From a bacterium (GTDB lineage Bacteria > Bdellovibrionota_C > UBA2361 > RFPC01): DNA of 44,520 nt. The position numbers and the translations under genes were made by a program. Positions 1 to 44,520 of the stretch are shown piece by piece (positions within the stretch are counted from its first letter, which is position 1; every line of letters starts with the position of its first letter). The DNA lies in assembly GCA_009926305.1 (NCBI GenBank), contig RFPC01000013.1, forward strand, positions 1 through 44,520, written 5' to 3'. The notes beneath the pieces are model-generated. The model searched no databases, was not told where the DNA came from, and saw only the letters and a program-made list of their open reading frames with translations.

Positions 1-337
1 CAGAGGCCAGGTCATCAGAAGGACTTGCCTCAGCAGCCTCTACACTTTCCGACCGGTCTCGACTTCGCCGCCGAATGACATTCCCCTTGCGCCGCTCAAC
101 AACTGTCTTCGTCTCGCCTGTATCTTTATCGACACGACGACGAATTACTTCGCTAGACTTTTTCTCTCCCGCCGCACTCCGGAGCAAAGCCCGTCGAATC
201 TGATCGGCATCAAGCGGATCGAGCGAATTCGAGTGTGAGCGCACTCCGGCTATTCCTAGCTCCTGCGCTTTCGTAATAACTACCTTATTTTCTACTCCAA
301 GCTCTTTTGCAAGCTCGTATACACGCATCTTTGCCAT
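1..337 (-). CDS. infB: Translation initiation factor IF-2, N-terminal part (partial)
   Basis: The ATG at 337-335 opens a frame beginning MAKMRVYELAKELGVENK, the typical IF-2 N-terminal helical subdomain, followed by an Arg/Lys/Glu-rich linker that runs off the left edge without a stop. The GTPase domain lies outside the window. IF-2 delivers initiator tRNA to the 30S subunit. The start is one base beyond the ylxR stop (TAA at 341-339), so it is the fourth gene of the rimP-nusA-ylxR-infB operon and is probably translationally coupled. Identity rests on the N-terminal subdomain plus this strongly conserved gene order. Confidence 0.93.
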   Translation of the reverse strand, partial: MAKMRVYELAKELGVENKVVITKAQELGIAGVRSHSNSLDPLDADQIRRALLRSAAGEKKSSEVIRRRVDKDTGETKTVVERRKGNVIRRRSRDRSESVEAAEASPSDDLAS

Positions 338-338
338 A

Positions 339-926
339 TTAGTCCATCGCCTCTCTTTTTATCTGTGCATTTTCCCTGAGCTTTACCTGACTACTGACAT
401 CAAATCGTGTCGTTGCAGACGTTGCGTTGTCGTATCCTTCCCCCTTTACGACAATCAGTTTTAGTAAGTCTTGTGCTCGTTGTTCAGAAATATTTTCTCG
501 AAAAGCTCGCTGCAAGCGTTGGGGCAAGCAGGCACGTTTGGTGCATTCTATTGAATCATGCACATAGGCCGTTCGACCTGTTACCCACGGTGGACGTCTC
601 CATGTAACAGATGGTCGGAGCACTCCCCAAGTACGGCCGCTGCATGACGATGCTCCGAACTGAAGCTTGCAATCATTCTTTGACGGCATGGGCTGATAGT
701 TGTTCTGCTTCAGCTGATCCAGAGAAATTGAAAAAATCTGTATCAGACTGCCCTGTTCAGCCCTTTCTCGACAGCCGAGGCACATGCGAGTAGGCGGTTG
801 AGCTAACGACGCACCTCCATATGGCGATACCCGAAAAACGCGTGGGGCGTTTCCTCCAGACACTGCCAGCACGGGTAACTCCCGTTCATCTCTGTCCAGA
901 GTATAATCGATTGCTTGTTTCGCCAT
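339..926 (-). CDS. ylxR: YlxR family (DUF448) RNA-binding protein, enlarged
   Basis: It carries the two YlxR hallmarks. One is a cysteine motif RMCLGCRER near residues 47-55. The other is a C-terminal RTAYVH...ECTKRACLPQRLQRAFR segment, seen in broken form around residues 118-143. The position between nusA and infB is the classical ylxR site. Usual family members are about 90-100 residues. This one is 195 because of an N-terminal extension of roughly 45 residues and an insertion between the two motifs. The ATG at 926 is preceded by an AAGG-type ribosome-binding site (AGAAGGGTAGG), which supports the long start. The family is known to bind RNA or RNase P in some bacteria; the role of the extra segments is unknown. 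Confidence 0.85.
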   Translation of the reverse strand: MAKQAIDYTLDRDERELPVLAVSGGNAPRVFRVSPYGGASLAQPPTRMCLGCRERAEQGSLIQIFSISLDQLKQNNYQPMPSKNDCKLQFGASSCSGRTWGVLRPSVTWRRPPWVTGRTAYVHDSIECTKRACLPQRLQRAFRENISEQRAQDLLKLIVVKGEGYDNATSATTRFDVSSQVKLRENAQIKREAMD

Positions 927-991
927 CCTACCCTTCTAAATCCGCGCTTCGTTCTCACGATGTCCGTACCACTCAGTGAACTATCTCGATG

Positions 992-2479
992 CTACAGCAA
1001 ACGAGAGGTTGAGCCTGAGCGAAAGAACGTATTCGTGGCTTCCTTGATTTCTTCTAGCTCTTGTTCGCCGACGACTCCTCTTTCCAGCAGCTCCTCATAA
1101 TCTGCACTTACAAGACTCTGAATGGTTGAGTACCCAGATTCAACGAGCTTTTCCTGAAGCTCACTCCCCAGCATAAGCCGATCAAGATCAGAGAGAGTTT
1201 CCAATGGCTCCGAGGTTTCGCCCAGCTCCAGTGGGTCTGTGGCTGCATCTACCAGCTCTTTTGCCGAGGCCGAGACTGCCTCGGCAAGCTCTTGTGAAAA
1301 TCCATCGATTTCTGCGATGTCTTCAATCGAGGCCTCAGCAACTTCTCGTACCGTCCTATATCCTTCTTGGAAGAGGCGCTCAGACTGCATAAAATCAAGG
1401 CCTGGTATCGCCTCTAGAGCGGTACGTGCCCTCTTCGCTTCCTCCTCTGCTACGGAAACGCTCCGAACATCTATTCTCCATCCACTGAGCTTGCTCGCTA
1501 GCTTCACGTTCTGACCCCGACGACCGATGGCAAGCGACAGCTGATCATCTGCCACAATGACCTCCATCGAGTGCTCATCTTCATCAACAACAACCCGGCT
1601 GACTTCAGCTGGAGAAAGTGCTCGCGCAACAAACGAGGGTTCATCGGGAGTCCATGTAATAATGTCGATTCGCTCTCCGCGAAGCTCCTGCACTACCGCC
1701 TGTACCCGAGATCCCTTCACACCAACACATGCACCGACTGGATCAATGCTCGTTTCGTTCGAATGTACTGCAATCTTCGCTCGTTCTCCCGGCTCTCTAG
1801 CGACGCCTTTGATCTCTATGACTCCCTCACTAATTTCTGGCACCTCTAACTTGAAGAGCTCTTTAAGAAAATCTGGATGCGAACGAGTAAGAATAATCTG
1901 TGGTCCACGAGCAGATGGATCAATATCAAGAATCATTCCTCGAATTCGGTCCCCTTGACGGTATCGCTCCCGAGCAATCTGTTCTCTCCGTGGGCACACC
2001 GCTTCCGTACGACCCAGATTGACAATAAGGTTTCCACGATCATATCGCTGAACGATACCGTTTATGAGATCTCCCTTGCTGTCTTTATACTCTTCAAAAA
2101 TAACTCCACGCTCTGCATCACGTACTTTCTGGATGATAACCTGCTTCGCAGTTTGCGCCGCGATACGCCCGAGCAATTCAGTATCAAGCTTACGCCCGAG
2201 TTCATCACCAACCATTGCATCGGGGTCATATTCGGCTCGAGCTTCCTCTAGCGTAATCTGAATATCAGGATCTTCGACTTTTTCCACCACTGTCTTAAAG
2301 ACCAACACCTCAACCGTACCCAGCTCCGCATCGTACTGAGTCTCTAGGTTTAGGTTGTGTCCGTAATGTTTGCGAGCAGCTGAAAGCATCGCCGACTCGA
2401 TTACTTCGACCAGTATTTCCTGATCTATGCCTTTATCTCTTCCTAGCTGCCCAATAACAGCTCTTAGATCATACGTCAT
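992..2479 (-). CDS. nusA: Transcription termination/antitermination factor NusA
   Basis: At 495 residues it has the NusA layout. The N-terminal RNA-polymerase-binding domain covers about residues 1-125. An S1 domain follows at about 135-200 (GIVQRYDRGNLIVNLGRTEA). Two KH domains follow, including VGACVGVKGSRVQAV and AIGRRGQNVKLASKL. The C-terminus has two helix-hairpin-helix-like acidic repeats (about 360-490). NusA modulates pausing, termination and antitermination. The ATG overlaps the rimP stop (ATGA), showing translational coupling. The next gene, ylxR, begins 65 bases after the stop. Confidence 0.97.
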   Translation of the reverse strand: MTYDLRAVIGQLGRDKGIDQEILVEVIESAMLSAARKHYGHNLNLETQYDAELGTVEVLVFKTVVEKVEDPDIQITLEEARAEYDPDAMVGDELGRKLDTELLGRIAAQTAKQVIIQKVRDAERGVIFEEYKDSKGDLINGIVQRYDRGNLIVNLGRTEAVCPRREQIARERYRQGDRIRGMILDIDPSARGPQIILTRSHPDFLKELFKLEVPEISEGVIEIKGVAREPGERAKIAVHSNETSIDPVGACVGVKGSRVQAVVQELRGERIDIITWTPDEPSFVARALSPAEVSRVVVDEDEHSMEVIVADDQLSLAIGRRGQNVKLASKLSGWRIDVRSVSVAEEEAKRARTALEAIPGLDFMQSERLFQEGYRTVREVAEASIEDIAEIDGFSQELAEAVSASAKELVDAATDPLELGETSEPLETLSDLDRLMLGSELQEKLVESGYSTIQSLVSADYEELLERGVVGEQELEEIKEATNTFFRSGSTSRLL

Positions 2480-3072
2480 TGTCTCTTTCCCTTTTTCTCA
2501 GGTGTAGAAAAATCAAAATCTATTCTTGCTGACGAAATATCAGCAAATGGAATCTTCCAAACTTCGGCGTTCGACTGCTCCTTCAGTTCAACCGTCTCAG
2601 AATCTGCAGCTAAAACGAATCCAGTAATTGTGCGGTCTCGTCCCTCTGCATCAATAAACGCCTTTATTCGTACACGTTCTCCGATAGCCGCCTTAAAATG
2701 TTTAAGCGTCCTAAGCTTTCTATTCACTCCCGGACTTGAAACCTCCAGAAGCGAATGCTCTCCCAGAAATTGATCAAACCGGTCTAACGCCGACAGTTTT
2801 CGTGAAATCGAAGCGCAGTCATCCAACGTTACGCCCCGATCCCCTTCAAGGGGAGCGCGCTGTGGTTGCCTGTCAGATGAGCATTCAACCTGAACCCTAT
2901 CAGACGCCTGACCATCGCCAGTTGGACGACAAAGATAGACGCGAATAACAGTTCTTCCACCAGATGAGGACGGGGAACTCCGCTCTATGTCATAGAGCTC
3001 AAGACCCTCTTGAAGCACTACTGGCTCCACAAGTTCCCACAACTCTTGAAATGTATGGCCTACCTGATTCAT
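2476..3072 (-). CDS. rimP: Ribosome maturation factor RimP
   Basis: RimP assists 30S assembly. The protein shows the N-terminal alpha/beta domain with ELVEPVVLQEGLELYDIE and the conserved LDDCASISRKLSALDRF and LEVSSPGVNRKLRTLKHF motifs. An SH3-like C-terminal domain follows (RTITGFVLAADSETVEL). Its place directly before nusA, with a 4-base ATGA overlap, fits the family. I chose the ATG at 3072 because it places the family core at the start and gives 198 residues; an AAGAAG stretch lies 7 bases upstream. The frame stays open to a GTG at 3192 (238 residues) and also has an ATG at 3102, so the start is uncertain. Confidence 0.9.
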   Translation of the reverse strand: MNQVGHTFQELWELVEPVVLQEGLELYDIERSSPSSSGGRTVIRVYLCRPTGDGQASDRVQVECSSDRQPQRAPLEGDRGVTLDDCASISRKLSALDRFDQFLGEHSLLEVSSPGVNRKLRTLKHFKAAIGERVRIKAFIDAEGRDRTITGFVLAADSETVELKEQSNAEVWKIPFADISSARIDFDFSTPEKKGKRQ

Positions 3073-3685
3073 CTCCAAACTTCTTTTGTACACGACTCCC
3101 ATTATGCAACGTTCGACAGCCGCCTCCTTCTCCTCGCGACAAAGATGCTCCGGCAATGGGGAGTTAGCGGCACTGTTTCGCCTCTCACTCACCCTTCCCA
3201 GACAAACCTCAGCGAAGAGAAAGAGGACACCTAAGCCCTCAGATTGTATCTTGAGAATTCAGGGTCCAGCTTATGCGATTCAAAAGTAGTAACAGCCTCC
3301 AGAGTGACAAGGTCCCTGGCCACCTACCACGCTCAACCCGACATCTCTGCGAGTTGAAATCCCATAAGCTTGGCTTGCTTATCGAACAGCAAACCGGTGA
3401 TGCGTACGAGAGTAAAAGTCCTCTCCATCACCACGAAATTCTAAACAAAATAGGGAACTTGTCAATAGAATCGAAACTTTCGGTGCGGTCGCTCTCCCCT
3501 CTCAACGATGAGACTTCCAGCATTCATCGCGTTGCCCGCTCATACCTCTTCATGAACAGACGCTTGCACCGTAAAATAACACATTCAACTGTATTTCCAG
3601 CATGTTAGAGCCGACTTGCAAGCGCGCTCACGGCTGGCCACAATGACTGCTCACAACTACTCAAGTACGAAAAGAACCTCAACAA
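3073..3685. other. Intergenic region between rimP and gnd
   Basis: About 600 bases separate the rimP start from the gnd stop. Apart from the promoter at 3438-3465 I see no convincing gene. Plus-strand open frames here (for example 3273-3608) lack ribosome-binding sites and look non-coding. I looked for the initiator tRNA that accompanies rimP-nusA in enterobacteria and found no T-loop signature. The rimP frame remains open up to 3192. Confidence 0.5.
3438..3465 (-). promoter_or_regulatory. Sigma70-like promoter for rimP-nusA-ylxR-infB
   Basis: Read on the minus strand, TTGACA (3465-3460) is followed after 16 bases by TAGAAT (3443-3438), a near-consensus pair facing the rimP operon. Transcription would start near 3431, leaving a leader of about 360 bases before the chosen rimP start. 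Confidence 0.55.
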
Positions 3686-5119
3686 CTACTTCTCACCAGC
3701 CCATTCAGTATGAAAGACACCTTCTCTATCCACTCTCTCGTATGTATGTGCCCCAAAGTAGTCTCGCTGCGCCTGAATCAGATTTTGCGGCAAAAATGCA
3801 GTCGTAAACGACTCTAGGTAGCTTAACGCAGAGCTCAATCCAAGAACGGGAACGCCTGCCAGTGCGGAAGTGGCGACAACTTTTCTCAATCCAGCTAGGG
3901 AATCCTCGAGCTGCTTTTGTAGGGTCCCTGCAAATATCAAGTTTGAAAGCTTAGGAGATTCTCTAAAAGCTTCAGAGATTTCAGAAAGAAGTGCAGCGCG
4001 AATGATGCATCCTCCTCTCCATAGCTTCGCAATGCGATCTAACTTCAGGTTCCAGTTATAAACTCGAGAGCTTTCCTGAATAAGTGCCATCCCCTGTGCA
4101 TACGCTATCACCTTACCAGAGAAGAGAGCCTGCTCTATGCAATCAACTTCAAGCGATTCCAGATCTTGATTTGCCAGATCTTGATTTGACTGTAATTTAT
4201 CAAATCGACTCGCACCCTCGACTCTCAATTCCTTTAACGCACTCATTCCGCGAGCATCCACTGCCGCAGAAATTGTCGGGATTGGGACCCCCAACTCTAA
4301 ACTTGCCTGAACAGTCCATCGACCAGTTCCCTTTTGCCCTGCCTTGTCAAGAATCAAATCAACAAGTGATTGAGACGAGTCCTCTGACTTCTTTCTTAAA
4401 ATATCTACGGTGATCTCCATCAAATAAGAATTGAGTCTCCCCCTATTCCATTTGCTGAAAAACGAGGCTATTGATTCATTATCAAGTCGCAATACCTCTT
4501 TCATAAAAAAATAGGCCTCGGCTATCAGTTGCATATCTGCGTACTCAATGCCGTTGTGTACCATCTTTACAAAATGCCCAGCTCCTCCAGGCCCAACATA
4601 GTCAGTGCATGGTTCACCATCGACTTGTGCCGCAATTTTTGCAAAAAGCTCTGAGCAGTGCTCCCAAGTTTTTTGACTGCCTCCCGGCATAATCGAAGGT
4701 CCACGCAAAGCGCCTTCTTCTCCCCCTGAAATTCCGACTCCTAGAAACTCAATGCCGTTTTCGGCACAGGTTTGCACCCTCCGCTCAGTATCAGTGTACA
4801 GAGCATTGCCCCCATCGATTATAATATCTCCTTTTTCAAGATGTGGTATCAGCTCATCAAGAACATGATCCACTGCAGGGCCCGCCTTGATCATTAAAAT
4901 AATACTCCGTGGAGAGGCAGTCTTTTCAATAAGCTCCTCAATCGAAAAAGCACCGATAAAGCGTTGATCTGGGAATCGATTAAGGAATTCCTCTGTAACC
5001 TTCGCGGTACGGTTATAGATTGTTACCGGAAATCCTCTGCTTTCTATATTACGGGCGAGGTTTTCCCCCATTACCGCTAGTCCGAATACTGCTACGTGGG
5101 GAAATGGAGTTGTTGTCAT
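3686..5119 (-). CDS. gnd: 6-phosphogluconate dehydrogenase, decarboxylating
   Basis: The enzyme oxidises 6-phosphogluconate to ribulose 5-phosphate, CO2 and NADPH in the pentose phosphate pathway. The sequence has the N-terminal NADP fold (VAVFGLAVMGENLARNIE), IIDGGNALYTDTERR and the substrate/active-site segment GVGISGGEEGALRGPSIMPGG. GAGHFVKMVHNGIEYADMQ, with the catalytic Lys, and the helical C-terminal domain with GTGRWTVQ follow. The ATG at 5119 is chosen over 5161 because AGGAG stands 4 bases before it and it fits the family N-terminus; length is then 477 residues. A 15-base in-frame tandem duplication lies at 4160-4189. Confidence 0.96.
   Translation of the reverse strand: MTTTPFPHVAVFGLAVMGENLARNIESRGFPVTIYNRTAKVTEEFLNRFPDQRFIGAFSIEELIEKTASPRSIILMIKAGPAVDHVLDELIPHLEKGDIIIDGGNALYTDTERRVQTCAENGIEFLGVGISGGEEGALRGPSIMPGGSQKTWEHCSELFAKIAAQVDGEPCTDYVGPGGAGHFVKMVHNGIEYADMQLIAEAYFFMKEVLRLDNESIASFFSKWNRGRLNSYLMEITVDILRKKSEDSSQSLVDLILDKAGQKGTGRWTVQASLELGVPIPTISAAVDARGMSALKELRVEGASRFDKLQSNQDLANQDLESLEVDCIEQALFSGKVIAYAQGMALIQESSRVYNWNLKLDRIAKLWRGGCIIRAALLSEISEAFRESPKLSNLIFAGTLQKQLEDSLAGLRKVVATSALAGVPVLGLSSALSYLESFTTAFLPQNLIQAQRDYFGAHTYERVDREGVFHTEWAGEK
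4160..4189. repeat. 15-bp tandem duplication inside gnd
   Basis: CAGATCTTGATTTGC at 4160-4174 is followed immediately by CAGATCTTGATTTGA at 4175-4189 (14 of 15 bases identical). In the minus-strand gnd frame this encodes the repeated peptide NQDLANQDLE, so the frame is kept. Confidence 0.9.
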
Positions 5120-5243
5120 GATTCTCCTACGAATGAAAGCCACTACCGTACGTGTGTCCATACGGCCTAATTAAACTTGCACAGATAGCACCTCGAGTAT
5201 ACTCCTAGCCAAAATTTTTTTCATGAGCGACTACCAAACCCAA

Positions 5244-6098
5244 CTACGGTAATGGCCAATCAATTCCCTCTTCAACAAATGAGGCTACCTTCACTTCGCT
5301 TTTTCCGTATTCTATCTGATAGAGCTCCCCTTCGCTTAACTCTATTGCGGTGAGTTTACTGCCATATACAAGTCCAGTGTCGATCCCTATTTTATAAGGC
5401 AAGTGAAACTTCACCTGTTCGAATGGGGTATGTCCGTAAATAATTATTTTGCGAAACGAATGAATATTACTTATGAATTCGTTCCGTATCCAAAAAATAT
5501 CATCGTCAATCTGATGAGAGAGTGGACGTAGCGCGTTCAGTCCCGCATGCACAAAAACAAACTTTTCTGATACAATATACCGAGTTAATTGCTCGAAAAA
5601 TTGCATATGGCTCTTAGGAATCTGAGTAAGAGCATCCTCTGGTCTTGGGTCACTCTTCAGGCCATAGCTTTCAAGACACTCTCGTCCACCGTTGTGAAGG
5701 TAGGAGGAGGCTGATTCACTCCCCTCTTCAAAGAGCCAATCGAGAAGCATCTCTTCATGATTTCCCTTCAAGAAGTAGTTATCTGACTTCAGACGACTTT
5801 TCAAACTCAAGAGGCATTGAATAACCTCCTTGGATGCTGGGCCTCGGTCAATATAGTCACCAATGAATATTAAAGCATCGCCAGCGCCGAGATCTTTCTC
5901 TCTCTCGATAAAATCTACAAGGGTGTTTAGCTCGGCAACACAACCGTGCACATCTCCTATAACAAACACTCGACGCCCATTAAAAGAACAGGTGAGGTGC
6001 TCCGCATCAGCTTGAAGATCGCTATCTTGATCATCTACGTCCGAGTATGAGCCCTGCTTTTTGCGCCCTTTTGAAACGTTTGTTTTGCCAGCGGTCAT
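5244..6098 (-). CDS. PPP-type serine/threonine protein phosphatase (metallophosphoesterase)
   Basis: This is a calcineurin-like phosphoesterase with all phosphatase signature motifs in order: GDVHGC, GDYIDRG, GNHEE, a later HAGL and YGHTPF. These supply the metal-binding Asp, His and Asn residues of the bacterial PPP family (PrpA/PphA-like protein phosphatases and ApaH relatives). The ATG at 6098 follows GGAAGGGG at a workable distance, giving 284 residues; the frame opens upstream to 6152 without a good ribosome-binding site. It sits between lepA and gnd on the same strand. Whether it acts on phosphoproteins or on dinucleotides cannot be decided here. Confidence 0.85.
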   Translation of the reverse strand: MTAGKTNVSKGRKKQGSYSDVDDQDSDLQADAEHLTCSFNGRRVFVIGDVHGCVAELNTLVDFIEREKDLGAGDALIFIGDYIDRGPASKEVIQCLLSLKSRLKSDNYFLKGNHEEMLLDWLFEEGSESASSYLHNGGRECLESYGLKSDPRPEDALTQIPKSHMQFFEQLTRYIVSEKFVFVHAGLNALRPLSHQIDDDIFWIRNEFISNIHSFRKIIIYGHTPFEQVKFHLPYKIGIDTGLVYGSKLTAIELSEGELYQIEYGKSEVKVASFVEEGIDWPLP

Positions 6099-6187
6099 AA
6101 ACCCCTTCCAATGAGTAACGATCACAGATTCTAGCTGCCGCACCTCCAGCATATGCCGATTGTAGGGATATGAGCTAGGGAAGAATA

Positions 6188-7996
6188 CTAGCCGTCATTC
6201 AGTTTGAGTACAGCAAGAAATGCCTCCTGAGGAATACTTACTTTCCCCACCTGCTTCATTCTTTTCTTTCCGCGTTTTTGCTTTTCTAAAAGCTTTCGCT
6301 TCCGAGTAATGTCCCCACCATAACACTTAGCAGTCACATTTTTTCTCAAGGCCTTCACTGTTGAACGTGCAATAATCCGAGTTCCGATTGCAGCTTGAAT
6401 CGCCACATCAAACATCTGACGCTCAATGACCTCTTGGAGCTTCTCTGTAAGCAATTTTCCGCGTTGATAGGCGGCTTCACGATGAACGACAACACTCAGG
6501 GCATCCACCACATCACCATTGAGCATTACATCGAGCTTCACGAGCGGAGCAGCTTCATAGCCTACCATTTCATAATCGAAAGAGGCGTATCCTTTGGTCG
6601 CACTCTTCATCCGATCATGAAAATCAAGCACTATTTCACTCAAAGGAAGATTGTAATGAACTACTGCTCGGTCAGCTACTGGAAAGCTGAGATTTGTCTG
6701 ACGGCCGCGCTTCTCCTCACAAAGTCCTAAGACGGCACCAAGATACTCTTTCGGACAATGGATAGTAGCATCAACACGAGGCTCTTCGATTATGCTCATC
6801 TCCTGAGCTGGAGGTAACATACTTGGATTATCTACAAGAATTATTTCTCCTGATTCTGTAGTCACACGCAGGACGACAGAAGGAGCCGTAGTAATAAGAT
6901 CGAGTTCAAACTCTCTCTCAAGCCGCTCTTGTATAATCTCCATGTGGAGCATACCTAGGTATCCACATCGAAATCCAAAGCCAAGAGCTACTGATGTCTC
7001 GGGCTCAAAAGTAAATGAAGCATCATTTAATCGGAGCTTATCAAGAGCGGTACGGAGTGATTCATAATCGGCAGCATCAACCGGAAACAAGCCACCAAAA
7101 ACCATAGGCTTTACTTCCTTAAAACCTGCCAGCGGCTCCGCAGCCAATCCTTTAAGATGCGTGACGGTGTCTCCGATCTTTACGTCCTGAAGGGTTTTTA
7201 TTGCGGCTGAGAAATATCCCACATCGCCAGCAGTGAGTTCTGGAACTTCAACCGGGTGCGGCGTAAAGACTCCCATTTTATAGACTTCATACTCTGCTTT
7301 CGATGAGAGAAACTGAATCTTATCCCCAGGACGCAATGTTCCAGAAACAATACGGACTTGCACCACGACACCTAAATACGAATCAAACCATGAGTCATAT
7401 ACCATAGCTCGAAGAAGTCCGTCGTCGAATGGCTCTTTCGGAGGAGGAACTTTCTCTACAATAGCCTCAAGCAAATTCTCTACGCCCAGACCTGTTTTGG
7501 CGCTTACATGAATTGCTTCTGTTGCATCTAACCCGATGACATGCTCAATTTCCTCACTGACCTTATCGACATCGGCACTCTCAAGATCAATCTTATTGAG
7601 CACTGGCACTATTTCGAGATCGTTCTCAATGGCAACAAAAACATTGGCAAGCGTTTGAGCTTCAACCCCCTGAGTAGCATCGACCACTAGCAATGCGCCC
7701 TCACATGCCGCAAGACTGCGAGACACCTCATAGTGGAAATCAACATGTCCCGGCGTATCAATGAGGTTTAATGTATAGATGTTGCCGTTTTTTGCTTTAT
7801 ATGGAATTCGCACTGTTTGCGCTTTAATCGTAATCCCACGCTCTCGTTCGAGTTCCAATTTATCCAAGAACTGCTCTTGCATTTCTCTCTGTTGCAGGGC
7901 TCCAGTACACTCAAGAAGCCTATCCGCAAGAGTAGACTTCCCATGATCAACGTGGGCTATGATGCTAAAGTTTCGTACTCTTTCTCTTGGGGTCAC
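6188..7996 (-). CDS. lepA: Elongation factor 4 (LepA), ribosome back-translocating GTPase
   Basis: LepA is a ribosome-bound translational GTPase. The G motifs are clear: [17 protein letters not shown] and NKID. EF-G-like domains II to V follow. The LepA-specific C-terminal domain ends with [18 protein letters not shown] and [11 protein letters not shown]. The GTG at 7996 lies 8 bases after GGAG and gives 602 residues, close to the family length. A TTG at 8014 would add six residues. Downstream on the same strand is the PPP phosphatase. Confidence 0.97.
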
Positions 7997-8082
7997 CCTA
8001 CTGTCTCCGTGCAATGATGAGCTTGGCTTTTTGCCATCATATTTCGCTTAAGCTTTATCACGAGTAGGCTCCTTTTCATGAC

Positions 8083-9021
8083 TTATTGCGCGTTGTCTCT
8101 CGATGTATACGATTGAAGTGTCTGACTCAAGCCAGAATGCAACGTTTCCCTCGTGCTCCAGCCAAGCATATCAGCTGCAGCTCTCGGATCGATCGCACTC
8201 CTGCTCTGTTCACCCTCTCGCGCAGGGGCAAAAATAAGCTCCGAATCGCTGTTCGCCACATTTTTCATGATGGCAAACAACTCACTAACCGACGTTTCAA
8301 TACCAGTTCCGATATTAAAGCACCCTGCATCTCGTCTCTCTTGAATGGCTGCTATAACTGCCTCAACCACATCTCCAACATATATGAAATCTCTAGTCTG
8401 GGAACCATCACCGAAAATTGTACACGCCTCTCCCTTTAATAAGCGTTCAGCAAATATTGCAACAACCCCGGCCTCTCCATGAGGATTCTGTCTGGGACCA
8501 TAAACATTTCCCAGCCTCAATACAGTGTACGATAGTCCGATTAGACGGTGCCAGAAATCAAGATAAAGCTCTCCGAATCGCTTGTGTAATCCATATAAGC
8601 TCTCTGGCAATATCGGCGCACTCTCGTTCGTTGGAACGGAGTCAGTATCTCCATATATTGCACCCCCAGTCGAAAGAAACACCACGTGGGGTGCCTCGTT
8701 TGCCAGCTGCTTGAGCGCATTGAGCATTTTCAAAAATCCGACTACATTCACCGCCGCATCGAGGCCGGGATCCTCCATACTGGTTCGCACTGAGATTTGG
8801 GCAGCTGCATGGATCAGAATCTGCGGTTGAAATTCTAGAACTGCTTCAATCGCAACAGATGAATCAATTGATGCCTCTAACAAGCGCACATCTTGAGGGA
8901 CATTGCTCCGAAATCCAGAGGAGAGGTCATCAATGACAAGAATATCGTGAGAGTCCGACAACAGTCGGTCTACAATATGAGAACCTATAAATCCAGCACC
9001 ACCGGTCACAACAACTCGCAT
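8083..9021 (-). CDS. NAD-dependent sugar-nucleotide epimerase (GalE-like)
   Basis: An extended short-chain dehydrogenase/reductase: N-terminal GGAGFIGS nucleotide-binding motif, a Ser/Thr region at LSTGGAIYGD and the catalytic YGLHK (YxxxK). RLGNVYGPRQNPHGEAGV and GDGSQTRDFIYVGDV follow; this set is typical of UDP-glucose 4-epimerase-like enzymes. The ATG at 9021 has AAGGAG six bases upstream. It ends the polysaccharide gene block, next to UDP-xylose synthase and UDP-glucose dehydrogenase. The substrate could be UDP-glucose, UDP-glucuronate or UDP-xylose; sequence reading does not distinguish these. Confidence 0.85.
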   Translation of the reverse strand: MRVVVTGGAGFIGSHIVDRLLSDSHDILVIDDLSSGFRSNVPQDVRLLEASIDSSVAIEAVLEFQPQILIHAAAQISVRTSMEDPGLDAAVNVVGFLKMLNALKQLANEAPHVVFLSTGGAIYGDTDSVPTNESAPILPESLYGLHKRFGELYLDFWHRLIGLSYTVLRLGNVYGPRQNPHGEAGVVAIFAERLLKGEACTIFGDGSQTRDFIYVGDVVEAVIAAIQERRDAGCFNIGTGIETSVSELFAIMKNVANSDSELIFAPAREGEQSRSAIDPRAAADMLGWSTRETLHSGLSQTLQSYTSRDNAQ

Positions 9022-9159
9022 TCCTCACTCCTTCTGAGACTCTTTTCTTTAAGACTCATGCACAATGAGCCAAACCACACAGTTGGTCCCTATCCCGACC
9101 AATCTCACCTCTCTCCCAAGCCAGAACTCTCCTCAAGAAATTGCCATTCCGCTTTCCAT

Positions 9160-10095
9160 TCATACTGAAAGGCGATCTCGAAAATCTGAAATAGTCTTCT
9201 TCAGCCCTTCTTCAACGGTCACGAGAGGCTGCCAATTCAACTTTTCATGTGCCAGAGAAATATCTGGTCTTCGTCGCGTTGGATCGTCTTGCGGAAGCGG
9301 CTTGTTTTCTACCTGCGAGGAGCTACCAGTAAGATCAAGAATCTTTCCCGCGAGATCTTTGATGGTAAACTCCTCCGGATTCCCAAGATTCACAGGGCCG
9401 AAGAATCCATCTGCATTCATCATCGCTATCAATCCAGACACAAGATCACTAACGAAACAGAACGAGCGGGTTTGTTGTCCATCACCGAAAAGAGTGATTG
9501 GCTCTTGCTTCAATGCTTGAACAATGAAGTTTGAGACTACTCGTCCGTCATCGAATAACATTCTCGGTCCATAGGTATTGAAAATTCTTACAATCCGAGT
9601 ATCCACTCCATGCTCAACTCTATAACACTCGGTTAAGGTTTCAGCTACTCGCTTCCCCTCGTCGTAGCAACTCCGGGGTCCTATCGGGTTCACATTCCCC
9701 CAATACTCCTCCTGTTGTGGGTGCTGATGCGGATCGCCATATACTTCGGACGTCGAAGCAAGAAGAAAACGGGCACCCACCCTCTTTGCAAGACCCAACA
9801 TGTGTATGGTCCCTAGGACATTCGTCTTAACCGTTTTTATCGGATTGTGCTGATAATGAACTGGTGATGCTGGGCAAGCGAGATGGTAGATTTCGTCAAC
9901 CTCTAATAAAATCGGCTCGGTGACATCCGCACGAATCACCTCAATTCGATCATCCTTGGTGTGATGACAGAGATTCACCTTACGACCCGTGAAGTAATTA
10001 TCAAGCACGACAACATCATGCTTTTCCTCGACTAAGCGATCGACTAAGTGTGAGCCTATAAACCCAGCTCCGCCGGTTACAAGAACTCTTGCCAT
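9160..10095 (-). CDS. uxs: UDP-glucuronate decarboxylase (UDP-xylose synthase)
   Basis: It converts UDP-glucuronate to UDP-xylose with bound NAD. Seen are [14 protein letters not shown], the family signature [28 protein letters not shown] and the catalytic YDEGKR (Tyr/Lys pair). [10 protein letters not shown] and [12 protein letters not shown] follow. The length of 311 residues is typical of the soluble bacterial form. AAGGAGG lies just before the ATG. The enzyme using the preceding step, UDP-glucose dehydrogenase, is the next gene upstream (10181-11506), so the pair makes UDP-xylose from UDP-glucose. Confidence 0.92.
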
Positions 10096-10180
10096 CTCTC
10101 CTCCTTGCCCACTAAATCACTTTCCTTAGGATGAATGATTCAATATTCGCCCTAACCAAGCATTCTTTTTCTCTTAGGCA

Positions 10181-11506
10181 CTAGCATCCTACCCCTGGAC
10201 GCCCAACCGAGTAATAGGTAAATTCGCGAGCCCTCATCTCCTCTAGACTGAAAATATTCCTTCCGTCGAAGATCATGCGCTCTGTGAGACTCTCGGCAAT
10301 CCTATCAAAGTTCGGATGGCGGAACTCATTCCACTCGGTACAAATGAGAAGCGCGTCCGCGCCCTTCAGTGCAGCATAGCTTGAGTCTGCAAACTCTAGC
10401 CCTTCTCGAGGCCCAATAGCTGCGGAGAACGTCTCAACGGCTTCCGGATCATACGCTGAGACCTTTGCTCCAGCCTCTAACAGGCTGCGAATGGTGACGA
10501 GAGCCGGTGCCTCACGAACATCATCGGTCCGAGGCTTAAAAGCGAGACCCCATACCGCGAAGTGCTTCCCCTTCACCTCGTTTATGGAGCCATAATGCGC
10601 CTCTATCTGTTCTACCAACCACATTTTCTGAGCCGCGTTCACTCTTTCAACAGCCTCAGAAACATGCAACGGCACTCCATGCTCTTGAGCCGTCCGAACA
10701 AGTGCTTGAACATCCTTCGGAAAACACGATCCCCCATATCCGATCCCTGGAAACAAAAAGCTCATGCCGATTCGAGAGTCAGTACCAATCCCAACCCTAA
10801 CGTTATCGATATCTGCACCAACCTTTTCGCACAGCCGAGAGACCTCATTCATGAAAGAAATTCGGGTCGCCAGCATCGCGTTTGCGGCGTACTTCGTCAT
10901 CTCAGCAGATACAACATCCATTACAATAATTGGATTATTCGTACGAACAAAGGGAGCATATAACTTTCGCATGACGGTAGCTGAGCGCTCACTCGGCACC
11001 CCAACCACAACCCTGTCTGGTTTCATGAAGTCATCAATAGCAGCCCCCTCTTTCAAAAACTCGGGATTGCTCACGACCTCAAATTCATGATTGGTTTCCT
11101 TTGAAATCGCCTCGGTAACAAGAGCGGCAGTTCCTACCGGAACAGTTGACTTGTCCACGATAACTTTGGGGCCATTCATGTACTGGCCGATCCCTGAAGC
11201 GACTGCGAGTACATGCGAGAGATCTGCGGAACCATCCTCTCCCGGCGGGGTCCCCACTGCGATAAAGATAACGCTCGAGGCCTCCACGGCGTCCTTTAAC
11301 GATGTCGTAAATTTTAATCGACCATTCTTCGTATTTCTCTGAACTATGTCGACTAAGCCTGGCTCATAAATTGGTATCTCACCATTAAGCAGGGCTTCTA
11401 TCTTTGCCTCATCCTTATCAACACAGTGCACATCATTTCCAGAATCAGCAAAGCAGGCGCCTGCAACGAGACCGACATATCCTGACCCAACTATCGCTAT
11501 TTCCAC
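10181..11506 (-). CDS. ugd: UDP-glucose 6-dehydrogenase
   Basis: It oxidises UDP-glucose to UDP-glucuronate using two NAD. Motifs are the Rossmann GSGYVGL, PEFLKEGAAIDDF, the catalytic-cysteine segment GYGGSCFPKDV and the C-terminal WGLAFKPRTDDVREAP. The GTG at 11506 is chosen because AGGAG stands five bases before it and the Rossmann fold begins at once; this gives 441 residues. The frame extends upstream to 11629 but that stretch is unlike the family. Its product feeds the UDP-xylose synthase encoded next. Confidence 0.95.
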   Translation of the reverse strand: MEIAIVGSGYVGLVAGACFADSGNDVHCVDKDEAKIEALLNGEIPIYEPGLVDIVQRNTKNGRLKFTTSLKDAVEASSVIFIAVGTPPGEDGSADLSHVLAVASGIGQYMNGPKVIVDKSTVPVGTAALVTEAISKETNHEFEVVSNPEFLKEGAAIDDFMKPDRVVVGVPSERSATVMRKLYAPFVRTNNPIIVMDVVSAEMTKYAANAMLATRISFMNEVSRLCEKVGADIDNVRVGIGTDSRIGMSFLFPGIGYGGSCFPKDVQALVRTAQEHGVPLHVSEAVERVNAAQKMWLVEQIEAHYGSINEVKGKHFAVWGLAFKPRTDDVREAPALVTIRSLLEAGAKVSAYDPEAVETFSAAIGPREGLEFADSSYAALKGADALLICTEWNEFRHPNFDRIAESLTERMIFDGRNIFSLEEMRAREFTYYSVGRPGVGC

Positions 11507-11625
11507 ATGAACTCCTATCCCTTGCTCATCAACTGCCGCTAGACTAGCGCACAGGGGAGAAAAACTAAACCCTTTAACCCTTAGAGAACAAAGGAAATTG
11601 AGCTCTTGTCGCGTGAGATTGAAGC

Positions 11626-13029
11626 TCAATACGCGTTTCGGTTCCTGAAGCCTCGGAAGATGGTGAGAAAGAGAATTTTTAGGTCAAGGAGGAGTGACCA
11701 GTTCTCGATGTAGTACAGATCACACTCTATTCGCTTATCGATAGAGGTATCACCTCGCCAGCCATTGATTTGCGCCCATCCAGTAATACCCGCCGGCACC
11801 TTATGTCTTAACATATATCGAGGAATATGCCTCCGAAACTCTTTGATAAATACAGGCCGCTCCGGTCGAGGACCGACCATCGACATATCCCCACGAATAA
11901 CGTTGACTAACTGCGGAAGCTCATCAAGACTCCACTTACGAAGCAAACCTCCGATTACTGTCACCCGACTATCCCCCTCTTTAGTCCAGCCAGGCCCTTG
12001 CTCCTCCGCGTCCGTTCGCATTGTTCGAAACTTCAAGATTGAAAAATGAGACCCATCCACGCTCACTCGTTCTTGCTGGAAAAAGATTGGTCCCCGAGAA
12101 GTAACTTTCACAAGAATTGCCAATACGAGCAAAATCGGAGAAAAGAGAACAAGCAGCAGGGAACCGAGTAAAACATCAAGAGATCTCTTCGCAACAAGAT
12201 TGATTCCCTCGAGTTGGGTAGAACGAAGATTGATGACAGGGAGCCCCTCAAACTCTTCAATTTCTCCGCCAAGTGTCACAAATTGATAAATATCAGGAAC
12301 AATCTTTACGTCCACCAATGAGTCTCCAATCTGCTCCATGACACCTGGGAGAAGAGCATTGTCCTCCAAAGGTAAGCAGACCATCACCTGATCAATATCC
12401 AGTTTCTGAATAAGTGGTGCCACATCATCATAGCCACCTAGTATTGGAACTCCTTTTGGTCCACGTGACTCTTCACCAGTCTTTGATAAACATCCCACAA
12501 GTTGAAACCCAAGCTCCCGATGTAAGCGCAGTCTTGTCGCTATATCCCCTGCCACATTACCCGCTCCTACAATCAGTAAGTAACGCAAATTATAGCCGCG
12601 ACGACGAGCCTCTCTTAACAGAAAGCGAACAAAAGAACGTTGGAGGACAGTAGCAACCGTGGCTAAAACGCCAAAGTAAACGAAAACCAGACGCGAATAT
12701 GGCACACTCTTTTCGCGGAGAAGGTAGGTAAAGGAAAGTAAGAGTAAAATCGATAACGCATTGGCATTCAGCAAAAGCCAAATCTCACGAATTCGACGCA
12801 CCCCTCGCATTGGTCGATAAAGACCCATGCGTCGAAAGACAAAGGCCCATATCACCCAAATGAAAAGCAACATCATGAGGTAGCTGCCGAAATCGGGCAC
12901 ACCCTTATCTACTGGAATAACTCCCGATTCAAATCGAAGCCAGTAGGATAAAATCCACGCCACGGTAATCGCTATAAGGTCGGTACCGAGAAACAAGATT
13001 TCAAAGAGTTGTCGTTTCTGCTTCAACAT
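11626..13029 (-). CDS. Polyprenyl-phosphate sugar-1-phosphotransferase (WcaJ/WbaP type)
   Basis: This is the initiating enzyme of polysaccharide assembly, moving a hexose-1-phosphate, usually glucose-1-P, onto undecaprenyl phosphate. The N-terminus has about four membrane segments (residues 10-125). A Rossmann-like middle domain includes LIVGAGNVAGDIATRL. A further membrane helix lies near 280-305. The catalytic C-terminal domain shows KFRTMR, SLDELPQLVNVIRGDMS, VGPRPERP and WAQINGWRGDT. It overlaps the preceding glycosyltransferase gene by 7 bases, so translation is coupled. Confidence 0.93.
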   Translation of the reverse strand: MLKQKRQLFEILFLGTDLIAITVAWILSYWLRFESGVIPVDKGVPDFGSYLMMLLFIWVIWAFVFRRMGLYRPMRGVRRIREIWLLLNANALSILLLLSFTYLLREKSVPYSRLVFVYFGVLATVATVLQRSFVRFLLREARRRGYNLRYLLIVGAGNVAGDIATRLRLHRELGFQLVGCLSKTGEESRGPKGVPILGGYDDVAPLIQKLDIDQVMVCLPLEDNALLPGVMEQIGDSLVDVKIVPDIYQFVTLGGEIEEFEGLPVINLRSTQLEGINLVAKRSLDVLLGSLLLVLFSPILLVLAILVKVTSRGPIFFQQERVSVDGSHFSILKFRTMRTDAEEQGPGWTKEGDSRVTVIGGLLRKWSLDELPQLVNVIRGDMSMVGPRPERPVFIKEFRRHIPRYMLRHKVPAGITGWAQINGWRGDTSIDKRIECDLYYIENWSLLLDLKILFLTIFRGFRNRNAY

Positions 13030-14288
13030 CTGTTCAATACCTTTCTGATAGGGGCTTCAATCTGTTGGACATCACTTGTTGAATCCGCTCTTGTCATTGC
13101 TTGCTCTTCATCACATTGCTCAAAAGCTTCAGGGGCTGCTATTCCCTTCTTTTTGAGTAACTCAATCCATCCCTGTTGAAAAGCTGTAAGGGAGAATTTG
13201 CGTCCATGATGAATGGCTGTTTCAGCCTTACACTCTCCTTCAATCGAAATAAATTGCCTCAGAGCACTCACAAGAAGTCTTGGATACTCTGATTCCTCTA
13301 ATCGCTGACCATGCTCCCGAATTGGAAAAAACACTCCTGCATGAACCGTAGAGTTCCAAGCCTCACCAAGCCACCATCTCCAACCCGGGATGGTCTCGCG
13401 CGTTGCTCCATGATACCCAGCAATTACAGGAGTTCCACTCAAAAGAGCCTCTATAGGTATAATCCCAAAGTCTTCCTTCGCGGGAAAAATCAACGCCCGA
13501 GCCTTCTGATATAACTCCCCAAGTTCACAATCTGTAACTGCACCGAGAAAGGAGACATTGTCACCCGCTTTTCGCTTGAGTTCTTCCTCAAGCGGACCAG
13601 AACCAACACACCAGAGCGGTAACTGCAACTCATTAAATGCTTCAATAATATGCTCCACCCCTTTGTATGGCACGAATGCACCGGCATAAAGGAATGGCCG
13701 CTGCTTCAGGTCTTGCATCGGTACCGATGTTTCCCATTTATTCATAACCGGCGGATATAAAACATCTGCTTTTCTCGAATAGAACTTTCTTATACGAGCT
13801 GCAATGAATCGACTAATACCAACAAAATGATCAACTTGAGACGCACCACGCCTGTCCCACCCCCTTAACAGTGCAATGAACGGTGCACAGAGGATTGAAA
13901 TCGTCCGTCCAAGGTAAAAGGGCGCCATGTCCCAGATATAACGCATTGGGGTGAAACAGAAGCAAACATGGCAGCCAACGTTTTTATACGAAGCATTTTT
14001 TGCAATCGCATGGCTTAACGAAATTACGAGGTCGTAGTCTTGGACTTTGATAGAACGCGCCAACAGTGGAAATAAAGGGAGGAAGAGTCGATAGCGCTTT
14101 CGAAGGCGTGGAAATCTCTGCAACCACGATGTGCCACGTACTCGTCTATCAATTTCAGGAGTTGTTACACCTGGCTCATGCACCAGAGTATAAATATCAG
14201 CGTCCGGATACATCGAAAGGAACTCGGCAAGACACCGCTCCCCGCCTCTCATTCCAGTGATCCAATCATGTACCAGCGCTACTCTCAT
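13023..14288 (-). CDS. Glycosyltransferase family 4 (WbaZ-like)
   Basis: A GT-B retaining glycosyltransferase. The N-terminal acceptor domain starts VALVHDWITGMRGGERCL. The donor domain has PFLYAGAFVPYKGVEHII and the EX7E-type motif EDFGIIPIEALLSGTPVIA. These features match GT4 mannosyl- or hexosyltransferases of O-antigen and capsule loci; donor and acceptor are not predictable. It lies directly before the sugar phosphotransferase gene (7-base overlap). The ATG at 14288 has only a weak ribosome-binding site. Confidence 0.88.
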   Translation of the reverse strand: MRVALVHDWITGMRGGERCLAEFLSMYPDADIYTLVHEPGVTTPEIDRRVRGTSWLQRFPRLRKRYRLFLPLFPLLARSIKVQDYDLVISLSHAIAKNASYKNVGCHVCFCFTPMRYIWDMAPFYLGRTISILCAPFIALLRGWDRRGASQVDHFVGISRFIAARIRKFYSRKADVLYPPVMNKWETSVPMQDLKQRPFLYAGAFVPYKGVEHIIEAFNELQLPLWCVGSGPLEEELKRKAGDNVSFLGAVTDCELGELYQKARALIFPAKEDFGIIPIEALLSGTPVIAGYHGATRETIPGWRWWLGEAWNSTVHAGVFFPIREHGQRLEESEYPRLLVSALRQFISIEGECKAETAIHHGRKFSLTAFQQGWIELLKKKGIAAPEAFEQCDEEQAMTRADSTSDVQQIEAPIRKVLNRC

Positions 14289-14351
14289 ATCGGCTTAAAC
14301 CATTACGTTGAATGTCATGAAAGTGGCTTCGTGACATTCATGGCGAATCTC

Positions 14352-15578
14352 CTATGCTACCTCTCGCTCTTCTAACACGATTTCTGAATTTGATTTATCA
14401 TCTCGTTGCGAAACACATTCTGCATAGTGTGTGACGAGTTTATCTCCAATACGAATAGGATTTACTCGTTCCGCAAAATCTCTCCTCCAGTGACTAAGAA
14501 CACCTTCGAGGTCGGCTCTTTCCGGACTCTCCTCATCAGCCATGAACTGCTCGATTGCTCCTATGAGGCTATCAAGTGAGAAATCATCGCATACGGTATC
14601 TTGCGGTGAGAGATTCTCCAACACCGCTGGAACCGGGCGTGAAATTACTGGTGTCCCTACCGATTGCGCTTCAATAACTGGCAGACAGTATCCCTCGCGA
14701 AAAGATGGAACAATCAGCGCTCGAGCCTGTTTGTAGAGTTGTCGAAGCTCGCCCTGTGAGACCGCTCCCAAAAGACGCACATCCCTTAATTCATCTGCGG
14801 AGCGCAAGAGCTGTTCTACCTTAATCAGATTCTCAGTGCCCTGCCCCACCAACACAAGTTGTGGGCGCTTTTTCTTGGATTTCTCCGCGCGCAATTCCAG
14901 GGTCTTAAAGGTCTGCAATAAATCCTCAACCCCCTTATGCGGCTTAACAGTAGAGAGCACACTCAGAAAGTACGGAGTTGTCAGACCAAAACGTGAGCGC
15001 AAGAGATCTGGCTGATTCTTTAGCTCCTGAAATGTGGGCGAGAGCGCATTTGGAATGACGACTGCCTTTCGCTTTACCCTCGGATGAAAGGCACAGAGTC
15101 GAAGGACATCATCTCGGGTTGCCCGACTAACGCACACGAGACTCTTCGCGCGCATTGCCGACGAATAGAGAAGAGGTGCCGAAAGGAATGGGTACGATGC
15201 TTTCTCAGGGTGTCGAATGTGAATCAGATCGTGGACTGTCACGACACACGGGCAAGATATACCGAAGGGCAACAAATAATTAGGAGTATGAAAGAGGTCA
15301 AAGCCGCTCCAGTCGAGTTCAAACTGAAGGGTAAATAATTCCGAGAAAGAAAATGGCCTCGCCTTCACCGTCAAGACGGTGAAATCTTTTGGCCACTGAA
15401 TGCCCATACCACCGAAAGAATCGAAGAATTTGTCGGGATCAGCATCGTTAACAAGAACGGTGAGGCGCACGTCATGGTGCAGCAATCCGAATATTGCGTT
15501 TCGGATATAGACCCCGATGCCCCCGTCTTGGTATTTACGAGCATCAAAGCAAATATGAAGCGGTCTCCTTCGCGTCAT
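14352..15578 (-). CDS. Glycosyltransferase family 4
   Basis: GT-B fold, 408 residues. The N-terminus reads ICFDARKYQDGGIGVYIRN, typical of GT4 enzymes that begin with a Gly-rich acceptor loop. The donor domain has FLSVLSTVKPHKGVEDLL and the motif EGYCLPVIEAQSVGTPVIS. It lies 63 bases upstream of the next GT4 gene and 33 bases after the GT2 gene, in one polysaccharide operon. Sugar specificity is unknown. Confidence 0.88.
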   Translation of the reverse strand: MTRRRPLHICFDARKYQDGGIGVYIRNAIFGLLHHDVRLTVLVNDADPDKFFDSFGGMGIQWPKDFTVLTVKARPFSFSELFTLQFELDWSGFDLFHTPNYLLPFGISCPCVVTVHDLIHIRHPEKASYPFLSAPLLYSSAMRAKSLVCVSRATRDDVLRLCAFHPRVKRKAVVIPNALSPTFQELKNQPDLLRSRFGLTTPYFLSVLSTVKPHKGVEDLLQTFKTLELRAEKSKKKRPQLVLVGQGTENLIKVEQLLRSADELRDVRLLGAVSQGELRQLYKQARALIVPSFREGYCLPVIEAQSVGTPVISRPVPAVLENLSPQDTVCDDFSLDSLIGAIEQFMADEESPERADLEGVLSHWRRDFAERVNPIRIGDKLVTHYAECVSQRDDKSNSEIVLEEREVA

Positions 15579-15611
15579 TCCATTAACCCACTGTTGGTTT
15601 TTACTAAATCG

Positions 15612-16601
15612 TCAGTTCGTCAGGCTTTCCAATGGAAGTGAACTCTCCCCTTGCGACCTGAATCGCCTTAACCGTCGGACGTGATAAATCGGCTTCTCCT
15701 GGGACTCATGATAGGTGCGGGTAAGCACTTCTGCCAGCAATCCAAAAGCGAGAAATTGCACCCCTAAAATCAACAACAAGATCCCCAGAAGCAGGATTGG
15801 ACGGTTCCCCAAAGGCACATGAAACAGAAACTTCTGGATAGTAATCAGTGCGAGAATAACGCCACCCGTCAACCCAGAGAGCAATCCGATTGAACCGAAT
15901 AAGTGTATCGGACGCTTCGCAAATCCCAATAAAAACTTCACGGTAAGTAAGTCAAGAATAACTCGTATCGTTCGAGAGATTCCATACTTTGACGAACCAT
16001 GAATTCGAGGTCGATGATTCACGGGCACTTCGGCAATCTTAGCTCCGAACTCAGCAGCCAGCGCTGGAATAAAGCGATGCATCTCCCCGTATAACTTAAT
16101 ACTCTTCGCTACATCACTCCTCATAACTTTCAAGGAACATCCATAGTCATGAAGGGAAACGCCCGTTGCCCACGATATGATACGATTCGCTATCCTACTG
16201 GGAAGCTTTCGGCTGATGAACGCATCCTGTCGATTTTTTCTCCATCCCGCTACGAGATCATATCCTTCATCTATTTTCTCAATCATCTTTCCGATTTCAG
16301 CGGGATCATTCTGCAAATCACCATCCATCGGCACCACAAATTCATATCGGGCGTGCTCAAAGCCTGCTGCCATCGCGGCGGTTTGTCCAAAGTTCCTTCG
16401 GAACTCAATGAGAACTACATTTCCATTGTTTTGAGCTGCTTCGGTCAGAATTTCAGGGGTACCATCTGAAGATCCATCATCAATAAATATGATTTCATAC
16501 GGCTCCTGCAGGGGCGAAAGCACTGATATGAGCTCCTCAAGACACAGAGCTATGTTCTCAGATTCGTTATAAACTGGAACGACAACGGAAATTCCACGCA
16601 T
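15612..16601 (-). CDS. Polyprenyl-phosphate glycosyltransferase, family 2 (GtrB/ArnC/DPM-like)
   Basis: An inverting GT-A enzyme with a membrane anchor. It starts VVVPVYNESENI, and has FIDDGSSDGTPE, the metal-binding MDGDLQNDP and an ELAEVPV/H-rich region (AEVPVNHRPRIHGSSKYG). Two C-terminal membrane helices lie at about 235-260 and 270-295. Relatives load a sugar onto undecaprenyl phosphate for use on the far side of the membrane. AAGGAG lies eight bases before the ATG. The GT39 enzyme at 28111-29853, which would use such a donor, is elsewhere in the window; any link is inference. Confidence 0.9.
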   Translation of the reverse strand: MRGISVVVPVYNESENIALCLEELISVLSPLQEPYEIIFIDDGSSDGTPEILTEAAQNNGNVVLIEFRRNFGQTAAMAAGFEHARYEFVVPMDGDLQNDPAEIGKMIEKIDEGYDLVAGWRKNRQDAFISRKLPSRIANRIISWATGVSLHDYGCSLKVMRSDVAKSIKLYGEMHRFIPALAAEFGAKIAEVPVNHRPRIHGSSKYGISRTIRVILDLLTVKFLLGFAKRPIHLFGSIGLLSGLTGGVILALITIQKFLFHVPLGNRPILLLGILLLILGVQFLAFGLLAEVLTRTYHESQEKPIYHVRRLRRFRSQGESSLPLESLTN

Positions 16602-16728
16602 GGCATCTACTCCTTAAGGCCTGCTCAATGAATGCGACGACCTTGTTCTCACGCCACAGTATGCCCGTTCGTGAGATCCTAGCCAACCAGACATGAAAGA
16701 AATACGCCCAGTTGCAAAATTTACTCTT

Positions 16729-17826
16729 CTAATTCAGCACTTTAGCGCATAGCTGCTCGTAAGCGTCCGTGATCGTATCCCAGTTGAATAACTCACTGGC
16801 TCTACGCTTGGCCTCTTTACCAAAAGCGCTAACGCGTTCAGGAGAGCTGGCCAGATAGTGCATCAAGTCCGCTAAGCGCTTAAAATCATTCTTCGGATAG
16901 TAGAGACCCGCCCCGCCGAGAACCTCAAAGTGTTCCGGGACACCATTCGCCAGAATAGCACTTCCATAAGCCATCGCTTCAATCAGGGCAGGATGAGTAC
17001 CACCCACCTCAGTCGCCTGTACGTACAACAGACAGTTATTTTGCAGCGCTCGATACGCATCTCCAAACTGATACCCCGTAAAGACAACTCGCGGACCAGC
17101 CGCTGATTTCACTCTTTCGATATACTCCGCCGCGTACGGGGCATCTCCCACGACTACGAGCGGTATCTCCACTCCTGAAGCTTCATAGGCTTGAACGACC
17201 CCAAGTGCATTATTTTCTGGCTCAAGACGGCTCACATACAAAATATAATTCTTTGGCAGCAAGCAAAACTCTTCAAGGATATCACTATTCTCTGCTGGAA
17301 GACCCTTGGCACCGTACGCAATCCGCTCTACAGAAAAACCATAGTGCGTTGCATAATAATCCCCTATCGAATAGGCATCAGCGACAACCTTCGAGCCAAA
17401 CAACAACGAGCTGACCTCTCCCAGCCGATACCACCACCTTCCAAGGATGCCCCACTTGCTCCGCTTCCGCTCAATGCCATCAACATTAATAATCACTGGC
17501 ATTCCGAAAAGTCGGGCGATAGAAGCAAAGACACTATTTGCGGCATTGCAAAGGACAATGACATCAACTCGAAAAAATATGAGGTAGATAAATGCCGTTA
17601 AAGAACTCAAAGGAGTTTCGGCATGTTTTCCAAACCAGGTCCACGTATTAACCCGCTTCACTCCATCAACATCACGAACTCGTTCATATGGGAAACATCT
17701 CGTACGGCCAAAGACGGTCACTTCATGACCCCGACCAACCAAACGCTTTGAGAGTTCTTCAGCGAAGGTTTCGAAGCCTCCGTAACGACCTGGTATCCCT
17801 CGAGTCCCAAGAATTGCTATCTTCAC
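16729..17826 (-). CDS. Glycosyltransferase family 4 with DUF1972 N-terminus
   Basis: A 365-residue GT-B enzyme. The N-terminal region ILGTRGIPGRYGGFETFAEE is the DUF1972 signature found in rhamnosyl/galactosyltransferases of polysaccharide loci. The donor domain has ILYVSRLEPENNALGVVQAY and GGTHPALIEAMAYGSAILA. The start is GTG at 17826 with AAAGGG five bases upstream. It is the first gene of the minus-strand polysaccharide block and is preceded by a promoter-like pair at 17866-17894. Confidence 0.88.
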   Translation of the reverse strand: MKIAILGTRGIPGRYGGFETFAEELSKRLVGRGHEVTVFGRTRCFPYERVRDVDGVKRVNTWTWFGKHAETPLSSLTAFIYLIFFRVDVIVLCNAANSVFASIARLFGMPVIINVDGIERKRSKWGILGRWWYRLGEVSSLLFGSKVVADAYSIGDYYATHYGFSVERIAYGAKGLPAENSDILEEFCLLPKNYILYVSRLEPENNALGVVQAYEASGVEIPLVVVGDAPYAAEYIERVKSAAGPRVVFTGYQFGDAYRALQNNCLLYVQATEVGGTHPALIEAMAYGSAILANGVPEHFEVLGGAGLYYPKNDFKRLADLMHYLASSPERVSAFGKEAKRRASELFNWDTITDAYEQLCAKVLN

Positions 17827-17842
17827 GAAATCCCTTTGTATC

Positions 17843-17894
17843 GGCTCAATGAGCCCTTTGCGAGTAAAATAAGCAACTAGAGCTCCCTTATCAA
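17843..17894 (-). promoter_or_regulatory. Putative promoter and palindrome before the polysaccharide block
   Basis: On the minus strand TTGATA (17894-17889) is followed after 17 bases by TATTTT (17871-17866). Between this and the GTG at 17826 lies a perfect palindrome GGCTCA-A-TGAGCC (17843-17855), which could be an operator or hairpin. The plus-strand gene at 17915 begins close by, so the region is shared by divergent genes. Assignment is by eye. Confidence 0.4.
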
Positions 17895-17914
17895 CACCCC
17901 TTACCCCCTCTTGA

Positions 17915-20155
17915 ATGAATTCTCTGGCAACAATGCGAGAAATTCGCTACGATTTTCGAGGGGTGCGCGTTGCTATGACAGGTTCCTCAAGCAAAGGGAA
18001 AACACCAAGTTCTAGGGGTCGTAAGACCCGAGCCCCAGAGCTTGCTACTCCAGCGCTCGCTTCTGATGGGCAGCCCAATTCTCTTCCTGAGCACAGTCCT
18101 GCTGGTTCTCTTCCTGAGCAAAGTCCTGCTGGTTCTTTTCCTGAGCAAAGTCCTGCTGGGAAAAACCCTACTGGAGAGAAGAACTCCACTGTAGAGAAGA
18201 ACCATTCGTTGATAGGTGCGTCTTCACGCCCAACTCGCCATACCAGTCATTCAATTTCTGAAAGCGCGATAACCGAAGGCTCGGTGAAGGCGGATAGTGC
18301 TCCAAAATCCATCTCAAAGCTCCCTCATACTCAGCCCACACCATCCAAGCAGTCTCTGTCAAAAAGATTGAAATCGCCAAAACAGACCGCCCCTTTGACC
18401 AAAGAGCACTTCAGGCTCACACAACAAGACTCTACTCTCGCTCCGAGCACTGCAAGCCAAGCTCTTTCAAGTGAGAGAAAGGAAGAAATTTCATCCACAG
18501 GCCCCCCTGTTATTTCTTCTCGCTCGAGTGGCTCTAAAAAATTCATTTCTCGAGCGAGAGATAGGGAGACCTTAAGAGAATTATCCCGTGGCTATACAAA
18601 AACGCGCTCATATCTCGGACAAGTACCATTTTCAGCCTTACAACTCGCCATTCAAACCGCTCGCAAAACGGGCTCTTCCGTTCCTTCCCCAATGTTTCAC
18701 TTGCCAGAGATTCTCTCCTACTGTCTTTCTTCAGACCTCTCAACGCTACTCCATTGCTCTGGTGATACCGAGGCAATCTTACGTATTCCAGAACAACAAC
18801 TCAGAACTCAGGGCGGGCTACTCCTTCGCCATGTGCATTTTGATGATCGCTTCCGTGTTTTAAATACCTTAGAAGAAACTCTTCTTTCTGGGACCCCGAA
18901 AGTTTTTGCCTACCGATGGACCCCCCCAGATCCCGACACATCTCAGCTCTTAATTAATCACTGTGTTGCCAGCCAATCCGACATAGGAGAAGTCCTCACT
19001 GGTACGATTTTTAGGGTGTCTCCTGAACTCCAAGATGAACTAAACCTCCTGTTAGAAAAAAACATAAATTTCAACAACACATTCAATGACTCTAAGGAGG
19101 AATCACTTGGCCCCATCATAAACTCTCTGTTGCTTGGAGACGACTTAAGACCTATTTTAGGTCAAACAAGAAACGGCCCCGCTCACGCCCTCTTGCATCA
19201 CATGAAACGGGTAAATGCGCTCTCATCTGAAGCACAGAGCCTGGAATCAGAACCCAACCGGGGAGTACCCTTCCTCCCAGAAGAGCGAGAGAGAGTCCTC
19301 TTCCGACAACTCGCGGACCGCGTCTCACGCAACCGAACATCAGCTACAGACACTCCGCCATCGGCAAAGGAGCACCTATTTTTCCGCGACAAAGTCTATC
19401 TCGCCTCATTAGAACGAATCGTTGAAAAGACCTTTTCTCCTCACTTTTTATTTACACTTAGAGATATCACCGCCAACTTCCTCAACTCGCACGAACTGAA
19501 AAGTTTACGATACTTGCGTGATTCATTGAGCACCGCCAAAACCTCTCTAGCAGACATAGAAAGAGACGTAGAAAGAATTCTCGCTTCACCTCTTTTAAGT
19601 TCTCAGCTAAGGATTGAAATGACCGACTTAAAGGAGGATATCTCGGCATCATTAAGCAATTTAACTCGTCAGGTGCTTACTCCATTTGTATCTGGTCAGG
19701 ATCTCTTGCTGGAGAGTTTAGGCACGCTTTCGGGCGAGATCGGATGTGAAGTCGAACTCAAAGTCCAAGTAAAGCAACGTTCAATGTACATTTGGCGAAG
19801 TATTGCTGATGTTCTGATTGCGTATTTACAGAATATCAGTAAAGAACTCCTCCCCCTCGCAAATAAATCAACACAAACTGAAATCATCCTCAGTAGTATT
19901 AGCGGGAATGATATCCAGCTTCAATTTTCATTTACCGTTATTGGCAGTTCGGAACAGGCTCTCAATCAGCTCATGCAAACAATCGAGAGTTCACAAGAAA
20001 GAGATGCTCTTCATCCTGCACTTGCTCAGGAACTGGAACTCGTTCACGAAGAGGGCCAAAAGAACACAGCCAAAACGAGTAAAAACACTTATATCGTTAG
20101 AATGAATATCACCGCCATCGGAGCTATACATCCGAGAGGAACATCCCACGAGTAG
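17915..20155 (+). CDS. Large protein with disordered repeat N-terminus, PAS-like domain and kinase-like C-terminus
   Basis: Not recognised as a known family. Residues 20-250 are low-complexity (Ser, Pro, Lys, Thr) and contain three 9-residue repeats of the type PEQSPAGSF. Residues about 260-370 look like a PAS domain: a degenerate SGDTEAILRIPEQQL, then LLRHVHFDDRFRVLNTLEET and a YRWTPPD strand. Residues about 485-745 are helical and then mixed, and resemble a histidine-kinase dimerisation plus ATPase region, but no phospho-accepting His box or glycine-rich G box is visible. It might be a pseudokinase sensor or scaffold; this is inference. The start is uncertain: ATGs exist at 17915, 17933 and 17975, none with a strong ribosome-binding site. 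It is divergent from the polysaccharide block. Confidence 0.6.
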   Translation: MNSLATMREIRYDFRGVRVAMTGSSSKGKTPSSRGRKTRAPELATPALASDGQPNSLPEHSPAGSLPEQSPAGSFPEQSPAGKNPTGEKNSTVEKNHSLIGASSRPTRHTSHSISESAITEGSVKADSAPKSISKLPHTQPTPSKQSLSKRLKSPKQTAPLTKEHFRLTQQDSTLAPSTASQALSSERKEEISSTGPPVISSRSSGSKKFISRARDRETLRELSRGYTKTRSYLGQVPFSALQLAIQTARKTGSSVPSPMFHLPEILSYCLSSDLSTLLHCSGDTEAILRIPEQQLRTQGGLLLRHVHFDDRFRVLNTLEETLLSGTPKVFAYRWTPPDPDTSQLLINHCVASQSDIGEVLTGTIFRVSPELQDELNLLLEKNINFNNTFNDSKEESLGPIINSLLLGDDLRPILGQTRNGPAHALLHHMKRVNALSSEAQSLESEPNRGVPFLPEERERVLFRQLADRVSRNRTSATDTPPSAKEHLFFRDKVYLASLERIVEKTFSPHFLFTLRDITANFLNSHELKSLRYLRDSLSTAKTSLADIERDVERILASPLLSSQLRIEMTDLKEDISASLSNLTRQVLTPFVSGQDLLLESLGTLSGEIGCEVELKVQVKQRSMYIWRSIADVLIAYLQNISKELLPLANKSTQTEIILSSISGNDIQLQFSFTVIGSSEQALNQLMQTIESSQERDALHPALAQELELVHEEGQKNTAKTSKNTYIVRMNITAIGAIHPRGTSHE
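18083..18163 (+). repeat. Three tandem 27-bp repeats in coding sequence
   Basis: Three copies at 18083-18109, 18110-18136 and 18137-18163 encode LPEHSPAGS, LPEQSPAGS and FPEQSPAGK. The third copy differs at its ends. The repeats keep the frame and sit in the disordered N-terminus of the 746-residue protein. Confidence 0.95.
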
Positions 20156-20453
20156 TCCTCCACAAGTGGTTTCAGTGGGCGCCAAGAAAGTCAGAAGAAC
20201 ACGCCAATTTGAGGTAAAATAAAGATGTTGGTTGTTCTTTTATGCCAATAAAACGCTAAGGCATTAGAATTGCTCTACTTTACCAGCGATAGTCGAAGCA
20301 ATTCTTTCGTAAAGTTTTAGCACATTATAAAAATATCTCCCATAACAATTTATGAGATAAGCCGCTGATTTTATGGTAAACTTTCGTAGTTTTCTCATTT
20401 TTAGAAGCGAACAAGCGCGTGAGGCTGACTTGTGAGTGGAGAAGGAGAGTTTT
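20156..20453. other. Intergenic leader before the coupling-ATPase gene, with a palindrome
   Basis: About 300 AT-rich bases with no gene. An imperfect inverted repeat TATCTC...GAGATA occupies 20334-20359. An extended -10-like TGGTAAACT lies at 20374-20382; no recognisable -35 is found, because the inverted repeat lies where it would be. This arrangement would suit an activator- or repressor-bound promoter, but is only suggestive. Confidence 0.3.
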
Positions 20454-20513
20454 ATGCGTAAGACTCTCCATCTGCTAGGCGAAAAAGAATTAGGTTATGC
20501 TCCAGTTACTTGA
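20454..20513 (+). CDS. Putative 19-residue leader peptide
   Basis: A short frame starts at ATG 20454, six bases after a strong AAGGAG, and reads MRKTLHLLGEKELGYAPVT to TGA 20511-20513. Its 3' end overlaps the start of the coupling-ATPase gene (ATG 20497) by 17 bases in another frame. The ATPase gene itself has only a weak site (TTAGG two bases before the ATG), so ribosomes finishing the leader could re-initiate on it. Function as a leader is inferred from this arrangement. Alternatively it is a chance ORF near an extended start. Confidence 0.5.
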   Translation: MRKTLHLLGEKELGYAPVT

Positions 20514-22896
20514 AATAGCCCTTCTTCAAGGTGCTCAGGTCTTCTTCGGACTCCCATGGCTCACGAGTGTCGTTGTGTTCGGTGTGCCTGCCGCATATCT
20601 TCTCATTAAGCAAACGAGCAACCAAGACAACTATCTTTGGGGAATTGGAGCCGCTCCGTTAATGCTTCTTATCGGACTCCATGTAGGCGCCAGTGGATGG
20701 ACAATCTCTGAAATTGACTTACTCATTCGAACGATTCGGACACCCCATCCGCAGCCCCCAATTCCTCTGCTCGAACCACTCTTCTCATTGCTCGTAGCAC
20801 CAGCTTCTCACCGGTTTGTATACGAAGAAATCTTTATAGTACTCCTATCAGGGTACCTCGTTTCCCTGGTCCTCTGTTCACTCAAAGAATACAAGTATAC
20901 TGGTTCTGTTCTTGGCGATTTCTCTGTTTCTAGTCTTCTCCAAAATAACAACCGCCGACCGAAAAGGTCTGAGTCAAATGAGCTCGGTTCAGCAGATCTC
21001 GCGACCAGAGATGACATACTACGCTGGACAAAAGAACGCACCGACCACACACACTTCCCTCCGTACACGAAGTTAAATGTCTATGATCTTCAAGGAAGCG
21101 ATGGTATTTCGCTGAAAAAAGGCCACATCATGATACCTCAAGGGGAGCGTAACCGACACATGCTCATGGTTGCCAAGACTGGTGGTGGTAAAACAACAAA
21201 GTTTATTCTTCCAATTCTCTATGATGATTGTCTATGCCCACACCGGTCAACCATCGTACTCGATTCCAAGCCAGAAATGTGGTCAAAGCTCGCGAACTTC
21301 ACCCGCAAGTATAACCCAGAGAAAGAACTGGTTCTGTTCAATCCTCTTGATACCGTGAGAAGTCTGAGTTGGAACATCCTCTCAAAGATTGACGATGATA
21401 CGGATGCGAAGTTAATTGCAAACACTATTATCTCGGCAACCGATCAACCAAACGCAAAGTCCGACAGCCCCTTTTTCCGCAATAATGCGCTAGCTATCCT
21501 GAACGCGATCATGGTCGGGCTCCTGAACGATCCTGAAGATACGATGTCCATGCCACGTATTCACGAGCTGGTCCAATCAGGTATGAAAGAGTTAGGGAAC
21601 TGGATCGAGGCTCATCCACATGCATTAAGAACAGCCAAGACCTTCGTTGAACTTGCTCGCTCTGGATCTCAAAACGCGGACACCATTATGTCCGAACTCT
21701 CCATGCGTCTTGCAGCGTGGGACCTTAAAGCGATTCGTTCTACCACCTGGCTCAATGAATTTGATCCGGAACTCCTCGTTGAAAAGCCCACTCTGATGGT
21801 CGTAGAGCTTAGAGAATCCGAACTTGAGATGCTACGTCCCATGGCGAACGTAATCATCGTTGAATTACTTCGCTTTCTCACTAAAAGAGCGGAATCTTGC
21901 CCAGGACACAAACTTCCACGTCCAGTTGGATTCGTTATTGACGAATTTGCCAGTGCCCTCGGACGCTTGCCCGATATTCATGTGAAGCTCAACACCCTGC
22001 GTTCTCGTAATGTAAGTATTGTTGCGGCAATTCAATCGATTGCCCAGGTCAAAGCCAACTATGGAGATGATTCCGACTCTGTACTTGCTGGTTTTAGCAC
22101 CAAAATCTTCCTTCCTCCCCTCGATCTTCAAGACTCCGAGTGGGCCTCGAAGGAAACAGGTCAGATGACTATTCGCTTCACGACGCAATCGACTGGCAGC
22201 AACCGAAAGAAGGTTGAATTTTTTGCGAGCCAAAACGATGGGACGCAAGAGCAAGTACAGCAACGAGCGGTTCTTACTCCAGATGAAATCGGACGTCCTG
22301 CAGATAAAATAATGACCTTTTTCCTTCCAGAAACCCGACCCTTCCAAGGTCATATGGAGTTCTATTTCAAGATTCCAGAGATGCTCCGCCGCATTAATGA
22401 GTCTGAAGAAGCTCCTGAGCTCAAGCTTCGGGAAGGGCCGATTGAATTTGAAGAAACACTTCCCACTGCGAGTAGTGGAGATGGACAGCCCTCAACTGGT
22501 GGTGCAGGCGGGAATAGTGGAGGCCTCCCAGCCGGAATATCAGACACCCGAGGGTGGAATGATGAACAAGTGAACGAAAAGCTCACCGAAATTAAGGCGA
22601 AACTTGACTGGGAAAATACTACTGGAAGTGCGCGAAAATGGTGGGAAGCATTCGAAAATGAGAATAAACATCGCATGGCACTGGTACTTCGGCTTGCAGA
22701 GGAATTGGCAAATCGGAATGCCACGATCACCGAGTTCTTTCTCGCCTATGTCTACTCGAACACAGATAATATTCAAGCAAACCTCTTTTACCTTGACTAC
22801 ACTCGGTTAAAGAAAGACGAAGAAAAAAAGAAGAAAGAGGCTGCTGCCCAAGCAAACGGTGACTCTGATAACTCTTCAACATCAGCTGCTGGCTAA
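20497..22896 (+). CDS. VirD4/TraG-type coupling ATPase, solitary
   Basis: An inner-membrane DNA/protein-pumping ATPase of the type IV coupling protein family. The N-terminus has about three membrane segments (near residues 18-37, 46-66 and 107-130). The motor domain has an altered Walker A AKTGGGKTT near residue 225, STIVLDSKPEMW, and the Walker B VGFVIDEFASALGRLPD near residue 478. RSRNVSIVAAIQSIAQV follows. The 799-residue protein has an unusual C-terminus: a Gly/Ser linker (about 655-685), then a helical domain (about 685-780) and a charged tail. No relaxase, VirB-type genes or transposon features are nearby, so its partners are unknown. Confidence 0.85.
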   Translation: MLQLLEIALLQGAQVFFGLPWLTSVVVFGVPAAYLLIKQTSNQDNYLWGIGAAPLMLLIGLHVGASGWTISEIDLLIRTIRTPHPQPPIPLLEPLFSLLVAPASHRFVYEEIFIVLLSGYLVSLVLCSLKEYKYTGSVLGDFSVSSLLQNNNRRPKRSESNELGSADLATRDDILRWTKERTDHTHFPPYTKLNVYDLQGSDGISLKKGHIMIPQGERNRHMLMVAKTGGGKTTKFILPILYDDCLCPHRSTIVLDSKPEMWSKLANFTRKYNPEKELVLFNPLDTVRSLSWNILSKIDDDTDAKLIANTIISATDQPNAKSDSPFFRNNALAILNAIMVGLLNDPEDTMSMPRIHELVQSGMKELGNWIEAHPHALRTAKTFVELARSGSQNADTIMSELSMRLAAWDLKAIRSTTWLNEFDPELLVEKPTLMVVELRESELEMLRPMANVIIVELLRFLTKRAESCPGHKLPRPVGFVIDEFASALGRLPDIHVKLNTLRSRNVSIVAAIQSIAQVKANYGDDSDSVLAGFSTKIFLPPLDLQDSEWASKETGQMTIRFTTQSTGSNRKKVEFFASQNDGTQEQVQQRAVLTPDEIGRPADKIMTFFLPETRPFQGHMEFYFKIPEMLRRINESEEAPELKLREGPIEFEETLPTASSGDGQPSTGGAGGNSGGLPAGISDTRGWNDEQVNEKLTEIKAKLDWENTTGSARKWWEAFENENKHRMALVLRLAEELANRNATITEFFLAYVYSNTDNIQANLFYLDYTRLKKDEEKKKKEAAAQANGDSDNSSTSAAG

Positions 22897-22924
22897 TCTC
22901 ATACCGCTGGGTCATCTCATACCG
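22889..22924 (+). repeat. 18-bp tandem repeat across the coupling-ATPase stop codon
   Basis: CTGGCTAATCTCATACCG (22889-22906) is followed directly by CTGGGTCATCTCATACCG (22907-22924), 16 of 18 bases identical. The first copy contains the TAA stop of the ATPase gene. No hairpin or T-run follows, so it is not an obvious terminator. Confidence 0.85.
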
Positions 22925-23170
22925 TGAAAATCTCTTCCTCAAAGCCAAGGAATACCATGCTTTTTTTCCTTTACGGAATATGGGCTCTCAAGTTGCCTAG
23001 GAGATTGTTTTCTCTCTGTTTTTCTTCGGTTCCACATTCACAATAGAGAAGCTGAATTCGAAGAGAAAAAGGTGCTTAACGATTCCACTTCTGCTAAAAC
23101 GTTAAGACATCGCAGGAAAGAAGAATTCGAAAAACACTCATTAACCTCTGCCTAAAGGCATTGAAACGTC
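22925..23170. other. Intergenic region before the di-haem cytochrome gene
   Basis: About 250 bases without a gene. An inverted repeat CTTAACG (23075-23081) / CGTTAAG (23100-23106), separated by 18 bases, lies 65 bases before the downstream ATG and could be an operator or weak hairpin. No confident promoter was seen. Confidence 0.3.
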
Positions 23171-24538
23171 ATGACACTGCTTAAAAAAAATCTGAAGAAG
23201 GCGCCTACGGTAGTGAGAAAGGCTTCTCTCGGAGCTCTCATACTGACTCTTTCTCTTCTTTCTCTCTCAGTAAAAGCAGAGGATATCACACTCTTAGGGG
23301 GAGAGCTTACCTCTTTCTCCGAATCTTCCTCGGTTCTTCAAGTTACTGCGCCGAATGTTGTTGGGACTCAAAGCCAGGAGAGACAACTCGAAGGATTTAG
23401 CCTGTTTCATACGAAACGAATTCCAGCTACTGGACTTGGACCCAGTTTTATCCATAACAGCTGTGGTGCGTGTCATGTTCAGAATGGCAGAGGCTCAGTA
23501 GAGGTAAACAGGGGTCGTAAGAGTGCGATGGTGATTAAGCTTGGCTTCAAAGGTGTAACCGAGAGTGGGGCACCGAGACAAATCCCGGGCTTTGAAGAAC
23601 AAATGAAAGTTCAGTTCACCTCACAGAGAAAAAAGCAGCGGCAACTCCGTTTTCGGAGACTCCCACGGCTCCGCTGGCGGACATATGTCGGAACCTACCC
23701 CGATGGAAATGCCTTTTCACTGAGAAAACCAGTCTTAGGATTCAGACTCAGGGGGGTGCGGAAGCGTAACATGGTACATTCGCTGCGAATGAGTCCTGGA
23801 TTAGTAGGTTTAGGGTTACTTGAAGCAATACCTGAAGAACAGATCCTCGCATGGAGTGATCCAGAAGATGCAAATTCAGACGGAATCTCTGGAGTCCCTC
23901 AATATGTACCAAATCGCGCCAATGGAAATTTTGAGCTCGGTCGATTCGGAGCGCGTGCCAGCCATCCGAGCCTTAGACAACAAACCGCTGCTGCAGCCTT
24001 TCATGATATCGGGCTCACGAACTCACTCTTTCCCGATGAAAACAGTCAAATTGACTTAGGAGACTTCGACTTAGATACCCTTACTCTTTATCAAGCCCTC
24101 AGTGGGGTGCCCGCGGCAAGGGATCAAGAGCAGCCCGAGGTTCTCGCGGGTAAGAGCTTGTTTCAGATCATTGGATGTAGTGATTGTCATAAAATGACGG
24201 TTACGACCAGCGAAGACTTTCCATTGGCACCTCTTCGCAGCCAGACCATTCACCCTTTTACCGACTTGCTGCTTCATGATATGGGGGAGGGACTAGCTGA
24301 TGAGCGTTCAGAGTTCTCTGCTAGTGGTCGAGAATGGAGGACCACTCCTTTATGGGGGTTGGGGCATCTTGAGAGAATCTCAGAGGTCGAACAACGATAT
24401 TTGCATGACGGAAGAGCTCGGAGTCTTGAAGAAGCGATTCTTTGGCACGGAGGAGAAGCATCTCCCTCACGGGGTAAATTCATGACCCTGACCAAAGAAG
24501 AGCGAGATAATCTTGTGGCATTTCTTCAGTCACTCTAG
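23171..24538 (+). CDS. Di-haem c-type oxidoreductase (PF06537/DUF1111-like)
   Basis: A secreted cytochrome of the putative peroxidase/thiol oxidoreductase family. Residues 1-36 form a signal peptide (basic start, hydrophobic stretch ILTLSLLSLSVKA). Two haem-binding motifs are present: CGACH at about 98-102 and CSDCH at about 336-340. Family phrases include FHTKRIPATGLGPSF, LVGLGLLEAIPEEQIL, DGISGVPQYV, GRFGARASHPSLRQQ and TPLWGLGHL...YLHDGRARSLEEAILWHGGEA. The protein would act in the periplasm and depends on cytochrome c maturation. The ribosome-binding site is weak. It converges with the response-regulator gene, 38 bases apart. Confidence 0.9.
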   Translation: MTLLKKNLKKAPTVVRKASLGALILTLSLLSLSVKAEDITLLGGELTSFSESSSVLQVTAPNVVGTQSQERQLEGFSLFHTKRIPATGLGPSFIHNSCGACHVQNGRGSVEVNRGRKSAMVIKLGFKGVTESGAPRQIPGFEEQMKVQFTSQRKKQRQLRFRRLPRLRWRTYVGTYPDGNAFSLRKPVLGFRLRGVRKRNMVHSLRMSPGLVGLGLLEAIPEEQILAWSDPEDANSDGISGVPQYVPNRANGNFELGRFGARASHPSLRQQTAAAAFHDIGLTNSLFPDENSQIDLGDFDLDTLTLYQALSGVPAARDQEQPEVLAGKSLFQIIGCSDCHKMTVTTSEDFPLAPLRSQTIHPFTDLLLHDMGEGLADERSEFSASGREWRTTPLWGLGHLERISEVEQRYLHDGRARSLEEAILWHGGEASPSRGKFMTLTKEERDNLVAFLQSL

Positions 24539-24576
24539 CCAAAAATCTCTGTATAGCGTAGCGAAGACCTTCTCTC

Positions 24577-25035
24577 TTACTGAACGAGCAGTGAGAGATC
24601 GTTCGGAGCAGAGATATGGGAAATGATATCACGCGAAAGATCGTCATTCAGAATCATATTAAGCTGCTCTCTTCGAATTGGCTTGCCGAGAAGAGGCACT
24701 TTACAACCTAGCCTCTGACGCACCAGATCTTGGTCGCTCTCTTCAGCTGCACTGATTGCTATGAGTGTAACATCATTTTTATAGAGCATTGAAAATTCCG
24801 AGAGCGTTCTGATACCCACCTCCTTGCTGTACTGATACTTGTCGGAGTCAGATTCGAGTGTGAACGGAATATGTAAATCGCAGAAAATGTAATCAAAAAG
24901 CTCTTCATGCTCCAAAATTTCAAAGGCTTCAGCCGTTGAACTTGCCTGCCAAACAGCACAGTTTAACTCTAAAAGCATGAGCGAGAAAATTTCCCGAAAT
25001 TCAATATCATCGTCGACAACAAGAACTGTCTTCAT
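24577..25035 (-). CDS. Single-domain response regulator
   Basis: A 152-residue stand-alone receiver domain. MKTVLVVDDDIEFREIF gives the acidic pocket, D53 in IFCDLHIPF is the phospho-acceptor, and LLGKPIRREQL has the conserved Lys. There is no output domain. GAGGAGG stands just before the ATG at 25035, which makes this start far better than the in-frame upstream one at 25284. The receiver has an insertion after the phosphorylation loop (LESDSDKYQYSKEVG). It is divergent from the hybrid kinase at 25316, a likely partner by position. Confidence 0.88.
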   Translation of the reverse strand: MKTVLVVDDDIEFREIFSLMLLELNCAVWQASSTAEAFEILEHEELFDYIFCDLHIPFTLESDSDKYQYSKEVGIRTLSEFSMLYKNDVTLIAISAAEESDQDLVRQRLGCKVPLLGKPIRREQLNMILNDDLSRDIISHISAPNDLSLLVQ

Positions 25036-25315
25036 ACCCCTCCTCACATGAACGAACTCTTTTCTGGCATAACGGTGTACATCTCGCCCCATACAACGGA
25101 CGCTGGCTTCAAAGGCGTGAAGTACACTGAAGAAGTTCGACCACTTTCCCCTCTCTCTGAAGTGATTTTTGCCTTGTCTGATATGAAATCTGGACGTTCG
25201 ATAAAATGGTGGTAAGGCCCTGTAATCACGTGACTTACTTATAAATCTCTCTCCCCCTGTTCCTGCTCGCAAGTGTGAAGTCATTCGCTCTGAACCTGCA
25301 TCTAAATGAGGGTGG
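25036..25315. other. Divergent intergenic region between response regulator and hybrid kinase
   Basis: Two signalling genes point away from each other here (starts 25035 minus and 25316 plus). I see no confident promoter pair. The regulator frame stays open through this region to 25284, but the strong ribosome-binding site at 25035 argues that it is untranslated. Confidence 0.4.
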
Positions 25316-28006
25316 ATGCTCTCTAGGAACTCGTTATTTATGCTTAATATCTTTCGATCCCTCCTCTCATTTGGACGACGATGTATGGCGAGAATCTGGC
25401 CAACGGAGAGTCCTGTATTCCATCCTGCTGACGAATCTCTTTTCCTGAAAGAGACTCAAAGAATTGCAAATATCGGCATCTGGGTGCTAGACGTTCAAAC
25501 TCAAGCACTAGAGTGGTCAGAGCAATGCTATAATATTTTCGATTATCCTATCGGACGGCCCGTGCCTGACTTCTCAGCGCACGAACAGTTGATAGCGAAA
25601 GAGGATAGAGCTTTATGGCGCGCCCAGATGCAAAAAGCATTAAGAGGAGAACGTATAGAGTTTGGATTCCGTCTCGCAAATCCTAACGGAGAGAAGAAAC
25701 ACCTCTATTTCCGAGGTCAGACAAGACAACGTCAACGAGATGGAAGACCACTCATACATGCATCCATCCAAGACATAACGGCCTTAAAAAAAATTGAGTT
25801 TCGAGAAAAACTGAGCAAAGAGCGATATCAAGCGCTCTCTTCACTTGCACCCGTGGGGATTTTTCAGACAAATGAATTGGGCGAATGTCAGTATGTAAAT
25901 GAAAAATGGCGAGAAATTACTGGTCTGTCCGATGAAGGCAGCCTATCTCATCTCTGGACGAAGACTATTCATCCCGACGACCTTCCTCGGATTCAACAAC
26001 AGTGGAATGAAGCTTTGAGGAAGAATTCTACCTTCCAAGCAAAACACCGATTTCAACACACATCAGGGAGCATTAAGCACGTCCTAACAACCGCAAATCC
26101 TTACTATGAACAAGGTGCCCTTGTGGGATACCTCGGTACGATTCAAGACATAACTACGGAACAGTCAATTCAAGAAAAGGTGACACGTTCAAATAAGCTG
26201 CTTCAAATTATTACCGAGGCGCAACTTCGCTTTTTAAACTCCCGAAAGGATATTGATGAATTCGATCAGCTTTTAAAAGATCTTCTAAGAATCACTGATT
26301 CCTCTTATGGATTCATAGGTGAAATTCGTCACTCTGAAGATGGAGCTCCGTATCTTCAGACATATGCTATTTCTGATATTAGTTGGAATGAAGAAACACG
26401 GGCGTTCTATGAGCAGAATGCTCCTAATGCTTTTGAGTTCAGAAATCTTCAAACTCTTTTTGGAGAGGTCATTCGCTCAGAAAAAGCACTTTTGACCAAT
26501 AGTCCTCAAGAACATCCAAGTAGTGGAGGAACTCCAGAGGGTCATCCACCACTGAACTCCTTCTTAGGCCTCCCATTTTACAGTGGTGAGAAAATGATCG
26601 GGATGGTCGGTATAGCAAACCGCCCTGGAGGATATGATTGGGAAATGGTCGAAACCCTAGAGCCCTTCCTCACTACCCTCACAAGCCTGCTTGAGGCATA
26701 TAGGGCAGAGATGAACAGAAGACGAATTCAAGAAGAGCTCAATCAATATCTGATGGATCTAGAGGAATCGAAAAGCCAAGTTGAACAGCAAGCAGAAGCT
26801 CTTGCGAGACAGTCTGAAGAGCTGGCCTATTCGCGTGATGAAGCCCAAGCCGCTACCACTGCCAAAAGCGAGTTTTTAGCAAATATGAGCCATGAAATCC
26901 GAACACCAATGAATGGAATCATTGGGATGGCAGATCTTGTTCTTGACGGAGAACTGAATAAAGAACAGCGAGAACTGATTGGTATCGTCAAAGACTCTTG
27001 CGCCTCTTTATTAACAATCATTAACGATATTCTCGACTTTTCAAAAATCGAAGCTGGTAAGATGGAGCTCTCTCCGATTGCTTTTAACCTTCGTGAACTC
27101 ATTCACGACCTCTCAAGACTTCTAACAGTGAAGATGAAGAGTAAAGAAATCCTGTTCGAAGTAAAAATTAGCGATTCTGTTCCAACATATATCTTTGGCG
27201 ACCCGCATAGACTTCGACAGGTTCTTGTCAATCTTCTCGATAATGCAGTCAAATTTACAGATTCTCATGGCGCAATTTGTCTTGAAATTATGCTGCAAAA
27301 CCAATCTGCAGAGCATGTTACTCTTGAATTTTCTGTCACCGATAATGGAATAGGGATACCCAAAGAAGAACAACAAGCCATTTTCAATGCCTTCTCTCAG
27401 GCTGATGCAAGTACAACACGAGTGTTCGGCGGGACAGGTCTGGGACTCTCTATTTGCTCACGCCTGATTGATCTTATGGATGGCTCAATACATCTCGAGA
27501 GCACTCAAGGGTATGGAAGTCGATTTTTCTTCACCGTTGAATTTAAAACCTCAGACAGTGATGCGGCTGCAAGATCACTGCCTCGAGCAACAACCATGGC
27601 AGGAGATACACAAAGCACCACGCACATTCTCCTTGCTGAAGATAACGAAGTGAATCAACTCCTCGCACAAAAGCTTTTGGAGAAAAAGGGCTTTACTGTC
27701 ACCACCGTACAGAATGGAATTGAGGCGGTTGAAACCTGCCGGCATAAGAGCTTCGATCTTATACTTATGGATATTCAAATGCCCCAACTTGATGGTGTAG
27801 CAGCAACTCAAGCCATTCGCCAGTTAAAAAATAGCTGTTCACACATACCAATCATCGCGATGACAGCACATGCAATGAAGGGAGACCGTGAAGAGTATCT
27901 CGCTGCCGGCATGGACGGCTACATCACAAAACCGATAGATCGCGCAGTTCTCTATGAAACCATATCAGAACACCTTGCTTCTTCAGAGGAAGGCGAGCCC
28001 AGATAA
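25316..28006 (+). CDS. Hybrid sensor histidine kinase (PAS-PAS-GAF-HisKA-HATPase-REC)
   Basis: An 896-residue cytoplasmic or membrane-associated kinase. PAS domains lie at about 40-155 and 165-290, a GAF domain at about 300-465, and a coiled coil at about 470-515. HisKA has the H box [15 protein letters not shown] with His at residue 526. The HATPase has [22 protein letters not shown] and [11 protein letters not shown]. The receiver has [12 protein letters not shown], Asp at about 819 in [13 protein letters not shown] and ITKPIDR. No transmembrane sensor domain is evident beyond a short hydrophobic N-terminal stretch. GAGG precedes the ATG at 25316, but ATG 25340 is also possible. It is divergent from the single-domain regulator at 24577-25035. 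Confidence 0.93.
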
Positions 28007-28110
28007 CAGGCAGTACGCTCTCGTTTTATTCTGTGAATTTCCCCCACGACTGGATTTTCTACACATATCCTCGGTAGAATGAATTGCATTCATTGGCAAG
28101 GATTGTCCTT

Positions 28111-29853
28111 ATGGTTCCAGACCCCATAGCTCTACGACGCGAAAGTTCGCTGAGTGTGATGGTCTTCTTTATCATCATCGTGACCGCACTTTCTCTCTGT
28201 GTTCTCCTTCCCGCGTCATCTGCTCCGTTCATTTCTACGGGTGAGCCGAGGGAAGCGGTCGTGAGCCAGAGCATGCTCCTTCATAACGACCTTTCCTATG
28301 CCGTCCGATATGGTGATGATATTGCGACAAAACCTCCCCTGCTTCACTGGCTTATAGTATTTTCGGCCATGGTGCATGGCGAACTCACAGAGCTTACCTC
28401 TCGACTTCCCTCTATTATTTCCGCAGTTTCAATCCTCTTGACATGGGGACTTGTTGTAAGCTCTCTCATGGGCATATCGATCGGCGTCCTCACGACAGCG
28501 ATACTTCTGAGTTCCTCTGAGTGGCTAAGACACGCGTCGCTTGCACGAGTCGACATGCTGCTCGCGGCTACGAGCAACCTAGCGCTTATTGCCCTTTTTT
28601 ACTGGATAAAAGAAAGAAAAGTGCTCTTCCTTCTTTTGAGTGCCATTCCACTCAGCCTTGCTGCCCTTACAAAAGGACCTATTGGAGTGCTGCTTCCTCT
28701 TTTTCTCGTTTTCACTCTTCTCATCATTCGGCGTGAATTGAAATTCGGAATGCTGATTCAGCTTGCTATACTGAGCGTATCGGCACTTACTCCCCTTCTT
28801 TTCTGGTATTGGAACCAAATGGAAGCATCCGATGGAGCCTCGTTCAATATTTTTCTCTCGGAAAATATTGATCGCCTGCTCGGTCGAATGTCTAAGGGAG
28901 AAGATCCTCATCTTCATGGGTCGTTTTATCTGGCAGGAAGTCTTCTTACCGGCATTCTTCCCTGGTCCCTTTTCTGTATACCACTTCTCTTTTCCGTAAT
29001 ACGTAAAAGGAGCGATATTCAGAGGAAGTATAATGAGCTGGGATCTGCTCAAAAACAGCTTTTGCAATTCGCGTTGGCTACTACCATAATCTGGTTCTGC
29101 TTTTACCTGCTACCCTCCAGTAAACGGGGCGTCTATCTCTTACCAGCGTATCCATCAATAGCACTTCTTCTGGCGATGAGCGTCTCGTATCTTGAATCGA
29201 AGTGTCAGAAGCTTCTCCGGCGTTCAGCAGTAATATTTGCAATTTTTTTTCTTGTGCTCTGGCTCCTGGTAACTCTCTTCCTTTTAAATCCAGCGTCTCT
29301 TGAAGCGCTCATCTCATCACCGAAAGCACTTGCGAAAACCCAATGGTACGGGCAGCTTTTAGCAATAAAGAGTGACGCACTATCAGCAGGAATACTCCTC
29401 TCTTTACTCCTCCCCGTTTTCTTAATAGGGAGCTTGCTCCATTTACACCGAAAACAGCTGCTTCCTCCATCCCTTCTTTTTTGCTCTTCATTTCTTGTTG
29501 TCTATGTCGGTGTCAAAATACAAATTATCCTACCTGTGGCTCAGGCACTTTCTCCAGAAAACGCATTGCGCTCTCTGTTTTCTGAACGCAGGCCAAAAAC
29601 GGTAACTCTGAATGATGCACGGTTGTATGCTCCAGTCTTTTATCTCAGAAGAGCATATCCTGAGGTGGCAGTTACCGCAGTAAGCAGTCCACAAGCAGTA
29701 GTGCTGGGAGTGATCAAAACAAATGAAGAGAGGAAACAGTCCCAAATAATAAGCGCGGCTCCCTCGTTGAAACCTGACCGACATCTCTATATCGAACAAG
29801 AAAGCTTGTCTTCGATTTCAGAGCAGGAGGCTCACATCACCTACCTAAAATGA
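28111..29853 (+). CDS. Glycosyltransferase family 39 (ArnT/PMT-2-like)
   Basis: An integral-membrane enzyme that moves a sugar from a polyprenyl-phosphate donor to an envelope acceptor on the periplasmic side. The N-terminus has the family signature STGEPREAVVSQSML, then KPPLLHWL and SRLPSIISAV. About ten to twelve membrane helices follow (residues 15-460), and a soluble C-terminal part after about 480. The ATG at 28111 has AAGGA eight bases upstream; a TTG at 28084 would add nine residues. The acceptor (lipid A, glycan or protein) is unknown. It converges with the gene at 29893. Confidence 0.85.
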   Translation: MVPDPIALRRESSLSVMVFFIIIVTALSLCVLLPASSAPFISTGEPREAVVSQSMLLHNDLSYAVRYGDDIATKPPLLHWLIVFSAMVHGELTELTSRLPSIISAVSILLTWGLVVSSLMGISIGVLTTAILLSSSEWLRHASLARVDMLLAATSNLALIALFYWIKERKVLFLLLSAIPLSLAALTKGPIGVLLPLFLVFTLLIIRRELKFGMLIQLAILSVSALTPLLFWYWNQMEASDGASFNIFLSENIDRLLGRMSKGEDPHLHGSFYLAGSLLTGILPWSLFCIPLLFSVIRKRSDIQRKYNELGSAQKQLLQFALATTIIWFCFYLLPSSKRGVYLLPAYPSIALLLAMSVSYLESKCQKLLRRSAVIFAIFFLVLWLLVTLFLLNPASLEALISSPKALAKTQWYGQLLAIKSDALSAGILLSLLLPVFLIGSLLHLHRKQLLPPSLLFCSSFLVVYVGVKIQIILPVAQALSPENALRSLFSERRPKTVTLNDARLYAPVFYLRRAYPEVAVTAVSSPQAVVLGVIKTNEERKQSQIISAAPSLKPDRHLYIEQESLSSISEQEAHITYLK

Positions 29854-29892
29854 CCTTCAACAGTAACAACGAGAGGACCTTGCTTCCAAGAG

Positions 29893-30360
29893 CTATGCGG
29901 GGAGAAATAGCCCCGGCCCAGTATCAATCTCCGGAGCATGGCGCATCCGTGCTCCCTCACTGGCAGCAAGCCCCATGAAGAACAACGCTGAGATGACTCC
30001 TGCCATCGTTAGGTAAAGCAAAGAATGAGATACTTTAAGGCCGAAACAAAAACACAGCGCAGTTAATCCCGACAGCAACCCCACACCGATAGCGATTTTT
30101 ACTGCCAGCTCCCCAGCTTCTTCGTGCTCTTCCAGTTGGTGGTGATCAATACCCGATAACTCTTCGACAAACTCCTCTGCCTGTTCCCCAGCAAATCCTA
30201 TTGGGTATACGGCTATCCCACTCAGGAAAATGCCAATGAGCGCTACTTGGCGAAGCTCGGCACTGCGTCGCATAACGCTGAGTACGAGAAGAACGAAACA
30301 GAGAGCCATTCCCACCAAAGGTAGGTGAACCGTAACGAGATGAATATGAGCCCACGTCAT
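29893..30360 (-). CDS. Four-helix membrane protein of unknown function
   Basis: A 155-residue protein with four hydrophobic segments (about 8-27, 37-55, 85-107 and 113-132). His and acidic residues cluster at the first helix (HIHLVTVHLPLVG) and in the loop HHQLEEHEEAGE. The His pattern and size recall DUF2231-like membrane proteins that occur near cytochromes and metal transporters, but I am not certain of family membership. GGAGG lies six bases before the ATG. No operon partner is adjacent on the same strand. Confidence 0.65.
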   Translation of the reverse strand: MTWAHIHLVTVHLPLVGMALCFVLLVLSVMRRSAELRQVALIGIFLSGIAVYPIGFAGEQAEEFVEELSGIDHHQLEEHEEAGELAVKIAIGVGLLSGLTALCFCFGLKVSHSLLYLTMAGVISALFFMGLAASEGARMRHAPEIDTGPGLFLPA

Positions 30361-30622
30361 CGAAATCCTCCCTCATGCCGACTGAGCACCAGAGCTCATT
30401 GAATCATCAGCGCTAGCAGGGTAACAGAAATTCGAAGGATTGAGGAATACCAGTATAACGACTCTAACATGTTGCTTTTACTGGGACTCCCCCATTTTAA
30501 CACAACGAATTGTAAGGAAGTGAAAGCGCGCTCGTCTCTCACTAAGGAGCTTCTCTCTGGAAACGTATCTGTTAGGAGCTTGCGAGTAGTACCCGATTTA
30601 GAACATTCAAAAGGAGCTTCCT
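30361..30622. other. Divergent intergenic region between two small membrane protein genes
   Basis: A 262-base stretch separates starts 30360 (minus) and 30623 (plus). A TTGCTT (30473-30478) with TTTTAA 17 bases later (30496-30501) could be a weak plus-strand promoter about 120 bases before the small gene. Nothing else is recognised. Confidence 0.25.
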
Positions 30623-30862
30623 ATGGCGACAGAAACAACGACAGTGACACATTCTTCATCACCATCCCTATCACTTGGCAAGTTTTGCGAAGTAGCAGGA
30701 TATTTATCCATTTTAGCCTCTATCGCTATTTGGTACTTTGCCCAAGGGGATGGCTCGTCAGTCGAAGCGGTAGCGCACGCAGAGCGGTTTGGGCTCTTCG
30801 TCGGGCTCTGGGCTCCAACATTTTTTATACTGTCGATGAAATACTCAGACGATAAGAAATAG
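30623..30862 (+). CDS. Small membrane protein, 79 residues
   Basis: AAAGGAGC precedes the ATG at 30623 at good distance, which is the main evidence that it is coding. The protein has a Ser/Thr-rich start, two likely membrane helices (about 24-41 and 56-71) and a charged tail (KYSDDKK). No family recognised. It is divergent from the four-helix membrane protein with 262 bases between them. A longer overlapping frame starting at 30469 has no ribosome-binding site and is rejected. Confidence 0.6.
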   Translation: MATETTTVTHSSSPSLSLGKFCEVAGYLSILASIAIWYFAQGDGSSVEAVAHAERFGLFVGLWAPTFFILSMKYSDDKK

Positions 30863-30880
30863 AGCAGTTACATCAGGATT

Positions 30881-30903
30881 GAGGTGAGCTTCGAGCTCAC
30901 CTC
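30881..30903 (+). terminator. Perfect 10-bp hairpin after the small membrane protein gene
   Basis: GAGGTGAGCT (30881-30890) and AGCTCACCTC (30894-30903) form a perfect stem around a 3-base loop, 18 bases beyond the stop codon. There is no T-run on either strand, so it may be an mRNA-end hairpin or weak terminator rather than a standard intrinsic terminator. Confidence 0.45.
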
Positions 30904-30911
30904 ACAGTCTA

Positions 30912-30953
30912 TTCGAAAATCCCAGCCCATTCGAAAACCCCATAACCTTCGAA
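30912..30953. promoter_or_regulatory. Three TTCGAA boxes at 18-bp spacing upstream of the pyrophosphatase gene
   Basis: Palindromic TTCGAA occurs at 30912-30917, 30930-30935 and 30948-30953, each exactly 18 bases from the next. The first two are inside an extended repeat ATTCGAAAA(T/C)CCC. They end 63 bases before the ATG at 31017, a plausible operator position. Confidence 0.4.
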
Positions 30954-31016
30954 TCAAACAGTACAACATGCAAATAGAGTAGTGTCTGACGCGGTAAATT
31001 CGTATACCGTGGCGAC

Positions 31017-31691
31017 ATGAAGAAGAAATCCGATTTAAAACCTGATCGCGCCATCCATTCCAAAGCGCACCCCTGGCATGGTGTGTCAATAGGCGCAGGT
31101 AGCCCCTCTACTGTCAATGCCTACATAGAGATGGTACCTACAGACACGGTCAAATATGAAATCGATAAGGTGTCAGGTCATCTGAAAATAGACCGGCCTC
31201 AAACGTACTCAAACTTCTGTCCCACGCTCTATGGATTTATCCCCCAAACCTATTCTGGTGATCGCGTTGGAGAACGATGCTCTCGTCAAACGAACAGAAA
31301 AAATATCCGAGGCGATGACGATCCAATCGATATCTGCGTTCTCACCGAGCGGCCAGTGACTCATGGAGACATTCTCGTGACCGTTATTCCAATCGGAGGT
31401 CTTAGACTCATTGATCATGGAGAGGCAGATGACAAGCTTATAGCAGTTCTGGAGAATGATTCCCTTTTTGGTGAATGGAAAGACATCTCTGATTGTTCCT
31501 TCAAGTTACTCGACCGTCTGAAACACTACTTCCTTACGTACAAGCAGATACCAAATAGCTCAGACCTTCCAAAGGTAGAAATCGCTGAGGTTTACGGGGC
31601 AGAAGAGGCTCGAACGATTATCCAGCTCGCTTCTGAGGACTATAATGACAAGTTTCGTAGCCGAGAGACATCTTCTTCGCCAGCGTCATGA
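31017..31691 (+). CDS. ppa: Inorganic pyrophosphatase (soluble, family I)
   Basis: It hydrolyses pyrophosphate to phosphate and drives nucleotide-dependent biosynthesis. Family motifs are EMVPTDTVKYEIDKVSG, a Tyr-rich stretch FCPTLYGFIPQTYSGDRVGE, the metal-binding signature GDDDPIDICVL, and DHGEADDKLIAV. At 224 residues it is longer than the roughly 175 residues of E. coli-type enzymes, mostly through an N-terminal extension, a basic insertion (RCSRQTNRKNI) and a C-terminal tail. The ATG at 31017 lacks a clear Shine-Dalgarno sequence. Confidence 0.9.
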   Translation: MKKKSDLKPDRAIHSKAHPWHGVSIGAGSPSTVNAYIEMVPTDTVKYEIDKVSGHLKIDRPQTYSNFCPTLYGFIPQTYSGDRVGERCSRQTNRKNIRGDDDPIDICVLTERPVTHGDILVTVIPIGGLRLIDHGEADDKLIAVLENDSLFGEWKDISDCSFKLLDRLKHYFLTYKQIPNSSDLPKVEIAEVYGAEEARTIIQLASEDYNDKFRSRETSSSPAS

Positions 31692-31708
31692 GACGAGAAG
31701 CAACTCAG

Positions 31709-32464
31709 CTAAAACTTAATGCCAAGAGCTGAGATCAGCCTCGTATCGTTCCTCAATTTGTTTTCAGCTGGCTCATTATCATAAAGATTCGTAAGCGTAA
31801 GGTGCAGTGCTAAGAAATCCGTAATAGGCGTCTCAATTCCGATATCAACTCTTACAAAGTAATTCTCGACATCATCGATCTGAAAAAACCCGCTCAGCGT
31901 TTCATGGAACTTTGCTCCACTATCAAAAGAATAGATACACTTTTGCTCGAATCGTGGCGCAGCGTAGTTCTCATCCAGCTCACCAATATGTTCAAAGACA
32001 TAGGCAGGCCCAAGCCCGGCTGATAGAATCAACGGCTTTTCATTTGAAAAATAGTATCCGACGATCAGCGCTGGAATCTCTCTATATTTCACCGCAGCAA
32101 TTTCATCACGGAAAAACTCATTCTGGGCATTTACATACCAATCTTTCGAAAATTTCCTTTCATAACCGAGCAATAACTTCGTGAAATCAACACTTTTCTC
32201 TGAATCTTTATCGCCGTATCCCTGCTCGTAATCAAAAGGAATAGAGTTCTTCTCGGATACCGAAATTTCTCCTGTCGCCTTCATGGTCAGGAGGGTCGTA
32301 TCTGTATTGCCTCTGGCAAGATTAAACCCGACTTGGACACTTGTTTTCGCTTTGTTCGTATCAGCAGATGGTCCGCTCTGGGCACTGAGAGAAAGTGGTG
32401 CTAATAACAGAACCGTGAAGAGTAATATACTTTCAACTATCCTAAATCTCTTCTTATGCATCAT
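31709..32464 (-). CDS. DUF481 family outer-membrane beta-barrel protein
   Basis: A 251-residue exported protein. The signal peptide (about 1-29) is LLFTVLLLAPLSLSAQS. The mature protein shows alternating beta-strand patterns and the DUF481 opening VGFNLARGNTDTTLLTMKA, followed by LLLGYERKFSKDWYVNAQNEFFRDE. It ends with the terminal aromatic ISALGIKF, as in outer-membrane barrels. Function of the family is unclear (some are salt-inducible). It supports a Gram-negative envelope. The gene converges with ppa, 17 bases apart. Confidence 0.85.
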   Translation of the reverse strand: MMHKKRFRIVESILLFTVLLLAPLSLSAQSGPSADTNKAKTSVQVGFNLARGNTDTTLLTMKATGEISVSEKNSIPFDYEQGYGDKDSEKSVDFTKLLLGYERKFSKDWYVNAQNEFFRDEIAAVKYREIPALIVGYYFSNEKPLILSAGLGPAYVFEHIGELDENYAAPRFEQKCIYSFDSGAKFHETLSGFFQIDDVENYFVRVDIGIETPITDFLALHLTLTNLYDNEPAENKLRNDTRLISALGIKF

Positions 32465-32552
32465 CCCTCCGATAATAGATTCAATCCTGAGTCCACGGAG
32501 TTTCTTACCTAATTTTCAAAGAAATAGAAAGAAAGACGAGCGGCTTCAGATA

Positions 32553-32909
32553 TCAATGAGCCTCTAACGATTGATTGAGGGATGATATTTCGAGCCTATC
32601 TGCCCGACATACCGAGATAGATTCTGGTTCAGCAAGCCCATCTCCTTGTCCACGACCAGTTGCCAGAAATACTTCACGTTCACCCACAGTAACCAGTAGG
32701 TGAAGCACCCATCCTCCATGAATTTCAGATTTTCCGAACTCGTAATTCAAGCAATATTCACCAAAAACTCTTTGCCCGCAAAAAGAGGACTCATTCGCTA
32801 ATGGCTCTCTCCATTTCGGCGAGCTTTCTTGATGAGCAACTTTTTGAAGAGATGAAAATAGACTTTTATATTCTGGGGTGAGGTTCAAAAAGTTCGTTTG
32901 ATCAGCCAT
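32553..32909 (-). CDS. Hypothetical protein, 118 residues
   Basis: No family recognised. The sequence is soluble-looking, with a helical first part and a strand-rich central region (GGWVLHLLVTVGEREVFLATG). It has two Cys residues in the middle (SSFCGQRVFGEYCLNYEFG) and one near the C-terminus. No good ribosome-binding site precedes ATG 32909. It is same-strand with and upstream of the DUF481 gene (88 bases apart) and divergent from the photolyase-like gene (109 bases). It could be real because it fills the gap with plausible composition, but evidence is limited. Confidence 0.45.
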   Translation of the reverse strand: MADQTNFLNLTPEYKSLFSSLQKVAHQESSPKWREPLANESSFCGQRVFGEYCLNYEFGKSEIHGGWVLHLLVTVGEREVFLATGRGQGDGLAEPESISVCRADRLEISSLNQSLEAH

Positions 32910-32952
32910 AAACGTAGGATCTCTAACTCTAGGCCCATAGTCAAATCTAGCG

Positions 32953-32958
32953 TATAAT
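32953..32958 (+). promoter_or_regulatory. Possible -10 box for the photolyase-like gene
   Basis: A consensus TATAAT lies 61 bases before the TTG start at 33019. No matching -35 hexamer is visible at 16-18 bases, so the promoter may need an activator or be spurious. Confidence 0.3.
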
Positions 32959-33018
32959 CGGGGTGTTACTTAGTAAACATTAGACAACGTTGCGAGTGAA
33001 CCCTTAAGAGGTACAGGC

Positions 33019-34167
33019 TTGAAATCCCCCAATTATCAACTTGCTCAGTCCCGTCTCTCTGACTTTATCACTCGGGCTGATAGCTATGAGCAAAATAGAG
33101 GCTTTATTCGAGACTCTCCTTCAACTGTCTCTCAACTCTCACCTTTTATTCGATATCGATTCCTTCATGAACGAGAAATCCTTCAGGCGTTGCTAGATGT
33201 GCATTCCTTTACGAGCGTTGAGAAATTTGTTCAGGAGCTCTCTTGGAGAACCTATTGGAGAGGATGGCTCATGAGAAATCCCAATATCTGGGAGCTATAT
33301 ACGAACAAAGTAAATTTGCTGTTGGCTGATGCCAAAGAATCTTTCCAAAGCTATGAACACGCTATTCGTGGAGAGACTCACCTTCCCTACTTTAATGACT
33401 GGATTCATGAATTAAAAGAGACTGGCTATCTTCATAATCATGTTCGTATGTGGTTCGCGAGCATTTGGTATTTTACCCTTCAGCTCCCATGGGAGCTTGG
33501 CGCACACTGGATGTATCAACATCTGCTTGATGGAGATCCCGCATCAAATACTCTTTCTTGGCGTTGGGTGGTGGGGCTGCATACACGGGGCAAAGTGTAT
33601 CTTGCCACTCCCCAAAATATTCACCAATTTTCAGAAGGACGTTGGAGCCCTCTTTCCTCCGACCTTTCAACTACAGGGATTGCGGCACAAGAAGAAACCA
33701 GCACAATCGTGGGACAGAACGTCTTCTTACCAAAGGCGTTCGAAAATACCGACGCAACTCTGCCTCTCATACTCTGTAGAGAACAACTCACTCCGCCTCG
33801 GCTTTGGTCTGGCCCCCTTTTCTATCTTGATCTTGAGATACCCGATCCCGAGTTGAAACGGAATACGTGGTCAACAGCGCTTTTAAAGGAGGCGTGTGCT
33901 CATTATAGCTCTCAGAGTCCCCTTCCGCTTCAAGACCTCATTGTCCTTCTTCTTCAGAACGGCTACTCAAAAGTCTGCTTTCTCCGCCCACAACCAGGCG
34001 AGCACTTCACGCAGCTCACAAAAGGCATTCATTCCCTCAGTAAGCACTCTATCGAAGTCCAACTGATAGACGATCCATGGGACCAGGCGCTTTTCCCCTT
34101 TGCAGAAAAGGGCTTTTTCCCTTTTTGGAAACACGCAAAAAAATGGCTGAAAAACTGCTCGGGATAA
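33019..34167 (+). CDS. Photolyase/cryptochrome-like flavoprotein with permuted domain order
   Basis: Residues 1-235 match the helical FAD-binding domain of the photolyase/cryptochrome family: LSPFIRYRFLHEREI, WRTYWRGWL, LPYFNDWIHELKETGYLHNHVRMW, and DGDPASNTLSWRWVVG. The usual N-terminal alpha/beta antenna domain is absent in front. After a linker, residues about 245-382 form an alpha/beta segment that resembles the second half of that antenna domain (YSKVCFLRPQPGEHF, VQLIDDPWDQALF) and ends with FFPFWKHAKKWL. That ending is like the FTPFWK that closes the antenna domain in ordinary photolyases. The start is TTG with AGAGGT upstream. Substrate (DNA repair or signalling) is unknown. Confidence 0.75.
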   Translation: MKSPNYQLAQSRLSDFITRADSYEQNRGFIRDSPSTVSQLSPFIRYRFLHEREILQALLDVHSFTSVEKFVQELSWRTYWRGWLMRNPNIWELYTNKVNLLLADAKESFQSYEHAIRGETHLPYFNDWIHELKETGYLHNHVRMWFASIWYFTLQLPWELGAHWMYQHLLDGDPASNTLSWRWVVGLHTRGKVYLATPQNIHQFSEGRWSPLSSDLSTTGIAAQEETSTIVGQNVFLPKAFENTDATLPLILCREQLTPPRLWSGPLFYLDLEIPDPELKRNTWSTALLKEACAHYSSQSPLPLQDLIVLLLQNGYSKVCFLRPQPGEHFTQLTKGIHSLSKHSIEVQLIDDPWDQALFPFAEKGFFPFWKHAKKWLKNCSG

Positions 34168-34171
34168 GTCG

Positions 34172-35812
34172 TTACTCTTCTAGTCCGTATCGGAAAAACG
34201 CTTTCTCTACTTCTCGAAGCGTATCACTCGGAGTTACATAATCTCGCTCTCTTGGGTGCTTTGGTGCCCTATCACCTTCGCTTGGAACAATCCCCTGACG
34301 ATCTGCCCGCCACAAACCAAAGTATCGTAGGGGTAAACGCTGCGCTAAGCCAAGTAACTCTTCTACCGCTCCGGTAGAAACTGCCGATGGAAGAGCCTGA
34401 GCATCATCGGCTGAACGATAGCCTGTTCCATCAAGAGAAAATGCATCTCCCGGACGCAAGAGATTCACGTTCTCCATTCCATGAAGCTCAAGAGGAACTC
34501 CAAGCCGAGAGAAGTCGTTACCAGGATAACATCCTATACAGGGATTTCTAACAATTGTCGCAAGGCTCCCTACTTCTCTTTCCGTAAGCTCTTTTATTGC
34601 CTGAAAAGCAGAAGCAGTAAGATTATCCTCTAACATCGGAACTATAAAGTTTTTGGATGACGAGTTCAGATCTCGATTTAAAATGAAAATTGGGATCAAA
34701 CGACGAACCAGCTCGATATACTGTGCGCGAACTAAAGGATCAAATTGAATCGCTTCGCGAAAGCTCTCTGGCGAAAGTTGGGGAAAGCTCTCTCTAATCT
34801 CGGATTCCTCCAGTATTCTCTGGGTAGAACCATTCGAGACATACAGGGTGAGGGATAAACTTCTTCCCTCCTCAGCTGCTCTTCGAATGAGCATCTGTAC
34901 ATAGTCAGGATCCCAGCCAAAGGTCCCATCAGTAAGAATCCCCAGGTGAATTTGCTTAATCCTTGAAGCAAGAAGTATCTCCATTTCTGATTCAACAACA
35001 GCGCGAGCTTCCGGTCTCATGGCATAAAGCATTGAATAGCCACGCGCATGCCCATTCGGAATGACCAACAAACTCTGTTGATTATCTGAATCACTTTCTG
35101 ACTCGTTCAGAACTTCTTTTTGGGGGCTGACATTGAGAAAATCTGTACGGGACAAACTGCGAACTCCTACCCTATTCCTCCGTTGTTGAGCCGCTGTTTT
35201 CTCTGCTCCAGCATTTGAGACTTCTTCAGAATTGACAATCTCCCCAGCACCTCCAAAGTTCGGTTCGATTGATGGAGCTGGCTCTAGCTTATGAAACAGG
35301 AATTCAAGGTGTTGCTCATTCTGGGAAACGATAGCCAGTTCAGCCTCTTGCTCACGGTCGTGATCGGCAGCTTGTTCTTCTTTCGTTGCCTCCTCTCTCG
35401 GTGGCCCTACCTCAAGATCCGCAACCTTTATGTTGTCAATCCCTGCTAGCATCGTAGGGTCAAAGGTCTGCTGCGAGAGCTCGCCCCCCCTTGAAACGCT
35501 CAGCGCAGGACTACTAGCGCTCCTCTGCGTCTCCTCATCGTCGGACTGGTCCTCAATGGCGACACTCTTTATCATATTCGGATTCCACATTTTAACCGAA
35601 GCAGCTTCAGTGCGCTGAGTGCTCTGGTCATGCGCTGGTAGAGTACCTGCAACCGTGACTTCACCTTCTTTACTGTACAACGGAGCTTCTTGATCCGACA
35701 CGTTCGAGCCTAAATATCTCCAAAGAGCTGCAAGAGAAAGGAGTATCAGCACTCCGCTTACAAGAGTTATCTTCATAGAATTTCGCGTTATATTCTTTTC
35801 GCTCATAGTCAC
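34172..35812 (-). CDS. Large single-pass membrane protein, last gene of the secretion block
   Basis: 546 residues starting at GTG 35812 (ATG at 35806 possible); neither has a good ribosome-binding site. A membrane helix occupies about 15-32 (ITLVSGVLILLSLAALW). An acidic disordered stretch follows (35-250), then a globular part (about 250-546). The latter has HARGYSMLYAM, EILLASRIKQIHLGILTDG, VRNPCIGCYPGNDF and RPGDAFSLDGTGYRSADDA, and might be a barrel-like hydrolase fold; this is a guess from strand-helix alternation. No family recognised. It follows the FHA gene by 25 bases and converges with the photolyase-like gene with only four bases between stops. Confidence 0.65.
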   Translation of the reverse strand: MTMSEKNITRNSMKITLVSGVLILLSLAALWRYLGSNVSDQEAPLYSKEGEVTVAGTLPAHDQSTQRTEAASVKMWNPNMIKSVAIEDQSDDEETQRSASSPALSVSRGGELSQQTFDPTMLAGIDNIKVADLEVGPPREEATKEEQAADHDREQEAELAIVSQNEQHLEFLFHKLEPAPSIEPNFGGAGEIVNSEEVSNAGAEKTAAQQRRNRVGVRSLSRTDFLNVSPQKEVLNESESDSDNQQSLLVIPNGHARGYSMLYAMRPEARAVVESEMEILLASRIKQIHLGILTDGTFGWDPDYVQMLIRRAAEEGRSLSLTLYVSNGSTQRILEESEIRESFPQLSPESFREAIQFDPLVRAQYIELVRRLIPIFILNRDLNSSSKNFIVPMLEDNLTASAFQAIKELTEREVGSLATIVRNPCIGCYPGNDFSRLGVPLELHGMENVNLLRPGDAFSLDGTGYRSADDAQALPSAVSTGAVEELLGLAQRLPLRYFGLWRADRQGIVPSEGDRAPKHPRERDYVTPSDTLREVEKAFFRYGLEE

Positions 35813-35837
35813 AAATTAAAAAGCAAACTTCTTTGCA

Positions 35838-37088
35838 TTAATTAAGAAGTATCCACCAAACGGCTATTACAAAAAGAAGAAGCAGCAGGAAAATGCCTAA
35901 GAAGACCAGCATTCGCTCATCGAATGAGCCATAACGTACTCCATTCATGGAGGCCGATTGGTTTTTCTTTCGTAAGGCACTACCATACAAAACACCTGAA
36001 TCGTCATCGACTCCATCAGGATCATCGACTATCAAACGTCCGAAATGAGATGAAAGCGTTGGGCGCCTACCCAATGAACCGGAACTATCCCTCTCAGAAC
36101 TATCCCATGCATTGAGCGACAACAGAGTATCATCATTATTACTATGACTATACATGATGGTTGCTCTGTCGTTCAGATCAAGTTCATTCATGTCAGAAAA
36201 AGAATTGAGCTCTGGCTCTGAAGAGAAAGTAGCCTCCTCATCAAGCCCCATGTTATCCAATCTCTGGGTAGCATTACTATCATGGGTTGAAGAATCTTCC
36301 TGCTGTTGAGACTCCATCCAACTTCTCAGGTCAGTCCTCGTTCCTCCACTACCCGAGGAAAATCCGCTTCCTAACGCACTTTGGTGTAGCACGGGCTGAT
36401 CATTAATAATGATGGAATACCTTCCAGTATGAATTACATCTCGGTCCGAAAGCAGTGTTTTGTCGAGTAACAATTCCCCATTCAGAGTACTCTTGGATTC
36501 GGTCTCTCGACTATAGGCAACGAGCACATCTTGAATCTGCTCGATTATAACGCCTGCTTGTTCTGAAGACTGAGACCGAAGCGAAACATCCGCTCCAACG
36601 CCTCCCAAGCTGAGTTTCTTCCCCTCATCCGGAAGTGCAATTTGCTGATTGAACACTCCGTCACAGAAAAGGATCAGGGAGCGCGAACTCTGTTTATTCA
36701 ACGACAAACCATGTGTGTTCAGCGAGACACGAGGCTGAGTTGGTCGTTCATCAGCCTGAAGAGCCGTTTCGTTACAATACACACGAAACACCCTGTCAGC
36801 TAACTGAATGTAATCATGGTCACGGATTAAAACCCACTCATCCGCTGAGACCGTTAATCCATTGAGCCAAGAACCATTCGTGCTCTGCAGATCCTTGAAG
36901 AACCAGTGATTGCCAAAGCGTGCTATTCTCGCATGCTCACGCGATATGGCAGCAAAAGGAATAACAATCCCTGCATCAGGATCGCGACCTATACACGCAT
37001 CTCCCGCAGGGATTTCGACGTTCCACTCTGTCGATTCATCACCCACCATCTGTAGCGCAAGAGAACAGGTCATAGCATCGGATTCCAA
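35838..37088 (-). CDS. FHA-domain protein with C-terminal membrane anchor
   Basis: Residues 25-105 form a forkhead-associated domain that binds phosphothreonine peptides: ACIGRDPDAGIVIP, ISREHARI, DLQSTNGSWLNG. Residues about 135-235 look like a second, degenerate FHA (KLSLGGVGADVSL, STLNGELLLD). An acidic linker follows. A membrane helix lies near the end (FLGIFLLLLLFVIAVWWILLN), so the FHA part is probably cytoplasmic. The start is TTG 37088 (AAGG upstream) or ATG 37073. It differs from SctD, which also begins with an FHA fold, because it has no periplasmic domain after the helix. It is 97 bases downstream of the FlhB-like gene. Confidence 0.8.
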   Translation of the reverse strand: MESDAMTCSLALQMVGDESTEWNVEIPAGDACIGRDPDAGIVIPFAAISREHARIARFGNHWFFKDLQSTNGSWLNGLTVSADEWVLIRDHDYIQLADRVFRVYCNETALQADERPTQPRVSLNTHGLSLNKQSSRSLILFCDGVFNQQIALPDEGKKLSLGGVGADVSLRSQSSEQAGVIIEQIQDVLVAYSRETESKSTLNGELLLDKTLLSDRDVIHTGRYSIIINDQPVLHQSALGSGFSSGSGGTRTDLRSWMESQQQEDSSTHDSNATQRLDNMGLDEEATFSSEPELNSFSDMNELDLNDRATIMYSHSNNDDTLLSLNAWDSSERDSSGSLGRRPTLSSHFGRLIVDDPDGVDDDSGVLYGSALRKKNQSASMNGVRYGSFDERMLVFLGIFLLLLLFVIAVWWILLN

Positions 37089-37185
37089 AGAAATATACCT
37101 TACGTTGAGCTTTACACTGGTATTGAGACAGAGGCTTTTTTCGATTCTCTATCCGCACCCCCTGCCATCTTCTCGCGTTATGAGC

Positions 37186-37455
37186 TTATTGGAAAGACTT
37201 TAGCTCAGTAAGAATCAGCGCTACTGCCTCATACAGGTCTTCTGGTATTCTTTCATCAAGGGGAATTCCGTAAAGAAGCTCCGAGATCTCACTTCGTTCC
37301 ACCACTGGCACACCAAATCGGCGGGCAATACGGACCACCTCATCAGCAGTCCGATCTTCCCCCTTCACCATTACTTGGGGAGCCTCATCATTCGTAGCCT
37401 CATAAGCGAGGCCGACGGCATATTGATATTGGCTAAGACCCTTCCTGCTTACCAT
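37186..37455 (-). CDS. Separate SctU/FlhB cytoplasmic C-terminal domain protein
   Basis: 89 residues that align with the portion of FlhB/SctU after the NPTH cleavage site: YQYAVGLAYEATNDEAPQVMVKG, RIARRFGVPVVE and IPEDLYEAVALIL. The gene starts before this region without an NPTH motif (MVSRKGLSQYQYAVGL). Stand-alone proteins of this kind (FhlB/FlhX) are known beside flagellar systems, and in Campylobacter one can replace the missing part of FlhB. AGGAGAGGGG precedes the ATG, 13 bases after the kinase stop. Here it can supply the domain missing from the truncated SctU at 40773-41579. Confidence 0.85.
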   Translation of the reverse strand: MVSRKGLSQYQYAVGLAYEATNDEAPQVMVKGEDRTADEVVRIARRFGVPVVERSEISELLYGIPLDERIPEDLYEAVALILTELKSFQ

Positions 37456-37468
37456 AGCAGCCCCTCTC

Positions 37469-40400
37469 CTAATGCACCTTTGTTCGAAACCCTTCTTTTA
37501 CATGATCCTGTTGAGTTACCTGCTGTTGGCCGAACTCCGATATCTTTTGATTATCTTCCGTTTTTTGAGAGAACTTTTTCTCGACTTGACGAGTTAGCTT
37601 CTTCCTCTCATCGGATTGGGAGCTATACGAGGAATCAAAGACGTTTTTCATAACTCTCTGAATCGCCCGAATACTCAGCGGCTTTTCAACAACCGTAGTC
37701 GCTGAATCCTCTCTCAAGGCGTCATACCAATGATTCCGAGAGACTGTCATAACAACAAATAACAAATTTTTCTCAGCTTGCCGTAGCGTATCAATGATCG
37801 ACAAAGTAGATTTCCCGAGATAATCGGCATCAATAACTACTAGCTTTATTTCTTTCAACCTCTCGTCTTCAGCCAGGGTTTGCATCCCATCCATATCATG
37901 CATCACATAAGAATCGACCCCAAACGTCTCAAACATATTCTGCACAGCAAGGGCTGGAGAACCGCCTGGTAACAATAAAAGCACCCGCTGAGGCGTATGC
38001 GCTGCTAAAACCGTATCGTTTTCTACCGTGTTCACTGACTCTAGTAAGGGAAAAAAGAGGGAAAAGGTCGTACCCTCACCCACCACACTCGCAACAGAAA
38101 TCATTCCTCCATGCTGTTGAACGATTGAGTAAGCAGAGGATAGGCCTAATCCTGCACCCGACAAGCTAAGTCCCGTACTTTCATCGAGGCTCTTACTCGA
38201 ATAAAACGGTTCAAAACAGCGAGCCAGTCGCTCTTCATTCATCCCCTGTCCATTGTCTTTGATATCCAATCTTACATACTCGCCCGGAGACAGGCTCGGA
38301 TCTACCTCTCCTGAGCTAACGCGCACTCGACGAAGCGAAAGTTCAACAACCCCCTCTTGAGCCTCCGCCTCGATGGCTTCTTTTGCATTCGCCAACAAAT
38401 TCGAAATGACTTGCTGCAAAGAACTTACATCTCCGTCTATTTCCAAATTCATCTCATCCACATGTATGAGCAATTCAATGGCTCCTCCAAGCATAGAGGT
38501 GAACAGGTCACGAGAATTCTCTATCATCTGCGACAAAGACACTCGCTCACGAGGACTGACTGCACCGGATGCAAGCTCAAGAAGTTGTCGCACTAAAGCA
38601 GCTCCTTTCCCCGCTGAATCAATAATGGCAGTCGCGATATCTTGCATCGAGGACTTCTCCTCTGACTGCATTTGAATGAGCGAGGCATGCCCCATTACGG
38701 TCTGTAAAAGGTTATTGAAATTATGCGCGACACCGGAGGCAAGCATATTCGCGACTCTCATCTTATCAGATTCTGCGATTCTCTCTTCAAAATGACGGGC
38801 CATGAGAATTGTCGCCACCTGGTCTGTCATCCGTACGAGTAAGGGAAGCTTTTTCTGAATGTAGTCCTCTGAACCAATCACGGGCTCCAGGACAAGAACT
38901 CCCACCACTTGCTCAAGAGAGACGAGTGGGAGAATAACAAGTGTTCCGACGGTGATTTTCTGAAAGAATCTATTGAGGCCTGAACACTCCATCTCTGAGC
39001 CCTTAGGAAGAATAATAGGCTGCTTGCTTGAAATTGCCTCATCGAAAAAATCGTGTCGCAAGCCGAGTTCTATCTGAATATCTTTCACCGACTGACGCAC
39101 GCTCGGACCTATCCCCGCCTGCCCGACTATATGCGTGCCTTGGTTATTCATAATCCCAAACCAAGCCCTTTTACACGCTACTTGTTGCTGGATATTATGA
39201 AAGAGATGCTCTCCGATCTCTTGACCTCGTGAAAGCTTGCTGAGCTCATGGGTTAATCGATACAAGGCTGATACCGCTTCGGTTTCCTTCTTCTCCGCGG
39301 TGTAAAATTCAGCTTGTCTTGCCGCAAAACTGATTTGACTTGCCGCTGCGGCCACAACCTGAAAATCAGCCTCACTGTATTTATTCTGCGTTGGTGAAAA
39401 AACAACCAGCGCGCCTAAAATTCTGGGGCCACTCGAGAGGGGCATAATAATCGAGCCCTTCACTCCTTCTCGACGGGCAAGATCTTGCGCTGCTCTAGAA
39501 TCTCTCTGTATATTTTCGATTCGTAAACCCCTATTTTCTTCGATTGCATGTCGTAAAAGATTTGGCCCATCAAATATCTTTGAAAGCCCATCAATATACT
39601 CTTGGGATAAGCCTTCTGCTGCCACCATCTCAAGACTCTGTGTGTCCTGATCATAAAAGCAGCAGAGCCCGCCCGAGGAACTCGTAACTCGAATGAGTGC
39701 ATTCAATCCTTTCAAGGCTACAAGTGCCGGATCCACATTAACACGGAGTGCTCTTGAGACCTCATAGAGCGCTTCAATCCGTTGACGCTGCATACGCAAT
39801 TCACTTTCAACAAGCCGCCTCTCTGAAATATCAATTACGAACGCTTCCCATCCAACGCATACATTTTCAGCGAATACCGGAGTTGCCTTGACAAGTAGCC
39901 ATCGCCACATATCCTCTCCATAGCGCCTGTAGCGAATCTCTTCGCCAAATTCTTGAGCGCGCTTTCCCATTCGCCGAATTCGAAGTGCCATTCGCCGAAG
40001 ATCCACGGGGTCAAAGAGTTTCTCCCAGATATCGTCTCGCTCGACTATCTTTTCCTCTGACACTCCGAAAAACTTCTGACTATTACCACAGACCTCCGTA
40101 ATACGAAGGTTAGTCGCTATCTTTAACAATATGAGCTGCCCATATTCGAGCAGTCGCTCAAAGTCGCGTTCCTTGAAAGACCTGGTAGATGTCTCGGACA
40201 GAGATATTTGCTCCCTTACCTTTGGAGCTTTCATTACTGCCTTATGATTATTTGCAGGAACAATCGCGCCTTGCTCTGGACGCGAGGCAACGCTTAATAA
40301 TTGCTCTGCAATAGTATCAGCAATACCCTGTAGCAGCCGGCGTTCGGTAGCATCCCATGAGCTCGACTTGCCATTCAGTCCGACAACCAGAAGACCCTTT

Positions 40401-40783
40401 AATCGATTTCTTACGTAAATACCGATGAATGCACACGAGCGAATTTCCAGCTGCAAGAGAAGCTTTCTCAGCGCAGCATGCTCTCTCATTCCCCGCGTAT
40501 GAAGGGCAAAAAGGGGAAGTGATAAACGTCTTCCCTGAAACAAAACATGTCCACGATGGACAGCAAAAGATTTGGGATTTCCGAGTACCTGTTTTAAAGA
40601 TTGAGAGTTCGAAAAGGCAAGGTTTCCTTTCTTTCCAAAGAACACGATACCAGAGGATAGATAACCTCGTCTCTGCTGCAACTCGTCGAGCACTCGTGAT
40701 ACCGCGCTTGTTACATTAGACTCCTCTTTGAAAACTTCTTGAATCCAGAGGTTTCTATATGGAGAAGAGGAATTACGACTCAT
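37469..40783 (-). CDS. Multi-domain sensor histidine kinase with degenerate receiver
   Basis: 1104 residues, no membrane helices. In order: GAF-like (about 15-165), PAS with PAC (about 205-330), GAF (about 340-490), GAF (about 505-670). The H box is GVAHNFNNLLQTVMGHASL, with His 687. The HATPase has NLLANAKEAIE, DIKDNGQGM and GAGLGLSSAYSI. A receiver-like domain lies at about 930-1045. The receiver has lost the acidic pair (LLLPGGSPAL where DD/DE is expected) but keeps VVIDADYLG and VVEKPLS. The last 60 residues are polar. It overlaps the sctU stop by 11 bases and lies just upstream of the FlhB-like gene, so it is inside the secretion operon. Confidence 0.9.
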   Translation of the reverse strand: MSRNSSSPYRNLWIQEVFKEESNVTSAVSRVLDELQQRRGYLSSGIVFFGKKGNLAFSNSQSLKQVLGNPKSFAVHRGHVLFQGRRLSLPLFALHTRGMREHAALRKLLLQLEIRSCAFIGIYVRNRLKGLLVVGLNGKSSSWDATERRLLQGIADTIAEQLLSVASRPEQGAIVPANNHKAVMKAPKVREQISLSETSTRSFKERDFERLLEYGQLILLKIATNLRITEVCGNSQKFFGVSEEKIVERDDIWEKLFDPVDLRRMALRIRRMGKRAQEFGEEIRYRRYGEDMWRWLLVKATPVFAENVCVGWEAFVIDISERRLVESELRMQRQRIEALYEVSRALRVNVDPALVALKGLNALIRVTSSSGGLCCFYDQDTQSLEMVAAEGLSQEYIDGLSKIFDGPNLLRHAIEENRGLRIENIQRDSRAAQDLARREGVKGSIIMPLSSGPRILGALVVFSPTQNKYSEADFQVVAAAASQISFAARQAEFYTAEKKETEAVSALYRLTHELSKLSRGQEIGEHLFHNIQQQVACKRAWFGIMNNQGTHIVGQAGIGPSVRQSVKDIQIELGLRHDFFDEAISSKQPIILPKGSEMECSGLNRFFQKITVGTLVILPLVSLEQVVGVLVLEPVIGSEDYIQKKLPLLVRMTDQVATILMARHFEERIAESDKMRVANMLASGVAHNFNNLLQTVMGHASLIQMQSEEKSSMQDIATAIIDSAGKGAALVRQLLELASGAVSPRERVSLSQMIENSRDLFTSMLGGAIELLIHVDEMNLEIDGDVSSLQQVISNLLANAKEAIEAEAQEGVVELSLRRVRVSSGEVDPSLSPGEYVRLDIKDNGQGMNEERLARCFEPFYSSKSLDESTGLSLSGAGLGLSSAYSIVQQHGGMISVASVVGEGTTFSLFFPLLESVNTVENDTVLAAHTPQRVLLLLPGGSPALAVQNMFETFGVDSYVMHDMDGMQTLAEDERLKEIKLVVIDADYLGKSTLSIIDTLRQAEKNLLFVVMTVSRNHWYDALREDSATTVVEKPLSIRAIQRVMKNVFDSSYSSQSDERKKLTRQVEKKFSQKTEDNQKISEFGQQQVTQQDHVKEGFRTKVH

Positions 40784-41579
40784 CTCTACTCAATTCCCTC
40801 CTCTTTACTACAACAACTCGAGTCTTCTTAATGCGGTTTATAATTTCACCTGTCGCGAGCTCCTGTTGAAGGGCTCGTCGATGACCCTTCACCTGAGGAT
40901 CTCCTTCGCTGTCCTTCCACTCCCTTTTCATCTCCTCATCACTCATACGCTGTTCTTTCAAAAAGACAGCTCGCTTATATATTCGCTCTATTAGGCCTAC
41001 TAATCCGAAAAAGCAGATCAGTTCTAGTCCAAAGAGTGTCGCTAAAGATCTGGCACGCCCTCCGATGACCTCGGCTGGAAGAAGCCACTGAACAGGAACA
41101 TCAGCGAGATGAGCACGTACAGTAACAAACACAATTATTGCAGCTCCTAAAAATTTTACGATCAGAAACCAGCTCTCTTTCAGCTGTTTTCCAACTTTTT
41201 GAACTCCTTGAACAGGATTTAAGCGAGAAAAATCCAGCCGAAGAGGTCGCAAAGCCACGCGGATTCCCACCTGAAGCACTTCGCCAAAGAGCACTCCGAG
41301 TAAACCCATACCGAGGATCACTATGGTGCTCCAGAGAGCGCGGTCTCTCCAAAATGCACTCCAATCACCTATTCTGTGACTTTCAGGATATGCAGAATAG
41401 TGTAACACCATTTCAGAACTACTCCAGAAAAGATGTGCTGAGATGAAAAGACCACAAAAAACTCCAACTATCTGACATGATTGAGTAAATACTGGGCTTT
41501 TTGCTACCTGCCCTTCCCTCCTCGCCTTCTCAAGCTTCTGAGGGGTTGCTTCATGTTGCTTTGAGGCGGCACTACTCAT
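40773..41579 (-). CDS. sctU: Type III export apparatus switch protein SctU, lacking the C-terminal domain
   Basis: Residues 1-268: N-terminal KQHEATPQKLEKARREGQVAKS, which is diagnostic for FlhB/SctU. Four membrane helices lie within about 30-200. The cytoplasmic segment has RMSDEEMKREWKDSEGDPQVKGHRR. The frame then ends at TRVVVVKRRELSRDES, exactly where related proteins read VVVTNPTH and continue into the autocleaved switch domain. Other frames after the stop give no NPTH, and the kinase starts inside the overlap, so a simple frameshift is not seen. A separate domain gene lies at 37186-37455. AGGA precedes the ATG. SctU and SctT/R/S form the export gate. Confidence 0.9.
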   Translation of the reverse strand: MSSAASKQHEATPQKLEKARREGQVAKSPVFTQSCQIVGVFCGLFISAHLFWSSSEMVLHYSAYPESHRIGDWSAFWRDRALWSTIVILGMGLLGVLFGEVLQVGIRVALRPLRLDFSRLNPVQGVQKVGKQLKESWFLIVKFLGAAIIVFVTVRAHLADVPVQWLLPAEVIGGRARSLATLFGLELICFFGLVGLIERIYKRAVFLKEQRMSDEEMKREWKDSEGDPQVKGHRRALQQELATGEIINRIKKTRVVVVKRRELSRDES

Positions 41580-41588
41580 GGGGTCGTC

Positions 41589-42350
41589 CTAGCCTCCAAA
41601 GGCTGAAATACTCTGCCGAGCCATTCGAGCTGCATTTTCAGCAAGTTCTATAGCAATATCCCGATGAAGGAGACTGAACGAAGTAATGAGTAAAATAAGG
41701 AGTATCCCGCTCTTTACAAAAAATAGCTCTCCAAATATCGGTAGCCCTGGAACAAGTTTAGAGAGAAACCCCACGCCAATATCACAGAGCATAAAGATAA
41801 ATCCTATAGGAAGAAAAATAGTGAGGCCTGTTACAAAAAGCTGGAATGAATAGTGAAGAAACTGGCTCGAGAACTCTAAGAAACCTTGATGCCAAATAGT
41901 ATGTCCAACCGGTAGCTTTTCGAAACTTTCAAATAAAAGTATGAGATAGTCAGTGTGAATTCCTGTGATAAATAATCCGCAGATAAAACTCATCTGCAAC
42001 AAACGCGGAAAAGGATTTTCAGAAAACATGTCTGTCGATGCTCCATACATCATCCCGAGGTTCTGTCCCCTTGCTTGCTCCAGCAATTCACCAAGCGTGC
42101 GAAACACTTCCGCTACAAGAGAAATAGGAAATACAAGGCTTAATCCAATAAGTACTTCAATAGGATAAGAAACAGGCAGCGCTTGGAAATGTTCGTCAAC
42201 AGACAAAGGCACACATATAAAAGCCAAGGAAAGTGCAAGGGAAACTCGTGCTGCTAGTGGGATAATTGCATAACCACCAGGCAATATCAGAACTCCACCA
42301 AAAATTCGGAGAAAGGTGAGAAGGAATTGTTCTTGGAGGATAGAGCTCAT
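41589..42350 (-). CDS. sctT: Type III export apparatus protein SctT (FliR/YscT family)
   Basis: 253 residues with six or more membrane helices. N-terminal LLTFLRIFGGVLILPGG, then LGELLEQARGQNLGMMYG, the conserved phrase of the family. The C-terminal region has FGELFFVKSGILLILLI. Together with SctR and SctS it builds the helical export gate in the inner membrane. The ATG is two bases after the sctS stop, and sctU follows after 9 bases. Confidence 0.92.
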   Translation of the reverse strand: MSSILQEQFLLTFLRIFGGVLILPGGYAIIPLAARVSLALSLAFICVPLSVDEHFQALPVSYPIEVLIGLSLVFPISLVAEVFRTLGELLEQARGQNLGMMYGASTDMFSENPFPRLLQMSFICGLFITGIHTDYLILLFESFEKLPVGHTIWHQGFLEFSSQFLHYSFQLFVTGLTIFLPIGFIFMLCDIGVGFLSKLVPGLPIFGELFFVKSGILLILLITSFSLLHRDIAIELAENAARMARQSISAFGG

Positions 42351-42353
42351 ATC

Positions 42354-42611
42354 TTACTGTCCAAGATACCGAATGGAGTAATAGCTCCACGTCAGGTATT
42401 CAGTCAACGTCTGATACATAAGGCGTCCCGCTATCGCGAGAACTCCGGCTAAAGAAAAACCCTTTAACAAAAATCCTATTGATTGTTCCTGAATTTGCGT
42501 TGCAGCTTGAATCAGAGCGCCGATAAGACTAATCCCGGTTGAGACCAGGAGAGGTATTCCCGAAAGCACTAAAACGAGAAACAATCCAGTCTCAATCAGT
42601 GAGCCTATCAT
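42354..42611 (-). CDS. sctS: Type III export apparatus protein SctS (FliQ/YscS family)
   Basis: About 85 residues with two membrane helices. It shows ETGLFLVLVLSGIPLLVSTGISLIGALIQAATQIQEQSIGF in broken form (the helix pair and the QxQE-type loop TQIQEQ typical of FliQ). The ATG at 42611 is preferred over upstream starts, since GAGGAG lies just upstream and it matches the family N-terminus. This start overlaps the sctR stop region (42613) closely. SctS forms part of the export gate with SctR and SctT. Confidence 0.92.
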   Translation of the reverse strand: MIGSLIETGLFLVLVLSGIPLLVSTGISLIGALIQAATQIQEQSIGFLLKGFSLAGVLAIAGRLMYQTLTEYLTWSYYSIRYLGQ

Positions 42612-42612
42612 A

Positions 42613-43299
42613 CTAAACTCCTCCCGTGAGACGATACGACTGCACAAGCCCCGTTGTTAACAACAGCCATCCATCAGCAAAGGTAAAAAGAGCTATTTTT
42701 AATGGCAAAGAGATCATTACGGGACTAACCATAAACATCCCAATTCCCGCAAGAATATTCGCAACGATAAGATCAATTACGAGAAAGGGAATCATGATTA
42801 CAAACCCCATCAAAAAAGCCTCTTTGAGCTCAGTTACTACGAAAGCAGAAAGCAAAACCGTCCAACTATCGCGACTTTCCTTTTCGACGAGCGTACCTTG
42901 AGCCTCATTGTGTGACGGATTGTCATTCATATCAGAGAAGATCTTTAACTCTCGAGTTCCTGAGTGTCTTCTCAAAAAGTCTCTCCAGGGTGAAAAAAGC
43001 TCTGTCATCTCTTCCCTCGCTACAGTGAGAGGATCAGTTGACAGCCTTTCCACCGGAAACGTTTTTAACCTCGTATGGAAATCATCGATGGTCGGGTGCA
43101 TAACGGAGAGGGTTAAAGCAAAAGAGATCCCGAGCAATACAAGCCCACCTGGCACCTGTTGTGCCCCGAGTCCCGCGCGAAAGAAGCTCAGGACAATGTG
43201 TATCTTCATAAAGGAAGTAAAGAGACCGACGAGCAGCGGGGTCAATGCTAGACCCATACTCACAAAAACGAGCCAATATGGATGTTGCGCTGAAGACAT
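42613..43299 (-). CDS. sctR: Type III export apparatus protein SctR (FliP/YscR family)
   Basis: 228 residues with four membrane helices. It contains TSFMKIHIVLSFFRAGLGAQQVPGG in broken form (a family hallmark). A large polar loop (about 85-150) follows helix two, then TELKEAFLMGFVIMIPFLVIDL and GMFMVSPVMISLPLKIALF. There is no signal peptide, unlike flagellar FliP, which favours a non-flagellar-type system. The ATG follows the upstream stop directly (TAAATG). Confidence 0.93.
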   Translation of the reverse strand: MSSAQHPYWLVFVSMGLALTPLLVGLFTSFMKIHIVLSFFRAGLGAQQVPGGLVLLGISFALTLSVMHPTIDDFHTRLKTFPVERLSTDPLTVAREEMTELFSPWRDFLRRHSGTRELKIFSDMNDNPSHNEAQGTLVEKESRDSWTVLLSAFVVTELKEAFLMGFVIMIPFLVIDLIVANILAGIGMFMVSPVMISLPLKIALFTFADGWLLLTTGLVQSYRLTGGV

Positions 43300-44364
43300 T
43301 TATTCCCCCTGCACAACACGAAGACTTTCGAGCTTGAAACCTGATGTTGCAAGTCGAGCACCTATTTTTACTCGCAGTCGTTCAAGAGGAATATTTTCTT
43401 CCCTATCCGCTATCAGGATCAGTGAGAGATGATTTTGCCGTCTCCGCTCTATGGCCACCTGAACATGCTCTTTTGCGCTCAGTGCGAAGTGAAACACAAG
43501 GTGATGATTCCCGTGCTCATCCTGCCAATGCTTTGCCTCTTCGAATGGTGCCCTCGGCTCATCTGTTGAGCGATCATCTTGCAGCACGGCGTTGTCTGTT
43601 CTTTCACTATCCTGTCCTGAATGCGAAGGATAATCCTTTGAATCCTGGAATTGACAATCAATTGGAGACGAAAAAAATCCGCTACGCGACCCGAAGTCAA
43701 CAAGAGATTCTTTCCCTGTTTCTCCTATCATAGCCTGAGTCTCTTCCTGAATTTCAAGCTCCACATCTGCGCCTTCTCGAACGGCTTCTTTTTCCACAAC
43801 TGGTAATGTGCTCACTTCACCTGACGATGTGTTGGAAAGAGGGATGCTCATTAGAACGGGCTCTGAGGCAGCATACGGTGAAGGCTGTTCAATGACACGA
43901 GAAGGCACTGGCATCACCCTGAACGTTTCTTGCTTTCTCTGCCTGCAAACAGCAAGCATTTGCATATTTTCTAATTCAGCTTCTTCTGCAATACCTTTTT
44001 GAAGCAGCTGATGGTCATTTTTTTTCTTCGCTACTATCTCTAGTTTCTTTTCATAAAATGCGAGCTGTCTCGCCAGACGATTCGACTGCCGTGTCATCCC
44101 ATCAATACTCTTCTTCAATTCTCTCTGATGCTGCCGAGAGGCTCGAATTGTGGATACGAAATCAACAAACTTTCTCGGAGTTATAGCAAAGCGGTTTTCC
44201 AGAAAATCTGCTTTCAGGAGACGATGTGTTTCATGCGTCTTTGAAATATCTTTGCTCATGCGCGCGATTTTTCGCTCTATAGTATTTCTGAGCCTGCGCA
44301 GATCGTCTTGTCGCATCTCACCTTCACGTTGCAAAAAGTTCAGCCGGTCAAAGGAAAGGGTCAT
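43300..44364 (-). CDS. Fused SctO-like stalk / SctP-like (FliK/HpaP) protein
   Basis: 354 residues in three parts. Residues about 1-145 are a long charged coiled coil (FLQREGEMRQDDLRRLRNTI, KSIDGMTRQSNRLARQLAFY) like SctO/FliJ, the export-ATPase stalk. Residues 146-280 are a polar, acidic linker. Residues 285-352 read like the C-terminal domain of FliK/SctP/HpaP: HHLVFHFALSAKEHVQVAIE, LSLILIAD, LERLRVKIGARLATSGFKL, then ESLRVVQG. In usual order sctO and sctP are separate genes between sctN and sctQ-R. Here the fused gene lies between sctI and sctR. The assignment of both ends is by pattern only. Confidence 0.7.
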   Translation of the reverse strand: MTLSFDRLNFLQREGEMRQDDLRRLRNTIERKIARMSKDISKTHETHRLLKADFLENRFAITPRKFVDFVSTIRASRQHQRELKKSIDGMTRQSNRLARQLAFYEKKLEIVAKKKNDHQLLQKGIAEEAELENMQMLAVCRQRKQETFRVMPVPSRVIEQPSPYAASEPVLMSIPLSNTSSGEVSTLPVVEKEAVREGADVELEIQEETQAMIGETGKESLVDFGSRSGFFSSPIDCQFQDSKDYPSHSGQDSERTDNAVLQDDRSTDEPRAPFEEAKHWQDEHGNHHLVFHFALSAKEHVQVAIERRRQNHLSLILIADREENIPLERLRVKIGARLATSGFKLESLRVVQGE

Positions 44365-44370
44365 AACCGA

Positions 44371-44520
44371 CTATCCCTGATTCTGCAGTCGTTTAAGGGA
44401 GGTGTTGGCACTTTCAGCAATTTTTGAGAGTAGCTCAACCCGCATTCCATACTGTCCAGCTCTAATCTGATAAAGCAAAAGGGCACGGGATGAGAGAGGA
44501 GAGCCTGACTCTATCTTACT
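44371..44520 (-). CDS. sctI: Type III inner rod protein SctI, C-terminal part (partial)
   Basis: A frame enters from the right edge and ends at TAG 44373-44371. The visible 49 residues end ALLLYQIRAGQYGMRVELLS, then KIAESANTSLKRLQNQG. This matches the C-terminal helix of the YscI/PrgJ/MxiI inner-rod family (a Gln/Tyr-rich helix with SKIA and a terminal Gln). Only six bases separate it from the next gene, so it belongs to the same operon. The N-terminus is outside the window. Confidence 0.7.
   Translation of the reverse strand, partial: SKIESGSPLSSRALLLYQIRAGQYGMRVELLSKIAESANTSLKRLQNQG

Follow-up and report, generated by a model that had tools for sequence, protein, structure and literature searches.

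Photolyases and cryptochromes are usually described with the antenna domain placed ahead of the FAD-binding domain, and a photolyase-like gene in the stretch of bacterial DNA analysed here (the window, 44,520 nucleotides, contig 13 of its genome) has its domains in the opposite order. This raises the questions of whether the order was produced by a rearrangement in this organism or came with the gene, to which class of photolyases the protein belongs, and whether its C-terminal domain is an antenna domain that has moved.

The gene encodes a single protein (Table 1), and its FAD domain begins at the N-terminus. The Pfam family FAD_binding_7 matches residues 70–194 with an E-value of 1e-18 (profile positions 1–126 of 203), the Pfam search found no match to the antenna domain PF00875 in the protein, and residues 246–382 match no Pfam or NCBIfam family over its cut-off. 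An AAGAGG stretch is located a few bases 5' of the TTG start, which is consistent with the homologues, several of which start about 15 residues ahead of a conserved phenylalanine. No sigma-70 promoter or terminator at the gene was supported above chance.

Table 1. Position of the inverted photolyase gene and its parts in the window
Feature	Coordinates	Strand	Evidence
Inverted-order photolyase gene (NewPHL/SPL type), 382 aa, TTG start	33019..34167	+	
N-terminal FAD-binding/catalytic domain, aa 1–222	33019..33684	+	Pfam match at aa 70–194; VIA-align to 1iqr
C-terminal alpha/beta domain, aa 246–382, the published "Z-domain"; probably antenna-like	33754..34164	+	Model; profile match; weak structural matches
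GFFPFWKHAKKWL motif, aa 365–377	34111..34149	+	G365 and F367 invariant in 65 rows

The full-length protein is predicted with high confidence over almost its whole length (mean pLDDT 92.9, pTM 0.91). Its N-terminal domain is all-helical, and residues 1–221 of the model align with the FAD domain of the Thermus photolyase (PDB code 1iqr) over 209 residues with an rmsd of 2.9 Å (VIA-align, Z 15.5). The C-terminal unit is an alpha/beta domain containing four strands (residues 250–252, 267–270, 318–322 and 346–350) and five helices (residues 280–296, 304–313, 330–342, 353–361 and 366–380). The C-terminus of the protein ends in GFFPFWKHAKKWL. The preliminary description of the locus had put a helical FAD-binding domain first and an alpha/beta segment last, behind a TTG start and with FFPFWKHAKKWL at the C-terminal end; all of this is borne out by the reading frame, the Pfam match and the model, in which FFPFWKHAKKWL (residues 366–377) is carried on the last helix. 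The invariance of G365 and F367 refers to an alignment of 65 rows, from which three loci with broken, shortened or cut frames and 13 redundant rows were omitted.

The reversal relative to the textbook order, evident from the Pfam match, the model and the fold comparison, is shared by the homologues. A profile scan of GTDB genomes retrieved at least 593 confirmed relatives, and in 77 of the 80 loci kept the protein is encoded in one unbroken frame, 379–427 residues long, with the same domain order. Both FAD_binding_7 and the C-terminal domain are present in all 15 proteins that were aligned over their length, a set from which one plasmid-borne relative was left out since its frame ends early in the record; four fully aligned alphaproteobacterial plasmid relatives have the same layout. 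Among 57 genomes near that of the window, strong matches were found in ten others (E 4e-66 to 7e-90). A scan of genome contigs with the single sequence yielded no relative where the profile scan succeeded, and the scan of viral contigs found none; ten phage records matched the FAD half alone, and Foldseek against viral models retrieved nothing beyond ordinary photolyases.

Within the order to which the organism belongs, the gene is present in 10 of 28 genomes, that of the window included. It occurs in nine of the 12 genomes of one genus and in only one of the five genomes of the window's own family, namely the window's genome, a contrast suggestive of transfer or recurrent loss. A tree of 97 FAD domains places 78 inverted proteins on one side of a branch and 19 canonical proteins on the other (SH-aLRT 93, quick method, not starred); the positions of L002 and L004, two of the canonical proteins, are unsure owing to their very long branches, and three short canonical fragments and one duplicate row were left out. 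The window protein falls with nine proteins of the same order in a starred set of ten rows (97), on a long branch of 1.14.

The tree indicates that the domains were already reversed when the organism inherited or acquired the gene, so that no rearrangement of its own has to be invoked. The preliminary description had read the order as the outcome of permutation or gene rearrangement; the reversal itself holds, while its origin in this organism is contradicted by the homologues. That this order was made by rearrangement at the locus, by a split gene or by an assembly error, an option kept alive by the draft state of the genome (281 contigs), has next to no probability in the face of so many homologous loci with the same order in one frame. 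A split was sought directly in the form of a neighbouring antenna gene, and the PF00875 search of the genome found none in the window or elsewhere on contig 13; the two PF00875 matches of the genome are on contigs 46 and 2. The statement, also made there, that the antenna domain comes first in photolyases and cryptochromes no longer holds as a rule, as inverted classes have been published (PMC9426592 and PMC13274461). Reversed-order photolyases are common in bacteria, and the textbook rule on domain order is outdated.

The architecture is not new and has already been published as that of a widespread bacterial class known as NewPHL or short photolyase-like (SPL) proteins. In the literature, this is the inverted class of Emmerich et al. 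2020 (reference 48 in PMC9426592), is said to have an "inverted domain topology" (PMC13274461), shows a Trp dyad in the NewPHL of Dinoroseobacter shibae (PMC8948257) and conserves an asparagine beside N5 of FAD (PMC12083526). Phr7 of Prochlorococcus, which is without Fe-S cysteines, belongs to the same class (PMC9426592). The window protein resembles these proteins in having the FAD domain first, a short C-terminal domain, a Trp dyad and no Fe-S cysteines; cysteine is absent from its residues 1–252. Its length, as that of its homologues, corresponds to the approximately 400 residues without an N-terminal alpha/beta domain by which NewPHLs are defined. At the Trp triad positions 181 and 158, tryptophan is found in four of four canonical and four of four inverted proteins, whereas the third position (residue 102 of the window protein) is tryptophan in all four canonical proteins and L, R, E and A in the four inverted ones. 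The taxonomic range is also alike, Roseobacteraceae and further Alphaproteobacteria being prominent carriers. The class I/III CPD photolyases (PDB codes 1owl, 1dnp, 1iqr and 4u63) share the fold of the FAD domain and the catalytic residues with the window protein, but differ in their N-terminal antenna, their Trp triad and a longer FAD domain. The gene thus very probably encodes a NewPHL/SPL-class photolyase, that is, an enzyme that would bind FAD, split CPDs using FADH− and use a Trp dyad, its catalytic domain being completed by the C-terminal Z-domain; this assignment is made by traits and by the tree with inverted relatives, and the relatives retrieved include proteins from the bacterial families of the characterised NewPHLs of D. 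shibae (A8LJA9) and M. mesophilicum (M7YZC8).

The residues around the predicted active site are well kept. E73, W76, R143, M144, W181 and W183 match canonical photolyases and are invariant in the 65 rows; we take some of them to be dimer-binding residues, and the positions of W181 and W158 to be Trp triad sites. The same invariance is found for R77, N140, D171, D173 and N177, which match the canonical FAD positions (FAD-binding residues as named in PMC9426592), N177 aligning with the canonical asparagine at N5 of FAD. Since the FAD- and dimer-binding residues are kept, the usual mechanism of electron donation by FADH− is most likely. FAD would be bound by the N-terminal helical domain, and FADH−, excited by blue or UV-A light, would transfer an electron to a cyclobutane pyrimidine dimer (CPD) located in the same pocket, resulting in the splitting of the dimer. 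Reduction of the flavin would proceed through the dyad of W181 and W158 and not through the usual triad. The Z-domain is predicted to pack on the catalytic domain and to complete it, probably without an antenna pigment; according to the abstract of Emmerich and colleagues, it reportedly seals the FAD pocket. If the window protein behaves like the two characterised NewPHLs, it would act on CPDs in single-stranded DNA, and the repair of such lesions with FADH− and blue light is the most likely function. Both the restriction to single strands and the lack of a pigment are extrapolated from these relatives.

To relate the C-terminal domain to the antenna domain, the preliminary description called for a comparison of residues 245–382 with the N-terminal domain of photolyases; the comparison gave weak antenna-like matches and established no unrelated fold. 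When the profile of 65 C-terminal domains was compared by hhalign with that of 30 PF00875 antenna domains, they aligned over 98 colinear columns with a P-value of 5.8e-4 and a probability of 29%. An earlier antenna profile, built from those 13 of 22 canonical proteins that have a recognisable [FY][ST]PF motif, gave a P-value of 5.1e-4 and a score of 29.6, with 19.7 as the best of 60 column shuffles. Among the controls, the universal stress protein family is nearly as strong (P 9.2e-4 over 54 columns), followed by DPRP (0.015), CTP_transf_like (0.062), short-chain dehydrogenase (0.10) and response regulator (0.25). The sets contained 30 of 30 PF00875, 28 of 30 Usp, 30 of 30 response-regulator, 18 of 19 DPRP, 23 of 30 PF01467 and 22 of 30 PF00106 loci. 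PF00875 and DPRP are both N-terminal domains of photolyases, and on the same scale this pair reaches a P-value of 8.4e-4.

The structural matches are weak but lean the same way. Modelled in isolation, the C-terminal domain is predicted less well than in the full protein (mean pLDDT 79, pTM 0.64), which weakens both structure searches made with it. Foldseek gave nothing significant (best E 0.27). The VIA-align list is headed by the antenna region of Arabidopsis CRY2 (residues 5–160; Z 7.1, 115 residues, rmsd 7.8 Å), and 12 of its best 50 rows are photolyases or cryptochromes in which the alignment starts from the N-terminal end; the Z values of 4.5–7.1 are within the range of unrelated alpha/beta domains. 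In both searches the photolyase rows are not clearly ahead of Cas12f, macrodomain and ExbD rows. Against solved photolyases, both the family profile and the full protein matched essentially the FAD domain only, and the C-terminal part alone matched solved structures at chance level.

These results leave room for the view that the alpha/beta domain at the C-terminus has no relation to the antenna and is not a moved copy of it, as may be expected from the lack of any Pfam or NCBIfam match, the Foldseek and family-profile results, the closeness of the Usp P-value and the possibility that the VIA-align Z values reflect a common arrangement. Such an origin appears unlikely, if still a serious contender, given that the antenna is the best of six families, aligns over far more columns than Usp and equals the PF00875/DPRP pair, that no column shuffle approaches the observed score, and that the CRY2 antenna heads the VIA-align rows. 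The domain is probably antenna-like, and the earlier suggestion to this effect finds moderate support in the profile comparison and the weak structural matches. Moderate support also exists for the whole domain having moved with its strand order unchanged. Extended to the whole class, a tentative proposal that comes close to an even call is that the Z-domain is a relocated antenna, with the same strand order and an FxPFxK-like end motif, and that inverted and canonical photolyases are circular permutations of a single two-domain ancestor. SPLs have been proposed by Xu et al. 2021 as antenna-less ancestors of the photolyase family (PMC9649867), and the weak but consistent antenna-like signal bears on the choice between such an ancestor and a permuted relative. 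If the Z-domain is indeed a relocated antenna, it would be too simple to say that the class lacks the alpha/beta domain, and the argument for an antenna-less ancestor is weakened.

Two further identities have to be set against the NewPHL/SPL assignment. Phr4/Phr5 and Phr6 of marine Synechococcus and Cyanobium also have the FAD domain first and a photolyase (antenna-type) domain second, and in the published tree they are the closest relatives of Phr7 (PMC9426592), so the window protein might instead be of the Phr4/Phr6 type, carrying an Fe-S cluster and having (6-4) photoproducts as its substrate. This is very unlikely. Unlike the window protein, Phr4/Phr5 and Phr6 have four Fe-S cysteines and a recognised DNA photolyase domain; the cluster cysteines of RS9916 Phr4 are C169, C254, C257 and C263 (PMC9426592), and the stretch free of cysteine in the window protein speaks against such a cluster. 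Nor is a four-cysteine set seen in the alignment, where one FAD-domain column has cysteine in 32 of 65 rows (Y124 in the window protein) and another in 14. The genome, moreover, has a separate candidate for (6-4) repair, the DPRP-type L004, one of its four FAD_binding_7 genes together with the class I photolyase-like L001, a second protein with a DNA_photolyase domain (L002) and the window gene.

The other identity, a cryptochrome-like light sensor or a decayed photolyase without DNA repair, is improbable as well, although the long branch would fit it and, of 89 columns with a conservation of 90% or more among the other 64 rows, the window protein departs from nine (the median row departs from one). 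The departing residues include N28, D30, D256, R352 and W359, so that the protein is without several residues conserved in its 64 aligned relatives. All the catalytic and FAD positions listed above are kept, the open frame is intact and the protein has no signalling extension. The window protein counts among the more divergent members of its class, and its activity may be altered, reduced or lost. Alphaproteobacteria predominate among the relatives retrieved; this divergent NewPHL/SPL comes from another lineage and so broadens the class.

The gene is isolated between genes on the opposite strand, a 118-residue reading frame without a family upstream and a 546-residue reading frame downstream (34172–35812, minus strand), which adjoins it, has no Pfam or NCBIfam match and contains a hydrophobic stretch at its beginning. 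An operon link to an AarF/UbiB kinase was considered and rejected, as such a gene is near the photolyase gene in just 4 of 85 loci with fetched flanks and is absent at the window. AarF/UbiB-type kinase genes do lie near the inverted photolyase gene at four alphaproteobacterial loci, some of them on plasmids. Elsewhere in the window, a 746-residue reading frame without a Pfam match (17915–20155, plus strand) is followed by a T4SS-DNA_transf coupling protein (20497–22896, plus strand; E 9.5e-41), which suggests that the two belong to a conjugative or integrated element. Two large sensor histidine kinases, one with PAS/GAF (25316–28006, plus strand) and one with GAF domains (37469–40783, minus strand), are encoded at most 9 kb from the photolyase gene.

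Follow-up and report, generated by a model that had tools for sequence, protein, structure and literature searches.

The window, that is, the whole stretch of DNA analysed here, is an entire contig (C13; 44,520 bases) of a 2.99 Mb draft genome assembled in 281 contigs and 95.9% complete. Near its right end, the minus strand carries sctR, sctS, sctT and a sctU of only 268 residues, followed by genes for a histidine kinase, an 89-residue protein and an FHA protein. In gene order, the features of this region are:

43300..44364, minus strand: coiled-coil protein, possible SctO-SctP fusion, whose C-terminal domain is FliK-like in relatives
42613..43299, minus strand: sctR, FliP family (PF00813, E 6e-54; above the cut-off of the NCBIfam SctR subfamily)
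42354..42647, minus strand: sctS, FliQ family (PF01313, E 5e-15)
41589..42350, minus strand: sctT, FliR family (PF01311, E 1e-26)
40773..41579, minus strand: sctU_N, membrane part of SctU with the linker helix and the strand preceding the cleavage site, 268 aa, lacking NPTH (PF01312 positions 2-256, E 5e-45; profile match to CN chains; member of the split-SctU clade)
40806..40817, minus strand: codons of VVVV (residues 255-258 of SctU_N), the strand that precedes NPTH in FlhB/SctU (alignment with 30 FlhBs)
37469..40783, minus strand: histidine kinase, 1104 aa, with GAF, PAS, HisKA and HATPase_c domains (Pfam)
37186..37455, minus strand: sctU_C, stand-alone SctU C-terminal domain, 89 aa (PF01312 positions 260-333, E 6e-18)
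35838..37088, minus strand: FHA protein (PF00498, E 6e-16) with a hydrophobic C-terminus

The clustering of the sctR, sctS, sctT and sctU export gate genes is a feature of non-flagellar type III secretion systems (T3SSs). Apart from flhA and fliF, the genome also contains two FHIPEP genes and two YscJ genes, which are candidates for sctV and sctJ, respectively. Among ten aligned relatives of the coiled-coil protein, five carry a Flg_hook domain (PF02120; best E 5.5e-4), which is absent from the window member. At the other end of the cluster, the FHA gene comes after sctU_C in those relatives whose contigs extend far enough. The hydrophobic stretch of its product lies at the extreme C-terminus and, unlike in SctD, leaves no space for a periplasmic domain. 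A promoter scan returned promoter-like sites no more frequently than in shuffled sequences.

Several other secretion-related or unusual genes were observed. Within the window, a TraG/VirD4-type type IV secretion coupling protein adjoins an unrecognised 746-aa protein (20497-22896), and a 382-aa protein (33019-34167) matches only part of the photolyase FAD-binding domain, possibly representing a shortened photolyase-like protein. A second T3SS-like set in the same genome (L191:4561-12355, contig C5 of G000) includes FHA proteins, YscJ, a weak FliMN_C match and FliP; here the place of sctU is taken by a 180-aa membrane protein with no PF01312 match. At a further locus (L188:10526-12628), a SctV/FlhA-type gene adjoins Tad/Flp pilus-type genes (T2SSF, T2SSE, RcpC).

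The two proteins of the window divide a single domain family between them. The PF01312 profile has 335 positions, and NPTH, which is absent from both proteins, would fall between the match of the 268-residue protein (2-256) and that of the 89-residue protein (260-333). SctU_N ends in RVVVVKRRELSRDES, its stop lying 10 residues at or after the position of the NPTH cleavage Asn, and the C-terminal domain has a gene of its own at a distance of 3.3 kb. The initial annotation had placed both open reading frames at these positions, with sctU ending where FlhB/SctU proteins carry NPTH and the small protein corresponding to the domain that follows the motif; its coordinates and sequence readings were correct, and the profile matches bear out both assignments. 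It had also named two findings that would remove the claim, a full-length SctU elsewhere in the genome and a frameshift restoring the motif. None of the three forward frames downstream of the sctU stop encodes the C domain. Furthermore, the genome holds three good PF01312 matches, namely SctU_N, SctU_C and one full-length protein on contig C3, which possesses NPTH and is encoded directly upstream of a flhA-type gene, identifying it as the flagellar FlhB. A PF01312 search of the 95.9% complete draft found no full-length SctU besides this FlhB. The SctUs found on plasmids were all distant, with less than 60% identity.

A PF01312 search was extended to 58 genomes, mostly relatives of the window genome, and the proteins were extracted with an HMM built on the full-length, NPTH-bearing proteins from these same genomes. 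The pattern recurred: one match ending at about position 256 and, in most cases about 3-4 kb beyond it on that contig and strand, a second starting near 260. As judged from open-frame length, a truncated SctU is present in at least 35 of 46 genomes of the window's phylum (two of them cut by contig ends), so the survey of relatives proposed in the initial annotation recovered the same split. Two additional genomes (G029 and G031) gave shorter matches that possibly represent divergent members, and a broken FlhB-like gene from another phylum (L067), which passed the HMM cut-offs, was excluded from the counts. All 34 truncated SctUs retain the hydrophobic strand directly before the cleavage site, as aligned with 30 FlhBs, and stop 1-20 residues (median 7) at or after the NPTH Asn position. 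The motif itself occurs in 0/34 of these proteins versus 30/30 distinct full-length FlhBs (28 from the window's phylum and two from other phyla). Frames longer than 350 residues number one per genome, and those fetched were FlhBs with NPTH, except in G034, where one frame runs through an internal stop and is a member of a shorter SctU-like family; no full-length non-flagellar SctU was seen in the 46 genomes. Both halves are under purifying selection, with NG86 dN/dS values for the pairs of finite dS of about 0.16-0.24 for SctU_N and 0.11-0.26 for SctU_C; these values are rough, as dS is above 1, and the other pairs were saturated. Because the split recurs across the phylum and both genes are under purifying selection, it is real and not a product of chance.

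The shorter SctU-like family mentioned above ends earlier still, before the docking strand, and its genes do not include a C domain (L059:8015-8719, L070:4940-5668, L071:5070-5813, L072:2413-3171 and L073:4857-5639). It fits the idea that the docking strand is retained only where a SctU_C partner exists.

Outside this group, a split at the cleavage site was found in none of 80 SctU loci from other genomes, of which 66 are full-length with NPTH, 13 are full-length and have either a variant motif or none, and one is interrupted by a contig end. Samples of three further phyla, in which rare splits may have gone unsampled, gave a similar picture. For the phylum of a Myxococcales genome (58 genomes), all 34 PF01312 proteins are full-length; for that of a Bdellovibrionales genome (about 60 genomes), 40 are full-length and two are broken by contig ends or stops, with no stand-alone domain; and for that of a Desulfovibrio genome (59 genomes), 35 full-length proteins and 26 FhlB-type stand-alone domains were found, with no truncated SctU. 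As a separate observation, some full-length SctUs of other bacteria lack an NPTH-like motif (Variovorax, Burkholderia, Rhizobium sullae) or carry NPVH, NPIH, NPQH or NPTE in its place (L111, L113, L140, L145 and L170; also L099, L105, L121, L157, L164 and L168).

The origin of the split was addressed by phylogeny. In a tree of the N-terminal part, built without the longest branches, the 28 split SctUs included form one clade (ultrafast bootstrap 98, SH-aLRT 85; recovered in 200/200 bootstrap trees) nested among full-length SctUs from many phyla, and the window SctU groups with non-flagellar SctUs and not with FlhB. A fuller, quicker tree agrees, and in it the still shorter SctU-like family falls inside the split clade. 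The simplest reading of these sequences would be one old fission. Among the C domains, those linked to sct genes also form one clade (SH-aLRT 97, with L082 included), apart from a separate clade of FhlB-type proteins (93/98). In this tree of 80 columns, the stand-alone domain may derive either from the fission of SctU or from the recruitment of another copy.

Structure prediction is consistent with the two halves corresponding to the two chains of a cleaved protein. The AlphaFold model of SctU_C (pLDDT 87) matches the CC chains of FlhB, PscU, YscU and EscU with a TM of about 0.8-0.9, including 3b0z_B, 3b1s, 5cul_B and 6ejp, and SctU_C is thus predicted to adopt the FlhB_CC fold. In profile comparisons with cleaved structures, the truncated SctU corresponds over nearly its whole length to the CN chains, and the small protein likewise to the CC chains. 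The monomer model of SctU_N found no match in the PDB.

The gene between the two halves, which was absent from the initial annotation, belongs to the conserved arrangement. Both halves lie on one contig and strand in 24 genomes, and in 22 of these an orthologue of the window kinase is located directly between them, its frame in most cases overlapping or abutting the adjacent ones. The first 11 bp of the kinase gene in the window lie within the end of sctU_N, and sctU_C, whose ATG is directly preceded by a purine-rich AGGAG, starts 13 bp past the kinase. The product is a multi-GAF histidine kinase with a nearly invariant H-box and a dN/dS (NG86) of about 0.05 in the one measurable pair. Two exceptions are known: at L049:120-1200 the intervening kinase is missing and 10 bp separate the halves, an arrangement that is either a relic preceding the kinase or a later loss, and at L044 the kinase and sctU_C are separated by 3.4 kb. 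Beyond the 24 genomes, L082 and L092 have the C domain on a contig that also bears the kinase.

These results very probably describe the export gate of a non-flagellar T3SS in which SctU consists permanently of two subunits. Herein, SctU_N (membrane helices, linker and pre-site strand) and SctU_C (globular part) would be produced from separate cistrons and pair through the strand, giving the structure that elsewhere results from cleavage of a single chain at NPTH. With the switch protein already made from two genes, gene splitting seems to have taken the place of self-cleavage; since autocleavage would be neither possible nor needed, the gate would be permanently cleaved in form and competent to switch. 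The proposal of the initial annotation that autocleavage was replaced by separate production of the two parts is thereby strongly supported at the sequence level, with the split at the cleavage site, the absence of NPTH in 34/34 proteins, the linked partner gene and the predicted cleaved-chain fold all pointing the same way. Its further suggestion was that switching may depend on how much of the small protein is present or on how it binds. The overlapping or abutting, apparently co-transcribed genes argue against separate control of the SctU_C amount; they do not speak against control by its binding, removal or exchange, and the change from early to late export would depend on SctU_C staying bound, being removed or being replaced. 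In addition, relatives of the gene upstream of sctR have a FliK-like C-terminal domain, so the trigger of the switch may still be present.

Work on autocleaving systems provides a basis for this mechanism. In Xanthomonas, the HrcU C domain supplied in trans works; the authors concluded that the result of cleavage matters and not the event, and secretion in vitro was only partly restored (PMC3040844). For FlhB, the cleaved C domain is reported to keep the apparatus in the early mode and to be lost when it switches (PMC13344023), and YscU_CC is reported to dissociate and be secreted, the dissociation of YscU_C being irreversible in vitro (PMC3504009). The partial rescue by HrcU and the irreversible dissociation of YscU_C count against the mechanism to some extent, as making the two parts separately may be a less efficient route than cutting a folded chain.

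Other explanations were weighed against this one. The split might be chiefly regulatory, with the kinase sensing whether SctU_C is bound or released and coupling the state of the gate to expression, while re-supply of SctU_C resets the switch. The position of the kinase directly between the halves in 22/24 genomes, with overlapping or abutting frames, its nearly invariant H-box and its low dN/dS in the one measurable pair are in keeping with this idea, as is the kinase FlgS of Helicobacter pylori and Campylobacter jejuni, for which a response to the flagellar export apparatus has been proposed (PMC3930126). FlgS is a precedent for such a response; here, however, the kinase is known by its gene neighbourhood, on which the regulatory reading is built, and both L049, with its halves 10 bp apart and no kinase, and L044, with 3.4 kb between kinase and sctU_C, depart from the expected order. 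Regulation as the main reason for the split is accordingly judged unlikely, at roughly one chance in five. Slightly less probable again is a resettable switch, in which SctU_C would be lost from and re-supplied to the assembled gate, the kinase between the halves reading its occupancy and coupling it to gene expression; because SctU_C is a separate subunit, a one-way switch would thereby have become reversible.

It is considerably less probable that the small protein is an FhlB/FlhX-type homologue, serving the flagellum or acting as a spare part, while the truncated SctU works without a C domain. FhlB-type stand-alone domains are indeed common, with 26 among the 59 genomes from the phylum of Desulfovibrio, several relatives in the window's phylum carry such domains away from sct genes, and the still shorter SctU-like family, whose genes do not include a C domain, ends before the docking strand. 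The sct-linked domains nevertheless form their own clade apart from that of FhlB and show linkage with sctU in 24 genomes, the truncated SctU retains its docking strand, and FhlB normally coexists with the full-length FlhB of the same system. A flagellar FhlB identity was therefore rejected on tree and linkage. The comparison with FhlB drawn in the initial annotation holds for function only, the small protein lying outside the FhlB clade. Only very slight weight is given to a decaying system or a sequencing or assembly error. All genomes concerned are drafts, and the sct genes are scattered over contigs; against this, the same end point is shared by 34 proteins, dN/dS is well below 1, gene order is kept phylum-wide and no alternative frame exists. 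Decay was rejected on selection and conservation, and error or chance on the phylum-wide recurrence of the truncation together with a linked stand-alone domain, and on the lack of an alternative frame.

Compared with known systems, the arrangement combines familiar parts in an unfamiliar way. It shares the membrane part, the C-terminal fold and the boundary residue of cleaved structures with the autocleaving proteins FlhB, YscU, EscU, SpaS and HrcU; here, in contrast, two genes are involved, NPTH is absent and autocleavage is impossible. H. pylori HP1575, a stand-alone homologue of the FlhB C domain (FhlB/FlhX) reported as a 'spare part', likewise offers a separate copy of the domain that follows NPTH. 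FhlB/FlhX proteins, however, have a full-length FlhB partner in their own system, whereas the only full-length homologue alongside the window SctU_C is the flagellar FlhB, and they belong to another clade in the tree of 80 columns. The HrcU experiment shows that a membrane part and a C domain from separate genes can cooperate, but it is a laboratory construct, partly effective for secretion in vitro, while the present arrangement is natural and phylum-wide (PMC3040844). A T3SS core component encoded by two genes is also known from the split secretin rhcC1/rhcC2 of rhizobial-type systems, which concerns another component with no cleavage site and whose parts are argued to have different origins (PMC3574062, PMC3459982). 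The non-flagellar T3SS of Myxococcales ('Myxo') resembles the present system in lying outside the classic host-directed families (PMC3459982); in the 58 genomes sampled from that phylum, however, 34/34 PF01312 proteins are full-length, as opposed to split. No description of a natural two-gene SctU was found in the open-access literature searched. The parts are already known, and what appears new relative to that literature is a natural SctU divided at its cleavage site across a phylum, the genes for its two halves flanking one for a kinase.

Whether the event of FlhB/SctU cleavage or its product is important has long been discussed. A permanently 'pre-cleaved' two-subunit export switch is considered well supported as a whole; the split point, conservation, linkage and N-half clade come directly from sequence comparison and the SctU_C fold is predicted by modelling, while the association of the halves, their switching role, the departure or replacement of SctU_C and a part played by the kinase are inferred. 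A whole phylum appears to have dropped the cleavage event and kept its product, constituting a natural experiment that favours the product. The two-subunit switch could be used for structural and exchange experiments, and the sensor kinase may be an unrecognised partner of the export gate.
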